Positions 1-64,000 of a stretch of DNA of 64,000 nucleotides are shown here, one piece after another. The translations under genes were made by a program, and so were the position numbers. The stretch comes from an uncultured Lachnospiraceae bacterium (lineage in GTDB: Bacteria > Bacillota > Clostridia > Lachnospirales > Lachnospiraceae). Under the pieces are notes generated by a model. That model made no database searches and was not told where the DNA came from. It was given only the letters and a program-made list of their open reading frames with translations. Numbering within the stretch: the first letter of the stretch is position 1; every line of letters starts with the position of its first letter. Location of the stretch: assembly GCA_902779355.1 (NCBI GenBank), contig CACZBF010000003.1:62001-126000 (forward strand), written 5' to 3'.

Positions 1-489
1 CAGTTTTATCAATATCAGAAGCCGCGACATTTCCTGACTTCCGGCGGTCTCGGCACGATGGGCTACGGGCTTGGCGCTGCGATCGGTGCGCAGATTGCGG
101 ATCGAGACACGCAGGTTGTCAACATCGCAGGAGACGGGTGTTTTCGGATGAACCTGAATGAGCTTGCGACGGCATCCCGCAATCATCTGCCGCTCATCGA
201 AGTGATCATCAACAACCATGTGCTTGGTATGGTACGCCAGTGGCAGACGGCCTTTTATCAGAAGCATTATTCCGCGACGGTCTTAGATGACGGTGCCGAT
301 TATGTGAAGGTCGCAGAGGCGCTGGGCGCAAAAGGCTTTCGTGTGACGTCTCAGGCGGAGTTTGACGATGCATTTTCAAAGGCACTTGCGGAGAACGGTC
401 CGGTTGTGCTAGATTGTATCATAGATTGCGACGACAAGGTGCTTCCGATGGTGGCACCGGGCGCGGACATCAGCGATTTTCTGGAATAG
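1..489 (+). CDS. ilvB: Acetolactate synthase large subunit, C-terminal part (partial)
   Basis: The reading frame is already open at base 1, so this is the 3' end of a gene that starts outside the window; the ATG at 58 is internal. The visible 162 residues are a thiamine-diphosphate-binding domain: GDGCFRMNLNEL is the ThDP/Mg motif (GDG followed by N), and the stretch VIINNHVLGMVRQWQ is typical of the acetolactate synthase catalytic subunit. The enzyme condenses two pyruvates, or pyruvate plus 2-ketobutyrate, as the first common step to valine, leucine and isoleucine. serC begins 15 bp downstream behind GAGGAGGAG, suggesting co-transcription of branched-chain and serine biosynthesis. Other ThDP enzymes are less likely given the NNHVLGMVRQWQ match. 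Confidence 0.9.
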   Translation, partial: QFYQYQKPRHFLTSGGLGTMGYGLGAAIGAQIADRDTQVVNIAGDGCFRMNLNELATASRNHLPLIEVIINNHVLGMVRQWQTAFYQKHYSATVLDDGADYVKVAEALGAKGFRVTSQAEFDDAFSKALAENGPVVLDCIIDCDDKVLPMVAPGADISDFLE

Positions 490-504
490 AGGAGGAGTAG
501 GATT

Positions 505-1587
505 ATGAGCAGAGTGTACAATTTTTCCGCAGGGCCGGCTGTTTTGCCGGAAGAGGTGCTGAAAGAAGCAGCCGAGGAAATGCTGGATTACAAGGGATCC
601 GGTATGTCCGTGATGGAGATGAGCCACCGGTCCAAGGTTTACGATGAGATCATCAAAGAGGCGGAGCAGGATATCCGGGATCTTCTTTCCATTCCGGATA
701 ACTATAAAGTGCTCTTCTTACAGGGCGGCGCATCCCAGCAGTTTGCGGCAGTACCGATGAACCTGATGAAAAATAAGAAGGCAGGCTATATCCTGACCGG
801 ACAGTGGGCGAAGAAAGCGTTTGCGGAAGCAAAACTTTACGGAGAAGCAGTGGAGCTTGCAAGCTCTGCGGACAAGACGTTTTCCTACATTCCGGACTGC
901 TCGGATCTGCCGATCACGGACGATATGGATTATGTCTATATCTGCGAGAACAATACGATCTACGGCACGAAGTACAAGAAACTGCCGAATACGAAAGGAC
1001 GCATCCTTGTTTCCGACGTGTCTTCCTGCTTCCTGTCTGAGCCGATGGACGTGACGAAATACGGTGTTGTTTACGGTGGTGTTCAGAAGAACATCGGGCC
1101 GGCCGGTGTTGTGATCGATATCATCAGAGAGGATCTGATCACGGATGACGTGCTGCCGGGCACGCCCACCATGTTGAAATGGAAAACGCAGAGCGACAAC
1201 GATTCGCTTTACAATACGCCCCCGTGCTACGGCATTTACATCTGCGGCAAGGTCTTCAAGTGGATCAAGAGAAACGGTGGTCTGGCCGGCATGAAGACGA
1301 GAAACGAGGAAAAGGCGAAGATTCTCTACGACTTCCTCGACAACAGCACGCTTTTCAAAGGCACGGTTGTGAAGGAAGATCGGTCGCTCATGAATGTGCC
1401 GTTTGTGACGGGCAATGAGGAGCTGGATAAGAAGTTTGTTGCGGCCGCAACGGAGAAGGGCTTCGTCAACCTGAAGGGACACCGGACGGTCGGCGGTATG
1501 AGAGCCAGCATCTACAACGCAATGCCGAAAGAGGGCGTGGAAAAACTGGTTTCCTTTATGGAGCAGTTTGAGAAGGAAAACAAATAA
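505..1587 (+). CDS. serC: Phosphoserine aminotransferase
   Basis: 360 aa, normal length for SerC. It transfers the amino group of glutamate to 3-phosphohydroxypyruvate, giving phosphoserine, in the cytosol. The N-terminus VYNFSAGPAVLPEEVL is a family hallmark, the phosphate/cofactor loop QGGASQQFAAVPMNL follows near residues 73-87, and the PLP lysine is K195 in GGVQKNIGPAG. The ATG at 505 has a strong AGGAGG site 5-10 bp upstream. It lies between ilvB and serA with short gaps, and serA catalyses the preceding step, so the two act in sequence. No phosphoserine phosphatase gene is seen nearby. Confidence 0.95.
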   Translation: MSRVYNFSAGPAVLPEEVLKEAAEEMLDYKGSGMSVMEMSHRSKVYDEIIKEAEQDIRDLLSIPDNYKVLFLQGGASQQFAAVPMNLMKNKKAGYILTGQWAKKAFAEAKLYGEAVELASSADKTFSYIPDCSDLPITDDMDYVYICENNTIYGTKYKKLPNTKGRILVSDVSSCFLSEPMDVTKYGVVYGGVQKNIGPAGVVIDIIREDLITDDVLPGTPTMLKWKTQSDNDSLYNTPPCYGIYICGKVFKWIKRNGGLAGMKTRNEEKAKILYDFLDNSTLFKGTVVKEDRSLMNVPFVTGNEELDKKFVAAATEKGFVNLKGHRTVGGMRASIYNAMPKEGVEKLVSFMEQFEKENK

Positions 1588-1617
1588 GCGGGATTGATCA
1601 AAGGAGAGGATAAACAA

Positions 1618-2775
1618 ATGAATTATGCAACGCTGAACCCGATCAGCAAGATCGGAACGGATGGGTTCTCTGCGGAATATCGTAAAGTGGAGGATCTGAA
1701 CAATGCGGATATCGCGCTTGTGCGCAGCGCATCCATGCACGACCTTGACCTGCCAAAGGGGCTGCTTGCAGTTGCAAGAGCCGGCGCGGGCGTCAATAAC
1801 ATTCCACTGGAGAAATGCGCGGAGCAGGGGATCGTGGTTTTCAACACGCCCGGCGCCAATGCCAACGGCGTGAAGGAACTGGTGCTGGCAGGTATGCTCC
1901 TTGCAGCACGTGATATCACGGGCGGTATTGCATGGACCGAAGAAAACAAGGATGATCCGGACATCGGAAAATCCGCGGAGAAAGCGAAGAAACAGTTTGC
2001 CGGAACCGAGATCGCAGGAAAGAAGCTCGGTGTGATCGGACTTGGCGCGATCGGTGTCCGTGTGGCGAACGCTGCGACGGATCTGGATATGGAAGTTTAC
2101 GGATATGACCCGTATATCTCGGTACGCGCGGCGTGGAGTCTTTCCCAGCGTGTGCATCATGTGACAGCGATCGAGGAGATCTGCAGGGAATGCGATTATA
2201 TTACGATCCATGTACCGCTTATGGATTCCACAAAGAAGATGCTATCGAAAGAGTGTGTCGCACTGATGAAGCCGACCACTGTGATCCTGAATTTCGCACG
2301 GGATCTGTTGGTGGATGAGGAGGCTGTTGTGGCAGCGCTTGCAGAGGGCAAACTCCATCGTTATGTAACGGATTTTGCGAATCCCACGACAGTCGGAAAG
2401 CCGGGTGTCATCACCACGCCGCATCTCGGTGCTTCTACGGAGGAGTCCGAAGACAACTGCGCAGTGATGGCCGTGAGAGAACTCCGCGACTTTATCGAGA
2501 ACGGCAATATTGTGAACTCCGTGAATTATCCGGATATCTCGATGGGCGGCTGTGAGACGCCGGAGCGTGTCGTGATCCTGCACAAGAATATCGCCGGTGC
2601 GATCAGTAAATTTTCCACGTTGTTCGGTGACGCAGGCATCAACATTGCGAACATGATGAACAAGAGCAAAGGCGAGTACGCCGTGACCCTTATTGACAAC
2701 GACAGCAAGACGCCGGATGATGTGATCAAAACGCTTTCCGGTCTCGATTTTGTCAGGAGAGTCAGAACCATTTAA
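1618..2775 (+). CDS. serA: D-3-phosphoglycerate dehydrogenase
   Basis: 385 aa from the ATG at 1618, which sits behind AAAGGAGAGGA; an in-frame TTG at 1594 has no such site and is rejected. The protein oxidises 3-phosphoglycerate with NAD to start serine synthesis. The NAD fold is shown by LGVIGLGAIGVRVANAA, and the catalytic Arg/Glu/His set is consistent with NFARDLLVDEEAV and TPHLGASTEESEDN. The last ~70 residues (VILHKNIAGAISKFSTLFG onward) form one ACT domain, the usual serine-sensing regulatory module, so feedback inhibition by serine is likely. This is the short SerA type without the extra intervening domain. It follows serC by 30 bp. Confidence 0.95.
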   Translation: MNYATLNPISKIGTDGFSAEYRKVEDLNNADIALVRSASMHDLDLPKGLLAVARAGAGVNNIPLEKCAEQGIVVFNTPGANANGVKELVLAGMLLAARDITGGIAWTEENKDDPDIGKSAEKAKKQFAGTEIAGKKLGVIGLGAIGVRVANAATDLDMEVYGYDPYISVRAAWSLSQRVHHVTAIEEICRECDYITIHVPLMDSTKKMLSKECVALMKPTTVILNFARDLLVDEEAVVAALAEGKLHRYVTDFANPTTVGKPGVITTPHLGASTEESEDNCAVMAVRELRDFIENGNIVNSVNYPDISMGGCETPERVVILHKNIAGAISKFSTLFGDAGINIANMMNKSKGEYAVTLIDNDSKTPDDVIKTLSGLDFVRRVRTI

Positions 2776-2799
2776 GTACGGAAGGAGTCGGTAAATTAT

Positions 2800-4035
2800 A
2801 TGGCAACGATCAAACCATTTTGCTGTATCAGACCGGTGGAAACAAAGGCAGCGCAAATTGCGGCGCTGCCTTATGATGTTTATAACCGCTCGGAAGCCAA
2901 AGAAATCGTAAAGGAGAACCCGGCATCGTTTCTGTCCATCGATCGCGCGGAAACGGCATTCCCGGACAGTGTGGACACGTATGCGCCGGAAGTCTATGCG
3001 AAGGCGAGGGAGCTTTTTTGGAAACGTGTCGAGGACGGAGATTTCGTTCGCGAGGAAAAACCGGCGTATTATCTCTATGAGTTGACGATGGGTGACCGTA
3101 TCCAGACCGGGATCGTGGCGACAGCTTCCATCGACGATTATCTGAACGGCGTGATCAAGAAGCACGAGAATACCCGCGCAGAAAAAGAGGAGGATCGCAT
3201 CCGCCATGTGGATACGATCGGCGCGCAGACCGGCCCGATCTTTCTTGCTTATCGGAAAAACGAAGCGATCGAAAAGATCGTAGCAAAAACGAAGGAAGGC
3301 ACACCCCTGTATGACTTCACCTCGGATGATAAGGTGCGGCATCGGGTGTTTGTGATTGCGAGTGACACAGACATCGACATTCTGCGCAGTTCCTTTGCGG
3401 GAATCGATCAGATCTATATCGCGGACGGTCATCACCGTGCAGCCTCTGCTGTAAAGGTGGGGCTGAAACGACGCGAAGATAATCCGGGCTTTGACGGGAC
3501 GGAGGAGTTCAACTTCTTTCTGTCTGTGCTGTTCCCGGACAGCGAGCTTGCGATCATGGATTATAACCGCGTTGTGAAGGATTTGAATGGACTTTCCGTA
3601 CTCGATTTTCTGACAGAGGTGCAGAAGCGCTTTGACGTCGGAGAAGTGTCTGCGGTACCGATCCATCCGAAGGAGAAGGGCGAATTTTCCATGTTTTTGG
3701 ACGGGATCTGGTATCCGTGCAAGGTGCGTGCAGAAGATAAGAGCGCAGATCCTGTTGAGGGGCTGGATGTCTCTTTGCTGCAGAAACTGTTGCTGACGCC
3801 GGTGCTCGGGATCGGAGATCCGAAAACCGACAAACGGATTGACTTTGTCGGCGGGATTCGCGGACTGACCGAGCTCGAACATCGGGTACATACGGACTGC
3901 GCCGTGGCGTTTGCCATGTTCCCGACTACGATCGGAGAATTGTTTGCGGTTGCGGATGCCGGCCTTTTGATGCCGCCGAAGTCCACCTGGTTTGAACCGA
4001 AGTTACGAAGCGGCCTTTTCATCCATGAGATCTGA
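2800..4035 (+). CDS. DUF1015 family protein
   Basis: 411 aa, cytosolic by appearance with no signal or membrane segment. The opening IKPFCCIRPVETKAAQIAALPYDV and the central IYIADGHHRAASA with HKHENTR-like context (KKHENTRAEKEEDRI) are typical of DUF1015 (COG4198), whose biochemical activity is not established to my knowledge. The family is often found next to serA/serC in Clostridia, and here it follows serA by 24 bp with a GGAAGGAG site, which supports a link to serine metabolism by association only. The conserved D-G-H-H-R cluster could bind metal or phosphate; this is inference. Confidence 0.85.
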   Translation: MATIKPFCCIRPVETKAAQIAALPYDVYNRSEAKEIVKENPASFLSIDRAETAFPDSVDTYAPEVYAKARELFWKRVEDGDFVREEKPAYYLYELTMGDRIQTGIVATASIDDYLNGVIKKHENTRAEKEEDRIRHVDTIGAQTGPIFLAYRKNEAIEKIVAKTKEGTPLYDFTSDDKVRHRVFVIASDTDIDILRSSFAGIDQIYIADGHHRAASAVKVGLKRREDNPGFDGTEEFNFFLSVLFPDSELAIMDYNRVVKDLNGLSVLDFLTEVQKRFDVGEVSAVPIHPKEKGEFSMFLDGIWYPCKVRAEDKSADPVEGLDVSLLQKLLLTPVLGIGDPKTDKRIDFVGGIRGLTELEHRVHTDCAVAFAMFPTTIGELFAVADAGLLMPPKSTWFEPKLRSGLFIHEI

Positions 4036-4052
4036 TGGAACAGGAGTGACAG

Positions 4053-4985
4053 TTGGACAAGGTTGAAATTGAATTCAGCACCGAAACCGTGCTGGACAAC
4101 TTGACAGAACTGAAGAATACAGACCCCTCGATCGTGCAGGAATTTCTGAAGGATTTCGGGCGGAGTGCGCTTTCATTCAGCCTGCAGCTTGTGATTGCGA
4201 TTGTGATCTTTCTTGTCGGCGGGCGGATCATTGCGTTGATCCGCAGGATCGTCCGTAAGACGCTGGAAAAACGTGAAGCAGATCCCGGGGTTAGGCAGTT
4301 TTTGGATTCCCTGATCAAAGCGATCTGCTATGTGCTGCTGGTCTTTCTGATCCTTGCGCTGTTTGGCGTGACAACGGCGTCCATCGTTGCGATCCTTGGT
4401 TCCGCAGGGCTTGCGATCGGCCTTGCGCTGCAAGGAAGCCTTTCGAATCTCGCCGGCGGTGTGCTGATCCTTTTGCTAAAGCCTTTTCGCGTGGGCGATT
4501 ACATCATGGAGGACAAGCATAAAAACGAAGGCGTGGTCGAAGAGATCACGATCTTTTACACGACGCTGCGGACGGTTGATAACCGGTCTGTCGTGATCCC
4601 GAACGGAGATCTTGCGAATAGCAGTGTCGTGAATTTCACGAGATCGCCTGAGCGGAAACTGATCTATACGGTCGGGATCGCTTATGATGCGGACCTGAAA
4701 AAAGCAAAAGAGATCCTGAGAGACGTCCTTGAGAAGACGGAGAACCGCGATCCGGAGCGGGAGATCATGGTCTATGTGGATTCGCTCGGTGATTCATCCG
4801 TGAATCTCGGATTCCGGATCTGGCTGCCGACAGAGCAGTACTGGCTGATGCGGTGGGACATCATCGAGCGTATCAAACTTGCCTTTGATGAAAACGGGAT
4901 CGAGATCCCCTATCAGAAGATCGATATTGCCATGAAAACGGCAGTCCTGAGCAAGGATGAAAGTATGAAGGAGGAGTCGCATTGA
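4053..4985 (+). CDS. MscS-family small-conductance mechanosensitive channel
   Basis: 310 aa. Three hydrophobic stretches lie in the first 130 residues, about 44-62, 90-108 and 110-130. The last contains the glycine/alanine-rich pore helix (VAILGSAGLAIGLALQGSLS). The soluble beta domain follows with FRVGDYI and the VVIPNGDLANSSVVNFTRS signature. Such channels open under membrane tension to release solutes during osmotic downshock. The best start is the TTG at 4053 behind AGGAGTGACAG; no ATG fits. The C-terminal codons overlap the start of the next gene (TTGA overlap), suggesting translational coupling. Confidence 0.93.
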   Translation: MDKVEIEFSTETVLDNLTELKNTDPSIVQEFLKDFGRSALSFSLQLVIAIVIFLVGGRIIALIRRIVRKTLEKREADPGVRQFLDSLIKAICYVLLVFLILALFGVTTASIVAILGSAGLAIGLALQGSLSNLAGGVLILLLKPFRVGDYIMEDKHKNEGVVEEITIFYTTLRTVDNRSVVIPNGDLANSSVVNFTRSPERKLIYTVGIAYDADLKKAKEILRDVLEKTENRDPEREIMVYVDSLGDSSVNLGFRIWLPTEQYWLMRWDIIERIKLAFDENGIEIPYQKIDIAMKTAVLSKDESMKEESH

Positions 4986-7897
4986 AACAGAACAACATCC
5001 CAGAAACCTATGAATTGATCGAAGATCATCCGCTGCCGGATCTGAAATCCGACGGCTTCCTTTTGAAGCATAAAAAAAGCGGGGCGCACGTTTCCGTGAT
5101 CTCCAATGACGATGAGAATAAGGTCTTTTTTATCGCATTTCGCACCCCTGCGCCTGACAGCACGGGCGTGCCGCATATCATCGAGCATTCCGTGCTCTGC
5201 GGTTCGGATAAATTTCCCGTGAAGGATCCGTTTGTGGAACTGGTGAAAGGGTCACTGAACACATTTCTGAACGCGATCACTTATCCGGATAAAACGGTAT
5301 ATCCGGTTGCGTCGGAAAACGACCAGGATTTCAAAAACCTTTGTGACGTCTATATGGATGCGGTGCTGCATCCGAATATTTACCACCACAAGGAGATCTT
5401 TGAGCAGGAAGGGTGGCATTATGAGTTGAACGATCCGGACGGCGATCTTACGATCAACGGCGTCGTCTATAACGAGATGAAGGGGGCGTTTTCCTCGCCG
5501 GAGGATGTCGTGGATCGCTTGATCCTGAATACGCTTCATCCGGATACCAATTACGGCTTTGAATCGGGTGGCGATCCGGTCGAGATCCCGAAGCTGACGT
5601 ATGAGGGCTTTCAGAAGTTCCATCAGCGGCTCTACCATCCGAGCAATGCCTATATCTATCTGTACGGCAATATGGATGTGGAGGAGCGCTTAAAATGGCT
5701 CGATGCGGAGTATCTCGCGGCGTATGATGCGATCAACCCGGATTCCGAGATCAAGGTGCAGAGCCCGTTTGCCGCACAAAAAGAGATCGTATCGACGTAC
5801 AATCTCGCGAGCACGGACGACGAAAAGGACAATACCTATCTGACCTTAAATTATTCTGTCGGTGATGTGCTGGACTTAAAGCTCATCACGGCGTTTGATA
5901 TCTTGGATTACGCGCTGCTGTCACGCCCCGGTGCACCGCTTAAGCAGGCACTTTTGGATGCGGGGATCGGTAAGGATATTATCGGCGGTTTTGATTCCGG
6001 AATCCGGCAGCCCATGTTTTCTGTTGTTGCAAAGTATGCAAACGAATCGGATAAAGAACGATTCCTTTCCGTGATCAAAGAGACACTGCAAAAAGAGATC
6101 CAAAACGGTCTTCCGAAAAAGACGATCGAGGCAGCGATCAACAGCAGCGAATTCCGTTTCCGCGAAGCGGATTTCGGCTCCTATCCGAAGGGACTGATCT
6201 ACGGCTTGGATGTGCTCGGTTCCTGGATCTATGACGAGAAAAAGCCGTTTTTGAATCTGGAAGTGTTGCCGGTTTATGCAGAACTTCGGAAAAAGATCGG
6301 TACGGGCTATTTTGAGGGGCTGATCCAAAAGTATCTGCTGGACAACACGTTCTCTACTGTGGTGATCGTGAAGCCGGAGAAAGGACTTGTGGACAGACAA
6401 GAGGCAGAGCTCGCAAAGGAACTTGCGGCCTACAAGAACAGCTTGAGTGCCGAGGAAAAACAGAAACTCATCGATGAGACGGCGCATCTGAAACAGTATC
6501 AGGAGGAGCCTTCTCCGCAGGAGGATCTCGAGAAGCTGCCGATGCTGAAACGCTCGGATATCGGCACGAAGATCCGTCCGCTCCAGAATCAGGAGATTAC
6601 GATCGACGGCCAAAAGGGCCTGCTCCATGAGATGTTTACAAACGGGATTTTGTATCTGCATCTCCTGTTTGATGTCACTGATCTGACGGCGGAGGAACTC
6701 TCTACGCTCGGGATTTTGCGGTCGGTCCTTGGGTATATGGATACGGAGCATTTTTCCTATGCGGAACTGTCCGATGAGATCAATCTCTACACAGGCGGGA
6801 TCGGCATGGCGGTGCAATCCTACACCAATCTGCCTAAGCAGGAGACCCGGTATTGTCTGGAACTTCATGCCAAATCGCTCTATGCGAACGTTTCCGATAC
6901 AATCCGGCTCCTCAGCGAGATGGTCTTCAAAACGGATTGTACGGATCAAAAGCGTTTGTATGAGATCATCGCTGAGCAAAAGAGCCGGCTGCAGATGACG
7001 CTTTCCTCTGCGGGTCATGCAACGGCTTCCGGCAGAGCGTTGTCCTATTTTTCCAGGACAGCGGCGCTCCGTGATCTGACCAGCGGGATCAGTTATTACC
7101 GTCTGATCGACAGAATCGAAAAGGATTTTGAAAAAGAGGGCGCAGATCTCTCCGCAAAACTCAGCGCGCTTGCACAGAAAGTGTTCCTGAAAAGCCGGGT
7201 GCTTGTCAGCATCACTGCGGATCAGGAGGGATACCAGACTGCGGAAAAGGAACTGCCGGCGTTTCTTGGCAAACTTGCGGACGGCGCTCCCGGCGCAGAT
7301 CAGACCCTTGCATTGGAAAAGAAAAACGAAGGCTTTACGGATGCTTCCCAGGTGCAGTATGTGGCGAGAGCCGGGAATTTCCTGAACAAAGGGCTTTCTT
7401 ACAGCGGGAGACTCCGTATCCTGAAGACGATCTTAAGTTATGACTACCTGTGGATGAATGTCCGCATGAAGGGCGGCGCTTACGGCTGCATGAGCGGGTT
7501 TTCCAGAAACGGAGACAGTTATTTTGTTTCTTACCGCGATCCGAAGCTTGCGGAGACGAACGAGGTGTTTGAGGGCGTTCCGGCCTATGTCAAGGCGTTT
7601 GATGCATCCGATCGCGATATGACAAAGTATATCATTGGCACGATCAGCGATATGGATACGCCGATGAATCCGGATGCAAAAGGGGTACGGAGCACCACGG
7701 CTTATCTCTCCGGACTGACCGAGGAGATCCTGCAGAAGGAGCGCGACGAGGTGCTTTCTACGGAGACGAAGGACATCCGCGCACTGGAGCCGTATATCAC
7801 GGCCGTGCTTTCCGACGAGTGCCTGTGCGCGATTGGAAATGAGACTGTGATCGGAGAGGAACAGAACCTGTTTGACCGGAAAGAGAGCCTGTTATGA
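4982..7897 (+). CDS. M16C zinc metallopeptidase (presequence-protease-like)
   Basis: 971 aa, the full length of the PreP/Cym1-type M16C family. The inverted zinc motif HxxEH is at residues 65-69 (HIIEHSVLCGS), followed by the family's FPVKDPF; the distal glutamate region is VVYNEMKGAFSSPEDV. The C-terminal half contains the inactive mirror domain, including MKGGAYGCMSGFS, which shapes the peptide chamber. Known members degrade unstructured peptides of up to about 65 residues; here it is probably cytosolic peptide clearance, as no signal peptide is present. It begins at TTG 4982 behind AAGGAGGAG, overlapping the mscS stop, and its own stop overlaps the era start as ATGA. Confidence 0.92.
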   Translation: MKQNNIPETYELIEDHPLPDLKSDGFLLKHKKSGAHVSVISNDDENKVFFIAFRTPAPDSTGVPHIIEHSVLCGSDKFPVKDPFVELVKGSLNTFLNAITYPDKTVYPVASENDQDFKNLCDVYMDAVLHPNIYHHKEIFEQEGWHYELNDPDGDLTINGVVYNEMKGAFSSPEDVVDRLILNTLHPDTNYGFESGGDPVEIPKLTYEGFQKFHQRLYHPSNAYIYLYGNMDVEERLKWLDAEYLAAYDAINPDSEIKVQSPFAAQKEIVSTYNLASTDDEKDNTYLTLNYSVGDVLDLKLITAFDILDYALLSRPGAPLKQALLDAGIGKDIIGGFDSGIRQPMFSVVAKYANESDKERFLSVIKETLQKEIQNGLPKKTIEAAINSSEFRFREADFGSYPKGLIYGLDVLGSWIYDEKKPFLNLEVLPVYAELRKKIGTGYFEGLIQKYLLDNTFSTVVIVKPEKGLVDRQEAELAKELAAYKNSLSAEEKQKLIDETAHLKQYQEEPSPQEDLEKLPMLKRSDIGTKIRPLQNQEITIDGQKGLLHEMFTNGILYLHLLFDVTDLTAEELSTLGILRSVLGYMDTEHFSYAELSDEINLYTGGIGMAVQSYTNLPKQETRYCLELHAKSLYANVSDTIRLLSEMVFKTDCTDQKRLYEIIAEQKSRLQMTLSSAGHATASGRALSYFSRTAALRDLTSGISYYRLIDRIEKDFEKEGADLSAKLSALAQKVFLKSRVLVSITADQEGYQTAEKELPAFLGKLADGAPGADQTLALEKKNEGFTDASQVQYVARAGNFLNKGLSYSGRLRILKTILSYDYLWMNVRMKGGAYGCMSGFSRNGDSYFVSYRDPKLAETNEVFEGVPAYVKAFDASDRDMTKYIIGTISDMDTPMNPDAKGVRSTTAYLSGLTEEILQKERDEVLSTETKDIRALEPYITAVLSDECLCAIGNETVIGEEQNLFDRKESLL

Positions 7898-8841
7898 CAG
7901 AGGAAAAGCAGCTCCGCTCAGGATTTGTGACACTGGTCGGGAGGCCGAATGTCGGGAAATCGACACTGATGAACCGCCTGATCGGACAGAAGATCGCGAT
8001 CACGAGCAAGAAACCGCAAACGACGAGGAACCGTATTCTGACGGTCTATACTGACCCGGATCGCGGACAGATCATTTTCTTAGATACACCGGGGATCCAT
8101 AAAGCGAAGAATAAGCTCGGCGAATTCATGATGAGCCGTGCGGAGCAGGCATTTGCTGAGGCGGATGTGATTCTGTGGCTGGTGGAACCATCAGAACAGA
8201 TTGGTGCAGGGGATCAGCATATTGCAAAGCTTTTACGGGAGACCGGTATCCCTGTGATCCTCGTTGTCAACAAGATGGACACCTGCAAGAACCCCAATGA
8301 AGTGCTCGCGGTGATCGACAGCTACCGAAAAGCCTATGATTTTTTTGCGGAGATCGTACCGGTTTCCGCGCTGCGCGGGGACAATGAGACGGAACTGCTC
8401 GATACGCTGTTTTCGCATCTTGCCAAAGGGCCGATGTACTATGACGAAGATACCGTCACGGACCAGCCGGAGCGTGCGATCGTTGCGGAATTGATCCGGG
8501 AGAAGGCACTGCATGCTCTTTCCGACGAGATCCCGCATGGGATCGCAGTGACGATCGAGTCGATGAAGGAGCGCGAGAAGACTGCCGGAAAAGGACAAAA
8601 CGGACGCTCTGAGACACTGATGGATATTGAAGCCGTGGTGATCTGTGAGCGGGATTCCCACAAGGGGATCATCATCGGAAAGGGCGGTGCGATGATCAAA
8701 AAGATCGGGACGAATGCCCGGTATGAGATCGAGCGGCTTTTGAACTGCCATGTAAATCTGTCACTCCGTGTGAAGGTAAAGAAAGATTGGCGGGACAGCG
8801 ACGTGCAGCTTCGGAATTTCGGCTATACCGCATCAGAATAA
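7894..8841 (+). CDS. era: GTPase Era
   Basis: 315 aa. G1 is GRPNVGKS (16-23), G3 is DTPG (64-67) and G4 is NKMD (126-129), and a C-terminal KH domain carries IIIGKGGAMIKKIG. Era binds the 3' end of 16S rRNA and is needed for 30S subunit maturation. The length and domain order are standard. The ATG overlaps the stop of the M16C gene by 4 bp, and recO follows after about 13 bp, a gene pair (era-recO) common in Firmicutes. Confidence 0.96.
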   Translation: MTEEKQLRSGFVTLVGRPNVGKSTLMNRLIGQKIAITSKKPQTTRNRILTVYTDPDRGQIIFLDTPGIHKAKNKLGEFMMSRAEQAFAEADVILWLVEPSEQIGAGDQHIAKLLRETGIPVILVVNKMDTCKNPNEVLAVIDSYRKAYDFFAEIVPVSALRGDNETELLDTLFSHLAKGPMYYDEDTVTDQPERAIVAELIREKALHALSDEIPHGIAVTIESMKEREKTAGKGQNGRSETLMDIEAVVICERDSHKGIIIGKGGAMIKKIGTNARYEIERLLNCHVNLSLRVKVKKDWRDSDVQLRNFGYTASE

Positions 8842-8854
8842 ACGGATATTGCAC

Positions 8855-9502
8855 ATGAACGAGAATGATCTCACCTTGACCGGCATTGTGCTGTCTGCCA
8901 TGCCGATCGGAGAAAACGATAAAAGACTGTCGCTCCTGACGAGAGAGCGCGGCAAGATCAGCGCGTTTGCACGTGGGGCAAGACGGCCGAACAGTCCGCT
9001 CCTTGCATCTACGGGACCGTTTGCCTTTGGGACGTTTCACGTATTTGAAGGGCGCAGTTCCTACAATGTGAACAAAACCGAGATCTCGGAATATTTCCGT
9101 GAGATCGCGTCGGACCCCGATGCCGCATGGCTGGGCTTTTATTTTCTTGAGTTCGCGGATTATTATTCTTTTGAAAACCTGGAAGCAGGCGAAACGGTCG
9201 CGCTGCTTTTTTATTCCTTAAAGGCATTGCTGTCAGATGCGTTTGAGAACGACCTTGTGCGGCGGGTTTACGAACTCAAAATGCTGGTCATCAACGGGGA
9301 ATACCCGGATCCTGCGCGCTGCAAACTGTCGCAGTCGGCGGACTATGCGATGCGATATATCATCAACACGCCCGTGAAGGAGTTGTACCGCTTCAGCGTG
9401 ACCAAAGAGGTGTTAAAGGAACTTTCAGATGTCATTGACCGGTTCATCCGCGTAAATACGAACCATGAGTTTCGCTCGCTTGCGGTGATAGGGAGACTGT
9501 GA
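8855..9502 (+). CDS. recO: DNA repair protein RecO, short form lacking the zinc finger
   Basis: 215 aa from the ATG at 8855 (a TTG at 8849 is an alternative). The N-terminal OB fold is clear (LTGIVLSAMPIGENDKRLSLLTRERGKISAFARGARRP in pieces) and the helical C-terminal region contains ELKMLVINGEYP. RecO loads RecA through RecFOR at gaps and anneals strands. RecO proteins usually carry a four-cysteine zinc module after this ELK...GEYP region; here only one Cys (ARCKLSQ) remains and the protein is about 30-40 residues short, so the module has been lost or remodelled while the flanking helices and C-terminus remain. Position after era supports the assignment. Confidence 0.85.
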   Translation: MNENDLTLTGIVLSAMPIGENDKRLSLLTRERGKISAFARGARRPNSPLLASTGPFAFGTFHVFEGRSSYNVNKTEISEYFREIASDPDAAWLGFYFLEFADYYSFENLEAGETVALLFYSLKALLSDAFENDLVRRVYELKMLVINGEYPDPARCKLSQSADYAMRYIINTPVKELYRFSVTKEVLKELSDVIDRFIRVNTNHEFRSLAVIGRL

Positions 9503-9508
9503 TATAGT
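9480..9508 (+). promoter_or_regulatory. Possible sigma-A promoter for the lipoprotein/glyS genes
   Basis: TTGCGG at 9480-9485, 17 bp spacer, TATAGT at 9503-9508, overlapping the end of recO. The -10 matches consensus at five of six positions, the -35 at three. Next gene downstream starts at 9560. Confidence 0.4.
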
Positions 9509-9559
9509 GAACGAGATTCAGTTGTAATATGATAAAGGAGCTCTGAAGAACAGATCGAG

Positions 9560-10204
9560 ATGGAAAAACGGTTTGGGATGAAGAAAAAAGCATATGGTTT
9601 GCTCGCGGCGGCCGCTGCCGGAATGCTGTTCCTTTCCGGGTGCGGCTCTTATGATGCCGATGAGAACACGCTTTTCCTGAAGCGCAACGGCGAGATCTAC
9701 GAGACGAATGTACAGTCCTTTGAGGGTGCGCAATACAGCGAAGATGAACTACAGGCGTTCATTGACGAGGAGATCAGCTCTTACGACGGAGAAGGGAGCG
9801 TTTCCGTCGAGAAGTTCGAGATGGACGGCGACACGGCCATGCTGACCACGAAGTATTCGGACAGTACGGCTTATGCGGATTTCAATAAACGCACGTTTTT
9901 CAACGGAAAGGTTGTGCTGGCGCAGGCGGACGGCTTTGATTTTGATGTGCCCTTTTTTTCATACGGGGAGAAGAGCAGCGCCGGTATGGAAGCGACAGGA
10001 GATGTATCAATCCCCCGCCAAGATGTCATTGAAAACCCGAACCTGTCTGTTGTTGTGTTGAGTGAAAACACGGTGGTTTCCGTTCCGGGAAAGATTCTTT
10101 ATTATTCGGAGCATGTGACTGTGCAGGACAAGCATACGGCAAAGGTGGATGGCTACGACGCAGACGGCGCAGCGACGAAACCGGCATATATTATCTACCA
10201 GTAG
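9560..10204 (+). CDS. Small lipoprotein of unknown function
   Basis: 214 aa from ATG 9560 (ATG 9578 also possible). A lysine-rich N-terminus, a hydrophobic alanine stretch and the lipobox LSGC with the modified Cys at residue 28 indicate export and lipid anchoring on the outer face of the membrane. The mature part is acidic, rich in Asp/Glu, with no domain I recognise. The ribosome site is weak: AAGGAG at 9535-9540 is about 20 bp from the start. It sits between recO and glyS; glyS follows by 18 bp, so the two may share a transcript. Function cannot be assigned. Confidence 0.8.
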   Translation: MEKRFGMKKKAYGLLAAAAAGMLFLSGCGSYDADENTLFLKRNGEIYETNVQSFEGAQYSEDELQAFIDEEISSYDGEGSVSVEKFEMDGDTAMLTTKYSDSTAYADFNKRTFFNGKVVLAQADGFDFDVPFFSYGEKSSAGMEATGDVSIPRQDVIENPNLSVVVLSENTVVSVPGKILYYSEHVTVQDKHTAKVDGYDADGAATKPAYIIYQ

Positions 10205-10222
10205 AGAGGAGTTTAGGCACTT

Positions 10223-11620
10223 ATGGAAAAAACAATGGACAAGATCGTCAATCTTGCGAAAGGCAGAGGGTTCGTCTATCCCGGTTCGGAGATTTACGGC
10301 GGACTCGCCAATACGTGGGATTACGGGAATCTCGGCGTGGAGCTGAAGAATAATGTCAAGAAGGCTTGGTGGAAAAAGTTTGTGCAGGAGAATCCCTACA
10401 ACGTAGGTGTGGATTGCGCGATCCTCATGAACCCGCAGACGTGGGTGGCATCCGGGCATTTGGGCGGCTTTTCCGACCCGCTGATGGATTGCAAGGAGTG
10501 TAAAGAGCGTTTCCGCGCGGATCAGCTGATCGAGGGATTTGCTAAGGAAAAAGGGATGACGCTGGAGTCTTCCGTTGACGGATGGACGCAGGAGCAGATG
10601 CTGGACTTCATCGAGAAGAACCAGGTGCCCTGCCCGAAATGCGGCAAGCACAATTTCACCGATATCCGGCAGTTCAATCTGATGTTCAAGACGTTCCAAG
10701 GTGTCACGGAGGATGCGAAGAACACGGTGTATCTGCGTCCCGAGACCGCACAGGGAATTTTCGTGAACTTCAAAAATGTGCAGCGGACGAGCCGCAAAAA
10801 GATCCCGTTCGGCATCGCGCAGGTCGGGAAATCCTTCCGAAATGAGATCACGCCCGGTAACTTCACGTTCCGTACGAGAGAGTTTGAGCAGATGGAGCTG
10901 GAGTTCTTCTGTGAACCCGGAACGGATGATGAGTGGTTCACCTATTGGAGAGGCTTCTGCCGTGACTGGCTGATCTCGCTTGGCATGAAAGAAGAGGAGA
11001 TGCGTCTCCGCGATCATGATCCGGCAGAGCTGGCATTCTATTCAAGACATACGACAGACATTGAGTTCTTATTCCCGTTCGGCTGGGGCGAGCTTTGGGG
11101 CATCGCGGATCGGACGGACTATGATCTCGGCCGCCATCAGGAGACCTCGGGTGAGGATCTGACCTATTTTGACGACACGAAGAATGAGCGGTATCTGCCT
11201 TACGTTATCGAACCGTCGCTTGGCGCAGATCGTGTCGTGCTGGCCTTCCTTTGCGCTGCGTACGATGAGGAAAACATCGGTACCGAGGAAGCGCCTGACA
11301 TGCGTACCGTCTTGCATTTCCATCCGGCGCTGGCACCGGTTAAGATCGGCGTGCTGCCGCTTTCTAAGAAGCTGAATGAGGGCGCGGAGAAAGTATTTAC
11401 GGAACTTTCCAAATACTGGTACTGTGAATTTGACGACAGAGGCAACATTGGTAAGCGTTATCGCAGACAGGACGAGATCGGGACGCCGTTCTGCGTGACC
11501 TATGACTTTGATTCCGAGACGGACAATGCCGTCACGGTGCGTGATCGTGACACGATGGCGCAAGAGCGCGTCGCGATCGCTGATCTCAAGGCATATTTTG
11601 AGGAAAAACTGGCGTTTTAA
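10223..11620 (+). CDS. glyS: Glycyl-tRNA synthetase, single-chain (alpha2) type
   Basis: 465 aa, class II aminoacyl-tRNA synthetase that charges tRNA-Gly. Visible hallmarks: [21 protein letters not shown] near the N-terminus, motif 2 in [21 protein letters not shown], a [16 protein letters not shown] segment, and motif 3 [16 protein letters not shown]; a C-terminal anticodon-binding domain follows. This is the eukaryote/Gram-positive homodimer type and not the alpha2beta2 GlyQ/GlyS type. No T-box leader is visible: only 18 bp separate it from the lipoprotein gene. Confidence 0.96.
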
Positions 11621-11657
11621 GGCGCTTTAAAAGACGCCGTCGCAGCGCGGTTTCCCC

Positions 11658-11686
11658 TTGAAAAAATAGGGGTTTGCTGGTACAAT
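11658..11686 (+). promoter_or_regulatory. Strong sigma-A promoter of ppdK
   Basis: TTGAAA (11658-11663), exactly 17 bp, TACAAT (11681-11686), then a 48-bp leader to the ppdK ATG with GTTAGGAGGAAG as ribosome site. It lies in the only sizeable gap between glyS and ppdK, so ppdK is transcribed on its own. Confidence 0.75.
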
Positions 11687-11734
11687 AGAGAGCGGACTAA
11701 CTATCAAAAATAAACGTTAGGAGGAAGAAAACAG

Positions 11735-14575
11735 ATGGCTAAAAAATGGGTCTACATGTTCAGCGAAGGTGACATGAGCATGAGGAATCTCCTTGGCGGA
11801 AAGGGTGCGAACCTTGCCGAGATGACGGATATCGGACTTCCGGTGCCGCAGGGATTCACCATCACAACAGAAGCCTGCACACAGTATTATGAAGACGGGC
11901 GCAAGATCAACGACGAGATTATGGCGCAGGCGCTGGAAGGCGTGCGGAAAATGGAGGAGATCAACGGCAAGAAGTTCGGTGATCTGAACAATCCGCTGCT
12001 TGTTTCGGTCCGTTCCGGTGCGAGAGCTTCCATGCCGGGTATGATGGATACGATTTTGAACCTCGGTTTGAACGACGAGGTGGTTGCAGCGATGATTAAG
12101 GGCAATCCGGATCCGGCGTTTGAGCGCTTTGTATATGACTCCTATCGCCGTTTCATCCAGATGTTCTCCGATGTCGTTATGGAGGTCGGCAAGAAGTATT
12201 TCGAGCAGCTGATCGACAAGATGAAAGAGAAGAAAGGTGTCAAGTTTGACGTCGATCTGACCGCGGCAGACCTGAAGGAACTTGCGGAGCAGTTCAAGAA
12301 AGAGTACAAGAAACAGCTCGGCTCCGACTTCCCGTCCGATCCGGTAGAGCAGTTGAAACTCGCGATCGAGGCAGTGTTCCGTTCCTGGGACAACCCGCGT
12401 GCCAATGTTTATCGTCGTGACAACGATATCCCGTATTCCTGGGGTACCGCAGTCAACGTGATGCCGATGGTATTCGGTAACCTGAACAACGAATCCGGTA
12501 CGGGTGTTGCATTTACGCGTGATCCCGCAACGGGTGAGAGAAAGCTCATGGGTGAGTTCTTAAAGAACGCACAGGGCGAAGATGTGGTGGCTGGTGTTCG
12601 TACGCCGATGCCGATCGCACAGATGGAGCAGGAATTCCCGGAGGCTTACGAGGAGTTCATCAAGGTCTGCGAGACGCTGGAGAACCACTATCACGATATG
12701 CAGGATATGGAATTCACGGTTGAGAACAAGAAGCTTTACATGCTCCAGTGCCGGAACGGAAAACGTACCGCACAGGCAGCATTGAAGATTGCTTGTGACC
12801 TTGTGGACGAAGGACATAAGACACAGGAAGAAGCGGTCGCGATGATCGATCCGAGAAACCTCGATACGCTCCTTCACCCGCAGTTCGATGCAGCGGCATT
12901 GAAGAAAGCAACCCCGATCGGAAAGGGTCTTGGCGCTTCTCCCGGTGCTGCTTGCGGTAAGATCGTTTTCACGGCAGATGATGCTGTGGAATGGAAAGCA
13001 AAAGGTGAGAAAGTCATCCTCGTTCGTCTGGAGACCTCTCCGGAGGATATCACCGGTATGAAGAGCGCAGAGGGTATCCTGACGGTCCGCGGCGGTATGA
13101 CGAGCCACGCAGCGGTCGTTGCCCGCGGTATGGGCGAGTGCTGTGTATCCGGCTGCGGCGACATCGTGATGAACGAAGCAAAGAAGAAATTCACCCTTGG
13201 CGGGAAAGAATTCCACGAGGGAGATTCGATCAGTATCGACGGTACGACCGGTAATATCTATGACGGCATCATCAAAACCGTGGATGCAAAGATCGCAGGC
13301 GAGTTCGGCCGTATCATGGGCTGGGCGGATCAGGCAAGAAGACTGAAGGTTCGTACCAATGCAGATACGCCGGCAGATGCAAAGAAAGCAAGAGAGCTTG
13401 GTGCAGAGGGTATCGGTCTTTGCCGTACGGAGCATATGTTCTTTGATGAGGACAGGATCGAAGCATTCCGTGAGATGATCTGCGCAGATAATGCAGAGGC
13501 GCGTGAGGCAGCTCTTGACAAGATCCTGCCGTATCAGCAGAGCGATTTCGAACAGCTCTTTGAAGCACTGGAAGGAAACCCGGTGACGATCCGCTTCCTG
13601 GATCCGCCGCTTCATGAGTTTGTACCGCATGAGGATGCAGAGCAGAAGAAACTTGCAAAAGCGCTTGGCAAGACCCATGCAGAGATCAAGGCGATCGTAG
13701 AGAGCCTGAAAGAGTTCAACCCGATGATGGGCCATCGTGGATGCCGTTTGGCAGTCACCTATCCGGAGATCGCAAAGATGCAGACCGCAGCCGTGATCCG
13801 GGCAGCCATCAAGGTTCAGAAGAAGCACAAAGACTGGAACGTCGTTCCGGAGATCATGATCCCGCTGGTTGGCGAAGTGAAAGAGCTGAAGTTCGTGAAG
13901 GACGTCGTGATCGAGACCGCAGATGCGGAGATCAAGAAAGCAAAGACGGATCTGAAGTACGAAGTCGGTACGATGATCGAGATCCCGCGTGCAGCGCTGA
14001 CTGCCGACGAGATCGCAAAAGAAGCGGACTTCTTCTGTTTCGGTACGAACGACCTGACACAGATGACCTTCGGTTTCTCGCGTGATGATGCAGGCAAGTT
14101 CCTTGGTGCTTACTATGACACCAAGATCTTGGAGAACGATCCGTTTGCAAAGCTTGACCGCAACGGTGTCGGCAAGCTGATGGATATGGCTATCAAGCTT
14201 GGCAAGCCGGTGAATCCGAGCCTCCACATCGGTATCTGCGGCGAGCACGGCGGAGATCCTTCTTCCGTAGAGTTCTGCCACCAGATCGGTCTGGATTATG
14301 TATCCTGCTCACCGTTCCGTGTGCCGGTTGCAAGACTTGCGGCAGCACAGGCGGCGATCGCAGAGAAAGCAGCGAAATCGGAAAGGAAGAGCATTATGGA
14401 CGAGGAAACGAAAGAGAAGATCAAAGACGCAGCAGGAAAAGCCGCTGAGAAGGCAACGGAGATCGCAAAGACCGTCGCTGAGGCAAGCAAGGATGTTGCA
14501 AAGGCCGGGATCGAAGGCATCAAAGCCGGTGCAAAAGAGGCAAAGCGTTATTATCAGGAGAACAAGAAGAACTAA
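11735..14575 (+). CDS. ppdK: Pyruvate, phosphate dikinase with an extra C-terminal Ala/Lys-rich tail
   Basis: 946 aa. Interconverts pyruvate + ATP + Pi and PEP + AMP + PPi, a glycolytic or gluconeogenic step common in anaerobes. The ATP-grasp domain begins with LLGGKGANLAEM, the phosphohistidine loop GGMTSHAAVVARGMG is at about 453-467, and the C-terminal PEP/pyruvate TIM barrel ends with CSPFRVPVARLAAAQAA, where the family normally stops. About 65 residues follow. Residues 888-946 form a repetitive lysine/alanine amphipathic helix (KIKDAAGKAAEKATEIAK and so on). M888 (ATG 14396) is in frame and has AAGGAAG six bases upstream, so the tail may also be made as a separate 59-aa protein. Own promoter upstream and terminator downstream. 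Confidence 0.95.
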   Translation: MAKKWVYMFSEGDMSMRNLLGGKGANLAEMTDIGLPVPQGFTITTEACTQYYEDGRKINDEIMAQALEGVRKMEEINGKKFGDLNNPLLVSVRSGARASMPGMMDTILNLGLNDEVVAAMIKGNPDPAFERFVYDSYRRFIQMFSDVVMEVGKKYFEQLIDKMKEKKGVKFDVDLTAADLKELAEQFKKEYKKQLGSDFPSDPVEQLKLAIEAVFRSWDNPRANVYRRDNDIPYSWGTAVNVMPMVFGNLNNESGTGVAFTRDPATGERKLMGEFLKNAQGEDVVAGVRTPMPIAQMEQEFPEAYEEFIKVCETLENHYHDMQDMEFTVENKKLYMLQCRNGKRTAQAALKIACDLVDEGHKTQEEAVAMIDPRNLDTLLHPQFDAAALKKATPIGKGLGASPGAACGKIVFTADDAVEWKAKGEKVILVRLETSPEDITGMKSAEGILTVRGGMTSHAAVVARGMGECCVSGCGDIVMNEAKKKFTLGGKEFHEGDSISIDGTTGNIYDGIIKTVDAKIAGEFGRIMGWADQARRLKVRTNADTPADAKKARELGAEGIGLCRTEHMFFDEDRIEAFREMICADNAEAREAALDKILPYQQSDFEQLFEALEGNPVTIRFLDPPLHEFVPHEDAEQKKLAKALGKTHAEIKAIVESLKEFNPMMGHRGCRLAVTYPEIAKMQTAAVIRAAIKVQKKHKDWNVVPEIMIPLVGEVKELKFVKDVVIETADAEIKKAKTDLKYEVGTMIEIPRAALTADEIAKEADFFCFGTNDLTQMTFGFSRDDAGKFLGAYYDTKILENDPFAKLDRNGVGKLMDMAIKLGKPVNPSLHIGICGEHGGDPSSVEFCHQIGLDYVSCSPFRVPVARLAAAQAAIAEKAAKSERKSIMDEETKEKIKDAAGKAAEKATEIAKTVAEASKDVAKAGIEGIKAGAKEAKRYYQENKKN
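14396..14575 (+). other. Possible internal translation start giving the 59-aa ppdK tail alone
   Basis: In-frame ATG at 14396, preceded by AAGGAAG at 14383-14389, a spacing suited to initiation. The product would be a 59-residue Lys/Ala/Glu-rich amphipathic helix starting MDEETKEKIKDAAGK. It looks like a small free-standing ORF that became joined in frame to ppdK, or a tail with dual expression. Inference from sequence only. Confidence 0.35.
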
Positions 14576-14628
14576 GGAGTTCCCGGCGGAAACGCATACA
14601 GCCTTGACAGAGTGAATTGTTCAGAGGA

Positions 14629-14662
14629 AGAGGGGATGGCCGGAAGGCTGTCCCCTCTTTTT
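14629..14662 (+). terminator. Rho-independent terminator of ppdK
   Basis: Arms AGAGGGGATGGCC (14629-14641) and GGCTGTCCCCTCT (14646-14658), fully paired if two G-U pairs are allowed, with a GGAA loop and a run of T ending at 14662. It lies 54 bp after the ppdK stop. Confidence 0.85.
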
Positions 14663-14677
14663 GGGAGGGAAGGCTTC

Positions 14678-14902
14678 ATGTTCGGACGTAAAGAGAAACA
14701 TGCACCGCAGGTGTCGTATGATAAAGAGAAGCAAAAGCCGGTGCTTCGCTGCAGCATATGTACCGGAGAGCAGGTTTTCGGCTTCCGAAGCAGGGAGACA
14801 GGCAAGTTTGAAGAAGTCTCTCTGATCCGGAATGAAAAAGAACTGAAAGAGGTGCTCGGACAGTACGGAATCGCACTAGACGAGGTTGAAAAGGTCTATT
14901 AA
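14678..14902 (+). CDS. Conserved-looking small protein with a Cys-x-x-Cys pair, function unknown
   Basis: 74 aa from ATG 14678, behind GGGAGGGAAGG. A longer reading from 14612 is rejected because it would run through the ppdK terminator hairpin. The centre holds LRCSICTGEQVFGF followed by a compact alpha/beta C-terminal half ending EKVY. One CxxC pair alone is not enough for a zinc site, unless the protein dimerises. No family name can be given with confidence. It lies between the ppdK terminator and mscL. Confidence 0.65.
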   Translation: MFGRKEKHAPQVSYDKEKQKPVLRCSICTGEQVFGFRSRETGKFEEVSLIRNEKELKEVLGQYGIALDEVEKVY

Positions 14903-14965
14903 AAGCGGTATATTAAAGAAGATGTCAGGATAGGCTGATGTCAGATTTTTTGGAGGTGTTTTGGG

Positions 14966-15403
14966 ATGAAAAAATTTTTCAGTGAATTTAAGGAATTTAT
15001 CAGCAAGGGCAGCGTCATGGACATGGCAGTCGGTATCATCATCGGCGGTGCGTTCACGGCGATCGTAACATCCCTGGTGGATGATATCATAAGCCCGTTG
15101 CTCGGACTGATCGGGGGCACCAATTTTGATGCACTCGCCGTACAGATCGGCGGTGTGACGCTGACATACGGAAAGTTCATCACGGCAGTCATCAATTTCC
15201 TGCTGATCGCGCTGGTACTGTTCTGTATCATCAAGGCGCTGAACAAAGCGAAAAGCGCAGCGGAAACGGCTGCAGCGAAGCTGAAGAAGGAAGAAGAGAA
15301 GAAGGAAGAAGAGACCGAGAAAGAGTGTCCCTACTGCTTCAGCAAGATTCCGATCAAAGCGACCCGCTGCCCGCATTGCACATCAGTATTGGAAGAAAAA
15401 TAA
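14966..15403 (+). CDS. mscL: Large-conductance mechanosensitive channel MscL with C-terminal zinc ribbon
   Basis: 145 aa. The N-terminal amphipathic helix and TM1 ([23 protein letters not shown]), a periplasm-facing loop and TM2 (about 72-92) are standard MscL, the tension-gated emergency valve. The cytoplasmic tail holds a charged helix ([16 protein letters not shown]) and then a four-Cys zinc ribbon, C121-x2-C124 and C135-x2-C138 (CPYC...CPHC), which is not part of ordinary MscL. The ribbon would sit at the base of the pentamer bundle. Ribosome site TTGGAGGTG; a two-way terminator follows at once. It is the second mechanosensitive channel in the window. Confidence 0.93.
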
Positions 15404-15410
15404 AAAAACG

Positions 15411-15450
15411 CGGCGGCTTCCCGGAACATCGGTACAAGCCGCCGGTTTTT
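15411..15450 (+). terminator. Bidirectional terminator between mscL and the minus-strand gene
   Basis: Arms CGGCGGCTT (15411-15419) and AAGCCGCCG (15436-15444), perfect 9-bp stem, with GTTTTT on the + side and AAAAAAA just before the left arm, which gives a T run on the - strand. It separates the converging mscL and the 148-aa gene. Confidence 0.8.
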
Positions 15451-15453
15451 GTG

Positions 15454-15900
15454 TCATCCTTTTTCTTCTACGAGAAGATTTTCGCCAAACTGGTCGAGCA
15501 ATTCGTTGACGTCCATATGGTTTGTGATCCTGCGGTTGATACAAAAGATCAGGATGGCATCACGACGGTTTTTGGAATATAGAATTCCTTGTTTCGTGAG
15601 CTCAAGCGCCCGCTGCGTTTCGGAAATGGTAAGACCTGCAGCAAGACAGAGCGCTATGATATGATCACGACCTGGCTGACGGTTGCCGTTCATGATATGG
15701 TAAAACGTGGTTTTGTTGAGTCCGCTCATTTGCAGCAGCTGCGTTTTGGACAAGGACTGTACCTGCGGGAGCGCATTGTAGTAGGGGAGAAATGCATCTG
15801 CGAGTGGTTCTCCCAACTCGTCGAGATAATCGGTTAATTCGGATTGATCCGACAGGTGATTCAAGACCTGCATCAATTCTCCGGTAGTTTTTTGATCCAT
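15454..15900 (-). CDS. 148-aa HTH-like protein divergent from a Ser/Thr kinase (TGEL family)
   Basis: 148 aa from the ATG at 15900, with AAAGGAG upstream on the minus strand; a longer frame from 16008 overlaps the kinase and is rejected. It begins with a TTGELMQVL segment. The middle (LSKTQLLQMSGLNKTTFYHIMNG) looks like an XRE-type helix-turn-helix, followed by RDHIIALCLAAGLTISETQ and ILYSKNRRDAILIFCINRR. It is a clear paralogue of the 150-aa protein at 29985: both have TGEL near the start, RDxIIxLC, ETxRAL, LYxKNxRDA and INRR/NNRR. The start codons of this gene and the kinase are only 14 bp apart, so each promoter must lie inside the other's coding region. Likely a regulator tied to the kinase; inference. 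Confidence 0.8.
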   Translation of the reverse strand: MDQKTTGELMQVLNHLSDQSELTDYLDELGEPLADAFLPYYNALPQVQSLSKTQLLQMSGLNKTTFYHIMNGNRQPGRDHIIALCLAAGLTISETQRALELTKQGILYSKNRRDAILIFCINRRITNHMDVNELLDQFGENLLVEEKG

Positions 15901-15914
15901 GGAGGTCTCCTTTT

Positions 15915-17492
15915 TTGGATAATCTGAAATCGGAATGCGAAAAAACATTCTACCAGGAATTATATCAACTTCCTGAGCAGAATCAAAGCCTGGTGATTGA
16001 TCAGACAACGCAGAAGGTTTATCTGAAGAAGACGCTGTCTATCTGGGATGAACAAGTTCTGCGTTACCTGAAGGAACATGAAAACCGGCATGTGCCTCAT
16101 GTACAGTGCTACTATGAAGAAGGCGAGGCACTGATACTGATTGAGGAGTATGTGCAAGGCGAAAGCCTTGCGTCGCTTCTCTCTAAGGCGAAACTTTCAG
16201 AGGAAGAAAAAAAGGAAGCGGTGGTTGGCGTGCTGGATGCCGTGGCTTTTCTGCATGCTGCAAAGCCGCCGATCATCCATAGGGATATCAAACCGGAAAA
16301 CATCATGCTGACGGAAGACGGCGTGGTGAAACTGGTGGATTTTGATATCGCAAAGATCTACCACGGCGGGAAAGACCGAGACACGATGCTGCTCGGGACA
16401 GAGGGCAATGCGGCTCCGGAGCAATACGGGTTTGCGGAATCGGATCCCCGGACGGACCTCTATGCGATCGGTGTTTTGATGCGGATCCTTTTTTCGGAGA
16501 AGACTGCTTACAGTGATATGATCCGGAAAGCGACCAGCCTGGATCCGAAGGACCGCTATCAGACTGCGGAGGAGATGGAAGAGGCGTTTCTTGCAGCGTC
16601 AGGTGCTGAGGGATTCGATTCGGTTGGAAGAGGAAGGCATAGCGGAAACAAGCGACTCCAAGGAAAGCGCAAAAAAAGGGTCGGCTGGATCTTGCTACTT
16701 GCCGGTGCAGCAGCGGCAGTCATTTTCCTGATATGTTTTTTCGGCATCCGAAACTTTCGCGGGAGTGTATCTCAGACGACAGGAGGATCTGGGACAACCG
16801 GTGCATACGATGAGGAGGCGCTGCTCGAGAGGCTTCTTGCAGGAGAGGAAACTGCAGAGGCTTTGCCGGATGGGGACTACAAAGAAGTGGAGATCGTGGA
16901 GTCCGGGTATACGATTAAAGATAACTCCGCGACTTACGGACTTGTCCTTCATAACCCAAACACGGATGTAGCAGCGAAAAATATCCATGTGGAGGCAGTT
17001 GCGCGTGCGGCAGACGGGACGATCCTTGCCACCAACGATTCCAGAATCCGGTTTATAGCAGCCGGAGATACAATCCTTTTCGGATGCGATAACATGCTCT
17101 ATTGGGAGCAGGGCGTGGGAGACAGAGTGGAAATGAGAGTGTATCAGAAGGCGGACGATTATGCGCTGCAGGAAGGAACGGATATTCTTTATGCTGATGA
17201 GCTGCCGGTATCAAATGTCTCCAACATGAAGTCTCCATCTGGCAGTACGGTCATTACCGGAGAAGTGAAAAACAACAGTGATCTGGATCTCGAAGAGGTC
17301 TGTGTGACGGGAATCTGCAGAAAAGATGGAAAAATCATCGGCGGGTGGTTTGTTTTTGAAGAGGGGTTAAAAGCAAAAGGAAGTATCCCGTTTGAGGAAC
17401 ATCCGGCCTCCCTGCTGGATGAATATGATACCTTAGACGTTATGGCACTGCAGTGGACGCCGTTTTCTCTGTGGGATGCCGCAGCGAATTAA
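15915..17492 (+). CDS. Transmembrane Ser/Thr protein kinase with an extracytoplasmic domain
   Basis: 525 aa from a TTG start behind GGAGG. The kinase domain spans about 1-230: catalytic loop HRDIKPENIML at 122-132, metal site DFD at 142-144 (in place of DFG), and LGTEGNAAPEQYG as activation/APE-like segment. No glycine-rich loop is seen before VYLKK (35-39), which probably holds the ATP lysine. A basic linker (GKRKKR) leads to one membrane helix at 256-279. The outer part (280-525) has no PASTA repeats and looks like one or two beta-rich modules (YGLVLHNPNTDVAAKNIHV and VITGEVKNNSDLDLEEVCV), similar to FxLYD-type folds. It likely senses something outside and phosphorylates cytoplasmic partners, perhaps the divergent 148-aa protein. 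Confidence 0.9.
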   Translation: MDNLKSECEKTFYQELYQLPEQNQSLVIDQTTQKVYLKKTLSIWDEQVLRYLKEHENRHVPHVQCYYEEGEALILIEEYVQGESLASLLSKAKLSEEEKKEAVVGVLDAVAFLHAAKPPIIHRDIKPENIMLTEDGVVKLVDFDIAKIYHGGKDRDTMLLGTEGNAAPEQYGFAESDPRTDLYAIGVLMRILFSEKTAYSDMIRKATSLDPKDRYQTAEEMEEAFLAASGAEGFDSVGRGRHSGNKRLQGKRKKRVGWILLLAGAAAAVIFLICFFGIRNFRGSVSQTTGGSGTTGAYDEEALLERLLAGEETAEALPDGDYKEVEIVESGYTIKDNSATYGLVLHNPNTDVAAKNIHVEAVARAADGTILATNDSRIRFIAAGDTILFGCDNMLYWEQGVGDRVEMRVYQKADDYALQEGTDILYADELPVSNVSNMKSPSGSTVITGEVKNNSDLDLEEVCVTGICRKDGKIIGGWFVFEEGLKAKGSIPFEEHPASLLDEYDTLDVMALQWTPFSLWDAAAN

Positions 17493-17523
17493 CTTTTGAT
17501 ATGAGATACAAGGGGAGAGAAGG

Positions 17524-18723
17524 ATGAAAAAGGGGAAACAGTTGCTGTACAAACGAATCTACAACAGACTGATCGAGGGGTATGATCTCTGGCAGCAGAT
17601 GCTGAATGTTGCGGTGCTAGTCGCGATCGCTGGATCTGTGGCATCAGCGATCATTTCGCTGGCACTTGGGAGCTCGCCCGTTGCGATCGGTGCGTTCTTG
17701 TTTACGGCGGCGTTTGCTGTCATTTGTCTGATCATTTCCCTGAATTCCAAGGATGTCATATATGCGGCCGTTCTGTTTTCCGTGGTTGCCAACTTTCTGC
17801 TGTTTCCTGTGATGTTCTTCTTTTCCGGCGGATATCACGGCGGTATGCCGATGTGGTTACTTCTCAGCCTTGTGATCAGCTGGGTAATCATCCGGAAAAA
17901 AATCCTTTATGTCGTCTATATTGCCAGCATTGTATTCCAAAGTGGTTGTATCCTATACAGCGAGGCACATCCTGAACTTGTTGTACCGTTTGAAAACGAG
18001 CATGCGGTTGCAATCGATGTCATCCAGTCGCTGATCCTTGTATCCCTGATCTTCGGGTTTATTATCAAATATCAGAATCGGGCTTATGAAAAAAAGAAAG
18101 AGGAATTGGACGAGGCAAACTTACTGCTTGAAAAAGCAAATGAGCGGATCACAATGCAATCCATGTACGCGCTTGCGAAGACGATCGACGCCAAGGACAA
18201 ATACACCAATGGTCATTCCATGCGTGTGGCAAAATACTCCCGGATGATCGCGGAGCGGTTGAATTTCTCCGAAGAGGAGCAGGAAAACCTCTACCACATG
18301 GCCATGTTGCACGACATCGGCAAGATCGGTGTTCCGGATGCGATCATCAACAAACCTTCCGGTCTGACAAATGAAGAGTATTACGTGATCAAATCCCATC
18401 CTTCTATGGGGGCAGATATTCTTTCAGAGATGCCTGAATTTGAAGATATCGGCATCGGTGCAAGATGGCATCATGAACGCTATGACGGAAGAGGTTACCC
18501 GGATGGGCTGAAGGGAGAGGATATCCCCTTAAATGCAAGGATCATCAGCGTTGCGGACGCTTATGATGCAATGACCAGTAATCGCAGTTACAGGACTTAT
18601 ATGTCGCAGGAGACCGTAAGGAACGAATTGATCCATGGCAAGGGAAAACAGTTTGATCCCCGTATCACGGATGTTATGCTGGAGATCATGACTGAGGACA
18701 AAGACTATGAATTACACGAATAG
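17524..18723 (+). CDS. Membrane-bound HD-GYP domain protein, probable cyclic-di-GMP phosphodiesterase
   Basis: 399 aa. About six hydrophobic segments fill residues 27-183, then a coiled coil (EKKKEELDEANLLLEKANE), then an HD-GYP domain: HD at 263-264 in HDIGKIGVPDAIINKP, and HHERYDGRGYPDGL at 316-329, so all metal ligands and the GYP triad are present. Such enzymes hydrolyse c-di-GMP to pGpG or GMP. ATG 17524 has AGGGGAGAGAAGG upstream. It lies 31 bp after the kinase and overlaps the next GNAT gene by 17 bp, so the three may form one signalling transcript. Confidence 0.92.
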   Translation: MKKGKQLLYKRIYNRLIEGYDLWQQMLNVAVLVAIAGSVASAIISLALGSSPVAIGAFLFTAAFAVICLIISLNSKDVIYAAVLFSVVANFLLFPVMFFFSGGYHGGMPMWLLLSLVISWVIIRKKILYVVYIASIVFQSGCILYSEAHPELVVPFENEHAVAIDVIQSLILVSLIFGFIIKYQNRAYEKKKEELDEANLLLEKANERITMQSMYALAKTIDAKDKYTNGHSMRVAKYSRMIAERLNFSEEEQENLYHMAMLHDIGKIGVPDAIINKPSGLTNEEYYVIKSHPSMGADILSEMPEFEDIGIGARWHHERYDGRGYPDGLKGEDIPLNARIISVADAYDAMTSNRSYRTYMSQETVRNELIHGKGKQFDPRITDVMLEIMTEDKDYELHE

Positions 18724-19366
18724 CAGCGGATACATCCAGGAACTGTATGACTTTGCCGAAAGCAAGGGAATCCCGGAGCAATGCCTGTTTAGTGAATACA
18801 ATCAGGAACAATACATCCGGACAGCAGTGGACGGCTACAGCAAGTACTCCTTGTTTCAGCATCTTTTCAGAGGGAAATATGACAACGATGTATTTACCCG
18901 TATGATGTCGGTGGACTTTCGTAGCAGACTCGGCATCATGGCGGGGCTCTCCGACAGCGAAGAGTTTGCCTCTGTCATGCTCATCGAGCCGCCCTTTTCG
19001 AGAAAGACCGGGATGGGAGATTACATCAGAATTGCGCGACCCGGAGATTTTTCACTGTTGTTTCATGGCGTAGTTTACAGGCTGGAGGAATTCGAAAAGT
19101 TTGCGCTGGAAAAGAGAAAGGCCTATGTCGACGGGAAAACATGGTATCTCTACATTTTTGCCACGCGTCAGGATGCGCAGGGGAAAGGCCATGGCGGAAA
19201 GCTTCTGAAACTCCTTCGCGACTTTGCGGATGAGCGAGATTACCGGATCTGCCTCGAAACGAACGATCCGGACAACGTCGGGCTGTATGAGCATTTTGGC
19301 TACCGGCTTGTCGATCAGTCCCGCTATCAGGACGTGCTGGAGCATTTTGATATGGTGTATGGGTGA
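18707..19366 (+). CDS. GNAT-family N-acetyltransferase
   Basis: 219 aa. The acetyl-CoA loop is RQDAQGKGHGGKLLKLL (Q/R-x-x-G-x-G/A motif A), followed by CLETNDPDNVGLYEHFGYRLV, typical of the GNAT C-terminal half. The N-terminal ~110 residues match the longer GNAT type seen in Firmicutes. Substrate unknown. The start overlaps the HD-GYP gene by 17 bp, suggesting coupling. Confidence 0.85.
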   Translation: MNYTNSSGYIQELYDFAESKGIPEQCLFSEYNQEQYIRTAVDGYSKYSLFQHLFRGKYDNDVFTRMMSVDFRSRLGIMAGLSDSEEFASVMLIEPPFSRKTGMGDYIRIARPGDFSLLFHGVVYRLEEFEKFALEKRKAYVDGKTWYLYIFATRQDAQGKGHGGKLLKLLRDFADERDYRICLETNDPDNVGLYEHFGYRLVDQSRYQDVLEHFDMVYG

Positions 19367-19405
19367 AGGAAATTGTAATATTCGCTGTTATGGTCAGGTG
19401 TCTTT

Positions 19406-19462
19406 TGACGTTTTGGCAGGAATTTATCGGCGTTTTGGCTGAAAATTTTTCGGCGTTTTGGC
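19406..19462 (+). repeat. Three direct repeats of a CGGCGTTTTGGC unit, 22-23 bp apart
   Basis: Copies at 19406-19417 (TGACGTTTTGGC), 19428-19439 and 19451-19462 (both CGGCGTTTTGGC). Starts are spaced 22 and 23 bp, about two helical turns, so the copies face the same side of the DNA. They lie in the 180-bp gap between the GNAT gene and the convergent XRE gene. Role unknown: an array of protein sites or a regulatory RNA are both possible. Confidence 0.6.
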
Positions 19463-19471
19463 AAAAAAACA

Positions 19472-19488
19472 GTGTGCAGACTGCACAC
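19472..19488. promoter_or_regulatory. Perfect inverted repeat, possible operator
   Basis: GTGTGCAG-A-CTGCACAC, 8-bp arms with one central base. It follows the three direct repeats by 9 bp. Too short a loop for an RNA hairpin, so a dimeric repressor site is the simpler reading. Confidence 0.5.
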
Positions 19489-19516
19489 CATTCAATATGA
19501 AATCATGAATATAATG

Positions 19517-19556
19517 AATGCCATCAGGGAGAATGTACTGATGGCATTATTTTTTT
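19517..19556 (+). terminator. Rho-independent terminator on the + strand
   Basis: Arms AATGCCATCAG (19517-19527) and CTGATGGCATT (19538-19548), perfect 11-bp stem, then T-rich sequence to 19556. It ends + strand transcription from the kinase/HD-GYP/GNAT block; its T run overlaps the last codons of the convergent XRE gene. Confidence 0.8.
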
Positions 19557-19774
19557 GCTGCCGGATATTTCTTGACAGAATCCGTCCGGTTTAGCAGATA
19601 ATCCACGCTGGTGCCGTAGTAGTCAGCGATCTTGATCAAAGCTTCAGTAGGGATCTGACGTTCTCCGGTCTCATAACGGGAATACGCTCGCTGCGAAATA
19701 TTCAGGTAAGTGGCTAGTACAGTCTGTGTCAGGTCATGATCTTCCCTGAGGTTTCGGATTCTTTTGTATACCAT
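19547..19774 (-). CDS. Small XRE-type HTH transcriptional regulator
   Basis: 75 aa, almost only one Cro/C1-type helix-turn-helix: IRNLREDHDLTQTVLATYLNISQRAYSRYETGERQIPTEALIKIADYYG, in the usual five-helix order, with a short basic tail. ATG at 19774 has AAAGGAG upstream. It may act on the palindrome at 19472 or on the divergent zinc-ribbon gene promoter at 19852; this is inference. Confidence 0.88.
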   Translation of the reverse strand: MVYKRIRNLREDHDLTQTVLATYLNISQRAYSRYETGERQIPTEALIKIADYYGTSVDYLLNRTDSVKKYPAAKK

Positions 19775-19851
19775 AAATGTTCTCCTTTACCATTCAGTAT
19801 AAAAAACACCTATGGAAACGCAGAGAAAAAGACCAATACGGTCTATTCTGT

Positions 19852-19859
19852 GTTATAAT
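19852..19859 (+). promoter_or_regulatory. Extended -10 promoter of the zinc-ribbon membrane protein gene
   Basis: TGT-TATAAT (TGn extended -10, perfect TATAAT at 19854-19859) in the gap divergent from the XRE gene. No good -35 is needed or seen. The transcript would start about 35 bp before the ATG at 19901. Confidence 0.55.
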
Positions 19860-19900
19860 TAAACAATGAAATGTCATATCAAAAAAGGAGGAGCTTGAAA

Positions 19901-21577
19901 ATGTCTTATTGTATAAACTGTGGGAAAGAACTTCCGGATGGGGCGCGGTTCTGTACATTTTGTGGTGCTTCACAGACTACTGTACCGATACAGGATAGTG
20001 CATCGGAACAGCAGACTGTGATGGAAAAAACGGTTACGCCTGAACAGGAGAATGAGCTGAATATAGAGGCGCAATCTATCTCGGCCTCTGAAGAGAAAAT
20101 ATTTCATACTGTGCCGCCTGTGGCGACAGTAGATGGAAAGATGCGCCCACATTTTTTGTGGGGGATTGGAACATTTGTTGTAGCGATTGTGGCGTTTTTT
20201 TTGCCAGGATGGGCTGCGCTGATAATATCTGCTGCATCTTTCGTGCTTGCAATAGTTTTACTGGCAAAAAGAGGTCGACTATACGGATTTGCGATTGCCG
20301 CACTTGTTATTTCTTGTATGGGATTGATAGTCTCAGCATACAAGGTTGTATTTAATGTAGGCGTAAAAAAAATAACGGAGATGACTACGGAAACAAGCCA
20401 AGACATAGATGCGGATAAAGAGCATCCAACATTCATCGTTGGAACCTATGCCGGCGAAGATGGTAGTGGATTGACTTTGTTTCCAGATGGCGCAACACAA
20501 TACTATTTCTATACAGATCCCAAAATGTATAATGATGGTACGTGGGAGTATGCGAATGAAGAGATTCTCTGGCATTTTAAGGGAGGAAGCGTACTTTCTG
20601 AGTGTGACGTGACAGCAGAAGTAAAAGGAGAAGATGCTTCGGAGTTATATTTCCAATCGGATTCTCTTGTATGGAAAGACGAACATTATAAAAAAGTCTC
20701 TGATAAGGCAGAAAACTATTCGGCAAAGGAATATCAATCCATGATAAGTGAGGCTTATCCGGATGTGCTTGCGTCAGAAGAGGAAGACTCCGGTTATGCA
20801 AAAGTAGAGTATATCGGAATAACATTTCAGATGCCGAGTGAGTTTGCATCTGGAAAAGTCGACAATAACGGAATTGATTACTACATGAATAATGGAGGGA
20901 CGGCTGCGCTGTTGTTTTGTGGTGTAAACGATATTGGCCTACCACACAATGCTACCCAAAATGATATTGAAAAAGCCTGTGGGGTCATACTTGATAGGAT
21001 GCTTGAAGATATGCCACAAGGGCTATCACTAAAAGGGGAAAATGAATATGATGTGGATGGAATGATCTGCAGGGAGAGGGACTATGCAGTTGAAGAATCC
21101 GGAAAAGACGGAATGTTACGTCTTGTTTTGATGCTGAATGAAAAAACAGACGGTGTGCTGATTACGGGTGTGCTTGTTGATGATAACGAAACAGGAAAGG
21201 AGAATCTTGACGTATTTGACACGATGGTGAAGACTGCGAAACGTACCAATGGCGCGGGGACGGATACAACGACACGCAATAGTGGTTCATCAGACTCAGC
21301 TAACAGTAACGGTGTAGATCCTGATCTGAAAGCTTATCTGGACAGCTATGAAGCGTTCATGGATGAGTATGTAGACTTTATGAAGAACTATCTTGATGAT
21401 CCGACAAATGTCGTATCCATGCTGGATGAGTATTCGGATATTATGAAAAGGATGGAGGAATTTGAAAAGCAAAATGATGCCTATGAATCATCGGATATGT
21501 CAACGGCAGATATGGAATATTTTCTTGACGTAACTACACGTTGCACAAAGAAAATGTTGGAGATATATACGGATTAA
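19901..21577 (+). CDS. Zinc-ribbon membrane protein with a large extracytoplasmic region, function unknown
   Basis: 558 aa from ATG 19901, directly behind AAAAAAGGAGG; an ATG 30 bp upstream lies before that site and is rejected. Layout: four-Cys zinc ribbon at 4-21 (CINCGKELPDGARFCTFC), an acidic linker, three membrane helices at about 86-104, 105-123 and 129-150, then ~400 residues that include an alkaline-type or lipocalin-like beta segment (YAGEDGSGLTLFPDGATQYYF) and a Ser/Asn/Thr linker near 450. No enzymatic motif is recognised. Codon use is more AT-rich than in the core genes, which suggests recent arrival. A second zinc-ribbon gene follows by 69 bp. Confidence 0.8.
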   Translation: MSYCINCGKELPDGARFCTFCGASQTTVPIQDSASEQQTVMEKTVTPEQENELNIEAQSISASEEKIFHTVPPVATVDGKMRPHFLWGIGTFVVAIVAFFLPGWAALIISAASFVLAIVLLAKRGRLYGFAIAALVISCMGLIVSAYKVVFNVGVKKITEMTTETSQDIDADKEHPTFIVGTYAGEDGSGLTLFPDGATQYYFYTDPKMYNDGTWEYANEEILWHFKGGSVLSECDVTAEVKGEDASELYFQSDSLVWKDEHYKKVSDKAENYSAKEYQSMISEAYPDVLASEEEDSGYAKVEYIGITFQMPSEFASGKVDNNGIDYYMNNGGTAALLFCGVNDIGLPHNATQNDIEKACGVILDRMLEDMPQGLSLKGENEYDVDGMICRERDYAVEESGKDGMLRLVLMLNEKTDGVLITGVLVDDNETGKENLDVFDTMVKTAKRTNGAGTDTTTRNSGSSDSANSNGVDPDLKAYLDSYEAFMDEYVDFMKNYLDDPTNVVSMLDEYSDIMKRMEEFEKQNDAYESSDMSTADMEYFLDVTTRCTKKMLEIYTD

Positions 21578-21646
21578 GTAGATTCTGTTATTGATGAACC
21601 TGGTTATGAGATAATGGATTGGCAAGTGAAGAGGAGGACGGTAGAA

Positions 21647-22279
21647 ATGCCATATTGCATGAATTGTGGGGCTCAATTAACTTCGGAAGCGCGTTTTTGT
21701 GCTAGATGCGGAACTCCTGTGAACGGTGTAATTCCACCGCAACCACAGCCAGAGATGATGATCAAGTGCCCAAATTGTGGATCGGCTATCAACAGGTTGA
21801 GCGCTACATGTGCGTATTGTGGCACTCAGATCGCAAACAAAGAAGCATCAAAGACTGTAAAGCAGTTCGCAGAGGAACTTGCAAAGATTGAGGCGGAAGC
21901 CCCGGAAACAAGGCAGGCGAGGGGCTATTGGGGTGCGTACGCTCGCCTTATCAACCAATCATATGCGGATAAAACGTTTGATAGAAAGGTTTCGCTTATC
22001 AAATCTTTTCCTATTCCAAATACTGTAGAAGAGATATCAGAGTTTATTTTGCTGGCCTGTGCAAGTATAGATGTGAATTTCGGGAAAAAAACAAAAAGGA
22101 ATGCATTAGCAGGAAATCCAGGTTCAACAGTATATAAGGATATTTCCCTTGCGAATACATGGGTGAATAAACTGGAACAGGCTTATAATAAGGCAATGAT
22201 ATCTTTTCCCAATGATCCTGTGTTTCCAAAGATACGGAGCATCTATGAGAATAAAATGCGAGAATTAAATCGTCTGTAG
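21647..22279 (+). CDS. Double zinc-ribbon protein of unknown function
   Basis: 210 aa from ATG 21647 behind GAGGAGG. Two zinc ribbons: CMNCGAQLTSEARFCARCG at the N-terminus, a proline-rich spacer, then CPNCGSAINRLSATCAYCG at about 41-60. The rest is an all-helical domain of ~140 residues without membrane segments. The first ribbon is closely like that of the preceding protein, and both genes are AT-rich, so they probably arrived and work together. Function unknown. Confidence 0.8.
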   Translation: MPYCMNCGAQLTSEARFCARCGTPVNGVIPPQPQPEMMIKCPNCGSAINRLSATCAYCGTQIANKEASKTVKQFAEELAKIEAEAPETRQARGYWGAYARLINQSYADKTFDRKVSLIKSFPIPNTVEEISEFILLACASIDVNFGKKTKRNALAGNPGSTVYKDISLANTWVNKLEQAYNKAMISFPNDPVFPKIRSIYENKMRELNRL

Positions 22280-22345
22280 AAAAACTTTTTGAGCATGATG
22301 TATAATCAAAGAAGCAGATAGGATATATTGGGGAGGGGATGGCGC

Positions 22346-23413
22346 ATGAAAAAAGCATTGCTACGAAAAATGGGAAAGGTGTTGATCGCTCTTTTCGTCG
22401 TGAGCGGTTTGTGGGTCGGTGTGGAATCAACAGTGCCGGTTGGTGACGCAGATACAGTTTATGCTGCCGAATCAAGGGACAAATCGATCCGTCTTTCTGA
22501 TATTCCGGATTATGATGGAAAGGCGTCTGTTGAGATTAATGAGAATAATCCTTTTTTCTCGAAAAGCGAGATGACGGATTCCAGTTATCTGAAGTTTAAA
22601 CCGCTGGATTCCAGTGGTCGATGTGGGGCGGCGGAAGCATGTCTGGGGAACGATACTCTGGCGACGAAGGAAAGAGGAGAGATTGGGGAGATCAAGCCCT
22701 CAGGATGGCAGACTGTAAAGTATGACGGGATTGATGGAAACTATCTTTATAACCGGTGCCATCTGCTAGGATATGCGCTTAGCGGGGAGAATGCGAATGA
22801 AAAGAATCTGATCACCGGGACACGTTATCTGAACACTGACGGCATGCAGCCCTTTGAAGAAAAAACACTGGAATATATCGAACAGACCGGAAACCATGTG
22901 ATGTATCGTGTAACGCCTGTCTATGAGGGCGATGAACTTGTTGCACGCGGCGTTTTGATGGAAGCAAAGTCGGTGGAAGACGATGGAAAGGGTATCTGTT
23001 TTTGCGCATTTTGTTATAATGTTCAGCCCGGGATTACGATCGACTATTCGACCGGCGAGAGCAAGAAAGAAGAAGCCACTGAAAAGCAGGTAGAAGAAAA
23101 GAAAACGGAAACAGTAGATTCGAAAGATCAGGAGAAGAAGGTTGTCGAGAGTGAGGCGGCAAAGCAGGATACACAAGTAGTACAGGAGTCCTCGGCAAAA
23201 GATGCTGAGACACAAGCAGTTTCAGAATCACAACCTGTTGTTCCGCAGTCAGCTGCTCAGCAGTATATTCTTAACACGAATACGAAAAAATTTCATATTC
23301 CGGGATGTGGTAGCGTTGCAAAGATGAAGGAGAAAAACAAACAAGTTTTTTATGGGACACGTGAAGAGGCAATTGCAGCTGGTTATGATCCGTGCGGAAA
23401 TTGCCATCCGTAG
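22346..23413 (+). CDS. Secreted DNA/RNA non-specific endonuclease with C-terminal Ada-like metal module
   Basis: 355 aa from ATG 22346 behind GGGGAGGGG. A signal peptide ends near VYAAES (about residue 41). The nuclease domain covers ~55-235: NRCHLLGYAL at 136-145 takes the place of the D-R-G-H motif, followed by ENANEKNLITGTRYLN and a conserved CFCAFCYNVQPGI. The His remains and Gly is replaced by Cys; related Firmicutes proteins share this form. A Glu/Lys/Gln-rich linker leads to the last 40 residues, ILNTNTKKFHIPGCGSVAKM...CGNCHP, an Ada-type Cys metal-binding module common at the ends of secreted nucleases. Likely roles are nucleic-acid scavenging or DNA entry. A terminator follows. Confidence 0.9.
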   Translation: MKKALLRKMGKVLIALFVVSGLWVGVESTVPVGDADTVYAAESRDKSIRLSDIPDYDGKASVEINENNPFFSKSEMTDSSYLKFKPLDSSGRCGAAEACLGNDTLATKERGEIGEIKPSGWQTVKYDGIDGNYLYNRCHLLGYALSGENANEKNLITGTRYLNTDGMQPFEEKTLEYIEQTGNHVMYRVTPVYEGDELVARGVLMEAKSVEDDGKGICFCAFCYNVQPGITIDYSTGESKKEEATEKQVEEKKTETVDSKDQEKKVVESEAAKQDTQVVQESSAKDAETQAVSESQPVVPQSAAQQYILNTNTKKFHIPGCGSVAKMKEKNKQVFYGTREEAIAAGYDPCGNCHP

Positions 23414-23445
23414 GATAAAGAGAATACTTGTTGAATAAAAAACGG

Positions 23446-23482
23446 CGCAGTGGAATGGAAGTTCCACTGCGTTGTTTTTTTT
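23446..23482 (+). terminator. Rho-independent terminator of the nuclease gene
   Basis: Arms CGCAGTGGAA (23446-23455) and TTCCACTGCG (23462-23471), perfect 10-bp stem, then GTTTTTTTT-type tract ending at about 23482. Confidence 0.85.
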
Positions 23483-23550
23483 GCTTGTATTCCTTTTGAA
23501 GGGTGTTAAACTATATGGAAAAGAACTTATAAACATCGGAGAAATGAAAA

Positions 23551-24033
23551 ATGGAAAACATCATTTTTGATATCGCAGATGCGATCGATATTCCTGAGCT
23601 GATCCGGCTGCGGATTGCGTATATGATCGATGATTTCGGGTCGATCACGGAATATGAAGAAAAGTGCATGAGGGAGCAGCTTCCTGAGTATTTTGGAAGG
23701 CGGCTTGGGAACGAACTGTTTGCCTTTGTCGCGAGGGCGGAAGGAAGGCTTGTCGCGGCAGCCTATCTGCTCGTGATCGAAAAACCCGCGAACCCGTTTT
23801 TGCCAAACGGACTGGACGGAGAAGTGCTCAGCGTCTATACAGAAGAGGCTTATCGCGGACAGGGGATCTGCACGCAGCTTATGAAGAATTTGGTTGCATT
23901 TGGGAAAGCGCGCGGTTTGTGCCGGATCGACCTCATGGCGACGGAGGAGGGAGCCCCGATTTATAAAAAGATCGGATTCGAAGATAAAGTGCAGAAATAT
24001 GTCGATATGAGGATGCAGTTGCTGGAAAAATGA
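23551..24033 (+). CDS. GNAT-family N-acetyltransferase
   Basis: 160 aa, a standard GNAT length. The acetyl-CoA site is EEAYRGQGICTQLMKNLVAFG (R-G-Q-G-I), after the beta strand GEVLSVYT and before IDLMATEEGAPIYKKIGF. Substrate not predictable. The start has GGAGAAATGAAAA upstream. The next gene starts 17 bp downstream behind its own ribosome site. Confidence 0.88.
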   Translation: MENIIFDIADAIDIPELIRLRIAYMIDDFGSITEYEEKCMREQLPEYFGRRLGNELFAFVARAEGRLVAAAYLLVIEKPANPFLPNGLDGEVLSVYTEEAYRGQGICTQLMKNLVAFGKARGLCRIDLMATEEGAPIYKKIGFEDKVQKYVDMRMQLLEK

Positions 24034-24050
24034 TCAAAGGAGAATTTGCT

Positions 24051-24917
24051 ATGAGAAAGAAAGCATTGATCACCGGAGGAGAACGTGGGATTGGCAGAGG
24101 GATTGCATATGCGCTGGCCGATGCCGGCTATGACATCGCGTTCTCTTATTACGAGAAAGAGCAACAAGCCGAGGAAGCAATTGCACGGACGATGGAGGAA
24201 CTGCAAAAGCGCGGTGCCCAAGGATATCCATTTTCTGCAGATCTCTCGGAGAAAGACAGTGCAGGTAAGTTTTTCGACCAGGGAATCAAGGCACTCGGCG
24301 GGCTCGATCTTATGGTCAATAATGCCGGAGTAAACAAGCCGAAAGCTATCCAGGACTTTACGGAGGAAAATCTGGATTATTTGCTGACGCTGGACCTTCG
24401 CACCTATCTCATGATGATGCATTATGCTTCCCGTTATATGATCGATCACGGCGTGAAAGGGAATATCATCAACATCACGTCTTCGCGCGGCGAGCGGGTT
24501 TATCCGAATTGTGGTCTGTATTGCGGGATGAAGGCGGGGATTGCACGCGCAGTGGAGGCGTTTGCGCTTGACCTTGCGCCGTATGGGATTCGGATCAATA
24601 ACGTGGCGCCCGGCGCGGTGCGGATCCGGACAAAAGAAGAGATGGCGGCAATGGATCATGGCGCAGATACGGATTATTTCTGGGATAAACGTTTTCTGGA
24701 CGGCGCAGACGCAGTGGACTCGGACTTCTGGGATGAACTTGGTAAAAAAATCCCGCTTGGCCGGGCGGCGCTACCGGAGGATATTGCGAATGCAGTCGTG
24801 TTCCTTTCTTCGGAAAAAGCATCTTATATTACGGGTGTGACCTTGCGCGTCGACGGCGGATTGATCCTGCCCGGGATGCCTGAAGGTTCTGCGCGATCTG
24901 ACGAAGGTTGGAGCTAA
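24051..24917 (+). CDS. Short-chain dehydrogenase/reductase (SDR family)
   Basis: 288 aa from ATG 24051 behind AAAGGAG; the in-frame ATG at 24030 overlaps the previous gene and lies before that site. NAD(P) fold ALITGGERGIGRGIA (T-G-x-x-x-G-I-G), NNAG at MVNNAGVNKP, catalytic Ser in INITSSRGERV, and Y-x-x-x-K as YCGMK. C-terminal TGVTLRVDGGLIL is standard. Resembles 3-oxoacyl reductase / sugar dehydrogenase-type SDRs; the exact substrate is open. Confidence 0.92.
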   Translation: MRKKALITGGERGIGRGIAYALADAGYDIAFSYYEKEQQAEEAIARTMEELQKRGAQGYPFSADLSEKDSAGKFFDQGIKALGGLDLMVNNAGVNKPKAIQDFTEENLDYLLTLDLRTYLMMMHYASRYMIDHGVKGNIINITSSRGERVYPNCGLYCGMKAGIARAVEAFALDLAPYGIRINNVAPGAVRIRTKEEMAAMDHGADTDYFWDKRFLDGADAVDSDFWDELGKKIPLGRAALPEDIANAVVFLSSEKASYITGVTLRVDGGLILPGMPEGSARSDEGWS

Positions 24918-24941
24918 CATGGATCAGACGGTGCGGTGAAG

Positions 24942-24969
24942 TTGTTTTTTTTATATTTTGTGCTATGAT
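24942..24969 (+). promoter_or_regulatory. Promoter of the DUF4190-like zinc-ribbon gene
   Basis: TTGTTT (24942-24947), 16 bp, TATGAT (24964-24969) with an extended -10 TGC. The next ATG is at 25043. Confidence 0.5.
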
Positions 24970-25042
24970 AAAGAACAGATGAGACAGCCAATGAGTACGT
25001 TTTGCGCTGTCGGAATTGATCAAGATCACAGGAGGAAATAAA

Positions 25043-25687
25043 ATGGCAAAATGTATCAAATGCGGTGCTGAGATCGCGGATGATGCGAGATTTTGTACGC
25101 AGTGCGGCACACCGCAGGTAACGGAAACTGTAGAGAATCCACAGTCGGCACCAACGGCGGAGCAGCCGCCGCAGGAAGTTGAGCAGCCGCCGCAGGAGGT
25201 TGAGCAGCAGCCGGCAGAGGTTGAGCAGGTTCAGGCACAGCCGGTACAAGCGCAACCGCAGTATCAGTATCAGACGCAGCCTGCACAGCAGGATGTGACG
25301 GCAGGCGGTGGAAAAGGATTTGAGATCGCTTCCTTTATCCTTGGTATTGTTGCGATTCTGTTTGGTATTGCCGGCGTTTCTATCATAGCGCTCATCACCG
25401 GTGTGCTCGGCATTATTCTGGCGGTCGTTGCGAAATCCCGCGGATCAAAAGGCGGTTTGAGAATGGCAGGATTAGTACTTTCCATTCTTGGTGTTGTGTT
25501 CGCGATGATCAGTCTCATAGCGTGCCTTGCATGCCATAGCTGCGTGGGTTGTGCCACAAGAGAAGCCACACATGCACTTTCGGATGCTTCCAGAGAAGTC
25601 ATCGGCGGCGTATCAGATGAGATCAATAACGGACTGGGAGAAGCTTTCGATGGCCTCGAGGATCAACTGAATTCCATTTTCCAATAG
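25043..25687 (+). CDS. Zinc-ribbon membrane protein, DUF4190-like
   Basis: 214 aa from ATG 25043 behind AGGAGG. Zinc ribbon CIKCGAEIADDARFCTQCG at the N-terminus, a repetitive Gln/Glu/Pro linker (two copies of EQPPQEVE), then two membrane helices around 93-130 and 140-165 with GGLRMAGLVLSILGVVFAMI between, the pattern of DUF4190. A CxxCxxC-like segment (CLACHSCVGCATRE) follows the second helix, and the end is an acidic helix. Function unknown; such proteins are common as membrane tethers in Clostridia. It has its own promoter and terminator. Confidence 0.85.
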   Translation: MAKCIKCGAEIADDARFCTQCGTPQVTETVENPQSAPTAEQPPQEVEQPPQEVEQQPAEVEQVQAQPVQAQPQYQYQTQPAQQDVTAGGGKGFEIASFILGIVAILFGIAGVSIIALITGVLGIILAVVAKSRGSKGGLRMAGLVLSILGVVFAMISLIACLACHSCVGCATREATHALSDASREVIGGVSDEINNGLGEAFDGLEDQLNSIFQ

Positions 25688-25702
25688 AAACAGACAGCCG
25701 GG

Positions 25703-25730
25703 GCGCTTCGGGAAGAAGCGCTCTTTTTTT
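25703..25730 (+). terminator. Rho-independent terminator
   Basis: Arms GCGCTT (25703-25708) and AAGCGC (25716-25721) then CTTTTTTT. It separates the zinc-ribbon gene from hslO, whose start is 21 bp further. Confidence 0.7.
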
Positions 25731-25750
25731 CGATACAGATGAGGAATGAA

Positions 25751-26632
25751 ATGAGTGATTATCTGGTAAGGATGATGGCCGCAGACGGGACGGTGCGCGC
25801 GTTTGCTGCAACGACGAAGGATCTGGCCGAAGAAGCAAGAAGAATCCACAATACGAGTCCGGTGGCAACGGCCGCGCTTGGACGGCTGCTTACGGCAGGC
25901 GCTATGATGGGTGTGCAGATGAAGGATGAGAAGGACCTGCTGACACTGGCGATACGTGGAGATGGGCCGCTTGGAGGCGTGACAGTGACTGCAGATATGC
26001 ATGGACGTGTCAAAGGATTTGTCAATCACCCGGACGTCTGGATTGCGCCGAAATATGCAGGGAAACTTGATGTCGGAAAGGCAGTCGGCGCTGGAACGTT
26101 AACCGTTACGAGAGATCAGGCATACGGGCAGCCTTATTCCAGCCAGGTCAATCTGCAGACCGGTGAGATTGGGGATGATCTTGCAGCCTATTTTGTCCTC
26201 AGCGAGCAGCTTCCGTCCTCTGTGGGACTTGGTGTGCTCGTAGATAAGGATGACGCTGATGGCTTCTATGTGAAGAGAGCGGGCGGTTTTCTGATACAGG
26301 TGATGCCAGGTTGTACGGATGAAACGATCACAGCACTTGAGAAAAATCTGACACAGATTCCAAGCTTGACTGCTGCACTGGATGAAGGAAAGACGCCCGA
26401 GGATCTACTGGAGATCTTATTATCTGGGTTGTCTCCGCAAGCAGAGGGACAGGATGACCTTTCCTACTACTGTAATTGCTCCAGAGATCGTGTCAGCAGG
26501 GTCTTGCTCTCGCTTGGCAGAAAAGAACTGGATGCGATGATCGCAGAGGGAAAGCCGGTGGAACTCTGTTGCCATTTCTGCGACAAGAAATATGAGTTTA
26601 CTGTGGATGAGATACAGGGACTGCTTACGTAG
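25751..26632 (+). CDS. hslO: Redox-regulated chaperone Hsp33
   Basis: 293 aa from ATG 25751. Hsp33 is a cytosolic holdase switched on by oxidation of a zinc-bound four-Cys site. The N-terminal core begins YLVRMMAADGTVRAFAATTKDL with HNTSPVATAALGRLLTAG; the C-terminal switch shows CNC (C-x-C) and CHFC (C-x-x-C) about 30 residues apart, so all four ligands are present. Normal length. No partner gene nearby; an unrelated hypothetical gene follows. Confidence 0.95.
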   Translation: MSDYLVRMMAADGTVRAFAATTKDLAEEARRIHNTSPVATAALGRLLTAGAMMGVQMKDEKDLLTLAIRGDGPLGGVTVTADMHGRVKGFVNHPDVWIAPKYAGKLDVGKAVGAGTLTVTRDQAYGQPYSSQVNLQTGEIGDDLAAYFVLSEQLPSSVGLGVLVDKDDADGFYVKRAGGFLIQVMPGCTDETITALEKNLTQIPSLTAALDEGKTPEDLLEILLSGLSPQAEGQDDLSYYCNCSRDRVSRVLLSLGRKELDAMIAEGKPVELCCHFCDKKYEFTVDEIQGLLT

Positions 26633-26657
26633 CGTATTATGAGGATCGAGGACAGAT

Positions 26658-27419
26658 ATGGAACACGAAAACGGCGAATGGATCATCAAAGGACTGAATT
26701 GGAACGACCCGCTGCGGATCCGTTCCGCAGGAGAACTGGTTAATTGGATCAACGAGATCGGATTTCTCCCGTTCTTTTCGAATGAGATCGAAGGCTTTTC
26801 CGCAGAAGAACACGTAGCGGTCGATTATTGGTGGACCGGCGTGCGTGAGGAGGATCCATGGGAATGGCGGGAGATCATTGCTTCCGGGCATGAGGTCGTC
26901 TACGGAAAATTCTTTGATAAGCGTGCGGGATTTATCAGCCTGGAATGGCTGCCGGTGTTTGCAAATTACCGGCGCAGCGGTTATGACTTTGACGCACGTT
27001 ATGAGGATGGCAAAGCAAGCCGCCGTGAAAAGAAGATCATGGATTTCTATATCGGTGAGGACGAAGACGGTGATACCATTTACCATGACACGCAGATCCT
27101 TTCCACAGACCTGAAGAAGCAGGCGGGCTTCGGCAAGGGCGGTGAGAAGAACTATCCGGGGATCGTAACACAGTTACAGATGGAGACGTACCTTGTGATC
27201 GCGGAATTCAGGCGTCGTGTGAACAAACGCGGAGACGCTTACGGTATGCCGGTATCGATCATGCTCCCGCCGGAAACCTTGTGGGGCAGAGACCTTGTAA
27301 CGTCTTCCTACAAAGAAGACCCAAAAGCATCCTGGGAGCGGCTGGTGTCTCACGTGGCTGAGCTGTATCCTGAAGCAGCGCAGAGTGATATTGAGAAGTT
27401 GATCGGGAAAGAACCGTGA
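26658..27419 (+). CDS. AlkZ-related protein (hypothetical)
   Basis: 253 aa, soluble, rich in Trp and acidic residues. The core VVYGKFFDKRAGFISLEWLPVFANYRRSGYDFDAR and REKKIMDFY matches what I recall as a conserved Clostridia family labelled AlkZ-related, i.e. distantly like YcaQ/AlkZ winged-helix DNA glycosylases; the catalytic QxQ motif of true AlkZ is not apparent. The AlkZ link is from memory and should be treated as tentative. It follows hslO by 25 bp. Confidence 0.6.
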   Translation: MEHENGEWIIKGLNWNDPLRIRSAGELVNWINEIGFLPFFSNEIEGFSAEEHVAVDYWWTGVREEDPWEWREIIASGHEVVYGKFFDKRAGFISLEWLPVFANYRRSGYDFDARYEDGKASRREKKIMDFYIGEDEDGDTIYHDTQILSTDLKKQAGFGKGGEKNYPGIVTQLQMETYLVIAEFRRRVNKRGDAYGMPVSIMLPPETLWGRDLVTSSYKEDPKASWERLVSHVAELYPEAAQSDIEKLIGKEP

Positions 27420-27535
27420 ATCCCTTCGGATCGGCGAATGCAGCAGAGGATAGGGCGCCGTCATCGCGCCAGAACATAGATGCTAGTTCGGGCGGGTAGA
27501 CAGCCCGATATAGTTTTTCATTCGGTAAAAAAGTA

Positions 27536-28102
27536 TCATCCATAGAAAGCCTTTACAGTTTTATTCAGCCCTGCAACCGTTGCGGGAATATCTTCAAAGG
27601 ATTCACGTCCGTCATAGGTGACACAGAACACTTCAGCAGTGTCGGAGTCGCCAATCTCGATCTCCATATGGTCACGTCTGGCGTTATCATATTCTAACTG
27701 CACAGTGGCAAGAGCGGTAGGAAAGATCTGCGGCTGGATCGTAAGATGCATCAGCAGATCACGAATCTTCCGGATTAATTTTTCCCCAAAAGCCGGAGCA
27801 TCGTTTCCGTTCCATCCGGGTTGAAGGCCGCTTATTACATTCAACTTGGCAAGATTAAAAGACTTCACGTCAGGATAGTCTGACGGATGTGTCATATCAG
27901 AGGTTGCATTCTGCGGCGAACGAAAAGAAGATGCATATGCGGCGAGGCGTTTCGCTTGATTGAGCCGATAATATTCATCTTCGGAAATGATGACGACATT
28001 CTTTTTCCCTTTTCGTGGGACAACGATAGGATTTCCATCGTAGGCCATATCAAAGTATTCTTTTATATTTGCACGAATTTCCATTTGTTTTGCAATAACC
28101 AT
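27536..28102 (-). CDS. Phd/YefM-like antitoxin domain fused to a C-terminal domain of unknown function
   Basis: 188 aa from the ATG at 28102 with GGGAGG just upstream (a TTG at 28114 lies before that site). Residues ~1-45 (EIRANIKEYFDMAYDGNPIVVPRKGKKNVVIISEDEYYRL in parts) are a Phd/YefM fold, which normally binds its own operator and a RelE/Doc toxin. The remaining ~120 residues (LAKLNVISGLQPGWNGNDAP...IFPTALATVQLEYDN...HMEIEI) are not a toxin I recognise; the GWxG and P-T-xx-G/A-x-LE pattern recurs in other small proteins of mobile regions. No toxin gene adjoins it. A strong promoter with a palindrome at the start of transcription fits autoregulation. Confidence 0.75.
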   Translation of the reverse strand: MVIAKQMEIRANIKEYFDMAYDGNPIVVPRKGKKNVVIISEDEYYRLNQAKRLAAYASSFRSPQNATSDMTHPSDYPDVKSFNLAKLNVISGLQPGWNGNDAPAFGEKLIRKIRDLLMHLTIQPQIFPTALATVQLEYDNARRDHMEIEIGDSDTAEVFCVTYDGRESFEDIPATVAGLNKTVKAFYG

Positions 28103-28121
28103 AGATCCTCCCAAGCAAAAA

Positions 28122-28141
28122 CCGTACGTTTTACAGTACGG
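28122..28141. promoter_or_regulatory. Palindromic operator of the Phd-like gene
   Basis: CCGTAC-8 bp-GTACGG, perfect 6-bp arms, just downstream of the minus-strand -10, the expected position for autorepression by a Phd-type protein. Confidence 0.55.
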
Positions 28142-28143
28142 AA

Positions 28144-28172
28144 ATTATAACATACTTTTGCTATAATAACAA
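28144..28172 (-). promoter_or_regulatory. Promoter of the Phd-like gene, overlapping a divergent -10
   Basis: Read on the minus strand: TTGTTA, 17 bp, TATAAT (positions 28172-28167 and 28149-28144). On the + strand the same DNA contains TGC-TATAAT at 28159-28167, an extended -10 for the divergent membrane-protein gene, so polymerase can hold only one of them at a time. Confidence 0.7.
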
Positions 28173-28203
28173 GTGAGATCGATCTGGGAGGTATTTGATA
28201 GGA

Positions 28204-28929
28204 GTGGGTTTTCAACTGTTCGGAAAAGAGCATATTGCGATGCTGACGGTGATCGCGGTACTGACTGCAATCGTGGTTGTGATATATGTGCGCCATGAGA
28301 AGATCAGACATCGGCTTCTTCTGGTGATCGCATTCCTCTTGCCGATCATGGAAGTTGTGAAGATCATCCTTCTCACTTCCTGGGGGCAGATGGGGCTTGG
28401 CTTTCTGCCGCTACATCTCTGCAGTTTGGCAATCTATCTATATCCTCCTGTTGCGATTATGAAACCAGGGAAGGTCAGAAATGTGATCGGCGGGTTTTGC
28501 TGCACCGTTTTGCTCCCGGCGACGATTGCTGCATTGCTGTTTCCGGATTGGACGATGTATCCGATCACAGGCATCATGAGCCTTCTTAGCTTTGCATGGC
28601 ATACCTTGCAGCTGATGCTGCCGCTATGTTTGCTGATCACGGGCGAGATAAGGCCTGTATTCCGCGACCTCTGGAAGAGCATTCTGATGCTCTTTGTCTT
28701 TGCAATTCCGATCTATCTTTTTGACAGGATCACAGCGTACAATTACTGGTTTCTGCTACAGCCAGTACCGGGGACGCCTTTGGAAGCACTCTATCAGACT
28801 TTCGGAGAAAAAGGGTACGTGGCAGCGTTGGCAGGTCTTGCTGTCGCAGTTATCTGCGCAACACAGGGCGTGATCTCGGTTGTTAGAAATTTATCACTTG
28901 AACCACGACGTCATCAAAAAAATTTATAA
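28204..28929 (+). CDS. YwaF/TIGR02206-family integral membrane protein
   Basis: 241 aa from GTG 28204 (TTG 28195 is possible but only 3 bases from GGAGG). Six to seven membrane helices; the signature GLGFLPLHLCSLAIYLYP and conserved WGQ before it are those of the YwaF family, whose molecular role is not established. Conserved Trp/His and His in the first half could form an active site. Its promoter overlaps that of the divergent Phd-like gene. Confidence 0.8.
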   Translation: MGFQLFGKEHIAMLTVIAVLTAIVVVIYVRHEKIRHRLLLVIAFLLPIMEVVKIILLTSWGQMGLGFLPLHLCSLAIYLYPPVAIMKPGKVRNVIGGFCCTVLLPATIAALLFPDWTMYPITGIMSLLSFAWHTLQLMLPLCLLITGEIRPVFRDLWKSILMLFVFAIPIYLFDRITAYNYWFLLQPVPGTPLEALYQTFGEKGYVAALAGLAVAVICATQGVISVVRNLSLEPRRHQKNL

Positions 28930-28938
28930 AAATTTTAT

Positions 28939-28967
28939 TTGTTTTCCCCGTCATTCGGACTTATAAT
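28939..28967 (+). promoter_or_regulatory. Promoter of the Rpn-type nuclease gene
   Basis: TTGTTT (28939-28944), 17 bp, TATAAT (28962-28967). A second consensus pair, TTGAAC-17-TATAAT ending at 29059, is so close to the ribosome site (29061-29067) that a transcript from it would lose that site. Confidence 0.6.
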
Positions 28968-29075
28968 CATCTCATCAAATATTGTTCTTGATATTCTAAT
29001 CTTTCAGATCGGCGCTTCTGCCGGAATTCCTTGAACTATTTGAGAAACCAATTTATAATTTAGGAGGTAGATGCT

Positions 29076-29975
29076 TTGGGGAAAAACAAAGCAAACAGGA
29101 AGTACAAGGACCGGCTTTTTAAGAAGGTCTTTGGTACGAGGAAGGATCTTCTGGAGCTTTATAATGCGCTGAACGGATCGGATTACAAGGATCCGAATGA
29201 GATCCAGATCAACACGATTGAGCACTTCATTTACATGGGAATGCACAATGATGTCTCATTTCTGCTGACGGATGTACTGAACCTGTACGAGCATCAGAGC
29301 ACTGTGAATGAGAATCTTCCGCTCAGAGGACTGTTCTATTTTGCACGGCTCTATCAGAAGATGTATGAAGGAAAGGAACTTTACAGTACGACACGTCTTT
29401 CGATACCGTTTCCACAGTTCATCATTTTTTATAATGGGGCTACGGAGCAACCCGAACGAAAGCTGTTAAAACTTTCGGATTCTTTTAAATTATCGAATGA
29501 AAAGGCAGATACACTTTTTATGGGTAGTGCACTAGAGTGCACAGCAATCCAATTAAACGTAAATTATGGGCACAACCGGGAACTTATGGAGAAGTGCCGG
29601 CGACTTTCGGATTATGCGGCATTAATTTCAAAGGTGAGAGAAAAACTTTGTGTTTATCCGAAGAACTTGGATCGAGCGATTGATGAAGCAATCAAAGAGT
29701 GTATCCGGGAAGGAATCTTAGCGGATCTTCTACGAACTCACAGACAGGAGGTTAAGATGGGGCTTTTTACATCATGGACCAAGAAGGATGAGGAAGAATT
29801 CCGGCGAAGTGAACTGAAAAAGGCACGTAAACAGGCACGAGAGGAAGGACGAGAGGAAGGACAGGAATTACTGGCCACCACTATTCAACGCCTGAGAAAT
29901 GGAGAGACACCGGAAGCGATTAAGAAGAGCGGCGTAGACAAAAAGACGATCAAGCTGGCGATGACGTGCAGGTAG
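29076..29975 (+). CDS. Rpn-family recombination-promoting nuclease/putative transposase
   Basis: 299 aa from a TTG behind TAGGAGG; the ATG at 29071 is in another frame. The N-terminal D-x-x-F-K-x-x-F (KDRLFKKVFGTRKDLLELYNAL) and the acidic/EHQ centre (DVLNLYEHQSTVNENLPLR) are the PD-(D/E)xK core of Rpn proteins, which cut DNA and promote RecA-independent recombination; recent work ties some to phage defence. The C-terminal 80 residues are a charged helix with repeated Arg-Glu (EEGREEGQE) and a short HTH-like end (NGETPEAIKKSGVDKKTIK), typical of the family. The gene at 29985 follows by 9 bp. Confidence 0.88.
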   Translation: MGKNKANRKYKDRLFKKVFGTRKDLLELYNALNGSDYKDPNEIQINTIEHFIYMGMHNDVSFLLTDVLNLYEHQSTVNENLPLRGLFYFARLYQKMYEGKELYSTTRLSIPFPQFIIFYNGATEQPERKLLKLSDSFKLSNEKADTLFMGSALECTAIQLNVNYGHNRELMEKCRRLSDYAALISKVREKLCVYPKNLDRAIDEAIKECIREGILADLLRTHRQEVKMGLFTSWTKKDEEEFRRSELKKARKQAREEGREEGQELLATTIQRLRNGETPEAIKKSGVDKKTIKLAMTCR

Positions 29976-29984
29976 GGAGCGCTC

Positions 29985-30437
29985 ATGCAAAAGAAACCAA
30001 CCGGAGAACTGAATAATATCTTAGGAAAAGCAAAGCCGGATCAGTTGGATCAGTATTTCAAGGAAAACAAGGAATATATGGCGGATCCCGAGAGAGGCTT
30101 TTACTATTATATGAGCGATGTCTTGAAAGAAAAGAACATCAAGCAGAAAGACGTCTACTCCTTCGCCGGCTTTACGGAATCCTACGGCGGGCAGCTTCTC
30201 AGAATGGAGAAGCGAACCAGAGACCGGGATAAGATCATTCGTCTATGCATTGCGGGTCACTTTAGTTGGGACGAAACCAACCGGGCACTGAAACTGTATG
30301 GAATGAGCGAGTTATATGCGAAGAATGAAAGAGATGCCTGCATCATCGTCGCGATCAATAATCGCAGGTATAGTATGAGTGAAGTCGACGATCTGTTGAT
30401 GCAACAAGGATTTCAAAAACTTACAGAGGATGAATAG
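29985..30437 (+). CDS. 150-aa HTH-like protein, paralogue of the kinase-neighbour protein
   Basis: 150 aa. Shares with the 15454-15900 protein an N-terminal TGEL segment, a central HTH-like part (KNIKQKDVYSFAGFTESYGGQLL), RDKIIRLCIAGHFSWDETNRALKL, LYAKNERDACIIVAINNRR and a C-terminal SEVDDLL. Unlike that copy it has no kinase beside it, but it sits 9 bp after the Rpn nuclease gene and ends at a terminator. DNA- or protein-binding role is inference; the N-terminal half differs enough that its target is probably different. Confidence 0.75.
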   Translation: MQKKPTGELNNILGKAKPDQLDQYFKENKEYMADPERGFYYYMSDVLKEKNIKQKDVYSFAGFTESYGGQLLRMEKRTRDRDKIIRLCIAGHFSWDETNRALKLYGMSELYAKNERDACIIVAINNRRYSMSEVDDLLMQQGFQKLTEDE

Positions 30438-30456
30438 AAATAACACGGAGAGTGAG

Positions 30457-30487
30457 AAATTCCCACCATTTTGGTGGGAATTTTTTT
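30457..30487 (+). terminator. Rho-independent terminator
   Basis: Arms AAATTCCCACC (30457-30467) and GGTGGGAATTT (30473-30483), perfect 11-bp stem, then T run to 30487. Confidence 0.85.
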
Positions 30488-30557
30488 GTTGTATGACTGC
30501 TACGATAGAGAAGAATTCAGAAATGATTTACGCAGCGTAATCGGAAGGAGTGGTGTG

Positions 30558-30887
30558 ATGGGAAAAGAGCTAAGCTTTGGGCGTTTCGTTGCGACCAGAA
30601 GACGCCACCTGCAGCTTACCCAGGCAGATCTGGCTGAGAAGATAGGCGTATCAAAATCAGCCATCGCGAAATGGGAAACAGGCGGCGGGTTGCCGGATCG
30701 CAATAACCTGCGGAAATTGTCCGAAGCGATGAATGTTTCCGTAGATGACCTGCATCAGGTCATCGAACATGAAGGAATGAATGTATCGAACCTGCAGGTC
30801 AATATCACGCCGGAAGTGATCGCGATGCTGGAGTCATACGGCTACAAAGTGATCGGTCCGGACAAACAAGATCAGGAGGGAAAATAA
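30558..30887 (+). CDS. XRE-family HTH regulator
   Basis: 109 aa from ATG 30558 behind GGAAGGAG; an upstream TTG reading runs through a terminator and is rejected. HTH FVATRRRHLQLTQADLAEKIGVSKSAIAKWETGGGLPDRNNLRKLSEAMNVSVDDL is in the Cro/C1 pattern; a C-terminal segment ITPEVIAMLESYGYKVI resembles an oligomerisation piece. It overlaps the ribosome site of the next gene (stop at 30887, next ATG 30889), so it is co-transcribed with the zinc-ribbon membrane protein and may regulate it. Confidence 0.9.
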   Translation: MGKELSFGRFVATRRRHLQLTQADLAEKIGVSKSAIAKWETGGGLPDRNNLRKLSEAMNVSVDDLHQVIEHEGMNVSNLQVNITPEVIAMLESYGYKVIGPDKQDQEGK

Positions 30888-30888
30888 T

Positions 30889-32109
30889 ATGGGAATGATC
30901 AAATGCACAGAATGTGGTAAGGAAATGAGTGACAAGGCTGCGGTTTGCCCGAACTGCGGATGCCCGATTGAGGATATCCGGGCGAAGCTTGGACAGATCG
31001 AGGCAGAACGCGAAGAGAAACAGAAGGCGAAAGAAGAGGAAAAGAAAGCAAAGGAGATTGCGGCAGAAGCGAAGAAACAACGGCAGGAAGAGGCAAGGAA
31101 AGCGGTCACGCCTGAGATGAAGAAAAAGAGGATCATCCTGGCTGCGGCTGGAGGCGTTGCTGCAGTCGTGATCGGGATCTGTGCCTGGTATTTTGGCGTG
31201 AAAGTGCCGCATGATAAAGCATATCAAGCGTATCTGGCGGAAGTTCAAGTGCATGAGGAAACCGCGAAAACCTGTAATGAATCCATTGGCCAATATAACG
31301 AGAAAGCAAAGGAAGTGATCGCGGCAAACGATGAGCTGGAGGCGGCGATCACATCGGCGCAGGAACTGGTGGATTGTGGGGAAACCCCGTATGAAGGAGC
31401 CAAGATTACCACACTCAGCAACAGCATCAAAGATGCCAGGAATAATGAGGCTGCCACGCCGGAACTGATGGAGATCATTCCGGAGAATCCGGCGGATCCG
31501 GATATGGAAAAAGCCGGGAAGTCAGATATAGAGGCAGCAACAGCAGCACTCATTTCAGATGATGAGCAGAACAACAACCTTGCAAAGAAAGCGATGACGG
31601 AGATGGAGGGGCTAAGCGTCCCGGATTATTCCGGTTATATCAACACGCTGAACACGCAGAGCAAAGAACTGGAAGACAGTTATGCCATTCAAAAACAGAT
31701 CACAGCTCCATCGGAAGACTGGGTGATCACGCGGCTTGGACGCGTGGCTGACGTCGCAAATATCGCGCCGGTAACAGAAGAAAATGATCCGAATGGGAAT
31801 CTGAACAAACCCGGTGGATATACCTCTACGGTATTTTTTGGGACTCCGCTGCTCGGTACGGAAGGCCTGACCGGCGATGTGCTGATCGATGAAGGAACAT
31901 CCGGCGGAGGCGCTGTTGAGACGTATGCAACAGTGGAGGATGCAGAATCACGGAATTCCTATCTTGGCAGTTTTGATGGCAGCATTCTTGCTTCGGGATC
32001 GCATACAGTCCTTGGCACTATGGTTGTCCGCACATCGAACGACCTGAAAGCATCGCAGCAGGAAACGCTCACTAATGCGATCATTGAGGCGATGACATCA
32101 CTTGAATGA
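30889..32109 (+). CDS. Zinc-ribbon, coiled-coil, single-TM protein of unknown function
   Basis: 406 aa. Zinc ribbon CTECGKEMSDKAAVCPNCGCP at 6-26, a charged Lys/Glu coiled coil (~35-75), one membrane helix at about 84-103 (ILAAAGGVAAVVIGICAWYF), then ~300 extracytoplasmic residues: a helical part with coiled-coil character (104-270) and a C-terminal alpha/beta domain (WVITRLGRVADVANIAPVTEENDPNG onward) I do not recognise. Fits the recurring local plan of cytoplasmic ribbon, membrane helix and outer domain. Translated with the upstream XRE gene. Confidence 0.8.
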   Translation: MGMIKCTECGKEMSDKAAVCPNCGCPIEDIRAKLGQIEAEREEKQKAKEEEKKAKEIAAEAKKQRQEEARKAVTPEMKKKRIILAAAGGVAAVVIGICAWYFGVKVPHDKAYQAYLAEVQVHEETAKTCNESIGQYNEKAKEVIAANDELEAAITSAQELVDCGETPYEGAKITTLSNSIKDARNNEAATPELMEIIPENPADPDMEKAGKSDIEAATAALISDDEQNNNLAKKAMTEMEGLSVPDYSGYINTLNTQSKELEDSYAIQKQITAPSEDWVITRLGRVADVANIAPVTEENDPNGNLNKPGGYTSTVFFGTPLLGTEGLTGDVLIDEGTSGGGAVETYATVEDAESRNSYLGSFDGSILASGSHTVLGTMVVRTSNDLKASQQETLTNAIIEAMTSLE

Positions 32110-32145
32110 CTTTTGTCAGGAATAATAGGGAAAAGGGGTGGGAAT

Positions 32146-32214
32146 ATGTCTATTAGGTTTATCGCCGTGAAATGCCCGCAATGTGATGCGGACCTTTCAA
32201 ATGTGCGGGATTGA
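32146..32214 (+). pseudogene. Truncated zinc-ribbon gene (22-aa remnant)
   Basis: ATG 32146 behind AAAAGGGGTGGGA reads MSIRFIAVKCPQCDADLSNV then two more residues and a stop. The start, ribosome site and the first CPQC knuckle are those of a zinc-ribbon protein, but the second Cys pair and everything after are missing. The stop falls within the TTGACA of the promoter of the next gene, so insertion of that cassette or a deletion probably cut the gene here. Confidence 0.5.
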
Positions 32215-32239
32215 CATTTACACGCATCCGTGTTAATGT
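32211..32239 (+). promoter_or_regulatory. Promoter and operator of the first MNT antitoxin gene
   Basis: Perfect -35 TTGACA (32211-32216), 17 bp, TAATGT (32234-32239). The spacer and -10 contain the inverted repeat TTTACACG-CATC-CGTGTTAA (32217-32236), one mismatch in 8-bp arms, as expected for an autoregulated toxin-antitoxin operon. Confidence 0.5.
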
Positions 32240-32258
32240 TTTCGCGGAGGGGAAACCT

Positions 32259-32801
32259 ATGTCAGAGTACTATACCGTTACAGAATTTGCAGAGTTATAT
32301 GGCAAGGATCCGGGAAACGTGCGACGGATGCTCATTAAGGGCTTGATCAAAGGAGACAAGCTTGGTAAACAGTGGATCATTCCGAAAGACACAACATATC
32401 CGGAGGATAATCGTGTGAAGAACGGTAGTTACAAAAACTGGAGAAAACGCACAACCATCAACCAAGCACATCCGAACCTATTGCTTTCTCTAAAAGAAAT
32501 GAGCGAAAGACTCTGTGCAGTGTATGGAGCATCATTGGATAAAGTGATCCTTTACGGTTCTTATGCACGCGGCGAGCAGACGGAGGAGTCCGATGTCGAT
32601 ATCGCGATAATTCTGAAGGATGGAAACACAGAGAAGATGCATGATGATATGCTGGATATTGTAGTGGATTATGAATTGGACTTGGATGTGACTTTGTCGG
32701 TTGTTCCCATAGAGTATGCAAATTATCTCGAATGGAACAAGGAATTGCCTTTTTATCAAAATATCGAGAAAGAGGGGATCGTACTTTGGCAGGCAGCATA
32801 G
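32259..32801 (+). CDS. HTH-MNT nucleotidyltransferase (antitoxin of a MNT/HEPN module)
   Basis: 180 aa from ATG 32259 behind GGAGGGGAAA. Residues 1-50 are a MerR/excisionase-like helix-turn-helix (YYTVTEFAELYGKDPGNVRRMLIKG); the rest is a minimal nucleotidyltransferase with LYGSYARGEQTEESDVDIAI, i.e. G-S-x(n)-D-x-D intact. In MntA/HepT-type systems the MNT protein neutralises the HEPN RNase partly by AMPylating it. The HEPN partner should follow and overlap; its start is there (32786) but the gene is cut short, leaving this antitoxin without its toxin. Confidence 0.85.
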   Translation: MSEYYTVTEFAELYGKDPGNVRRMLIKGLIKGDKLGKQWIIPKDTTYPEDNRVKNGSYKNWRKRTTINQAHPNLLLSLKEMSERLCAVYGASLDKVILYGSYARGEQTEESDVDIAIILKDGNTEKMHDDMLDIVVDYELDLDVTLSVVPIEYANYLEWNKELPFYQNIEKEGIVLWQAA

Positions 32802-32872
32802 AGGACTTATCCAAGTATCGATTTGAAGAAAACCAGGAGTATTTCAGACAAAAAGAAAACTCAGAATCATAA
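32786..32872 (+). pseudogene. Remnant of a HEPN toxin gene (N-terminal 28 codons)
   Basis: A TTG at 32786, overlapping the MNT gene by 16 bp in another frame, reads MAGSIEDLSKYRFEENQEYF then eight residues and stops. SIEDLSKYRFE is the usual N-terminus of HEPN-domain partners of MNT proteins. The remaining ~110 residues, including the R-x(4-6)-H RNase motif, are absent, so no active toxin can be made. Confidence 0.55.
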
Positions 32873-32903
32873 ACATCCAGCAACCCCACCAGGAGGCGAC
32901 ATC

Positions 32904-33884
32904 ATGCTTACCCTCAACGACTACTTATACAACGGCGATACGGTGGTGAAGATCCTGCACAGCTACTCGCAGGATCTGAAGGCCAGTGCGATTGAAAATA
33001 ACAACGGGATAGATCTGGCACACAGCAATTGTCTGCTGCTGATGATCGACCTGCTGGAGCACAATGATTTCCTGACGACACAGTCGCAGAAGATCAGAGA
33101 GTTCTATAAGTTCATGGCGGAGAAGTATCCGTTTCTGGTGTTTACTTTTAAGGGCAGGATCAAATCGCTGATCCGCCTGGAAGAGAAGATCAACGGTAAT
33201 ATCGTGGAGTTCATTTATGACTACCATCGGGAGCACGGCGTTTATCCGCCGGAGGCGGAGATCAAGGATCAGATCAGCAGGATCAAGGATCTCATCGCCT
33301 ATCGGATCGTGGTCTCCCTGCCGCGGTGTCATGTGAACCCGGGGGAGGATAAGCAGGAGCGGGAGAAAGGGTATCTCTATGAGATCGCGAATGCGCTGCC
33401 GGATTTTCTGGAGGAGCGAGGCTTTCAGCCGGAGCTGTCCGGCATAGAGACTGTCAGCCAGACGATCGAAGAACCGTATCGGCAGTATTATCGGGATTAT
33501 ATCGAGAACCCCAACAATTTCGGCTATCGATCTCTTCATATTTCCTTTTTTGACAATACCTCGCGCAGCAACATCGAGGTACAGATCCGTACAAAAGAGA
33601 TGGACGACAATGCGGAGATCGGTCCTGCCAATCATCTCGGATACGAGAAGCGTCAGGAGAGTGAGCGCGCACGGCGCGAGGAGATCCCGCACGGGGAAAA
33701 TCCCTACTTTGACGATGCTTATGAACGCGGCATGAAACTGCAGGAACTGGATTTATCCAAGGTAGACGTCAACATGTTCGGAGCGGTGGATAACAACCTT
33801 GTGAATGACGGGTGCGGTCTGTACCGTGGACGACTGATCCTGCCCTACGAGCATTTGTCGAGATTCCAGAACGACCTGATCTGA
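32904..33884 (+). CDS. RelA/SpoT-domain protein, probable small alarmone synthetase
   Basis: 326 aa from ATG 32904 behind CAGGAGG. No HD hydrolase, TGS or ACT domain. The synthetase core has FKGRIKSLIR (82-91), the acidic/Arg motif IKDLIAYRIVV (127-137), GYRSLH (207-212) and EVQIRT (225-230), matching the (p)ppGpp synthetase elements. N-terminal ~75 residues and C-terminal ~95 (including DVNMFGAVDNNLVNDGCG) are extra. Function may be alarmone synthesis on stress; toxic SAS proteins of defence systems share this core, and the position among toxin-antitoxin remnants makes that worth noting. No antitoxin gene is evident. Confidence 0.82.
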   Translation: MLTLNDYLYNGDTVVKILHSYSQDLKASAIENNNGIDLAHSNCLLLMIDLLEHNDFLTTQSQKIREFYKFMAEKYPFLVFTFKGRIKSLIRLEEKINGNIVEFIYDYHREHGVYPPEAEIKDQISRIKDLIAYRIVVSLPRCHVNPGEDKQEREKGYLYEIANALPDFLEERGFQPELSGIETVSQTIEEPYRQYYRDYIENPNNFGYRSLHISFFDNTSRSNIEVQIRTKEMDDNAEIGPANHLGYEKRQESERARREEIPHGENPYFDDAYERGMKLQELDLSKVDVNMFGAVDNNLVNDGCGLYRGRLILPYEHLSRFQNDLI

Positions 33885-33914
33885 TCGTTGCTGCAGTTTT
33901 TCCTGAAATGAAGA

Positions 33915-33943
33915 TTGTGACCTGGCTGGCTACAGGATAGAAT
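33915..33943 (+). promoter_or_regulatory. Promoter of the aldo/keto reductase gene
   Basis: TTGTGA (33915-33920), 17 bp, TAGAAT (33938-33943), 37 bp before the ATG at 33981. Confidence 0.6.
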
Positions 33944-33980
33944 TGACTCACACGGTTTGCACAGGAAGGAGAAAACGGCT

Positions 33981-34895
33981 ATGAAATATCATGATTTTGG
34001 AAAGACCGGCTACAAAGTTTCCGCAATCGGTTACGGCGGAATTGTTTCATCGCAACACTTTGATGAAGCTGCCATTCCCGGGGACGGACAGAAAATGTCT
34101 GATCATCATGTCGCATGGGCGATCGACCATGGAATCAATTACTTCGATGTGGCACCGACCTATGGTGATGCGCAGCTTCTGATGGGAAATTCTATACAGT
34201 CTTATCGGAAGGATGTCTATCTAGCCTGCAAAACAAATCGCAGAAACCGTGCCGAAGCAGAGGACGAGATGAAAGAATCCCTGTCACTTCTTCACACGGA
34301 TTATTTCGATGTGTATCAGCTTCACGGACTGGTCACGGAGGAAGAACTGGATGAGTGTTTTGCTCCCGGCGGGACAATGGAACTTTTGATCGAAATGAAA
34401 AAACAGGGGATCGCGAGAAACATCGGCTTTACGGCGCATAGTGAGCCGACTGCGCTGTTGGCGCTTGAAAGGTATGACTTTGATACGGTGATGTTTCCTT
34501 TGAACTGGCATATGCATATGCAGCACGGCATGGGGGAAAGACTGCGGCAGGAGGTAAAACGCAGAGGGATCGGATTCCTCGGCATCAAGTCCATGATTGA
34601 AAAAGCATGGACGCCTGAAGAACGCTATGCTTCCAAATATCCGAAGTCCTGGTGCAAACCTTTTGAAATGGGAAAAGATGATGAGGTTCTCCTTGCCGCG
34701 TTAAAATACGCGGTTTCTCTCGGAGAGGATATTCTTGTTCCACCCGGAAACTTTGAACATTTTTCTTTCGCACTGGAACATCAGGACGAGATCTTTGAAG
34801 AACCGCTCACAGAGCAGGAGAAAGAGCTGTTGAAGAAGCGGCTTACGGGCGTATCAGACGCTCCGTTTTATGGTCCGGAGTGCTATGGAGGGTGA
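33981..34895 (+). CDS. Aldo/keto reductase
   Basis: 304 aa from ATG 33981 behind GGAAGGAG. NADPH-dependent TIM-barrel oxidoreductase: VSAIGYGG near the N-terminus, catalytic Asp/Tyr in INYFDVAPTYGDAQ, Lys in VYLACKTNRRN, His in YQLHGL. No C-terminal Cys cluster, so it is not the ferredoxin-like AKR subtype. Substrate unknown. A GNAT gene follows 3 bp later, suggesting one transcript. Confidence 0.9.
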   Translation: MKYHDFGKTGYKVSAIGYGGIVSSQHFDEAAIPGDGQKMSDHHVAWAIDHGINYFDVAPTYGDAQLLMGNSIQSYRKDVYLACKTNRRNRAEAEDEMKESLSLLHTDYFDVYQLHGLVTEEELDECFAPGGTMELLIEMKKQGIARNIGFTAHSEPTALLALERYDFDTVMFPLNWHMHMQHGMGERLRQEVKRRGIGFLGIKSMIEKAWTPEERYASKYPKSWCKPFEMGKDDEVLLAALKYAVSLGEDILVPPGNFEHFSFALEHQDEIFEEPLTEQEKELLKKRLTGVSDAPFYGPECYGG

Positions 34896-34898
34896 AAG

Positions 34899-35375
34899 AT
34901 GGTAGAACTGAAACCGATCACAGAAGACAATTTTCTTGACGCTTTCAACCTGAAGTTGGCGTCAGGGCAGGAAAGCTTTGTGTCTCATCCGATACGAAGC
35001 CTTGCACAGGCCTATGTATACAGAGATCAGTGTCAGCCCTTTGGCATTTATGCAGAAGGGGTGATGGTAGGCTATGTCATGGTGATCTACGATTATGATA
35101 TCCCTGAGTATGACATCTGGCATATGATGATCGACGAGTCGAGGCAGGGTCATGGATATGGCAGGGAAGCGCTGGATCGGGTTATCGACTATATCAGGAC
35201 GAAACCCTTCGGCGACTCGAACAGAATTGCATTGACCTGCAACAAAGACAATTCGATCGCACAAAAACTCTATGAAAAAAAGGGTTTTGCCGCTACCGGC
35301 GCAGAGTATGATGATGAGATCGAAATGGCCATGACGGTGAACGGAGAATCGCCGGATGAGGAGATGAGAAGGTAA
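34899..35375 (+). CDS. GNAT-family N-acetyltransferase (SpeG-like)
   Basis: 158 aa. Acetyl-CoA site DESRQGHGYGREALDRVI, then IALTCNKDNSIAQKLYEKKGFAATG. The general pattern (HPIRSLAQAYVYRD, FGIYAEGVMVGYVMV) is like spermidine/diamine acetyltransferases of Firmicutes; that substrate guess is tentative. It starts 3 bp after the aldo/keto reductase stop. Confidence 0.88.
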   Translation: MVELKPITEDNFLDAFNLKLASGQESFVSHPIRSLAQAYVYRDQCQPFGIYAEGVMVGYVMVIYDYDIPEYDIWHMMIDESRQGHGYGREALDRVIDYIRTKPFGDSNRIALTCNKDNSIAQKLYEKKGFAATGAEYDDEIEMAMTVNGESPDEEMRR

Positions 35376-35392
35376 GATGCAGACAGGGCTAT

Positions 35393-35743
35393 GTGTGTAT
35401 CGAAGACGGAAAGGTGATTGGCATCTTGCGGTATAACCTTTTCTGGGACAATACTCCCTTCTGTACGATGTTGCTCATTGATGCCGAATATAGGGGCAGA
35501 GGTTATGGAAAGCAATTGATGGAATGCTGGGAGAAGGATATGAGATCAGCGGGATACGGAATGCTGATGACTTCAACGCAAGTCGATGAGGAGGCGCAGC
35601 ATTTTTATCGAAAACTTGGATACAAGGATTGCGGTGGCTTTATTGTGGATGTTCCCGGTTATGAGCAACCGATGGAACTGATCATGATAAAACAGTCATG
35701 CGTGATCCGATATGACGGACAGCAGCCAGACAAAGCAACATAA
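35393..35743 (+). pseudogene. N-terminally truncated GNAT acetyltransferase
   Basis: 116 aa at most, from a GTG without a ribosome site; the in-frame stop TGA at 35357-35359 blocks extension. The visible part (ILRYNLFWDNTPFCTMLLID, RGRGYGKQLMECWE, STQVDEEAQHFYRKLGYKDCGGF) is well kept, but the first 30 or so residues of the GNAT fold are missing. It abuts the previous GNAT gene, so a deletion may have joined them. It may be a dying gene, or translated by re-initiation. Confidence 0.6.
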
Positions 35744-35761
35744 AGAACGGAGACATCCTTT

Positions 35762-35983
35762 ATGCAATCAATTCTCATAAAAGACACGACAAAAGAAGAA
35801 CGGGAAGCAATCGTTAAGAATTCCATGGACTGCGGAGGCGGATGCGAGAACTGTTCCGCCTGCTGGCTTGGCGGTGGCTCGCCATGGGACATCTATCAGG
35901 ATTATATAGATGGGAAGCGGGAGATCAGGGAGATTAACGCGGCTTATATGGAGCAATATCGTCAGGGTCGAAATATCCTGTGA
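35762..35983 (+). CDS. Small Cys-rich conserved protein, function unknown
   Basis: 73 aa. KDTTKEEREAIVKNSMDCGGGCENCSACWLGGGSPWDIYQDYIDGKREI is a pattern I have seen as a short family in Clostridia: a helix, a Cys cluster (C-x3-C-x2-C-x2-C) and a Y-x-x-Y-I-D-G-K helix. The Cys cluster suggests metal binding. Weak AACGGAGAC ribosome site. Confidence 0.7.
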   Translation: MQSILIKDTTKEEREAIVKNSMDCGGGCENCSACWLGGGSPWDIYQDYIDGKREIREINAAYMEQYRQGRNIL

Positions 35984-36047
35984 GGTATGCTTATTGAAAA
36001 CTGCAACAAGTTGCTGCAGAAAAACTGGAAGAGACATTTGAGGGACA

Positions 36048-36899
36048 ATGATGAAGAAAGCATGGATCATGACAATCGTATTACCGGCACTGTTACTTGT
36101 CGGCTGTACACCGGCGGGACCGGGATTTGGGCAGATCATGGACGGAGACGGTATGATACGTACGTTTGATTATACATCGATCACGCAGGAAGAAGCCAAG
36201 CAGATGATGGAGCAGGAAGACGATTATGTGATCGTAGACGTCCGCAGGGAAGACGAGTACGCCGCAGGGCATATTCCGGGCGCGATTCTGATTCCGAACG
36301 AGAGCATTGCTGAATATGAAGCCCCGCACGAATTGGAAAACTCCGACCAGATCATATTGGTGTATTGCCGAACCGGGAGGCGAAGCAAGGAAGCGGCGGA
36401 CAAGCTGGCGAAGATGGGATATTCACGAGTCTACGAGTTTGGCGGGATTGAAGATTGGGACGGAGAAATAGAAGTTGGCGAGCAGAGTACGGAACAGACT
36501 GCGTCAGATAGTGAGAAAGAAGATATGTCACCGATGCCGATACTTGGGGTGATTGTTGGAGACAATGTTTTTACGATCTATACGGAAGACAATTCTTCCG
36601 CAGAGGCTTTTGTTGAGAAGGTCAAACATGGAAACGTGCAGATCGATATGCATGATTATGGTAATTTCGAGAAAGTAGGAGATCTGCCATGGGAGCTGCC
36701 GACGAATGATGAAGAGATTACCACTGCTCCCGGGGACGTGATCCTGTACGAAGGCGATCATGTCACGATCTATTATGATGAGAATACATGGAACTTCACA
36801 AAGCTGGGGCATATCAATGCTACACCGGAAGAGATCCAGGAAGCGTTCGGTGGTAAGGATGATATCACAGCGGAGTTTTTTGTGGAATGGACGGAATAG
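36048..36899 (+). CDS. Lipoprotein with rhodanese and cyclophilin-like domains
   Basis: 283 aa. Signal with lipobox LLVGC (Cys at residue 20), then a rhodanese domain (~40-140) with VIVDVRREDEYAAGHIPGAILIPN and active-site loop CRTGRRS, then an acidic linker and a C-terminal cyclophilin-like beta barrel (~165-283: LPWELPTNDEEITTAPGDVILY, HVTIYYDENTWNFTKLGHI). Anchored outside the cell. Rhodanese domains move sulfur or act as phosphatase-like sensors; the joint function is unknown. Two ATG codons in tandem at 36048 and 36051. Confidence 0.88.
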   Translation: MMKKAWIMTIVLPALLLVGCTPAGPGFGQIMDGDGMIRTFDYTSITQEEAKQMMEQEDDYVIVDVRREDEYAAGHIPGAILIPNESIAEYEAPHELENSDQIILVYCRTGRRSKEAADKLAKMGYSRVYEFGGIEDWDGEIEVGEQSTEQTASDSEKEDMSPMPILGVIVGDNVFTIYTEDNSSAEAFVEKVKHGNVQIDMHDYGNFEKVGDLPWELPTNDEEITTAPGDVILYEGDHVTIYYDENTWNFTKLGHINATPEEIQEAFGGKDDITAEFFVEWTE

Positions 36900-36968
36900 G
36901 ATAAGCATAACCACAAGTAGGTAAGGATAGATTTGTGTTGATGACACGCCACAGTGATAGAATTCAAT

Positions 36969-37040
36969 GTGCAATATTTGCACATTTCTGTTGACGCAGA
37001 AGTGCAAATGTTGCATAATTTTTATTGGATGGAGGTGCAA
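36969..37040 (+). promoter_or_regulatory. Promoter and three 33-bp-spaced GTGCAA operator sites of the second MNT gene
   Basis: Promoter: TTGACG (36991-36996), 17 bp, CATAAT (37014-37019). Operators: GTGCAA-TAT-TTGCAC (36969-36983, perfect), GTGCAA-ATG-TTGCAT (37002-37016, one mismatch, overlapping the -10) and half-site GTGCAA at 37035-37040 by the ribosome site. The starts are exactly 33 bp apart, three helical turns, which suits cooperative binding by the XRE domain of the encoded protein. Confidence 0.7.
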
Positions 37041-37043
37041 AAC

Positions 37044-37517
37044 GTGACGGAACTGAAAGCCTGCCGGCAAAAGAAAAAACTTACTCAGCGTGAAGCGGCT
37101 CAAATATTGGGGGTGTCTTTACGATCTTACATCACATACGAAAATGATGAAGGGAAGAAAACTACGCCGAAATATCGGTTTATATTACAGGAGATGAAAA
37201 ATTTTAATCCGCTGGATGAGGAACATGGTGTCTTGGCGATTGACGAGATCAGAAGTGCATGTGAAAGAGTTTTTGAACAATACACGGTTGACTTTTGTTA
37301 TCTCTTTGGCTCCTATGCAAAGGGAAGAGCACGTGGGGAAAGCGATGTGGATCTGGTTATCTCAACACAGGTTACCGAACTTCGATTCTATGAAATCGCG
37401 GAACGTTTGAGAGAAGAGCTGCATAAAAAAGTTGATCTTCTCGAATTGAAACAACTGCTGAAAAATGAAGAACTCCTTAAAGAGGTATTAAAGGAGGGAA
37501 TCCGAATCTATGGATAA
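37044..37517 (+). CDS. XRE-MNT nucleotidyltransferase (antitoxin of a second MNT/HEPN module)
   Basis: 157 aa from GTG 37044, behind GGAGG at 37031-37035; upstream in-frame starts precede the promoter or lack a site. N-terminal XRE domain (LTQREAAQILGVSLRSYITYEND) and C-terminal MNT domain with CYLFGSYAKGRARGESDVDLVIS (G-S-x(n)-S-D-x-D). The acidic pair needed for AMPylation is present. The gene overlaps the remains of a HepT-type HEPN gene by 8 bp. Regulated by the GTGCAA operator array in its promoter, most simply by itself. Confidence 0.87.
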   Translation: MTELKACRQKKKLTQREAAQILGVSLRSYITYENDEGKKTTPKYRFILQEMKNFNPLDEEHGVLAIDEIRSACERVFEQYTVDFCYLFGSYAKGRARGESDVDLVISTQVTELRFYEIAERLREELHKKVDLLELKQLLKNEELLKEVLKEGIRIYG

Positions 37518-37670
37518 TATAAAAAACGACCAGTATTATGCTTGTAAACTTCGGGATGATCTGGCTTTTATTGTGACGCATATGAAAGGGATCGACCTTG
37601 AAGAATTGTTTATAGCACATTACAAGATGATGTTCCAGAACTCCTTAGCATGATCGAAAAAATGGTGTGA
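37510..37670 (+). pseudogene. HepT-type HEPN toxin gene with internal deletion
   Basis: ATG 37510 reads MDNIKNDQYYACKLRDDLAF and on to GIDLEEL, the normal N-terminus of a HepT toxin, then runs out of frame to a stop at 37651. In a shifted frame the typical C-terminus follows: YSTLQDDVPELLSMIEKMV and stop at 37668-37670. About 65-70 residues between, with the R-x(4-6)-H RNase motif, are gone. Both ends survive, so the loss is a single internal deletion of recent date. Confidence 0.7.
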
Positions 37671-37693
37671 TAATAAGGATTGGAGCGTATAGA

Positions 37694-38476
37694 ATGAGAC
37701 AGTTCGAGCCGGGTGACATTGTGCAGCATTTCAAACGTGAGATGCTCTCGGAAGAAGAAAAGAAAACAGACAGGTATCTGTATCGGATCATGGATATAGC
37801 GGTACATACGGAGTCCAGAGAGAAACTGATGATCTATCAGGCGCTTTATGACGACTGTAAGGTCTACGCAAGACCATATGAAATGTTCATGGGGGAGGTA
37901 GATCACGGGAAATATCCTGAAGTTGCGCAGACGTATCGCTTTGAAAGGATATCAGCAGAGGAATCGAGAGGAGATAAGATCGAATCCCTGACGCTTTCAC
38001 AGCCCGACTACCGCCTTATGACAATCGATGACTACGAGGCAGCATATGATCTCTGGATCAAATGTGGAAACGGGTTGAATGATAAAGATGATTCACGCGA
38101 AGGGATCGAGAAATATCTGAAACGAAATCCGAACACCTCTTATGTTGCCGTGCGTGAGGAAAAGATCGTCGGCGTGATCCTTTGCGGACACGACGGAAGG
38201 AGAGGGATCGTTCAGCATGCCTGTGTATCGCCGGATTACAGACGGATGGGGATCGGAAAGAAACTCGTCGACCTTGCCGTTGATGCACTGAAAAAAGAGG
38301 GAATCAATAAGGTCCTTCTGGTTGCGTTCAAAAAGAACGAAGGCGGAAATGCTTTTTGGGAATCGCAGGGTTTTACTTTGCGTGAGGATTTGAACTACAG
38401 AAACAAAGCCCTTGTCGAAATGGTGCGTATCGATCCTGACTACTTGGCAGAAGAAACCGAGATTGAAAAAGTGTAA
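37694..38476 (+). CDS. DUF1653-GNAT fusion protein
   Basis: 260 aa from ATG 37694. Residues 1-~80 match DUF1653 (GDIVQHFKREML, YLYRIMDIAVHTESREKLMIYQALY, VYARPYEMFMGEVD). Residues ~100-250 are a GNAT domain with VSPDYRRMGIGKKLVDLAVDALKKEG and FWESQGFTLREDLNYRNK. DUF1653 proteins are normally free-standing; a small-molecule-sensing or substrate-binding role in this fusion is inference. The last codons include the first of three ATTGAAAAAGTG repeats. Confidence 0.85.
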   Translation: MRQFEPGDIVQHFKREMLSEEEKKTDRYLYRIMDIAVHTESREKLMIYQALYDDCKVYARPYEMFMGEVDHGKYPEVAQTYRFERISAEESRGDKIESLTLSQPDYRLMTIDDYEAAYDLWIKCGNGLNDKDDSREGIEKYLKRNPNTSYVAVREEKIVGVILCGHDGRRGIVQHACVSPDYRRMGIGKKLVDLAVDALKKEGINKVLLVAFKKNEGGNAFWESQGFTLREDLNYRNKALVEMVRIDPDYLAEETEIEKV

Positions 38477-38538
38477 AAATATGAGAAAATAATCATTGAA
38501 AAAGTGCGAAATCTAATCAAAAATCAATTGAAAAAGTG
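38462..38538 (+). repeat. Three direct repeats of ATTGAAAAAGTG, 32-33 bp apart
   Basis: Copies at 38462-38473 (inside the end of the DUF1653-GNAT gene), 38495-38506 and 38527-38538. Identical 12-mers at spacing 33 and 32 with unlike AT-rich sequence between. They lead directly into the truncated DUF4143 ATPase gene. Not long enough for CRISPR repeats. Confidence 0.65.
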
Positions 38539-38561
38539 CAAGAGACCTCTATATTCCGGTT

Positions 38562-39740
38562 ATGGCGGAGTCGGCAACAGTAGAGGATCTGATCACAAAT
38601 ATGACTGCAGTCTCATCCCACAAAATGGTAAAAGGCGAAACGATACTCTTTATTGATGAGGTACAGGAATGTAAGGATATCGTGACAAAAATAAAATTCT
38701 GGGTTGAAGATAAGCGCTTTCAATATGTATTAAGCGGATCGTTACTTGGAGTGGAACTTCGCAATTTAAGGTCAGCACCGGTGGGATATGTTACAGAAAT
38801 AAAAATGTACCCGCTGGATTTCGAGGAATTTCTGTTGGCATCAGGAGTTTTGGAGGAGACGATAGGTTATCTCAAAAAATGTTATGATGAGAGCACTCCC
38901 GTGGATGAAACGGTCAATGATACCATATTTAAGCACATGAAAAGATATCTCGTCGTTGGTGGTATGCCTCAGGCAGTAAACGAATATGTTGAATCCGGAG
39001 ACATTGGAGCTGTGACGGAGATACATCAGAGCATTATTGAGTTCTATAAGCGCGATTTTACAAAGTATGAAAGCGAAAATAAAAAACTCATGCTCGTGGC
39101 GGTATACGGCCAGATCCCTTCACAACTCCTGAAACAAAATAAGAGATTCAATTACAGTGATATTAAGAAAAAGTTGAGATTTGAGAGAATTGAGGACAGT
39201 TTCCTTTGGCTCACATATGCCGGAGTGTCGATACCGGTGTACAATACAACGGAACCGAGGGTATCCCTCAATCAAAATGCAAAGAGGAGTTTGCTGAAAC
39301 TTTATTCATCAGATGTGGGATTGCTGACTTGCCAATATGGCAATGCCTTGAGAGCGCGGATACTCATGTCGGATGATAATGTCAATCTGGGAGGAGTATA
39401 TGAGAATTTTATTGCACAGGAATTAAACGCACATCAATTTGATTTGTACTTCTATAACAGCCATAGACTTGGAGAACTGGATTTTGTGATAGAGAGAGAT
39501 CTGTCCATAATCCCAATCGAGGTGAAGAGTGGTAAGGATTATTATGTGCACTCCGCCATAACGAAAGCAACAGATAATCCGGAGTATGAGATCAAAGAAT
39601 CGATTGTATTTGCCAACTGCAATATACACTTTGAAGGGAAAATCAAGTATCTTCCGGCATATATGGTGATGTTCTTATCTGATGACATTTCTGCTCCGAT
39701 TTTGAAGAAGCTTCCAGTTCAGATAAGAAGCGAAGAGTGA
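38562..39740 (+). pseudogene. DUF4143/AAA ATPase lacking its P-loop (5'-truncated)
   Basis: 392 aa from ATG 38562; in-frame stop TGA at 38529-38531 prevents extension. Walker B is present (ETILFIDEVQE), as are the sensor-like VLSGSLLGVEL, the YPLDFEEFLLA motif and the C-terminal DUF4143 nuclease-like half (LGGVYENFIAQELNAH, GELDFVIERDLSIIPIEVKSGK with E-V-K). The ~60-75 N-terminal residues that hold Walker A (GxRxxGKT) are missing, so ATP binding should be lost. AT-rich, probably acquired. Either a pseudogene or a protein that uses only its nuclease-like domain. Confidence 0.7.
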
Positions 39741-39789
39741 CTGTATATATTTTTGAAAGGCTGGGAGACCTGTTGCGGAGAAGGCACCT

Positions 39790-40449
39790 ATGAAAATCGC
39801 CATACTTTCAGACACACATTCCTTCCTGCGGCCGGAGGTCGTAGAGATCATAAAGACATGTGATCATGTGCTGCATGCGGGGGACATCGCATCCAGAGAG
39901 ACTTATGAACAGATCAGAAATCTGATGGTGCCGGTGCATTTTGTGCGCGGCAATGCGGATAAAGATTGGGCAGAGATGATCCCCAAGGACATCGAACTTG
40001 AACTTGCCGGAAAGCGTTTTTACATGGTGCATAACAAAAGCCATGCAAGAACGGATCTCACTGGAATCGATTTTTTCGTCTACGGACATTCCCATAAATA
40101 TGAGGATCGGAAGGACGGGACGATCACGTACTTAAATCCCGGAAGCTGCGGGTCGAGACGTTTCACGCAGCCTGTCACGATGATGGTCTTGGAGATCGCG
40201 GAAGATGGGGATGTTACGATCGAACAGAAGGATCTGTCGCCGGTGCTAAAACGCTCTGAAAAGCGCCCTCCCCGCAAAGAGATGGATGTGGTGATCAAAA
40301 ACATCATCAAAGATATGAACGCGAATCACCCCGTGCCGGAGATCGCAAGGCGCAACAGAGTGGAGCGGGAACTCGTCGAAGAGATCCTGCAGATTTATAC
40401 GACACATCCCGGCATCGATACGGACGGGATTCTAAACCGGATGAAATAG
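39790..40449 (+). CDS. YfcE/MJ0936-type metallophosphoesterase with C-terminal helical extension
   Basis: 219 aa. Metal motifs in order: D-x-H (SDTHS, 7-11), HAGD, GNAD, HNKSH and GHSHKYED. Family members hydrolyse phosphodiesters with Mn. The usual length is 160-180; here ~55 residues are added (MNANHPVPEIARRNRVERELVEEILQIY), basic and helical, with a look of a small HTH. Substrate unknown. Confidence 0.88.
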   Translation: MKIAILSDTHSFLRPEVVEIIKTCDHVLHAGDIASRETYEQIRNLMVPVHFVRGNADKDWAEMIPKDIELELAGKRFYMVHNKSHARTDLTGIDFFVYGHSHKYEDRKDGTITYLNPGSCGSRRFTQPVTMMVLEIAEDGDVTIEQKDLSPVLKRSEKRPPRKEMDVVIKNIIKDMNANHPVPEIARRNRVERELVEEILQIYTTHPGIDTDGILNRMK

Positions 40450-40511
40450 AACCTGAAAAACTTGAAATAAGACTGGAAATGCATGAGAACGTGCATTATA
40501 ATACAAGTAAG

Positions 40512-40547
40512 GCAAAGGCGCCCGATTTCGGAGCTTTTGCTTTTTTT
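40512..40547 (+). terminator. Probable terminator after the phosphoesterase
   Basis: GCAAAGGCGCCCGA / TCGGAGCTTTTGC form a bulged stem (40512-40540), then seven T. The stem is imperfect. It lies 40 bp before the ATG of the next gene, so an attenuator role is possible. Confidence 0.55.
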
Positions 40548-40587
40548 GTGCGTAATTCTCGGGGAAGCAGAATGGGAGGAGAACGAT

Positions 40588-43176
40588 ATGGCTGCATTTG
40601 ACAGGGTGCAATCGGGGATTCCGGAGATGGATGAAAACTTTGACAACATCCGTCTCGGAGACAACGTGGTATGGCGCGTAGACGATCTGGAGCAGTTCAA
40701 ACTCTTTATGAAACCGTATGTCAGACAGGCGATCCTGGATAAACGAAACCTGATCTATTTTCGTTTTGCGACGCATGAACCGCTCCTCGAACCGCAAGAG
40801 GGACTCAAGATCATCGAGGTGGAATTGAATCACCGCTTTGAAAACTTCACCGTCGAGATCCGGGAGCATATCACGCAGGAAGGGCGGGACGCCTTCTATG
40901 TTTTTGACTGCCTGTCGGAGCTGCAGACTGCATGGTCGACAGACCTCATGATGGGCAATTTCTTCCAGGTGACCTGTCCCTATCTTTTTATTTTGGATAC
41001 CGTCGCCTTTTTCCCGTTGATCCGCGGGAAGCATTCCTTTCAGGCCATCGCGAAGATTCGGGATACGACGCAGCTTTTTCTGGATGTCTATGCAGATCAC
41101 AACCATGTCTATGTGCGGCCCGATAAGGTTTGGAACCGGTATTCCGAGACCATGTTTCTGCCGCATCTGTTCGTGCCAAAGGATGGTACCTTTCAACCGA
41201 TCCTGGATGGCGTGCTCGCCAGTCATTTTTATCAGGTGCTCGGCGCAGAGGAAGCCTCTCCTGATCGCGGCAATATGGACAGTTGGGACCGGTTTTTCAA
41301 CCTGTATGAAACCATGGTCGAAAACAATATGGATGTGACGGAGCAATGTCATCGCATCTGCGATATCATGATGACGCGGGACGAACGGCTGCGTGTGATG
41401 ATCAAGGATCATTTCAAACCGCGTGATTATCTGACGGTCAGAAAGCGCATGATCGGAACCGGCATGATCGGCGGGAAAGCCTGTGGCATGCTGCTCGCCA
41501 GAAAGATCATTGAAAACCGCTGCCCGGAGATCTTTGAAAAACTGGAACCGCATGATTCTTTTTATATCGGATCTGACGTGTTTTACTCTTTTATCGTGGA
41601 AAACCGTTTCTGGGATCTGAGGATCCGGCAGCGGAGCAAGGAGGAGTATTTTTCCGTTGCGGAGGAATTTGCAGAGAAGCTTATGACGGGGAAGTTCTCA
41701 CGTGAGATGGAAGAGCAGTTTGTGAAACTGCTGGAATACTACGGTCAGGATCCGATCATCGTCAGGTCGAGCTCGATTCTTGAGGATGGTTTCGGAAATG
41801 CCTTTGCCGGGAAATATGAATCGGTCTTTTGCTCTAATTCCGGGGATATGGATCAGCGTTTGGAGGAACTGGAAAATGCAGTGCGGACAGTCTATGCCAG
41901 TACCATGAGCAGGTCGGCACTCGATTACAGGAGCCGGCGCGGCCTGCAGGAGCGGGACGAGCAGATGGCGCTTCTTGTGCAGAGGGTGTCCGGTTCCTAT
42001 TACGGCGAATACTATATGCCATGCGTTGCAGGTGTCGGCTACTCGTACAGTCCGTATCGATTTATGGAAGATCTGGATCCGACAGCCGGGATGCTGCGGC
42101 TCGTCATGGGGCTTGGAACCTCTGCCGTGGACCGGACGGAAGGGTCTTATCCGAGGCTTGTAAGTCTGGATAAGCCGAAAGCAACGACAGCCAGAGATTG
42201 CAAGGAAAAGCATCTGTATTCCCAGCGCAAACTGGAACTCATGAACCGTGCCACGAGGAGTCTCGAACAGCTTGATCCGGATATCGTGAAACCGTTTTTG
42301 CCGGCATTCATGAAGAAACTGTTGTTTGAACATGACTATGATACGGAACGGATCTTCCGTGAGAGAGGGCAGTACCGGGAAATTGAGTTCGTTTCCTGTC
42401 AGGGGATCGTGGAAAAAGAGGATCTGATGGAACAGATGAAAACGATCCTGTCCGCCATTCAAAAAGAGTATGAGTACCCGGTCGATACCGAGTTTACGAT
42501 CAATCTGTCCGAAGACGGCGACTACGTGATCAACCTCCTGCAGTGCCGGCCGCTGCAGGTCTATCAGGATGCGGAGGAGATGGAGCTTCCGGAAGATGTA
42601 CCGGCTGAGCAGATCCTGTTTGAGTGCAGGGGCTCTGCGATGGGATTGTCACGGTATGAAAAGCTGGATCTGATCGTTGCGGTAGACCCGGTCAATTATT
42701 ACAACATGCCCTATAAAGAAAAATACAGGGTTGGACTCGCGATCGGTGGCATCAACTGGGCGATGCGCGGCAAGGAGAAAAAGATGCTCCTGATGACACC
42801 CGGCAGGATCGGGACCTCGTCGCCGGAACTTGGCGTCCCGGCTCTGTTTTCGGACATCAGTGAATATGAGGCGATCTGTGAGATCGCGGATTCCCGCGCC
42901 GGTTATAATCCGGAGCTTTCTTACGGCAGTCATTTCTTCCAGGATCTTGTGGAAGCGGGGATTCTTTACAATGCGATCTTTGAAAATGAAAAGACGATCG
43001 CATTTCATCCGGAACTGATGGACGGCTATAAAAATATGCTGACAGAATATGATCCGAAACAACAGGACCTTCAGGATATTGTAAAGGTCTATGATGTTTC
43101 GGATCAGGATTTCAGACTCTGTAACGATATGAAGAACGAACGGATCCTTTGCTTCAGATCAGATCGTCCTGTGTGA
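40588..43176 (+). CDS. PEP-synthase-type ATP-grasp protein without a phosphohistidine domain
   Basis: 862 aa from ATG 40588 behind GGGAGGAG. The first ~275 residues (DRVQSGIPEMDENFDNIRLGDNVVW) form an unassigned domain, perhaps a decayed RecA/KaiC-like fold. From ~290 a PPDK_N/PEP-synthase ATP-grasp domain appears: GTGMIGGKACGMLLAR, DPIIVRSSSILEDGFGNAFAGKYES, VQRVSGSYYGEYYMP, ending in FTINLSEDGDYVINLLQCRPLQ. The TSH phosphohistidine loop and the PEP barrel of real PEP synthase are not there; the C-terminal ~230 residues are different. So PEP synthesis is unlikely; it may phosphorylate another acceptor. Its end overlaps the convergent acyltransferase gene by 23 bp. Confidence 0.8.
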   Translation: MAAFDRVQSGIPEMDENFDNIRLGDNVVWRVDDLEQFKLFMKPYVRQAILDKRNLIYFRFATHEPLLEPQEGLKIIEVELNHRFENFTVEIREHITQEGRDAFYVFDCLSELQTAWSTDLMMGNFFQVTCPYLFILDTVAFFPLIRGKHSFQAIAKIRDTTQLFLDVYADHNHVYVRPDKVWNRYSETMFLPHLFVPKDGTFQPILDGVLASHFYQVLGAEEASPDRGNMDSWDRFFNLYETMVENNMDVTEQCHRICDIMMTRDERLRVMIKDHFKPRDYLTVRKRMIGTGMIGGKACGMLLARKIIENRCPEIFEKLEPHDSFYIGSDVFYSFIVENRFWDLRIRQRSKEEYFSVAEEFAEKLMTGKFSREMEEQFVKLLEYYGQDPIIVRSSSILEDGFGNAFAGKYESVFCSNSGDMDQRLEELENAVRTVYASTMSRSALDYRSRRGLQERDEQMALLVQRVSGSYYGEYYMPCVAGVGYSYSPYRFMEDLDPTAGMLRLVMGLGTSAVDRTEGSYPRLVSLDKPKATTARDCKEKHLYSQRKLELMNRATRSLEQLDPDIVKPFLPAFMKKLLFEHDYDTERIFRERGQYREIEFVSCQGIVEKEDLMEQMKTILSAIQKEYEYPVDTEFTINLSEDGDYVINLLQCRPLQVYQDAEEMELPEDVPAEQILFECRGSAMGLSRYEKLDLIVAVDPVNYYNMPYKEKYRVGLAIGGINWAMRGKEKKMLLMTPGRIGTSSPELGVPALFSDISEYEAICEIADSRAGYNPELSYGSHFFQDLVEAGILYNAIFENEKTIAFHPELMDGYKNMLTEYDPKQQDLQDIVKVYDVSDQDFRLCNDMKNERILCFRSDRPV

Positions 43177-44416
43177 TCTCAACCGCAGCGAGCTGGTAAA
43201 ATTCCAGTTCCTGGGCCTGCCTTTCCTCTGCGGCACGATAGCCCATGCAGGCACAACCGATCGCAATCGCGCCTAGAACGATCGCACAGGTAAACCAGCG
43301 ACCCTTTCCCCAGACGGCCGGATCCTTGGAATATTTTCCGGTGATGATGTCTGCGAACACATATCTGAGGATGCAAAGCGTCATGACGACGATCAGCATC
43401 AAAACGCTCTGCGCAATGAATACAGCCGAAGGATCCTCCGGGTAGCGTGTCGGAAATCCCGTGATGGTACAGAGGATCCAAAAGAAGAACATGTGGTAGA
43501 TGTAGATCAGCAGAGAGTGGGAGCCGAGCCATGCCAGCTCTTTGACGCGCATGCCCGCCTGCTCGATCTTTTTGCAGAGGACGCCAAGACCCCAGATGCC
43601 GAGCAGGCATGCCGCAATGCAAAGCAGCATGTTAAGGACTTCGTTCTCCGGGAAAGTGCCACGATACATATCGACATTTTCCGTTTGCAGCATGGAGATT
43701 ACAATACCGCCGGTTAATGCTGCAATAGAAAGCACCCATTCCTTCGCACCGGAGAGTTTCTCGCTTTCAAACAAATGATAATTCCCGGCAAAAGAGCCGA
43801 GCAGCATAAACGCAGCCCAGAACGGAACCAGCTGCAGATTGTAAGGAAGCTCAATTGAAAAGGCACGAAACACACCCGTAACTGCAAACAGCGCAGCTGC
43901 GGTAAGGATCAGTTTTGCTTTGGATTTGATCACGTGATCCACGATGAGGAAGAACACGATGCTGGCAAGCAGCATGACCAGAAGGAACCAAAAGTCGGCC
44001 AGGAAAAGATAGCGTTTTCCGAGATGATAGTATTCCCACTGAAACCAATTTTGGATCACACGATTCCAGATACAGCCGCCATAGAAGTTGCGGAGACAGT
44101 AGAGCGTCTCCAGCATCGGTGCGCCGCCGGAAGCCACAAGATAGATGGTTCCTACCACCCAGAAAAAGATAGAGTATTTGAAAAACGGGATGAGCAGCGC
44201 TTTCACCCTGCTCGTGATGTTTTCTCCGAGGCTCTTTTTACCGGAACGGTGGAAATAGCCTGAGAAGAAAAAAAAGGCAGTCAGTGAGATTTCAAGTGTG
44301 TGATTGATAAAATCCTTTGCGAGACACGGCGCCAAAATGTGATAGACCACCATGTGAATGATCGCGATCCCCTTCACCATGTCTACAAATTGCAGTCGTT
44401 TGCCTTCGTTGCTCAT
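43154..44416 (-). CDS. Membrane acyltransferase (acyltransferase-3 family)
   Basis: 420 aa from the ATG at 44416 with AAAGGAG upstream; the longer frame from 44590 overlaps its own promoter. About ten membrane helices. LQFVDMVKGIAIIHMVVYHIL is the family's N-terminal signature with the conserved His, and FFFFSGYFHRS follows. Members O-acetylate or otherwise acylate cell-surface sugars, peptidoglycan or teichoic acid. The C-terminus is short and cytoplasmic, without an SGNH domain. It is the only metabolic gene on the minus strand in this area. Confidence 0.88.
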   Translation of the reverse strand: MSNEGKRLQFVDMVKGIAIIHMVVYHILAPCLAKDFINHTLEISLTAFFFFSGYFHRSGKKSLGENITSRVKALLIPFFKYSIFFWVVGTIYLVASGGAPMLETLYCLRNFYGGCIWNRVIQNWFQWEYYHLGKRYLFLADFWFLLVMLLASIVFFLIVDHVIKSKAKLILTAAALFAVTGVFRAFSIELPYNLQLVPFWAAFMLLGSFAGNYHLFESEKLSGAKEWVLSIAALTGGIVISMLQTENVDMYRGTFPENEVLNMLLCIAACLLGIWGLGVLCKKIEQAGMRVKELAWLGSHSLLIYIYHMFFFWILCTITGFPTRYPEDPSAVFIAQSVLMLIVVMTLCILRYVFADIITGKYSKDPAVWGKGRWFTCAIVLGAIAIGCACMGYRAAEERQAQELEFYQLAAVEITQDDLI

Positions 44417-44487
44417 AACCGGATGCTCCTTTTTCGGTTGGGTTTTACTTATTATCAGATGATGAAAACGCCAAAAGTCAGATACCG

Positions 44488-44523
44488 ATGCGCCTATTAT
44501 AGCGCATGAAAGAAAAATAGCAA
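44488..44523 (-). promoter_or_regulatory. Promoter of the acyltransferase gene with a palindrome around the -10
   Basis: Minus strand: TTGCTA (44523-44518), 16 bp, TATAAT (44501-44496). The inverted repeat ATGCGC-8 bp-GCGCAT (44488-44507) encloses the -10, so it may be an operator. Confidence 0.6.
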
Positions 44524-44553
44524 AATAAATGTGCGCAATCACCCCATATCTGC

Positions 44554-44559
44554 TAAAAT
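44554..44559 (+). promoter_or_regulatory. Possible extended -10 of the YugP-type gene
   Basis: TGC-TAAAAT, 30 bp before the ATG at 44589. No -35 match. Confidence 0.35.
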
Positions 44560-44588
44560 CAAGTTGATGTTCATACGGGAGGGGAATC

Positions 44589-45296
44589 ATGTATTACTAC
44601 GGATATTACTTTGATTGGACATACATTCTGGTGCTTATCGGGGCGGCGATCAGCGGGATCGCTTCGATCAATGTCCATACGACATACAACAAATATGCGA
44701 AGGTCATGCAGCATCAGGGACTGACGGCGCAGGATGCGGCGCAGCATATCCTGGAGAGCGCCGGGATCTATGATGTCGGGATTGAGCGGGTTGGCGGCAA
44801 TCTTTCGGATCATTATGCACCGAAGGAAAAAGTATTACGGCTGTCCGACAGCGTTTACGGGTCGTCTTCCGTGGCGGCGATCGGCGTAGCGGCTCATGAA
44901 TGCGGCCATGCGGTTCAGCACAAGACAGGGTATGCACTGCTAAACTTACGGACGGCGGCAGTGCCGATCGCAAAGTTCGGATCCTACCTTTCCTGGCCGG
45001 TGATCCTGCTTGGCCTCTTGTTCGGTTGGATCGGCATGCTCAGAGTTGGCATTTTCCTGTTTATGTTCGTGGTCGCTTTCCAGCTGATCACACTGCCCGT
45101 GGAGTTTGATGCCTCCAGACGGGCGCTTGCAATCCTGAAAAATGACCATATGCTCGAGGGTCAGGAGTTTGAAGGCGCGAAGAAGGTACTGATTGCGGCG
45201 GCAATGACCTATGTTGCGGCACTTTTTACCTCGATTCTGCAGCTTGCCCGGCTCATTTTGCTGGCAAGAGGGGGCAGCGGAAGGCGTCGCGATTGA
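44589..45296 (+). CDS. YugP-type membrane zinc metallopeptidase
   Basis: 235 aa. Zinc motif HECGH at 103-107 (AIGVAAHECGHAVQH), later third ligand region TLPVEFDASRRAL with conserved E. Membrane helices at about 10-26, 130-165 and 200-225. The family (neutral zinc metallopeptidase, COG2738) is membrane-bound with unknown substrate. Ribosome site GGGAGGGG. Confidence 0.92.
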   Translation: MYYYGYYFDWTYILVLIGAAISGIASINVHTTYNKYAKVMQHQGLTAQDAAQHILESAGIYDVGIERVGGNLSDHYAPKEKVLRLSDSVYGSSSVAAIGVAAHECGHAVQHKTGYALLNLRTAAVPIAKFGSYLSWPVILLGLLFGWIGMLRVGIFLFMFVVAFQLITLPVEFDASRRALAILKNDHMLEGQEFEGAKKVLIAAAMTYVAALFTSILQLARLILLARGGSGRRRD

Positions 45297-45309
45297 AGGG
45301 GCAAAATCA

Positions 45310-45338
45310 TTGACAGCAAGCGGGATAAGCAATAAAAT
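45310..45338 (+). promoter_or_regulatory. Strong sigma-A promoter of deoD
   Basis: TTGACA (45310-45315, perfect), 17 bp, TAAAAT (45333-45338). ATG of deoD at 45403 behind AAGGAGGAAAT. Confidence 0.75.
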
Positions 45339-45402
45339 AGATTTGCTGACGTGTTCTTTTTTCATGGGCAGTCAAACGATGTTTCTAAGGAGGAAATGAT
45401 CA

Positions 45403-46134
45403 ATGGGGCAGTCTTCACCATCCGCCTGCATCGAGCTGATTGATGGCACGCATGTGGCGAAATGTGTCTTGATGCCGGGAGATCCGCTGCGCGCAAAGTA
45501 TGTGGCAGATCATTACCTGGAGAACCCGGTGCTTTTCAATTCCGTTCGGAATATGTTCGGTTATACCGGCACTTACAAAGGAAAGGAAGTCTCCGTCATG
45601 GGAAGCGGCATGGGTGTACCGTCCATGGTGCTGTATGCATATGAGCTTTTCAACTTTTTCGGCGTGGAAGCGATCATTAGGATCGGCAGTGCCGGCGGGA
45701 TCGCGGACAATGTTAAGGTACGAGACGTTCTGATCGCAATGAGCGCGTCGACAAATTCCGACGCTGGATCTGCCTATGATATCCCGGGCGTGCTCGCGCC
45801 GACGGCGGACTGGGAGATGCTGAAAAATGCTGTAACAGCCGCAGAGGAGCTGAAGGTAAACACGGCGGTGGGCAGTGTCTACACCTCGGATTATTTTTAT
45901 CATCCGTCGGGCAACATTAATGAAAAGATCAAAAAAGCAGGATTGCTTGCGGTAGAGATGGAGACGGCAGGGCTTTATCTGACGGCCATGAACAACGGCA
46001 AGAAAGCATTGTCGGTTTTGTCGATCTCGGACCACATCTTCACCGGAGAAGCATTATCCGCAGAAGAACGACAGAACTCGTTCCACGAAATGATGGAGAT
46101 TGCGCTGGAGACGGCGATTCGCACCAATCTGTAA
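45403..46134 (+). CDS. deoD: Purine nucleoside phosphorylase DeoD type
   Basis: 243 aa, usual length of the hexameric enzyme. It splits purine (deoxy)nucleosides with phosphate to free base and (deoxy)ribose-1-phosphate. VLMPGDPLRAKYVADHYL, NMFGYTGTYKGKEVSVMGSGMGVPS, RIGSAGGI and VEMETAGLY with SDHI are all in place. It feeds purine salvage and could act on adenosine or inosine from the SAH pathway genes 2-4 kb downstream. Confidence 0.95.
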   Translation: MGQSSPSACIELIDGTHVAKCVLMPGDPLRAKYVADHYLENPVLFNSVRNMFGYTGTYKGKEVSVMGSGMGVPSMVLYAYELFNFFGVEAIIRIGSAGGIADNVKVRDVLIAMSASTNSDAGSAYDIPGVLAPTADWEMLKNAVTAAEELKVNTAVGSVYTSDYFYHPSGNINEKIKKAGLLAVEMETAGLYLTAMNNGKKALSVLSISDHIFTGEALSAEERQNSFHEMMEIALETAIRTNL

Positions 46135-46194
46135 ATAGAAACCGGATGTAGGTTTCCGGGAAATATAAAAAATGAAGAAAGGCAGGGGGTAAAA

Positions 46195-48243
46195 ATGGCT
46201 GAAAAAAAAGAAAAGACAGCCCTGAAAAACGGAGAAGGAGTATCAGCAAAGGACAGTATTCGCACAAAGCTGATTATTGTCATGGCTGCATTGGTAGCGG
46301 TACCGCTGGTGCTTACCATTCTGTTCAGTACACTGAACACGATCAAACAGGGTGAGCAAAGCATCGTTACCATGAATGACATTCAGGTGGAATCCGTAGA
46401 GCGTGATCTGGCAGACACGCTGGATGTGAACATGACAGCGATCCAGACTGTTGCGGCATCGCCGAGTACAGTGCAGTGCCTCGAAAATCCTGACGATGAA
46501 GAACTGGCAGCGGCAGTACTTGCACAGATTCAACAGGTAGATGCGAACATAGGAGACGGAAATGCCATTGCGGTATCCGGAGCGGATGGAATGCAGCTGG
46601 TAAAGTCCAAAGGTGATCCGGTGGATGTTTCCGAGCGTGAGTATTTCCAGAAAGCGATGGCCGGCGAGACTTACATCTCCGACATGCAGATTTCCAAGTC
46701 CAGCGGCTCTTTGATCGCAACGCTTTCAGCACCTGTTTATAACGCAGACGGCTCTCAGATCATCGGTATCGTACAGCGCAACTACAACCTGTCCGTTTTG
46801 CATGAACTTGTGGAAAGCGATGTTGTGGAAGACCGGCAGGAGATTCTGATTGTGGATCGGACCGGCATGGTGATCGCGCATTCTGCACGTGAAATGACGG
46901 CGGAAGAACCGGAAGACCAGTCTGCCAATCCTTTTTATACCGACTCCAGAGGAGAACAGACTGCCGGAGATTATGAGGCGAAGTTTCAAGGAGAAACCTG
47001 GATGGTGTCCTGGGAAAAAGAGCCGAGCTCAGGGTGGGTAGTTGCCTCCTGCCGTTTGCGCGCTGTTACCATGGCAAGCACCATGCGTGTGGCGATCATC
47101 CTGATCATCCTCGGCGTGGTGTGCCTTGTTGTAGCGATCCTGATCGCGCTGCTGTTTGCAAAATCCATTACCCAGCCTGTCCAGGCTATCAACGAATCTT
47201 TGTCGAAGCTTTCCAACGGACATTTCCATAGGATCGATAAGTTCGAAAGTCGGAAGGATGAGTTCGGGCACATGGTGAGAGCCACCAATACCTTGATCGA
47301 TAAACTTTCTGCGATTGTTTCCAATATCAAGCAGTCTGCATCTTCCGTGAATTCCTCTTCCGAAGCACTGGCAGAGACCACTGGTCAGATTTCCCAGACT
47401 GCGGATGATGTGTCCAATGCAGTACAGGATATCGCAAGCGGCGCAACGCAGCAGGCGGAAGAGATTCAGAATGCCACCACAAATACGAACCAGATCAGCG
47501 ATAATATCCAGAACGTGACGAACAATTCCTCTACGCTTGAAGAGTCCGCAAATTCTATGAATGAGGAGAGCAAGGAGAGTGCGGCGCAGCTTGACAAGCT
47601 GAAAGTCTCCTCCGAGGAGATGGGTCATGCCGTTGACGAGATTTATGAGAGGATCGGCGCGACCAGCAAAGCGGTCGAAAACATCAACAGTAAGGTGGAT
47701 GCCATCAGTTCCATTGCTTCCCAGACAAACCTTCTGGCACTCAACGCTTCCATTGAGGCTGCCCGGGCAGGCGAGGCAGGACGTGGATTCGCAGTTGTTG
47801 CGGAAGAGATCGGACAACTGGCAGATGATTCCGCGAAGTCCGCATCCGAGATCAAAGAACAGATGGATGTTCTTCTGCAGGAGTCTCAGGATGCCGTGAA
47901 GAAAGCAGAAGAAGTACGGAAAGCCACAGAGGAGCAGCGCTTGATCCTGGACAACTCCGTACAGAGCATCGACGGCCTGATCAACCAGATCGGCCAGACC
48001 ATGCAGGGGATCCAGTCCATTACCCAGAGCGCGGATGCCTGCAACGATTCCAAGCTCGTGGTGGTGGATGCGATGGATTCGCTGTCTGCGATTTCCGAAG
48101 AGAATGCAGCTTCCACGGAAGAAACTTCCGCATCCATGCAGGAGCTTTCTGCCACAGTGGCGACCCTTTCTACTGCAGCGGACAATCTGAAGGATGTTTC
48201 CAACAACCTGATGGAACAGATCGCGTTCTTCAAGGAAGATTAG
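46195..48243 (+). CDS. Methyl-accepting chemotaxis protein
   Basis: 682 aa. N-terminal membrane helix (~22-46), extracytoplasmic dCache-like sensor domain ([40 protein letters not shown]), second helix at ~297-322, HAMP ([19 protein letters not shown]), and a long signalling helix pair with the hairpin tip [20 protein letters not shown]. Ligand unknown; small amino or carboxylic acids are common for this sensor type. It implies a chemotaxis machinery elsewhere. It lies between deoD and ahcY; ahcY follows by 10 bp. Confidence 0.93.
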
Positions 48244-48253
48244 GAGGAATAAC

Positions 48254-49498
48254 ATGGCAAGTGAAATCAGAGATCCGAACCTTGCGCCAAGTGGCGCAAT
48301 GAAGATCGCATGGGTGAAGGACCACTGCGATCTGTTGCGGACCTTGGAAAAGGAATTTTCGGAGACCAAACCCTTTGCAGGGAAAAAGGTGGCGCTTTCC
48401 GTCCATCTGGAGGCAAAGACAGCCTATCTGTGCAAAGTACTTGCGGCAGGCGGTGCCGAGATGTATATTACAGGGTCCAACCCCTTATCCACACAGGACG
48501 ATGTGGCAGCTGCGCTTGTTGCGGACGGATTGGAAGTCCATGCCTGGTATGGCTGCACGGACGAGGAATATGACCGCCATATCCGTTCCGTTCTTTCCGT
48601 CGGACCGAATATCATCATTGACGATGGTGGCGATCTGGTGCATATGATGCATACCGAATATCGTGATCTGATCCCCGGTGTGATCGGAGGGTGCGAAGAG
48701 ACGACCACAGGCATCATCAGGCTGGAAGCCATGAACCGTGCCGGGGAGCTCGAATTCCCCATGGTCAAGGTCAACAACGCACAGTGCAAGCACTTCTTTG
48801 ACAACCGTTACGGTACCGGTCAGTCTGTCTGGGACGGGATCAACCGCACCACAAATCTGATCGTGGCAGGAAAGACGGTGGTCGTTGCAGGCTACGGATG
48901 GTGTGGAAAAGGTGTTGCAATGCGGGCCAAGGGCCTCGGCGCCAAGGTGATCGTGACGGAGATCGATCCGGTGAAGGCGATCGAAGCCGTGATGGACGGT
49001 TTTGAAGTCATGCCGATGAAGAAAGCAGCAGCGCTTGGTGATTTCTTTGTCACCGTGACAGGATGCGACAAGGTCATCGATGAGGAAGACTTCAACGAGA
49101 TGAAGGATGGAGCGATCCTCTGCAATGCCGGACACTTTGACTGTGAGATCGACATGGCGGGGCTCAGAAAGCTTGCAGTGAAGTCTGCAGAGTTACGGCA
49201 TAATATCATGGGTTACACGCTGCCCAACGGCAGGACCCTTGCTGTACTTGGCGAAGGAAGGCTCGTAAATCTGGCATGTGCAGACGGACATCCTGCAGAG
49301 ATCATGGATATGAGTTTTGCGATCCAGGCGCTTTCCGCAAAATATCTGATCGAACATGGCAAAGAGTTGACCGAAAAACTGATCGATGTACCGGAAGAAG
49401 TGGATCGCGATGTGGCTGTGAAGAAGCTCGCATTCCTTGGGAAGGAGATCGATACATTGACGCCGGAGCAGGAGGCTTATCTCAATCAATCTTTGTAA
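48254..49498 (+). CDS. ahcY: S-adenosylhomocysteine hydrolase
   Basis: 414 aa, the shorter archaeal/clostridial type without the ~40-residue insertion of proteobacterial and eukaryotic enzymes. Cleaves SAH to homocysteine and adenosine with bound NAD. KVALSVHLEAKTAYLCKVL, DDGGDL, EETTTGIIRLEAM, NNAQCKHFFDNRYGTGQS and the NAD loop VVVAGYGWCGKGVAMRAKG are present. Co-directional with the MTA/SAH deaminase downstream, giving two routes for SAH removal. Confidence 0.94.
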   Translation: MASEIRDPNLAPSGAMKIAWVKDHCDLLRTLEKEFSETKPFAGKKVALSVHLEAKTAYLCKVLAAGGAEMYITGSNPLSTQDDVAAALVADGLEVHAWYGCTDEEYDRHIRSVLSVGPNIIIDDGGDLVHMMHTEYRDLIPGVIGGCEETTTGIIRLEAMNRAGELEFPMVKVNNAQCKHFFDNRYGTGQSVWDGINRTTNLIVAGKTVVVAGYGWCGKGVAMRAKGLGAKVIVTEIDPVKAIEAVMDGFEVMPMKKAAALGDFFVTVTGCDKVIDEEDFNEMKDGAILCNAGHFDCEIDMAGLRKLAVKSAELRHNIMGYTLPNGRTLAVLGEGRLVNLACADGHPAEIMDMSFAIQALSAKYLIEHGKELTEKLIDVPEEVDRDVAVKKLAFLGKEIDTLTPEQEAYLNQSL

Positions 49499-49548
49499 AG
49501 CATACGCTTCGCTTTGCACATCGTGATTGTGAACAGGTATATTCGATA

Positions 49549-49583
49549 CAAGCGTCAAAAGTGCATGTGACTGTTGGCGCTTG
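49549..49583 (+). promoter_or_regulatory. Hairpin in the ahcY-mtaD gap
   Basis: Arms CAAGCGTCAA (49549-49558) and TTGGCGCTTG (49574-49583), 10 bp with one G-U pair, 15-base loop, no T run. It ends 23 bases before the mtaD start. It could be an mRNA stabiliser, a processing site or part of a small regulatory leader. Confidence 0.45.
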
Positions 49584-49606
49584 CATCATTTTAGAAAGGA
49601 TTTTTT

Positions 49607-50908
49607 ATGAACATTCTGATCAAAAACATTCTTGCGGTACTGCCGGGCGCAGACGCTGCAGGAGACTTCGAAGTGAAACAGTCAGATGTCTATGTGGAAG
49701 GAAACCGGATCACCGGGATCGGAAAAGCGCCGGAGGGATTCCAGGCAGAAAAGACGATCGACGGAACAGACAGGTTACTGACACCGGGACTCATCAATGC
49801 GCATACGCATTCTTATATGAGTTTCATGCGTAATGTGGCGGATGATCTTTCTTTTATGGACTGGCTGTTCGGTAAGGTGGACCCCATCGAACAGAAAATG
49901 ACTGACCGGGATGCATATTGGGGAGCGAATCTTGCGATCCTCGAGATGATGAAATGCGGCACGACCTGTTTCAACGACATGCAGATGAATATCATGCAGA
50001 CGACCCAGGCCGTGAAAGAGTCCGGTATGCGTGCCGTGATCAGCCGCGGACTTGTCGGATCGGGAACGGATGAAGCAGGGCAGACGAGACTGAAGCAGGC
50101 CTATGAGGAGCGTGACGCATTCCGGGACTGCGACAGACTGACTTTCCGCCTTGGACCGCATGCGCCCTACACCTGTGATGAGGCATTTCTGCGCGTGATC
50201 GCAGAGGAAGCGGCGAAGGAACATATGGGGATCCATATGCACCTCTCCGAAAGCAAGACCGAGATCGAAAACTGTGCAAAGGATTACGGCTGCACGCCGA
50301 TCGAACTCGCAGAACGTGCAGGATTATTTGAATTTCCTTTCATCGCGGCGCATTGTGTGCAGATCGACCAAAAGGATATCGAGATCTTAAGCCGCCATCA
50401 TGTGAGTGTCGTGAGCTGCCCGGCCAGCAATATGAAGCTTGGCAACGGCTTCGCGCCGGTTCCGGAAATGGTGGATGCCGGGATCAATGTCTGCATCGGA
50501 ACGGACGGTGCTGCAAGCAACAACACGTTGAACCTCATCCACGAGATGAGTCTGATGACGCTGATCCATAAAGGAACGCATGCATCCCCGCAGTGCATCA
50601 GCGCACAGCAGGCCCTGCATTTTGCAACCGACAACGGTGCCAAAGCCCTGTCTCTGGAGAAAGAGATCGGCTCTATCGAAGTCGGCAAGAAAGCGGACCT
50701 TGCGATCTTTTCCCTGAAACGTCCTTCCATGTGGCCGGTGAACAATCCGGTTGCGGCGCTTTCGTATTCCGCGAACGGATCGGAGGCGGAGACCGTGATC
50801 ATCGATGGACAGATCACGATGGAAAACGGTGAGATGAAGACGATGGATGAAGAAAAAATCCTGTTTGAAACCAGAAAGATTATGGAGAGGATTCAGGAAA
50901 GTCTTTGA
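49607..50908 (+). CDS. mtaD: 5-methylthioadenosine/S-adenosylhomocysteine deaminase
   Basis: 433 aa amidohydrolase with one catalytic metal. N-terminal HxH in LINAHTHSYMSFMRNVADDL, E/H in HMHLSESKTEIE, AAHCVQID and the metal Asp in CIGTDGAASNNTLN. The R-N-x-x-D-D-L form is typical of the MtaD/SahH deaminases that turn SAH into S-inosylhomocysteine or MTA into 5-methylthioinosine. Lying directly after ahcY supports an SAH-related role. glgX follows by 16 bp. Confidence 0.9.
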   Translation: MNILIKNILAVLPGADAAGDFEVKQSDVYVEGNRITGIGKAPEGFQAEKTIDGTDRLLTPGLINAHTHSYMSFMRNVADDLSFMDWLFGKVDPIEQKMTDRDAYWGANLAILEMMKCGTTCFNDMQMNIMQTTQAVKESGMRAVISRGLVGSGTDEAGQTRLKQAYEERDAFRDCDRLTFRLGPHAPYTCDEAFLRVIAEEAAKEHMGIHMHLSESKTEIENCAKDYGCTPIELAERAGLFEFPFIAAHCVQIDQKDIEILSRHHVSVVSCPASNMKLGNGFAPVPEMVDAGINVCIGTDGAASNNTLNLIHEMSLMTLIHKGTHASPQCISAQQALHFATDNGAKALSLEKEIGSIEVGKKADLAIFSLKRPSMWPVNNPVAALSYSANGSEAETVIIDGQITMENGEMKTMDEEKILFETRKIMERIQESL

Positions 50909-50924
50909 TTCCTGAGAAAACGAC

Positions 50925-53045
50925 ATGATTCATTTGTACAGAGAACAACCGACTGCTACGATCGGTGGATTCCGTGTCCGCACCGGAAATTTCGCACAGA
51001 ACGGGGCTTTTCCCGTGGCAGAGGGCGTGAATTTCACGATCCATTCCCACTATGCAACATCGTGCGAACTGGTGCTGTTTCACAACTCCGAGACCGTGCC
51101 GTATGCGCGGATCCCGTTCCCGAGTTTTTGCCGGATCGGTGATGTCTATTCGATGATCGTCTATGATCTGGACATCGAGGAGTTCGAATACTGCTATTCT
51201 TTTGACGGACCGTACGAGCCGGAGAAGGGGCATCGCTTCCAGAAAAAGAACATGATCCTGGACCCGTATGCGAAGGCAGTCGTCGGACAAAGAGTCTGGG
51301 GCGAACGCTATGTAGAGGGTGATTTCTACAAGGCACGCGTGGTCAGAAATGACTATGACTGGGGGCTCTTTAAGCAGTCGGATATTCCGTTCGAGGATCT
51401 TGTAATCTACGAGATGCATGTGAGAGGATTTACCAAGGATGAGTCTTCCCATGTGAAATACCCCGGCACCTTCGCGGGGATCCGCGAGAAGATCCCGTAT
51501 CTCAAGGAACTTGGCATCAATGCGATCGAGATGATGCCGATCTTCTGCTTTGACGAGATGGAGGACAACCGCCACAGCGACGGAAAGCGTCTGTACAATT
51601 ACTGGGGATATAATACGGTCTGCTTCTTTGCACCGAACACTGCGTATTCCGCGCATGATACGCACGGAAGAGAAGGGACGGAGTTAAAGAAACTCATCCG
51701 CGAGCTGAACGCGAACGGGATCGAAGTGATCCTGGACGTTGTCTTCAACCACACGGCGGAGGGAAATGAGCACGGCCGCACCTTCTGCTTTAAAGGAATT
51801 GACAATAAGATCTATTACATGCTGACGCCGGAAGGGTATTACTACAACTTCAGCGGCTGCGGCAACGCCATGAACTGTAACCACCCGATCGTGCAGCAGA
51901 TGATCGTGGATTGTCTGCGCTACTGGGTAACGGAGTATCGTGTGAACGGATTCCGCTTTGATCTGGCGTCCATTCTCGGACGTGATCAGAACGGCGCGCC
52001 GATGGAGGATCCGCCGCTTCTGAAAGAGCTTGCGAGAGATCCGATCCTTGCGAAGACGAAGCTTATCGCGGAAGCATGGGATGCCGGCGGACTTTATCAG
52101 GTCGGGAATTTCCCGGCATACAAACGCTGGGCGGAATGGAACGGGAAATACCGTGACGATGTGCGTGAGTTTTTGAAAGGTGATGACGGAAAAGCAGGTG
52201 CTGCGATCAACCGCATTACCGGCTCGACAGATCTTTATCACCCGGAGTACCGCGGTGATACGGCTTCCATCAATTTCCTGAATTGTCATGACGGATTTAC
52301 GCTGTACGATATGTATGCGTATAACGAGAAGCATAATGAAGCGAACGGGTGGAACAATACCGACGGGAGCAATGACAATCGCAGTTGGAACTGCGGTGTG
52401 GAAGGGGAAACGGATAACCCGAAGGTCAATGAGCTCCGCGAGCGGATGTGCCGCAATGCCTTTGCAACGCTGATGGTGAGCCGCGGTCCTGCAATGTTTT
52501 ATTCCGGTGATGAATTCTGCAACACGCAGTCCGGCAACAACAACGCATATTGTCAGGACAGCCCGATCTCCTGGCTGGATTGGACGAGACGGGAAAAATA
52601 CAAGCAGAACTTTGAGTTCGCAAAACTGATGATCAAGATCCGGAAAGACCATCCGGTCATTCGGAAACGCCAGAAGGAAGCGCTGTCGGGGCTTCCGGAC
52701 ATTAGCATTCATAATGACTATCCGTATAATGAGTCCTTTGACTACAAGACGCATCTGATCGGCATCATGTATGCCGGAAAGAAGAAGCATGAGGATGAGG
52801 ACGATATCATCTATGTTGCGATCAACACGTTTTGGGAAGATCTGAAGGTGACAATGCCCGATCCACCGGAAGGCTATGCGTGGCGCGTGATCGCGGATAC
52901 TTCCGCAGAGTTTGACGAGAGCTGGGAAACCTTCCGTAATACCGAGATCGAGAAGGGACGTTTTTTTAAGATCAAAAACCGATGCGTCGTGGTAGCGGAA
53001 GCGGTGAAGATCGCGGATGTATCGAAGGAAGAGGAAGCGGAGTAA
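50925..53045 (+). CDS. glgX: Glycogen debranching enzyme (GlgX/isoamylase type, GH13)
   Basis: 706 aa. N-terminal CBM48-like beta domain (EGVNFTIHSHYATSCELVLF), then the GH13 barrel: LDVVFNHTAEGNE, catalytic nucleophile Asp in GFRFDLASIL, acid/base Glu in LIAEAWDAGG, and third Asp in LNCHDGFTLYD, all intact. It hydrolyses alpha-1,6 branches of glycogen or limit dextrin. Length fits GlgX. No other glycogen gene is adjacent. A small gene follows by 4 bp. Confidence 0.92.
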   Translation: MIHLYREQPTATIGGFRVRTGNFAQNGAFPVAEGVNFTIHSHYATSCELVLFHNSETVPYARIPFPSFCRIGDVYSMIVYDLDIEEFEYCYSFDGPYEPEKGHRFQKKNMILDPYAKAVVGQRVWGERYVEGDFYKARVVRNDYDWGLFKQSDIPFEDLVIYEMHVRGFTKDESSHVKYPGTFAGIREKIPYLKELGINAIEMMPIFCFDEMEDNRHSDGKRLYNYWGYNTVCFFAPNTAYSAHDTHGREGTELKKLIRELNANGIEVILDVVFNHTAEGNEHGRTFCFKGIDNKIYYMLTPEGYYYNFSGCGNAMNCNHPIVQQMIVDCLRYWVTEYRVNGFRFDLASILGRDQNGAPMEDPPLLKELARDPILAKTKLIAEAWDAGGLYQVGNFPAYKRWAEWNGKYRDDVREFLKGDDGKAGAAINRITGSTDLYHPEYRGDTASINFLNCHDGFTLYDMYAYNEKHNEANGWNNTDGSNDNRSWNCGVEGETDNPKVNELRERMCRNAFATLMVSRGPAMFYSGDEFCNTQSGNNNAYCQDSPISWLDWTRREKYKQNFEFAKLMIKIRKDHPVIRKRQKEALSGLPDISIHNDYPYNESFDYKTHLIGIMYAGKKKHEDEDDIIYVAINTFWEDLKVTMPDPPEGYAWRVIADTSAEFDESWETFRNTEIEKGRFFKIKNRCVVVAEAVKIADVSKEEEAE

Positions 53046-53049
53046 GCAG

Positions 53050-53313
53050 ATGAACCCTGAAGAAGAACTGACATTTACCTATTCCGGCGTGGTGCAGCGT
53101 GACAACCGCAACGCTGTATGTGTCCGGTTTGAGCGGAAACGGGACGGGAAACTCGAATATGCGGAGGGCGTCGTCCCGGACGGCCGGATTGAACGGCAGG
53201 AAGGCTTTTCCCCGGAAGAAGTAGAAGGGCTGGAAGCCTATCTGAAAGCGAACACGGAGGAGATCAAAAAGAATGCGAAAGCACTGAATCAGATCAAGAA
53301 CTGGTTCGGGTGA
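53050..53313 (+). CDS. Small conserved-looking protein, function unknown
   Basis: 87 aa from ATG 53050. Beta-rich N-terminal half (LTFTYSGVVQRDNRNAVCVRFER) and helical acidic/basic C-terminal half (PEEVEGLEAYLKANTEEIKK). No family recognised. It starts 4 bp after glgX and ends before a terminator, so it is in the glgX transcript. Confidence 0.7.
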   Translation: MNPEEELTFTYSGVVQRDNRNAVCVRFERKRDGKLEYAEGVVPDGRIERQEGFSPEEVEGLEAYLKANTEEIKKNAKALNQIKNWFG

Positions 53314-53346
53314 GCAATATGCACAAAAATGAAAACTATTTTTGTG

Positions 53347-53375
53347 AAAAGCGTTTCTTGTGAAGCGCTTTTTTT
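53347..53375 (+). terminator. Rho-independent terminator of the mtaD-glgX transcript
   Basis: Arms AAAAGCGTTTC (53347-53357) and GAAGCGCTTTT (53362-53372), 11 bp with one G-U pair, TTGT loop and T run. It overlaps the promoter of the next operon. Confidence 0.8.
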
Positions 53376-53386
53376 GATGTTATGAT
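53358..53386 (+). promoter_or_regulatory. Promoter of the TetR-glycosidase operon
   Basis: TTGTGA (53358-53363), 17 bp, TATGAT (53381-53386). Flanked by two copies of TGAAAAGCGTTTC at 53345-53357 and 53404-53416, 59 bp apart, one abutting the -35 and one in the early transcript. They could be operator sites of the TetR protein. Confidence 0.5.
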
Positions 53387-53456
53387 GATAGAAACGAGGA
53401 AACTGAAAAGCGTTTCCGTGAAAAAAGAGCAGAAAAACAAGGGAGCAGAGGAAAAT

Positions 53457-54023
53457 ATGGATCAATCATCTGTAAAAGACAGAATTCTGGAAGCAACGAT
53501 CGTGGTCTTCAATCAGAAGGGGTTGAAGTTCACGATGGACGACATCGCAAAAGAGCTTTCGATGAGCAAAAAAACGATCTACACGGTCTTCCGTGACAAA
53601 GAATCGATGTTTTATGCGATGGTTGATTACTGCTTTGACAAGATCAAAGACAGTGAACGGGAGGTCGTGAACAGTCCTTCTCTGGATACGAAAGAGCGCC
53701 TGAAAAAGTTGCTCGGTGTTCTCCCGGACGGCTATAAAGACATTGACTTTCGTCAGCTCTACATGCTGAAAGATCGTTATCCCAAGATCTATAAGAAAGT
53801 GGAAGAGCGGCTTGAAAACGGTTGGGAAACAACGATCAGCCTGATCGAACAGGGCATCAAAGAAGGGGTGTTCCGTCCGATCCACATCACCGTCGTCAAG
53901 ACAATGTTTGAAGCAACACTGGAACAGTTTTTCCAACGCGATATTCTGATCCACAGCGGCATTTCTTACAGCGACGCTCTGGAAGAAGTGGTCTCGATCC
54001 TGATGCAGGGGATCATTGCCTGA
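53457..54023 (+). CDS. TetR-family transcriptional regulator
   Basis: 188 aa from ATG 53457 (GAGGAAAAT upstream). N-terminal HTH: ILEATIVVFNQKGLKFTMDDIAKELSMSKKTIYTVFRDKESMFYAMV, canonical TetR. The ligand-binding C-terminal half is helical. It is the first gene of the glycoside operon (next ATG 15 bp downstream) and probably controls it. Confidence 0.92.
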   Translation: MDQSSVKDRILEATIVVFNQKGLKFTMDDIAKELSMSKKTIYTVFRDKESMFYAMVDYCFDKIKDSEREVVNSPSLDTKERLKKLLGVLPDGYKDIDFRQLYMLKDRYPKIYKKVEERLENGWETTISLIEQGIKEGVFRPIHITVVKTMFEATLEQFFQRDILIHSGISYSDALEEVVSILMQGIIA

Positions 54024-54038
54024 CGGAGGGAAAGACGC

Positions 54039-56534
54039 ATGGCAGAACGGTTCTATTGGAATGATGACTGGAAATTTGCGGAAACGTTTGTAGAGGAGAT
54101 GATGAACGCCTCCTATGACGTCTCCAAAATGCAGACAGTGCGGATACCACATACGGTGAAGGAAACGCCGCTTCATTATTTTGACGAGAGCAGTTACCAG
54201 ATGGTGAGCGCCTATCGCAGAGTGGTGTCGTGGGAGGACGCTTACGAAGGAAAACGTCTCTTCTTCACAATGGAAGGTGTCGCACATATCGCCGAGGTAT
54301 ATCTGAACGGGGAATTACTTTCGACGCATCGCTGCGGGTATACAGCCTTTACAACGGACCTTTCCGGGAAACTGAAAAAAGAGGAACACAACATCCTCCT
54401 CGTCAAAGTAGACAGCAGGGAAGACCGCAATATTCCCCCTTTCGGACTTGTCGTAGATTATATGACGTTTGGCGGGATCTATCGGGACTGCTATCTGGAT
54501 ATCAAGGATCAGGACTATATAGAGGATGTCTTTGCACAGCCATCCATCCCTGAGGATTACAAATTTGATCCGGAGGAGGATGCGGCAGTCGATGGTGCAT
54601 TGTCTTCCGTGATACGTGTGCATACGGAATCGGATCAAGTGTTTTTGCGGCAATCCATCATCCGGATCCCGACGAACCTTTGCCCTGTCTTACAGACGGA
54701 AGGATACGGCCGGAGAGAGTTTCTGACCGAGGTGAAAGCGGCAGACGGTGCGACGCAGACGGATTTTGCGATCCCGCAGATCAGAGTCTGGGATCTGGAA
54801 AGCCCGGTGCTGTACGAGGCGGTCTATCAGTTGCTTCGGGACGGAGAGGTGATCGATGAGAAACGCATCCGGATCGGTTTCCGACGCAGTATCTTTCGTC
54901 CGGACGGTTATTATCTCAACGGGAGAAAGATCAAGATCCGCGGCTTAAACCGCCACCAGAGTTATCCCTATGCAGGCTATGCAATGCCGGAATCCATGCA
55001 GCGTGAGGACGCGAGGATCCTGAAACGCGAGCTGGCAGTAAATGCGGTACGGACGTCTCACTATCCGCAGTCGCAGTATTTTATCAATGAATGTGACGAG
55101 ATCGGACTTCTCGTTTTGATGGAAATCCCCGGATGGCAGTATATCGGAGATGACGAATGGAAAGCGCAGGCGATCGAAAACGAGCATGAGATGATCGTAC
55201 AATACCGCAACCACCCGTCCATCATGCTGTGGGGCGTGCGCATCAACGAGTCCAAAGACGACGATCCGTTTTATCAGAAAACCAATGAGATCGCGCATCA
55301 GCTCGACCCGACGAGGCAGACCGGCGGGATCCGCGCAAACAAACGCAGCAGCCTTTTGGAAGATGTATATACATATAACGATTTTTCGCATGACGGGAAA
55401 ACGCCGGGATGCGAGGGGAAGAGCGCGGTGACAAGCGATTCCGCCAAACCGTATCTCGTGACAGAGTATTGCGGGCATATGTACCCGACCAAAGCGTTTG
55501 ATGCGGAGGAACATCGAAAAGAACATGCGATCCGGCATGCAACGGTATTGGATGCGATCGCAAGCTATCAGGATATCGCAGGGAGTTTTGGCTGGTGCAT
55601 GTTTGACTACAACACGCATAAGGACTTCGGAAGCGGCGACCGGATCTGCTATCACGGCGTCATGGACATGTTCCGGAATCCAAAACTGGCTGCGGAGGTT
55701 TATCACAGCCAGCAGGAGAACGAACCGGTATTGGCAGTCAGCTCTTCGATGGACATCGGCGAGCACCCGGCTTGTGTCAGGAATGACACCTGGATCATCA
55801 CGAATGCCGACAGTGTCCGGATGTACAAAAACGACATCTTTATCAAGGAATTTCAGGCATCGGATTCGCCATTCAAGCACTTGGTGCACGGACCGATCCT
55901 GCTGGACGATTACATCGGAAACCGCATCAAAGAGGGAGAGGATTTCTCGGATCTCCAGGCCGATCAGATCAAACTGGCGCTGAATACAGCGGCGATCCAG
56001 GGGCTTTCGCATCTACCGTTCAAGATAAAGATGATCGCGGTCAAGATGATGCTTTTCTATCATATGAAAGCAGATGACGCGGTGGATCTTTATCAGAAAT
56101 ACATCGGTGACTGGGGCGGCAAAGTGACGTCGTATAAATTTGAGGCGATCAAAGACGGGAGAGTGGTGAGGACTCTGTACCGGAAGCCGGTAGATAAGAT
56201 CAGGATCTGTACAGCAGCGAGCCATACGGAGCTGGCGGAAAAGACCACCTATGATGTGGCGTCCATCCGGATTACGGCAACCGATGAAAGCCGTGTGCCG
56301 CTGCCGTTTTACGGAGAGCCGATCATGCTTTCCACGGAGGGGCCGATCGAGATCATCGGACCGAAAGTGACCGCATTTCGTGGCGGGATGGCAGGCACCT
56401 ACGTTCGCACGCTCGGGAGCGGCGGCCCCGCAAGCCTGACGATCAGTGTCCCGGGACAGGAGGACACCGTGATCCACTTTAAGATCAAGGAACGAATGAC
56501 CAGGTCAAAATGCAGTGCCGGTCATGAAAGATAG
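54039..56534 (+). CDS. Glycoside hydrolase family 2 protein (beta-galactosidase/glucuronidase type)
   Basis: 831 aa, cytosolic, no signal. N-terminal jelly-roll sugar-binding domain (FFTMEGVAHIAEVYLNGE, GYTAFTTDLSG, TFGGIYRDCYLDI), an Ig-like domain, then the TIM barrel: GLNRHQSYPYAGYAM, VRTSHYPQSQYFINECDEIGL, acid/base E404 in WGVRINES and nucleophile E476 in LVTEYCGHMYP. The acid/base motif is NES where SNE or GNE is usual. The C-terminal ~250 residues are a further beta domain. Substrate could be a beta-galactoside or a related sugar. Confidence 0.9.
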   Translation: MAERFYWNDDWKFAETFVEEMMNASYDVSKMQTVRIPHTVKETPLHYFDESSYQMVSAYRRVVSWEDAYEGKRLFFTMEGVAHIAEVYLNGELLSTHRCGYTAFTTDLSGKLKKEEHNILLVKVDSREDRNIPPFGLVVDYMTFGGIYRDCYLDIKDQDYIEDVFAQPSIPEDYKFDPEEDAAVDGALSSVIRVHTESDQVFLRQSIIRIPTNLCPVLQTEGYGRREFLTEVKAADGATQTDFAIPQIRVWDLESPVLYEAVYQLLRDGEVIDEKRIRIGFRRSIFRPDGYYLNGRKIKIRGLNRHQSYPYAGYAMPESMQREDARILKRELAVNAVRTSHYPQSQYFINECDEIGLLVLMEIPGWQYIGDDEWKAQAIENEHEMIVQYRNHPSIMLWGVRINESKDDDPFYQKTNEIAHQLDPTRQTGGIRANKRSSLLEDVYTYNDFSHDGKTPGCEGKSAVTSDSAKPYLVTEYCGHMYPTKAFDAEEHRKEHAIRHATVLDAIASYQDIAGSFGWCMFDYNTHKDFGSGDRICYHGVMDMFRNPKLAAEVYHSQQENEPVLAVSSSMDIGEHPACVRNDTWIITNADSVRMYKNDIFIKEFQASDSPFKHLVHGPILLDDYIGNRIKEGEDFSDLQADQIKLALNTAAIQGLSHLPFKIKMIAVKMMLFYHMKADDAVDLYQKYIGDWGGKVTSYKFEAIKDGRVVRTLYRKPVDKIRICTAASHTELAEKTTYDVASIRITATDESRVPLPFYGEPIMLSTEGPIEIIGPKVTAFRGGMAGTYVRTLGSGGPASLTISVPGQEDTVIHFKIKERMTRSKCSAGHER

Positions 56535-56551
56535 AAATGAGGGGAGAGGAA

Positions 56552-58012
56552 ATGCAGGACAGATCAAGTGTGATTTTCGGAAACAAACTTCCGGAAAGTG
56601 CCGTCCGTAAAGCGGCAAAATCAAAAGCAAAATTTCAGAAGAAATTCGGGGATGACAGCAACGCCGACTACCGCCCGAACGTGACGGAGAATCCGTATAT
56701 CGGACCGTCGCTGGGGGTCAAAAACGTAGAACTGAAGGACACGGACGGCGGTGAGGGATTCGATACCGAAAAGGGACTGATCGTCGGAAATATCCGCATG
56801 GGATTCGGACATTACAGGATCTCCATGGCGATCGCAAGCGCAGCGCATCATCTCGGATATACGCCTTATTGGATGGACTTAAACGGTTATCCGCAGACGA
56901 CCTGTACAAAGGTCATCAGCGCGCAGAACGACCTGTATTCTCTGGGTTCCCGCCTGTCAAAGAATCCGATCTTTAACAAGCTGATCTGGGAACCGGTCAA
57001 CTATGAGGGTTTCCGTGCACTGACCTACAATTCCTCCGATCAGAAGAATGCAGAACTGATGGCACCGGTCTACAAGAACGTGCCGAAGGAGATCCCGGTC
57101 GTAGCAACGCATGTATGGCCGGCACAGGCAGCGATCCATGCGGGAATGAAGTATGTAGTGAATGCGATCCCGGACAACTGGCCGATGGCGCTTCATTTTT
57201 CCGAAGGATCCGTTCATACGATCCAATGCCACAACGCCTACATGGGATACCGGATCTGTAACGGTATGGCAAAGGATCAGGTGCTGAAGCCGATGCCGAA
57301 GGAGTCACTTGTCTATACCGGACACTACATCGACCATGAGCTGACATCCAATATCGAGACGGATTGCGCAGCCAGAAAGGCGAGAAAAGGAAACGGAAAG
57401 CCGATGCGCTTCCTCTTGACGATCGGCGGTGCTGGCGCACAGAAAGAGATCTTTGCGGCGATCATCAAACATCTTCTGCCGGCGATCAAAGAGAACAAGG
57501 CAACGCTCTATGTGAACGTAGGAGATTACAAAAATGTCTGGGATGCGCTGCAGGCGGAGATCCCGGAAATGAAGGGACTTTCGACGGAGCATTTTGATGC
57601 ATGGCAGGATACGGTGAGCTTTGCCGAAGATGCGCTGACCGGTGATGTGACGGGGATTCATGGCTTCTATCACGCCAACATTTTTGAAGCAGTTTATTGT
57701 ACGAATCTGTTGATGCGCAGCGCGGATGTGCTTGTAACGAAACCGTCGGAACTGGCTTTTTATCCGATCCCGAAGCTCTTTATCCGCCGTGTCGGCAAGC
57801 ATGAGATGTGGGGCGCGATCCATTCCGCAGAGATCGGAGACGGGACTTTGGAATGCCGCGATATCCCGCATACCGTGCAGATGATCGATCTGTTCTTAAA
57901 CGAACCGGATCTTTTGAACGGGATGTGCGACAACATCCTGACCAATAAGTCCATCGGCATTTACGACGGGGCTTATAAAGTAGTGGAACTGGCCATGGGG
58001 CTGAGGAAATAA
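56552..58012 (+). CDS. GT-B-fold glycosyltransferase-like protein of unknown activity in a sugar-use operon
   Basis: 486 aa from ATG 56552 behind GGGGAGAGGAA. The motif GLIVGNIRMGFGHYRISMAIASA (~76-98) resembles the G-x-G-H loop of MurG/MGDG-synthase (GT28) enzymes, and LLTIGGAGAQKEIFAAII (~285) with SADVLVTKPSELAFYPIPKL (~395-414) recalls the donor-binding half (GGxG and a KPxxL loop). I recall the family as DUF6937 in gut Firmicutes, unverified. A transferase between a hydrolase and a permease is odd: it may be a phosphorylase or a sugar-trimming enzyme. Next gene starts 30 bp downstream. Confidence 0.6.
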   Translation: MQDRSSVIFGNKLPESAVRKAAKSKAKFQKKFGDDSNADYRPNVTENPYIGPSLGVKNVELKDTDGGEGFDTEKGLIVGNIRMGFGHYRISMAIASAAHHLGYTPYWMDLNGYPQTTCTKVISAQNDLYSLGSRLSKNPIFNKLIWEPVNYEGFRALTYNSSDQKNAELMAPVYKNVPKEIPVVATHVWPAQAAIHAGMKYVVNAIPDNWPMALHFSEGSVHTIQCHNAYMGYRICNGMAKDQVLKPMPKESLVYTGHYIDHELTSNIETDCAARKARKGNGKPMRFLLTIGGAGAQKEIFAAIIKHLLPAIKENKATLYVNVGDYKNVWDALQAEIPEMKGLSTEHFDAWQDTVSFAEDALTGDVTGIHGFYHANIFEAVYCTNLLMRSADVLVTKPSELAFYPIPKLFIRRVGKHEMWGAIHSAEIGDGTLECRDIPHTVQMIDLFLNEPDLLNGMCDNILTNKSIGIYDGAYKVVELAMGLRK

Positions 58013-58042
58013 AACGAAGAGGAAGAGAGGAGAAAAAGAAAC

Positions 58043-59422
58043 ATGAGTTCAGAAACCAAGGCATTAAAGCCGATCACCAACAAGCTGCTTTGGATCTTTG
58101 CACTGGGACAGTTCGGGTGGAGCCTGCTGTCCGGTGTCGTATCCAACTGGATGGTGTATTATTACACAGGCACGCCGGATGCCAAAAACCCGAATACCGG
58201 TCTGTTTGCATCCGGTATCACACAGGATCCGATCCTGTTCAAACTGACGTTGTTCGGCCTTGTACTGGCACTGGGACGCATCTTTGATGCTGTGACAGAC
58301 CCGCTGATCGCAGGTTGGTCTGACCGTTGCAAATACAAGAGCGGACGGCGCGTACCCTTTATGCGTGTGATGGCGATCCCGTTTGCACTTTGCACGATCG
58401 GGCTATTCACGCTTCCGCAGACCGGAAGCATTGTCGTTAACGATACGATCCTTTTCGTTTTGCTGATGGTATTCTACCTGTTCATGACGATGTTCTGTAC
58501 GCCGTATAACGCACTGATCGCAGAACTCGGTGATACGCAGCAGCACAGGATCAATGTTTCAACGTACATCTCGTTCACGTTCATCGTCGGCCAGAGTATT
58601 TCCTTTATGCTCCCAAACCTTGCAGGCGCATTGGAAGGCGCTGTCGGCCAGCAGAATTCGATCCGTATTGCGGTTGCGATCATGGCTTCGATCGCCTGCT
58701 TCGCGATGCTGTTCCCGGCATTCTATATCAAGGAGCGTGAGTATATCGAAGGGAAACCAAGCGATACCAAGCCGTTTGCATCTTTGATCAAGACCTTCAA
58801 GAACGGACAGTTCCGCCGGTTCGTTTACAGCGATGTGATCTACTTCTTCGCATTGACGCTATTTCAGACGGGACTTGCTTTCTATGAGACGAAGCTGATG
58901 AAGATCGAGGATACATGGACCTTTGTTCTGACCGCGACCATGACGGCAGTCAGCGTCCTCTTGTATCCGTTTGTCAATATCCTTGCCAAAAAGATCGGCA
59001 AGAAAAAACTCATCATCACCGGGTTCTTTATGTACTGCGTGGTCTTTTTGATCACCGCACTTTGCGGCGAGGGGCTGCATTTCGGCTTCATCGTTGCGGT
59101 GGTTGCAGCAGTGCCGATGGCGATCCTCGGTATCCTTCCGCAGGCTTGTGTTGCCGACATCGCGGAGCTCACGAGACTGGAGACAGGCGAGGACCGAAGC
59201 GGCATGTTCTTTGCGGCACGCACGTTTGCATTTAAGATGGGACAGGCGCTGGCAATGGTTGTCTTTACCAGTGTGACGGTATCCGGCCTGGAGAGCAGTT
59301 ATCGTACAACGGCGTGGATCGCTTTTGTGACCTGCATGGTCGGCGCATGCATCTTCTTCGCTTTCGGTGAGAAGAAGATCCTCGGTCGTATCAAAGAACT
59401 AAAGGGGACTGACGAGATCTAA
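58043..59422 (+). CDS. GPH-family sugar:cation symporter
   Basis: 459 aa with about 12 membrane helices. GRIFDAVTDPLIAGWSDRCKYKSGRRVPFMR is the MelB/GPH signature. Members co-transport oligosaccharides or glycosides with Na or H. Flanked by GH2/GT-B and GH36 genes, so it most likely imports an alpha- or beta-galactoside. Ribosome site GAGAGGAGAAAAAG. Confidence 0.9.
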   Translation: MSSETKALKPITNKLLWIFALGQFGWSLLSGVVSNWMVYYYTGTPDAKNPNTGLFASGITQDPILFKLTLFGLVLALGRIFDAVTDPLIAGWSDRCKYKSGRRVPFMRVMAIPFALCTIGLFTLPQTGSIVVNDTILFVLLMVFYLFMTMFCTPYNALIAELGDTQQHRINVSTYISFTFIVGQSISFMLPNLAGALEGAVGQQNSIRIAVAIMASIACFAMLFPAFYIKEREYIEGKPSDTKPFASLIKTFKNGQFRRFVYSDVIYFFALTLFQTGLAFYETKLMKIEDTWTFVLTATMTAVSVLLYPFVNILAKKIGKKKLIITGFFMYCVVFLITALCGEGLHFGFIVAVVAAVPMAILGILPQACVADIAELTRLETGEDRSGMFFAARTFAFKMGQALAMVVFTSVTVSGLESSYRTTAWIAFVTCMVGACIFFAFGEKKILGRIKELKGTDEI

Positions 59423-59445
59423 AAGATAAGATAAGGAGACCGGTT

Positions 59446-61788
59446 ATGATCACAAAAAGGGACAACGTTTTTGAACTGCATACGAGACATACTACCTATG
59501 CATTCTGGGTACTGCCTACCGGCCAACTGGAGCACCTGTACTATGGTCGTAAGATCAACGTGAATGCGGAAGCACTGACGCAGAAGCATGCATTCGCTGC
59601 GAGCAATACGGTCGTGATCGATCAGGATAATCTTCATCTGACACTCGAGGATGAGCGGCTGGAACTTTCCGGATACGGAAAGGGCGATTACCGCGAGCCG
59701 TTTCTTGAACTGGTACATCCGGACGGCAGTCCGACCTCTGATTTCAGGTTCATGTCCAGTGAACTCCGGAAAGGAAAAGAGCAGATGCAGACCTTGCCGG
59801 GGTCGTTTGGCACCGAAGAAGAGGTTGAACATCTCATCCTGTTTTTGAAAGACCATTCCTATGATACGGAGCTACGAGTGCATTACTATGTGTTCCCGGA
59901 ATGCGATGTGATCACGAGACGCGCAGAACTCATCAATCATGAGGATGGTCCGCTTGTCGTGAAACGCCTGCTTTCCATGCAACTGGATTTTGCCGATACG
60001 GACTATGTGTTCACGTCGTTCCACGGTGCTCATAACCGCGACATGACAGAGAAGGTTGAGCGGCAGGTCGGACAGGATAAGATCGTTGTGAGCACCTATA
60101 CCGGTGTCTCCAGCAATCGCTCGAATCCGTTTACGATGCTGAGTGAACCGGGCACGACAGAAGACCACGGCAGCTGTTACGGATTCAACCTGATCTACAG
60201 CGGCAACCATTATACCGTCTGTGAAGGCTCGGCGTTTTACCAGACGAGAGTGGTTTCCGGCATCAATCCGCAGAACTTCTGCTTTACACTGCAAAAAGAA
60301 GAGTTGTTTGAGACTCCGGAAGCCGTGATGACGTATTCCTGCAAGGGCTTCAACGGGATGAGCCGCCACATGCATAAATTCGTACAGAATCATATTGTAC
60401 GCGGCGAATGGGCGAAGAAGGAACGTCCGGTGCTCTTGAATAGTTGGGAAGCGGCTTACTTTGAGATCAATGAGAAAAAGCTTCTGAAACTTGCATCGGA
60501 AGCCGCCAAAGTCGGGATGGAGCTTTTCGTCATGGACGACGGATGGTTCGGCGAACGTGATAATGATACGAAGTCACTGGGAGATTGGACCGTCAACGCA
60601 AAAAAACTACCGAACGGGATCGCAGGCCTGGCGGAGAAGATCAACGCGCTGGGATTGGATTTCGGAATCTGGGTGGAGCCGGAGATGGTCAATGCAGACA
60701 GCAATCTCTACCGTGCGCATCCTGACTGGGCAATGGCGGTGCCGGGGAAGGATCATTCCGAAGGACGTAATCAGCGGATCTTAGACCTCTGCAATCCCGA
60801 GGTGCAGGATTATGTGATCGATGCGATGTGCAAGGTCTTTTCCTCAAAAGGCGTTTCTTACGTGAAATGGGATATGAACCGGCTGATGTCCGATGTGTAT
60901 TCCCCGTATCTGCCTGCGGAGAAGCAGGGAGAGGTGTTCCACCGCTATGTGATGGGACTTTATAAGATCATGGATACGCTGACAAAGAAGTTCCCGCATA
61001 TTCTGTTTGAGGGCTGCGCATCCGGCGGATGCCGGTTTGATCTTGGAATCCTATGCTATTTCCCGCAGATCTGGGCAAGTGATAATACCGACGCGGTCTG
61101 CCGGGTACGGATGATGACAAACTACAGCTACGGATATCCGATGAGCACAGTGACTGCTCATGTAAGCACCTGCCCGAACCATCAGACGCTGCGCAACACG
61201 CCGCTGGAGACGCGGTTTAACGTCGCGGCTTTCGGAGTGCTCGGTTATGAATGCAATCTCTGCGACATGAAAAAACAAGAAATTGAAGCGATCAAAGCGC
61301 AGGTGGAACTCTATAAGAAATGGCGCAAGACGATGCAGTTCGGCGCATTTTACCGCGGACGCAACGGAAACCTCCACGAGTGGACCGTTGTGTCGCCGGA
61401 TAAGAAGGCTGCGGTGGGCTTTCTGATGCATGAACTCATGACGCCAAATCGCGCTTCTCATACCTACTATGCAAAGGGACTGGATCCGGAGAAACTTTAC
61501 CATTTCTACAACCGCGCCTTAAAGCATAATATCAAGGCATTCGGAGACCTTGTCAATCTCGTTGCTCCGGTTCATATCAAAACAGATTCCCTCATGCAGG
61601 ACATGGTCGCGAAGTTTGTGAAGATGGACGGCGAGAAGGAAGAGTATCATGTGAACGGTGACCTGCTGATGGAGGCAGGCGTGTCACTGCTACAGGCGTT
61701 TGTCACGACTGGATACAGCGAATTCGTCCGTTTCTTCCCGGATTTTGCATCCAGGATCTATTTCATGGAAGAAGAACAGGGAAAATAA
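59446..61788 (+). CDS. Alpha-galactosidase, GH36
   Basis: 780 aa. N-terminal beta-sandwich (ending ~320), TIM barrel with NSWEAAYFEINE, FVMDDGWFGERDND, FGIWVEPEMVN, nucleophile D476 in KWDMNR, GCASGGCRFD, and acid/base D546 in WASDNTDA, all GH36 hallmarks. It releases alpha-galactose from melibiose/raffinose-type sugars in the cytosol. Some GH36 have alpha-N-acetylgalactosaminidase activity. Last gene of the operon; ATG 59446 behind AAGGAGACCG. Confidence 0.93.
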   Translation: MITKRDNVFELHTRHTTYAFWVLPTGQLEHLYYGRKINVNAEALTQKHAFAASNTVVIDQDNLHLTLEDERLELSGYGKGDYREPFLELVHPDGSPTSDFRFMSSELRKGKEQMQTLPGSFGTEEEVEHLILFLKDHSYDTELRVHYYVFPECDVITRRAELINHEDGPLVVKRLLSMQLDFADTDYVFTSFHGAHNRDMTEKVERQVGQDKIVVSTYTGVSSNRSNPFTMLSEPGTTEDHGSCYGFNLIYSGNHYTVCEGSAFYQTRVVSGINPQNFCFTLQKEELFETPEAVMTYSCKGFNGMSRHMHKFVQNHIVRGEWAKKERPVLLNSWEAAYFEINEKKLLKLASEAAKVGMELFVMDDGWFGERDNDTKSLGDWTVNAKKLPNGIAGLAEKINALGLDFGIWVEPEMVNADSNLYRAHPDWAMAVPGKDHSEGRNQRILDLCNPEVQDYVIDAMCKVFSSKGVSYVKWDMNRLMSDVYSPYLPAEKQGEVFHRYVMGLYKIMDTLTKKFPHILFEGCASGGCRFDLGILCYFPQIWASDNTDAVCRVRMMTNYSYGYPMSTVTAHVSTCPNHQTLRNTPLETRFNVAAFGVLGYECNLCDMKKQEIEAIKAQVELYKKWRKTMQFGAFYRGRNGNLHEWTVVSPDKKAAVGFLMHELMTPNRASHTYYAKGLDPEKLYHFYNRALKHNIKAFGDLVNLVAPVHIKTDSLMQDMVAKFVKMDGEKEEYHVNGDLLMEAGVSLLQAFVTTGYSEFVRFFPDFASRIYFMEEEQGK

Positions 61789-61833
61789 GAGAAGAGTACG
61801 AAGCCCCGGCTGTGAAAGGGATGATTTCCACCC

Positions 61834-61861
61834 TTGCATCTTATCCGAAATGTGGTAAGAT
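61834..61861 (+). promoter_or_regulatory. Promoter of tRNA-Val
   Basis: TTGCAT (61834-61839), 16 bp, TAAGAT (61856-61861), 10 bp before the tRNA. Confidence 0.55.
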
Positions 61862-61871
61862 GTTTATGAAT

Positions 61872-61944
61872 GGAAAGTTAGCTCAGCTGGGAGAGCATTC
61901 GCTTGACGTGTGAAAGGTCGCAGGTTCGAGCCCTGTACTTTCCA
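61872..61944 (+). tRNA. tRNA-Val (anticodon GAC)
   Basis: 73 bases fold as a standard cloverleaf: acceptor GGAAAGT/ACTTTCC (61872-61878, 61937-61943), D arm GCTC/GAGC, anticodon arm TTCGC-TTGACGT-GTGAA with anticodon GAC at 61904-61906 (offset 33 from the start), 5-base variable loop, T arm GCAGG-TTCGAGC-CCTGT, discriminator A. The 3' CCA is not encoded. It reads GUC and probably GUU codons. Confidence 0.93.
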
Positions 61945-61953
61945 GAGAAACGA

Positions 61954-61987
61954 AACAGCCATACTTTCTACAGTATGGCTGTTTTAT
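61954..61987 (+). terminator. Terminator after tRNA-Val
   Basis: Arms AACAGCCATACT and AGTATGGCTGTT (12 bp, about 61954-61965 and 61972-61983), then T-rich. Confidence 0.8.
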
Positions 61988-62033
61988 TATCATGGAGCAT
62001 TCATAGATACGCATTGCTCCATAGGGCACAAAC

Positions 62034-63917
62034 ATGAAGGATAACAAAAAAAGATGCAATGCAGCAGAAAAAATCGGGAGCATCCTCCACAGAAGGCTGA
62101 CACTGCTGATGCTCATTTCTTTTGCACTTGCGGCGGTTGCGGGTGTTGCTATTCAAAACTACGTGCAGCAGCGGCAGTCGTTTACGCTGATCAACGAATA
62201 TCTGGCTGATTTCTTCCGAGAGTGGGATATGGATGCCGTCACCCAGTGGGAAGAAGAGCACTGGATGAGAGATAATGTTGAGGCTGCAGGGAGAGAGACT
62301 TACTCAGATAATGGCGTCCTGACAAGATTTATAAAGGCCAATACAGACCGGGTCAGCGAACTGGATCTGGTGGACGAAAACGGGATCGTGGCATATTCCT
62401 CCAACCCGGATATGATCGGTTTTGACCTGCATGACAGTGAGGAGATGACTCCATATCTATCGCTGCTTGACGGGGAGGACTATTATGCACCCCCGCTTTA
62501 TCCGAATCCGTTTACATCTGATCCTTCTTTGAATATGGTTTATATCGGATGTGCCTTTTCGGACAACAAAGGGCTGTTCTTGATCGGCATTGATGAGGAG
62601 GCTATGCATAATCGGCTCGTTACAAACGTCCGATCCATCATATTGGATGCAAGGATTGGCGTGAGCGGTTATCTGATCGCATGTGATGCTGATCAGAAAG
62701 TGATCGCATCCACGTATACGACGAATCTTGAGCCCGGCGAGGCATTCGAAAGACCGGATCTGCTCCCGCAGGGAGATGACATCAATGAAACGATCACGGA
62801 TCTGTACGGCAAAAAATCCTATGTAGCCGCTGTCAAGAAACCGGACTTATATGTGATCGGCGTCTATCCCACGAAGGAGGCAGATGCACTCAGGAAACAG
62901 GAGAATCTGCTGTTCGTGCTCCTGTTTTTCCTGACCTATACAACGCTTGCCATTACTTTGACGATGCTTCTCAAAAGCCGTGTTATCAAACAGGTGGAGG
63001 ACATCCATGATTCTTTGAACAGGATCACGGAAGGAGATCTGAACGAAAAAGTGGATGTGGGAGGTTCTCTTGAGTTTGTAGAACTGTCTACGGGCATCAA
63101 TGATACGGTGGATCATTTAAAGGACAGGCTGGAACAGGAAAAAGAAGCGCTGGCTGCAAAAATGGAAAATGCCAGAAGAATTCAGGAGTCCGGCATGCCG
63201 GCTGCTTTCCCGCAGCATGAATCATTTGCGCTGTTTGCCGTGCTTAGCATGGCGGAAGCGGTTGGGGGAGATTTTTACGATTTCTATTTGCTCGGGCGCG
63301 ATACACTTGTCGTTGTTATGGCAGATGTGTCAGGCAACGGAATGCCTGCGGCGCTTTATATGATGCGCGCCAAAACGCTGATCAAAACATATGCCGAGCA
63401 AGGGCTTCCGGTGGAGCAGGTGGCGAAAAAAACCAATCAAACGCTTTGCGAAGATGGCGCTATCGACATGTTTGTTTCCGCATGGATCGCTTTCCTCGAT
63501 CTGAAAAGCGGAGTGATGAGTTATGTGGACGCCGGTCACACGCATCCTGTCCTTGTGAGCGATGACGTTTCCTTTGTAAAGGGAAAGATCAACCTCGTGC
63601 TGGGTGCGATCAGTACTGCAGATTACGTGAAACAGGAAGTGACCCTCAGGGCCGGAGACAGAATTTTTCTCTATACTTACGGCGTGATTGAAGCCGAAGA
63701 TCATGCGTCGCAGAGATATGGTGAGGAGCGCCTGTTTGCGCTCATCCGCGAAAAGATCAAGGATATGGATGCGTCTGATGACAGCGCATTTTGCGAGACA
63801 GCGTGTCAGGTTGTTCTGGAAGATGTGCAGCAATTTTCATCCGGTGCGGAGCAGGTGGATGACATTACGATGATGTGGATCAAATACAAGAAACCAGTAT
63901 CAAAGGACGTAGTATGA
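62034..63917 (+). CDS. Cache-HAMP-SpoIIE (PP2C-type) membrane phosphatase
   Basis: 627 aa. Membrane helix ~22-44, extracytoplasmic Cache-type sensor (VSELDLVDENGIVAYSSNPDMIG, ISGYLIACDADQK-like VSGYLIACDAD), second helix ~293-315, HAMP (IHDSLNRITEGDLNEKVDVGG), then SpoIIE/RsbU phosphatase with AVGGDFYDFYLLG and MADVSGNGMPAALYM, where metal Asp and Gly are kept. Such enzymes dephosphorylate anti-anti-sigma proteins to turn on a sigma factor in response to outside signals. The start has only a weak ribosome site. The stop overlaps the next start as ATGA. Confidence 0.92.
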   Translation: MKDNKKRCNAAEKIGSILHRRLTLLMLISFALAAVAGVAIQNYVQQRQSFTLINEYLADFFREWDMDAVTQWEEEHWMRDNVEAAGRETYSDNGVLTRFIKANTDRVSELDLVDENGIVAYSSNPDMIGFDLHDSEEMTPYLSLLDGEDYYAPPLYPNPFTSDPSLNMVYIGCAFSDNKGLFLIGIDEEAMHNRLVTNVRSIILDARIGVSGYLIACDADQKVIASTYTTNLEPGEAFERPDLLPQGDDINETITDLYGKKSYVAAVKKPDLYVIGVYPTKEADALRKQENLLFVLLFFLTYTTLAITLTMLLKSRVIKQVEDIHDSLNRITEGDLNEKVDVGGSLEFVELSTGINDTVDHLKDRLEQEKEALAAKMENARRIQESGMPAAFPQHESFALFAVLSMAEAVGGDFYDFYLLGRDTLVVVMADVSGNGMPAALYMMRAKTLIKTYAEQGLPVEQVAKKTNQTLCEDGAIDMFVSAWIAFLDLKSGVMSYVDAGHTHPVLVSDDVSFVKGKINLVLGAISTADYVKQEVTLRAGDRIFLYTYGVIEAEDHASQRYGEERLFALIREKIKDMDASDDSAFCETACQVVLEDVQQFSSGAEQVDDITMMWIKYKKPVSKDVV

Positions 63918-64000
63918 AGGGCAACGATAATAAGAAGACATTAAAAGATGTCATACGCAGGCGCCTGAACGTTCTCATGATCATTCTGACCGTCAGTGTA
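63914..64000 (+). CDS. Start of a membrane protein, similar N-terminus to the preceding phosphatase (partial)
   Basis: 29 codons only: a basic MKGNDNKKTLKDVIRRRLNV leader followed by a hydrophobic stretch, cut by the window edge. It starts in a 4-bp overlap with the phosphatase gene. The basic RRRL/HRRL plus hydrophobic pattern matches the phosphatase N-terminus, so a tandem sensor paralogue is likely. Confidence 0.6.
   Translation, partial: MKGNDNKKTLKDVIRRRLNVLMIILTVSV

Follow-up and report, generated by a model that had tools for sequence, protein, structure and literature searches.

Known systems and the present locus

The type VII toxin–antitoxin systems of the HepT/MntA kind are known, for example, from Shewanella oneidensis (SO_3166/SO_3165), where the antitoxin has been shown to oligo-AMPylate a tyrosine of HepT and the GSX10DXD motif of the antitoxin is needed for this AMPylation (PMC7641770). 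Orphan antitoxins are abundant in Klebsiella pneumoniae, and the explanations listed for them include degrading toxin–antitoxin pairs and anti-addiction (PMC7192599). XRE and MNT domains also occur together in one autoregulated module in Streptococcus suis, Xress-MNTss; there they are separate proteins and the MNT protein is called the toxin (PMC8406773).

The locus described here lies in a window of 64,000 nucleotides (contig CACZBF010000003.1, positions 62,001 to 126,000) from an uncultured Lachnospiraceae bacterium, and all coordinates refer to this whole stretch. It shares with the S. oneidensis system an MNT antitoxin carrying GSX10DXD and adjoining genes, and the toxin of its intact relatives is likewise HepT-like (PF01934) with RX4HXY (PMC7641770). 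It differs from that system in the N-terminal XRE helix-turn-helix of the antitoxin, in its two-operator promoter and in a toxin killed by deletion. In contrast to S. suis, the XRE and MNT domains are fused and paired with HepT. As among the K. pneumoniae orphans, an antitoxin has been kept without a functional toxin, but those belong to a set of other toxin–antitoxin families, whereas here the breakpoints, the direction and the recency of the losses could be traced in one family across genera. The locus is probably a HepT/MntA (type VII) module in recent one-way decay, with an XRE domain fused to the MNT adenylyltransferase.

The antitoxin gene and its promoter

The antitoxin gene (37044..37517, forward strand) has a GTG start preceded by GGAGG and encodes 157 amino acids. 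An XRE-type helix-turn-helix (PF01381) occupies residues 4-38, and a minimal nucleotidyltransferase domain (PF01909/PF18765) the C-terminal part from about 69 to 156; in the profile search both NTP_transf_2 and Polbeta exceeded the cut-off. The protein contains GSYAKGRARGESDVD (GS-YAKGRARGES-DVD), that is, the GSX10DXD motif by which the MNT antitoxins of type VII HepT/MntA systems are recognised. Its score against the MntA family model NF047752 (NCBIfam) is 59.8 bits, just under the cut-off of 60, and its nearest solved relatives by sequence are MntA structures (5yep and others).

Two dyads, 33 bp apart, are situated upstream of the gene. Operator 1, GTGCAATATTTGCAC (36969..36983), fits the family motif RTGCAAnnnTTGCAY perfectly. 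Operator 2, GTGCAAATGTTGCAT (37002..37016), falls within the -35/-10 spacer and overlaps the start of the -10 element of a sigma-70-type promoter, TTGACG-17-CATAAT (36991..37019, forward strand), which is a consensus match only, at 10 of 12 positions. The same two-operator layout, with a spacing of about 30-33 bp, recurs 5' of the antitoxins of most relatives. The promoter, the operators and the antitoxin itself are all intact at this locus, in agreement with the preliminary description, and so is the Shine-Dalgarno sequence. Judged by its sequence, the antitoxin remains a complete enzyme, and it probably continues to repress its promoter via the two operators; by analogy with MntA, it may oligo-AMPylate the HepT tyrosine.

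The operator motif differs by clade upstream of the antitoxins, in L068 and L069 (GTGCCAnnnTGGCAC) and in L061, L062 and L067 (ACGCAAnnnTTGCGT), with the two-site spacing kept. A motif changing clade by clade at constant spacing suggests co-evolution of repressor and operator.

The HepT remnant and its deletion

The toxin gene persists as two pieces on the forward strand. Codons 1-33 of hepT, MDNIKNDQYYACKLRDDLAFIVTHMKGIDLEEL (37510..37608), are in frame, with an ATG that still lies within the 3' end of the antitoxin gene and AAGGAGGG upstream of it. Codon 92 to the stop, VYSTLQDDVPELLSMIEKMV (37608..37670), is out of frame with the N-terminal piece. The junction lies at 37608..37609, where codons 34-91 are gone by comparison with the HepTs of L021 and L022, which align gap-free over the stretch concerned. 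The loss comprises 58 residues, that is, 174 nt plus one shared G, or about 175 nt; hence the two pieces stand in different frames. Microhomology at the junction is at least 1 nt (the shared G), leaving at least that much ambiguity in the breakpoint; had the lost Ile91 been encoded by ATT, the ambiguity could extend to 4 nt (ATTG). An 11-bp repeat, AGAACTCCTTA (37469 and 37637), was considered as a cause of the deletion and rejected, as it does not sit at the breakpoint.

With the intact L021 HepT as query, tblastn matched both remnant pieces, at residues 1-46 (3e-11) and 91-107 (0.001). The RNase/AMPylation motif RX4HXY (R77-x4-H82-x-Y84 in L021 numbering) falls inside the lost part, so that no HEPN RNase carrying this motif is encoded at the locus. 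What can be translated from the ATG is a 47-aa ORF (37510..37653, forward strand) of HepT residues 1-33 and 14 frameshifted residues, without the RNase motif. The earlier claim holds in its core: a single internal, frameshifting deletion took the RNase motif out of hepT and left the XRE-MNT antitoxin in front of it intact. The size stated there, 65-70 residues, was too large, the loss being 58. No other HepT was found in the genome: there was no PF01934 match, and the L021 query returned only this remnant, so that a HepT acting in trans from elsewhere in the genome was rejected. The antitoxin, intact and with no functional partner toxin anywhere in the genome, is an orphan.

Intact relatives show what has been lost. 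The L021 and L022 antitoxins are 65 and 64% identical to the present one, and an intact HepT stands at the corresponding place in both (113 and 110 aa; PF01934 at 77-78 bits), with RX4HXY in the form RNRIVHDY. HepTs carrying RX4HXY, mostly as RNRIVHDY, adjoin the antitoxin in 19 sampled loci. The closest relative is L033 (sequence identical to that of L020), at 74% identity; HepT has been lost there too, at a different point. In the three other species of the genus that were searched, no counterpart of the antitoxin was full-length, the best partial match standing at 1e-13, nor was a locus found that has the two flanking genes and could serve as an empty site or an undeleted allele. The plasmid search gave no match.

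Several features of the neighbouring genes were recorded as well. One ORF (37694-38476) joins DUF1653 and GNAT acetyltransferase domains, the halves of which match separate places in same-genus genomes. Three direct copies of ATTGAAAAAGTG, spaced 32-33 bp, follow at 38462-38543, and the DUF1653-GNAT stop codon falls within the first of them. The AAA_14/DUF4143 ATPase ORF at 38562-39740 begins its AAA_14 match only at profile position 60 of 129; on this ground it appears to lack the N-terminal (Walker A) part and to be a second truncated gene near the HepT remnant.

Toxin loss across the family

Genomes sampled from the family (397), the order (392) and the class (391) were searched for the antitoxin, in all about 1,180 genome searches in which some genomes belong to more than one set. 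The tally is 43 distinct loci, including L004, which was found twice and counted once; L049 runs off the end of its contig and was left out, so 42 were assessable. HepT is intact and paired in 19 of the 42, and in another 19 the antitoxin is intact with HepT broken or absent. Both genes are damaged in the remaining four: L041, L062 and L071 have an in-frame stop in the antitoxin, and L050 has lost the antitoxin N-terminus and the operators. An intact toxin beside a damaged antitoxin was seen in none of the 42. Damage to the toxin first thus outnumbers damage to the antitoxin first by 19 to 0 (p = 6e-8, binomial weighted by gene length). In the reverse control, a HepT search of the 397 family genomes, 11 close full-length HepT genes were found, one of them with a TAG stop (L044), and all 11 genomes also have the antitoxin.

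The lesions vary widely in kind. An internal deletion combined with a frameshift is found at the present locus and in L068, and in-frame internal deletion with the HepT ends kept in L056 and L070. The 3' part of hepT is lost, for example, in L033, L038, L040, L048, L052, L057, L061 and L066, and the 5' part in L003 and L059. Other examples include frameshifts (L035, L041), a nonsense codon (L044) and near-complete loss (L055, L058, L060). No breakpoint was found to be shared by any two of the sampled loci, and these differing breakpoints imply recurrent, independent losses; on the antitoxin tree the losses are dispersed among paired relatives. The present locus had been called a clean example of toxin loss with the antitoxin kept. 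That state is real, but it is not an isolated one: it recurs in 19 of the 42 loci, and similar but differently placed lesions occur in 22 other sampled genomes. Isolated HepT fragments lying apart from the antitoxin locus of their genome were also noticed (G183:C1:55471-55602 and G256:C14:213-299), and these could possibly be the final stage of module decay.

Age of the losses and constraint on the orphans

The losses were dated by setting the identity of each remnant to intact HepTs, over hand-set segments, against the value for intact HepTs at equal antitoxin distance. Against L021, the present remnant has 78% identity, the expected value being 60%, with a mean z of 0.91, slightly over the intact toxins' own range, despite its out-of-frame C-terminal part. 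Conservation that equals or exceeds that of intact HepTs points to a deletion that is recent in comparison with how far these loci have diverged. The other remnants are mostly undecayed too, and L041, L052 and (by mean) L068 appear older. The codon model gave omega values of 0.055 for internal branches, 0.043 for paired tips and 0.033 for orphan tips, with dS saturated on most tips; within that limit, no relaxed constraint was seen in the orphan antitoxins. Recent losses would account for this, since decay would not show yet. Moreover, the ratio of antitoxin-only to paired loci, 19:19 (1.0), is near the 0.72:1 that, by our own arithmetic, would be expected under length-proportional neutral inactivation at steady state. 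Given a recent loss and a nearly neutral share of antitoxin-only loci, selective retention is neither demonstrated nor needed.

Explanations for the retained antitoxin

The events at this locus begin with a recent loss of about 175 bp from within hepT, perhaps at a short microhomology. This loss took out the RNase centre together with the tyrosine that MntA-type antitoxins AMPylate and threw the remainder out of frame. Deprived of its toxin, the antitoxin would no longer be essential and would merely not have decayed so far. Across the family, the toxin has been lost often, independently and in one direction only, as the survey bears out, presumably because loss of the antitoxin first would be lethal. 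Overall, this looks like a selfish gene pair decaying in the ordinary way. Two observations sit less easily with simple decay: the unrelaxed omega of the orphans (0.033 against 0.043 for paired tips, dS being saturated on most tips) is predicted by selective keeping as well, and the L052 and L068 remnants look older, yet their antitoxins are still intact.

Selective keeping could mean protection, one of the two uses put forward in the preliminary description, with the orphan XRE-MNT retained for AMPylating HepT toxins that arrive on phages or other mobile elements. Intact pairs of the family do occur on three distinct phage or viral contigs, namely L103, the near-identical L104-L106 beside a terminase-like gene, and L051, an unannotated 'Bacteriophage sp.' record; most orphans keep their catalytic and DNA-binding motifs, and constraint on them is unrelaxed. 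Such anti-addiction is nevertheless unlikely, as keeping the antitoxin after so recent a toxin loss requires no selection, the antitoxin-only share matches neutral step-wise decay, and damaged antitoxins are already present in 4 of the 23 loci with a broken toxin and in none of the 19 paired ones, a difference that is not significant (p = 0.11, Fisher). A little more doubtful still is its broader form, in which orphan XRE-MNT adenylyltransferases are a widespread standing immunity in the bacterial class, HepT being repeatedly discarded and the antitoxin kept against HepT modules of phages and mobile elements. In L104-L106 the intact pair lies immediately 3' of the terminase-like gene, which places a toxin–antitoxin module in the phage packaging/head region (gene identities assigned by eye).

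The remaining explanations carry far less weight. An assembly or consensus error, with an intact hepT in the true genome, might be suspected of a draft in 44 contigs; it is very unlikely, for such errors do not typically remove 175 bp from the interior of a 233-kb contig, the genome is 99.95% complete, and relatives have many analogous losses. It is less probable again that the antitoxin now serves to regulate the transcription of other genes, the second use suggested in the preliminary description. The XRE domain and the operators are indeed intact, but in the 2.97-Mb genome a search for sites with at most one mismatch returned just the two at the antitoxin's promoter, and those with up to two mismatches number 12 against 11 in the control; the restriction of both operators to that promoter speaks against control of other genes. 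Hardly credible is a role for the 47-aa product (residues 1-33 and tail) as a new functional small protein, such as a non-toxic ligand of the antitoxin that tunes autoregulation. Its ORF does follow a strong Shine-Dalgarno sequence, and L056 and L070 have in-frame internal deletions that keep the HepT ends, but the relatives show every sort of truncation and share no common product, and the good preservation of the out-of-frame C-terminal part as well argues for a recent loss and not for selection acting on the 47-mer.

Significance

By itself, the locus is an ordinary broken toxin gene. With its relatives, it becomes one of a series of traceable, independent toxin losses in a single HepT/MNT family, in all of which the toxin went first and the antitoxin later. 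The family is a ready set for asking whether orphan antitoxins are leftovers or anti-addiction genes, and the toxin-first direction provides comparative evidence for HepT as the harmful partner in these bacteria.
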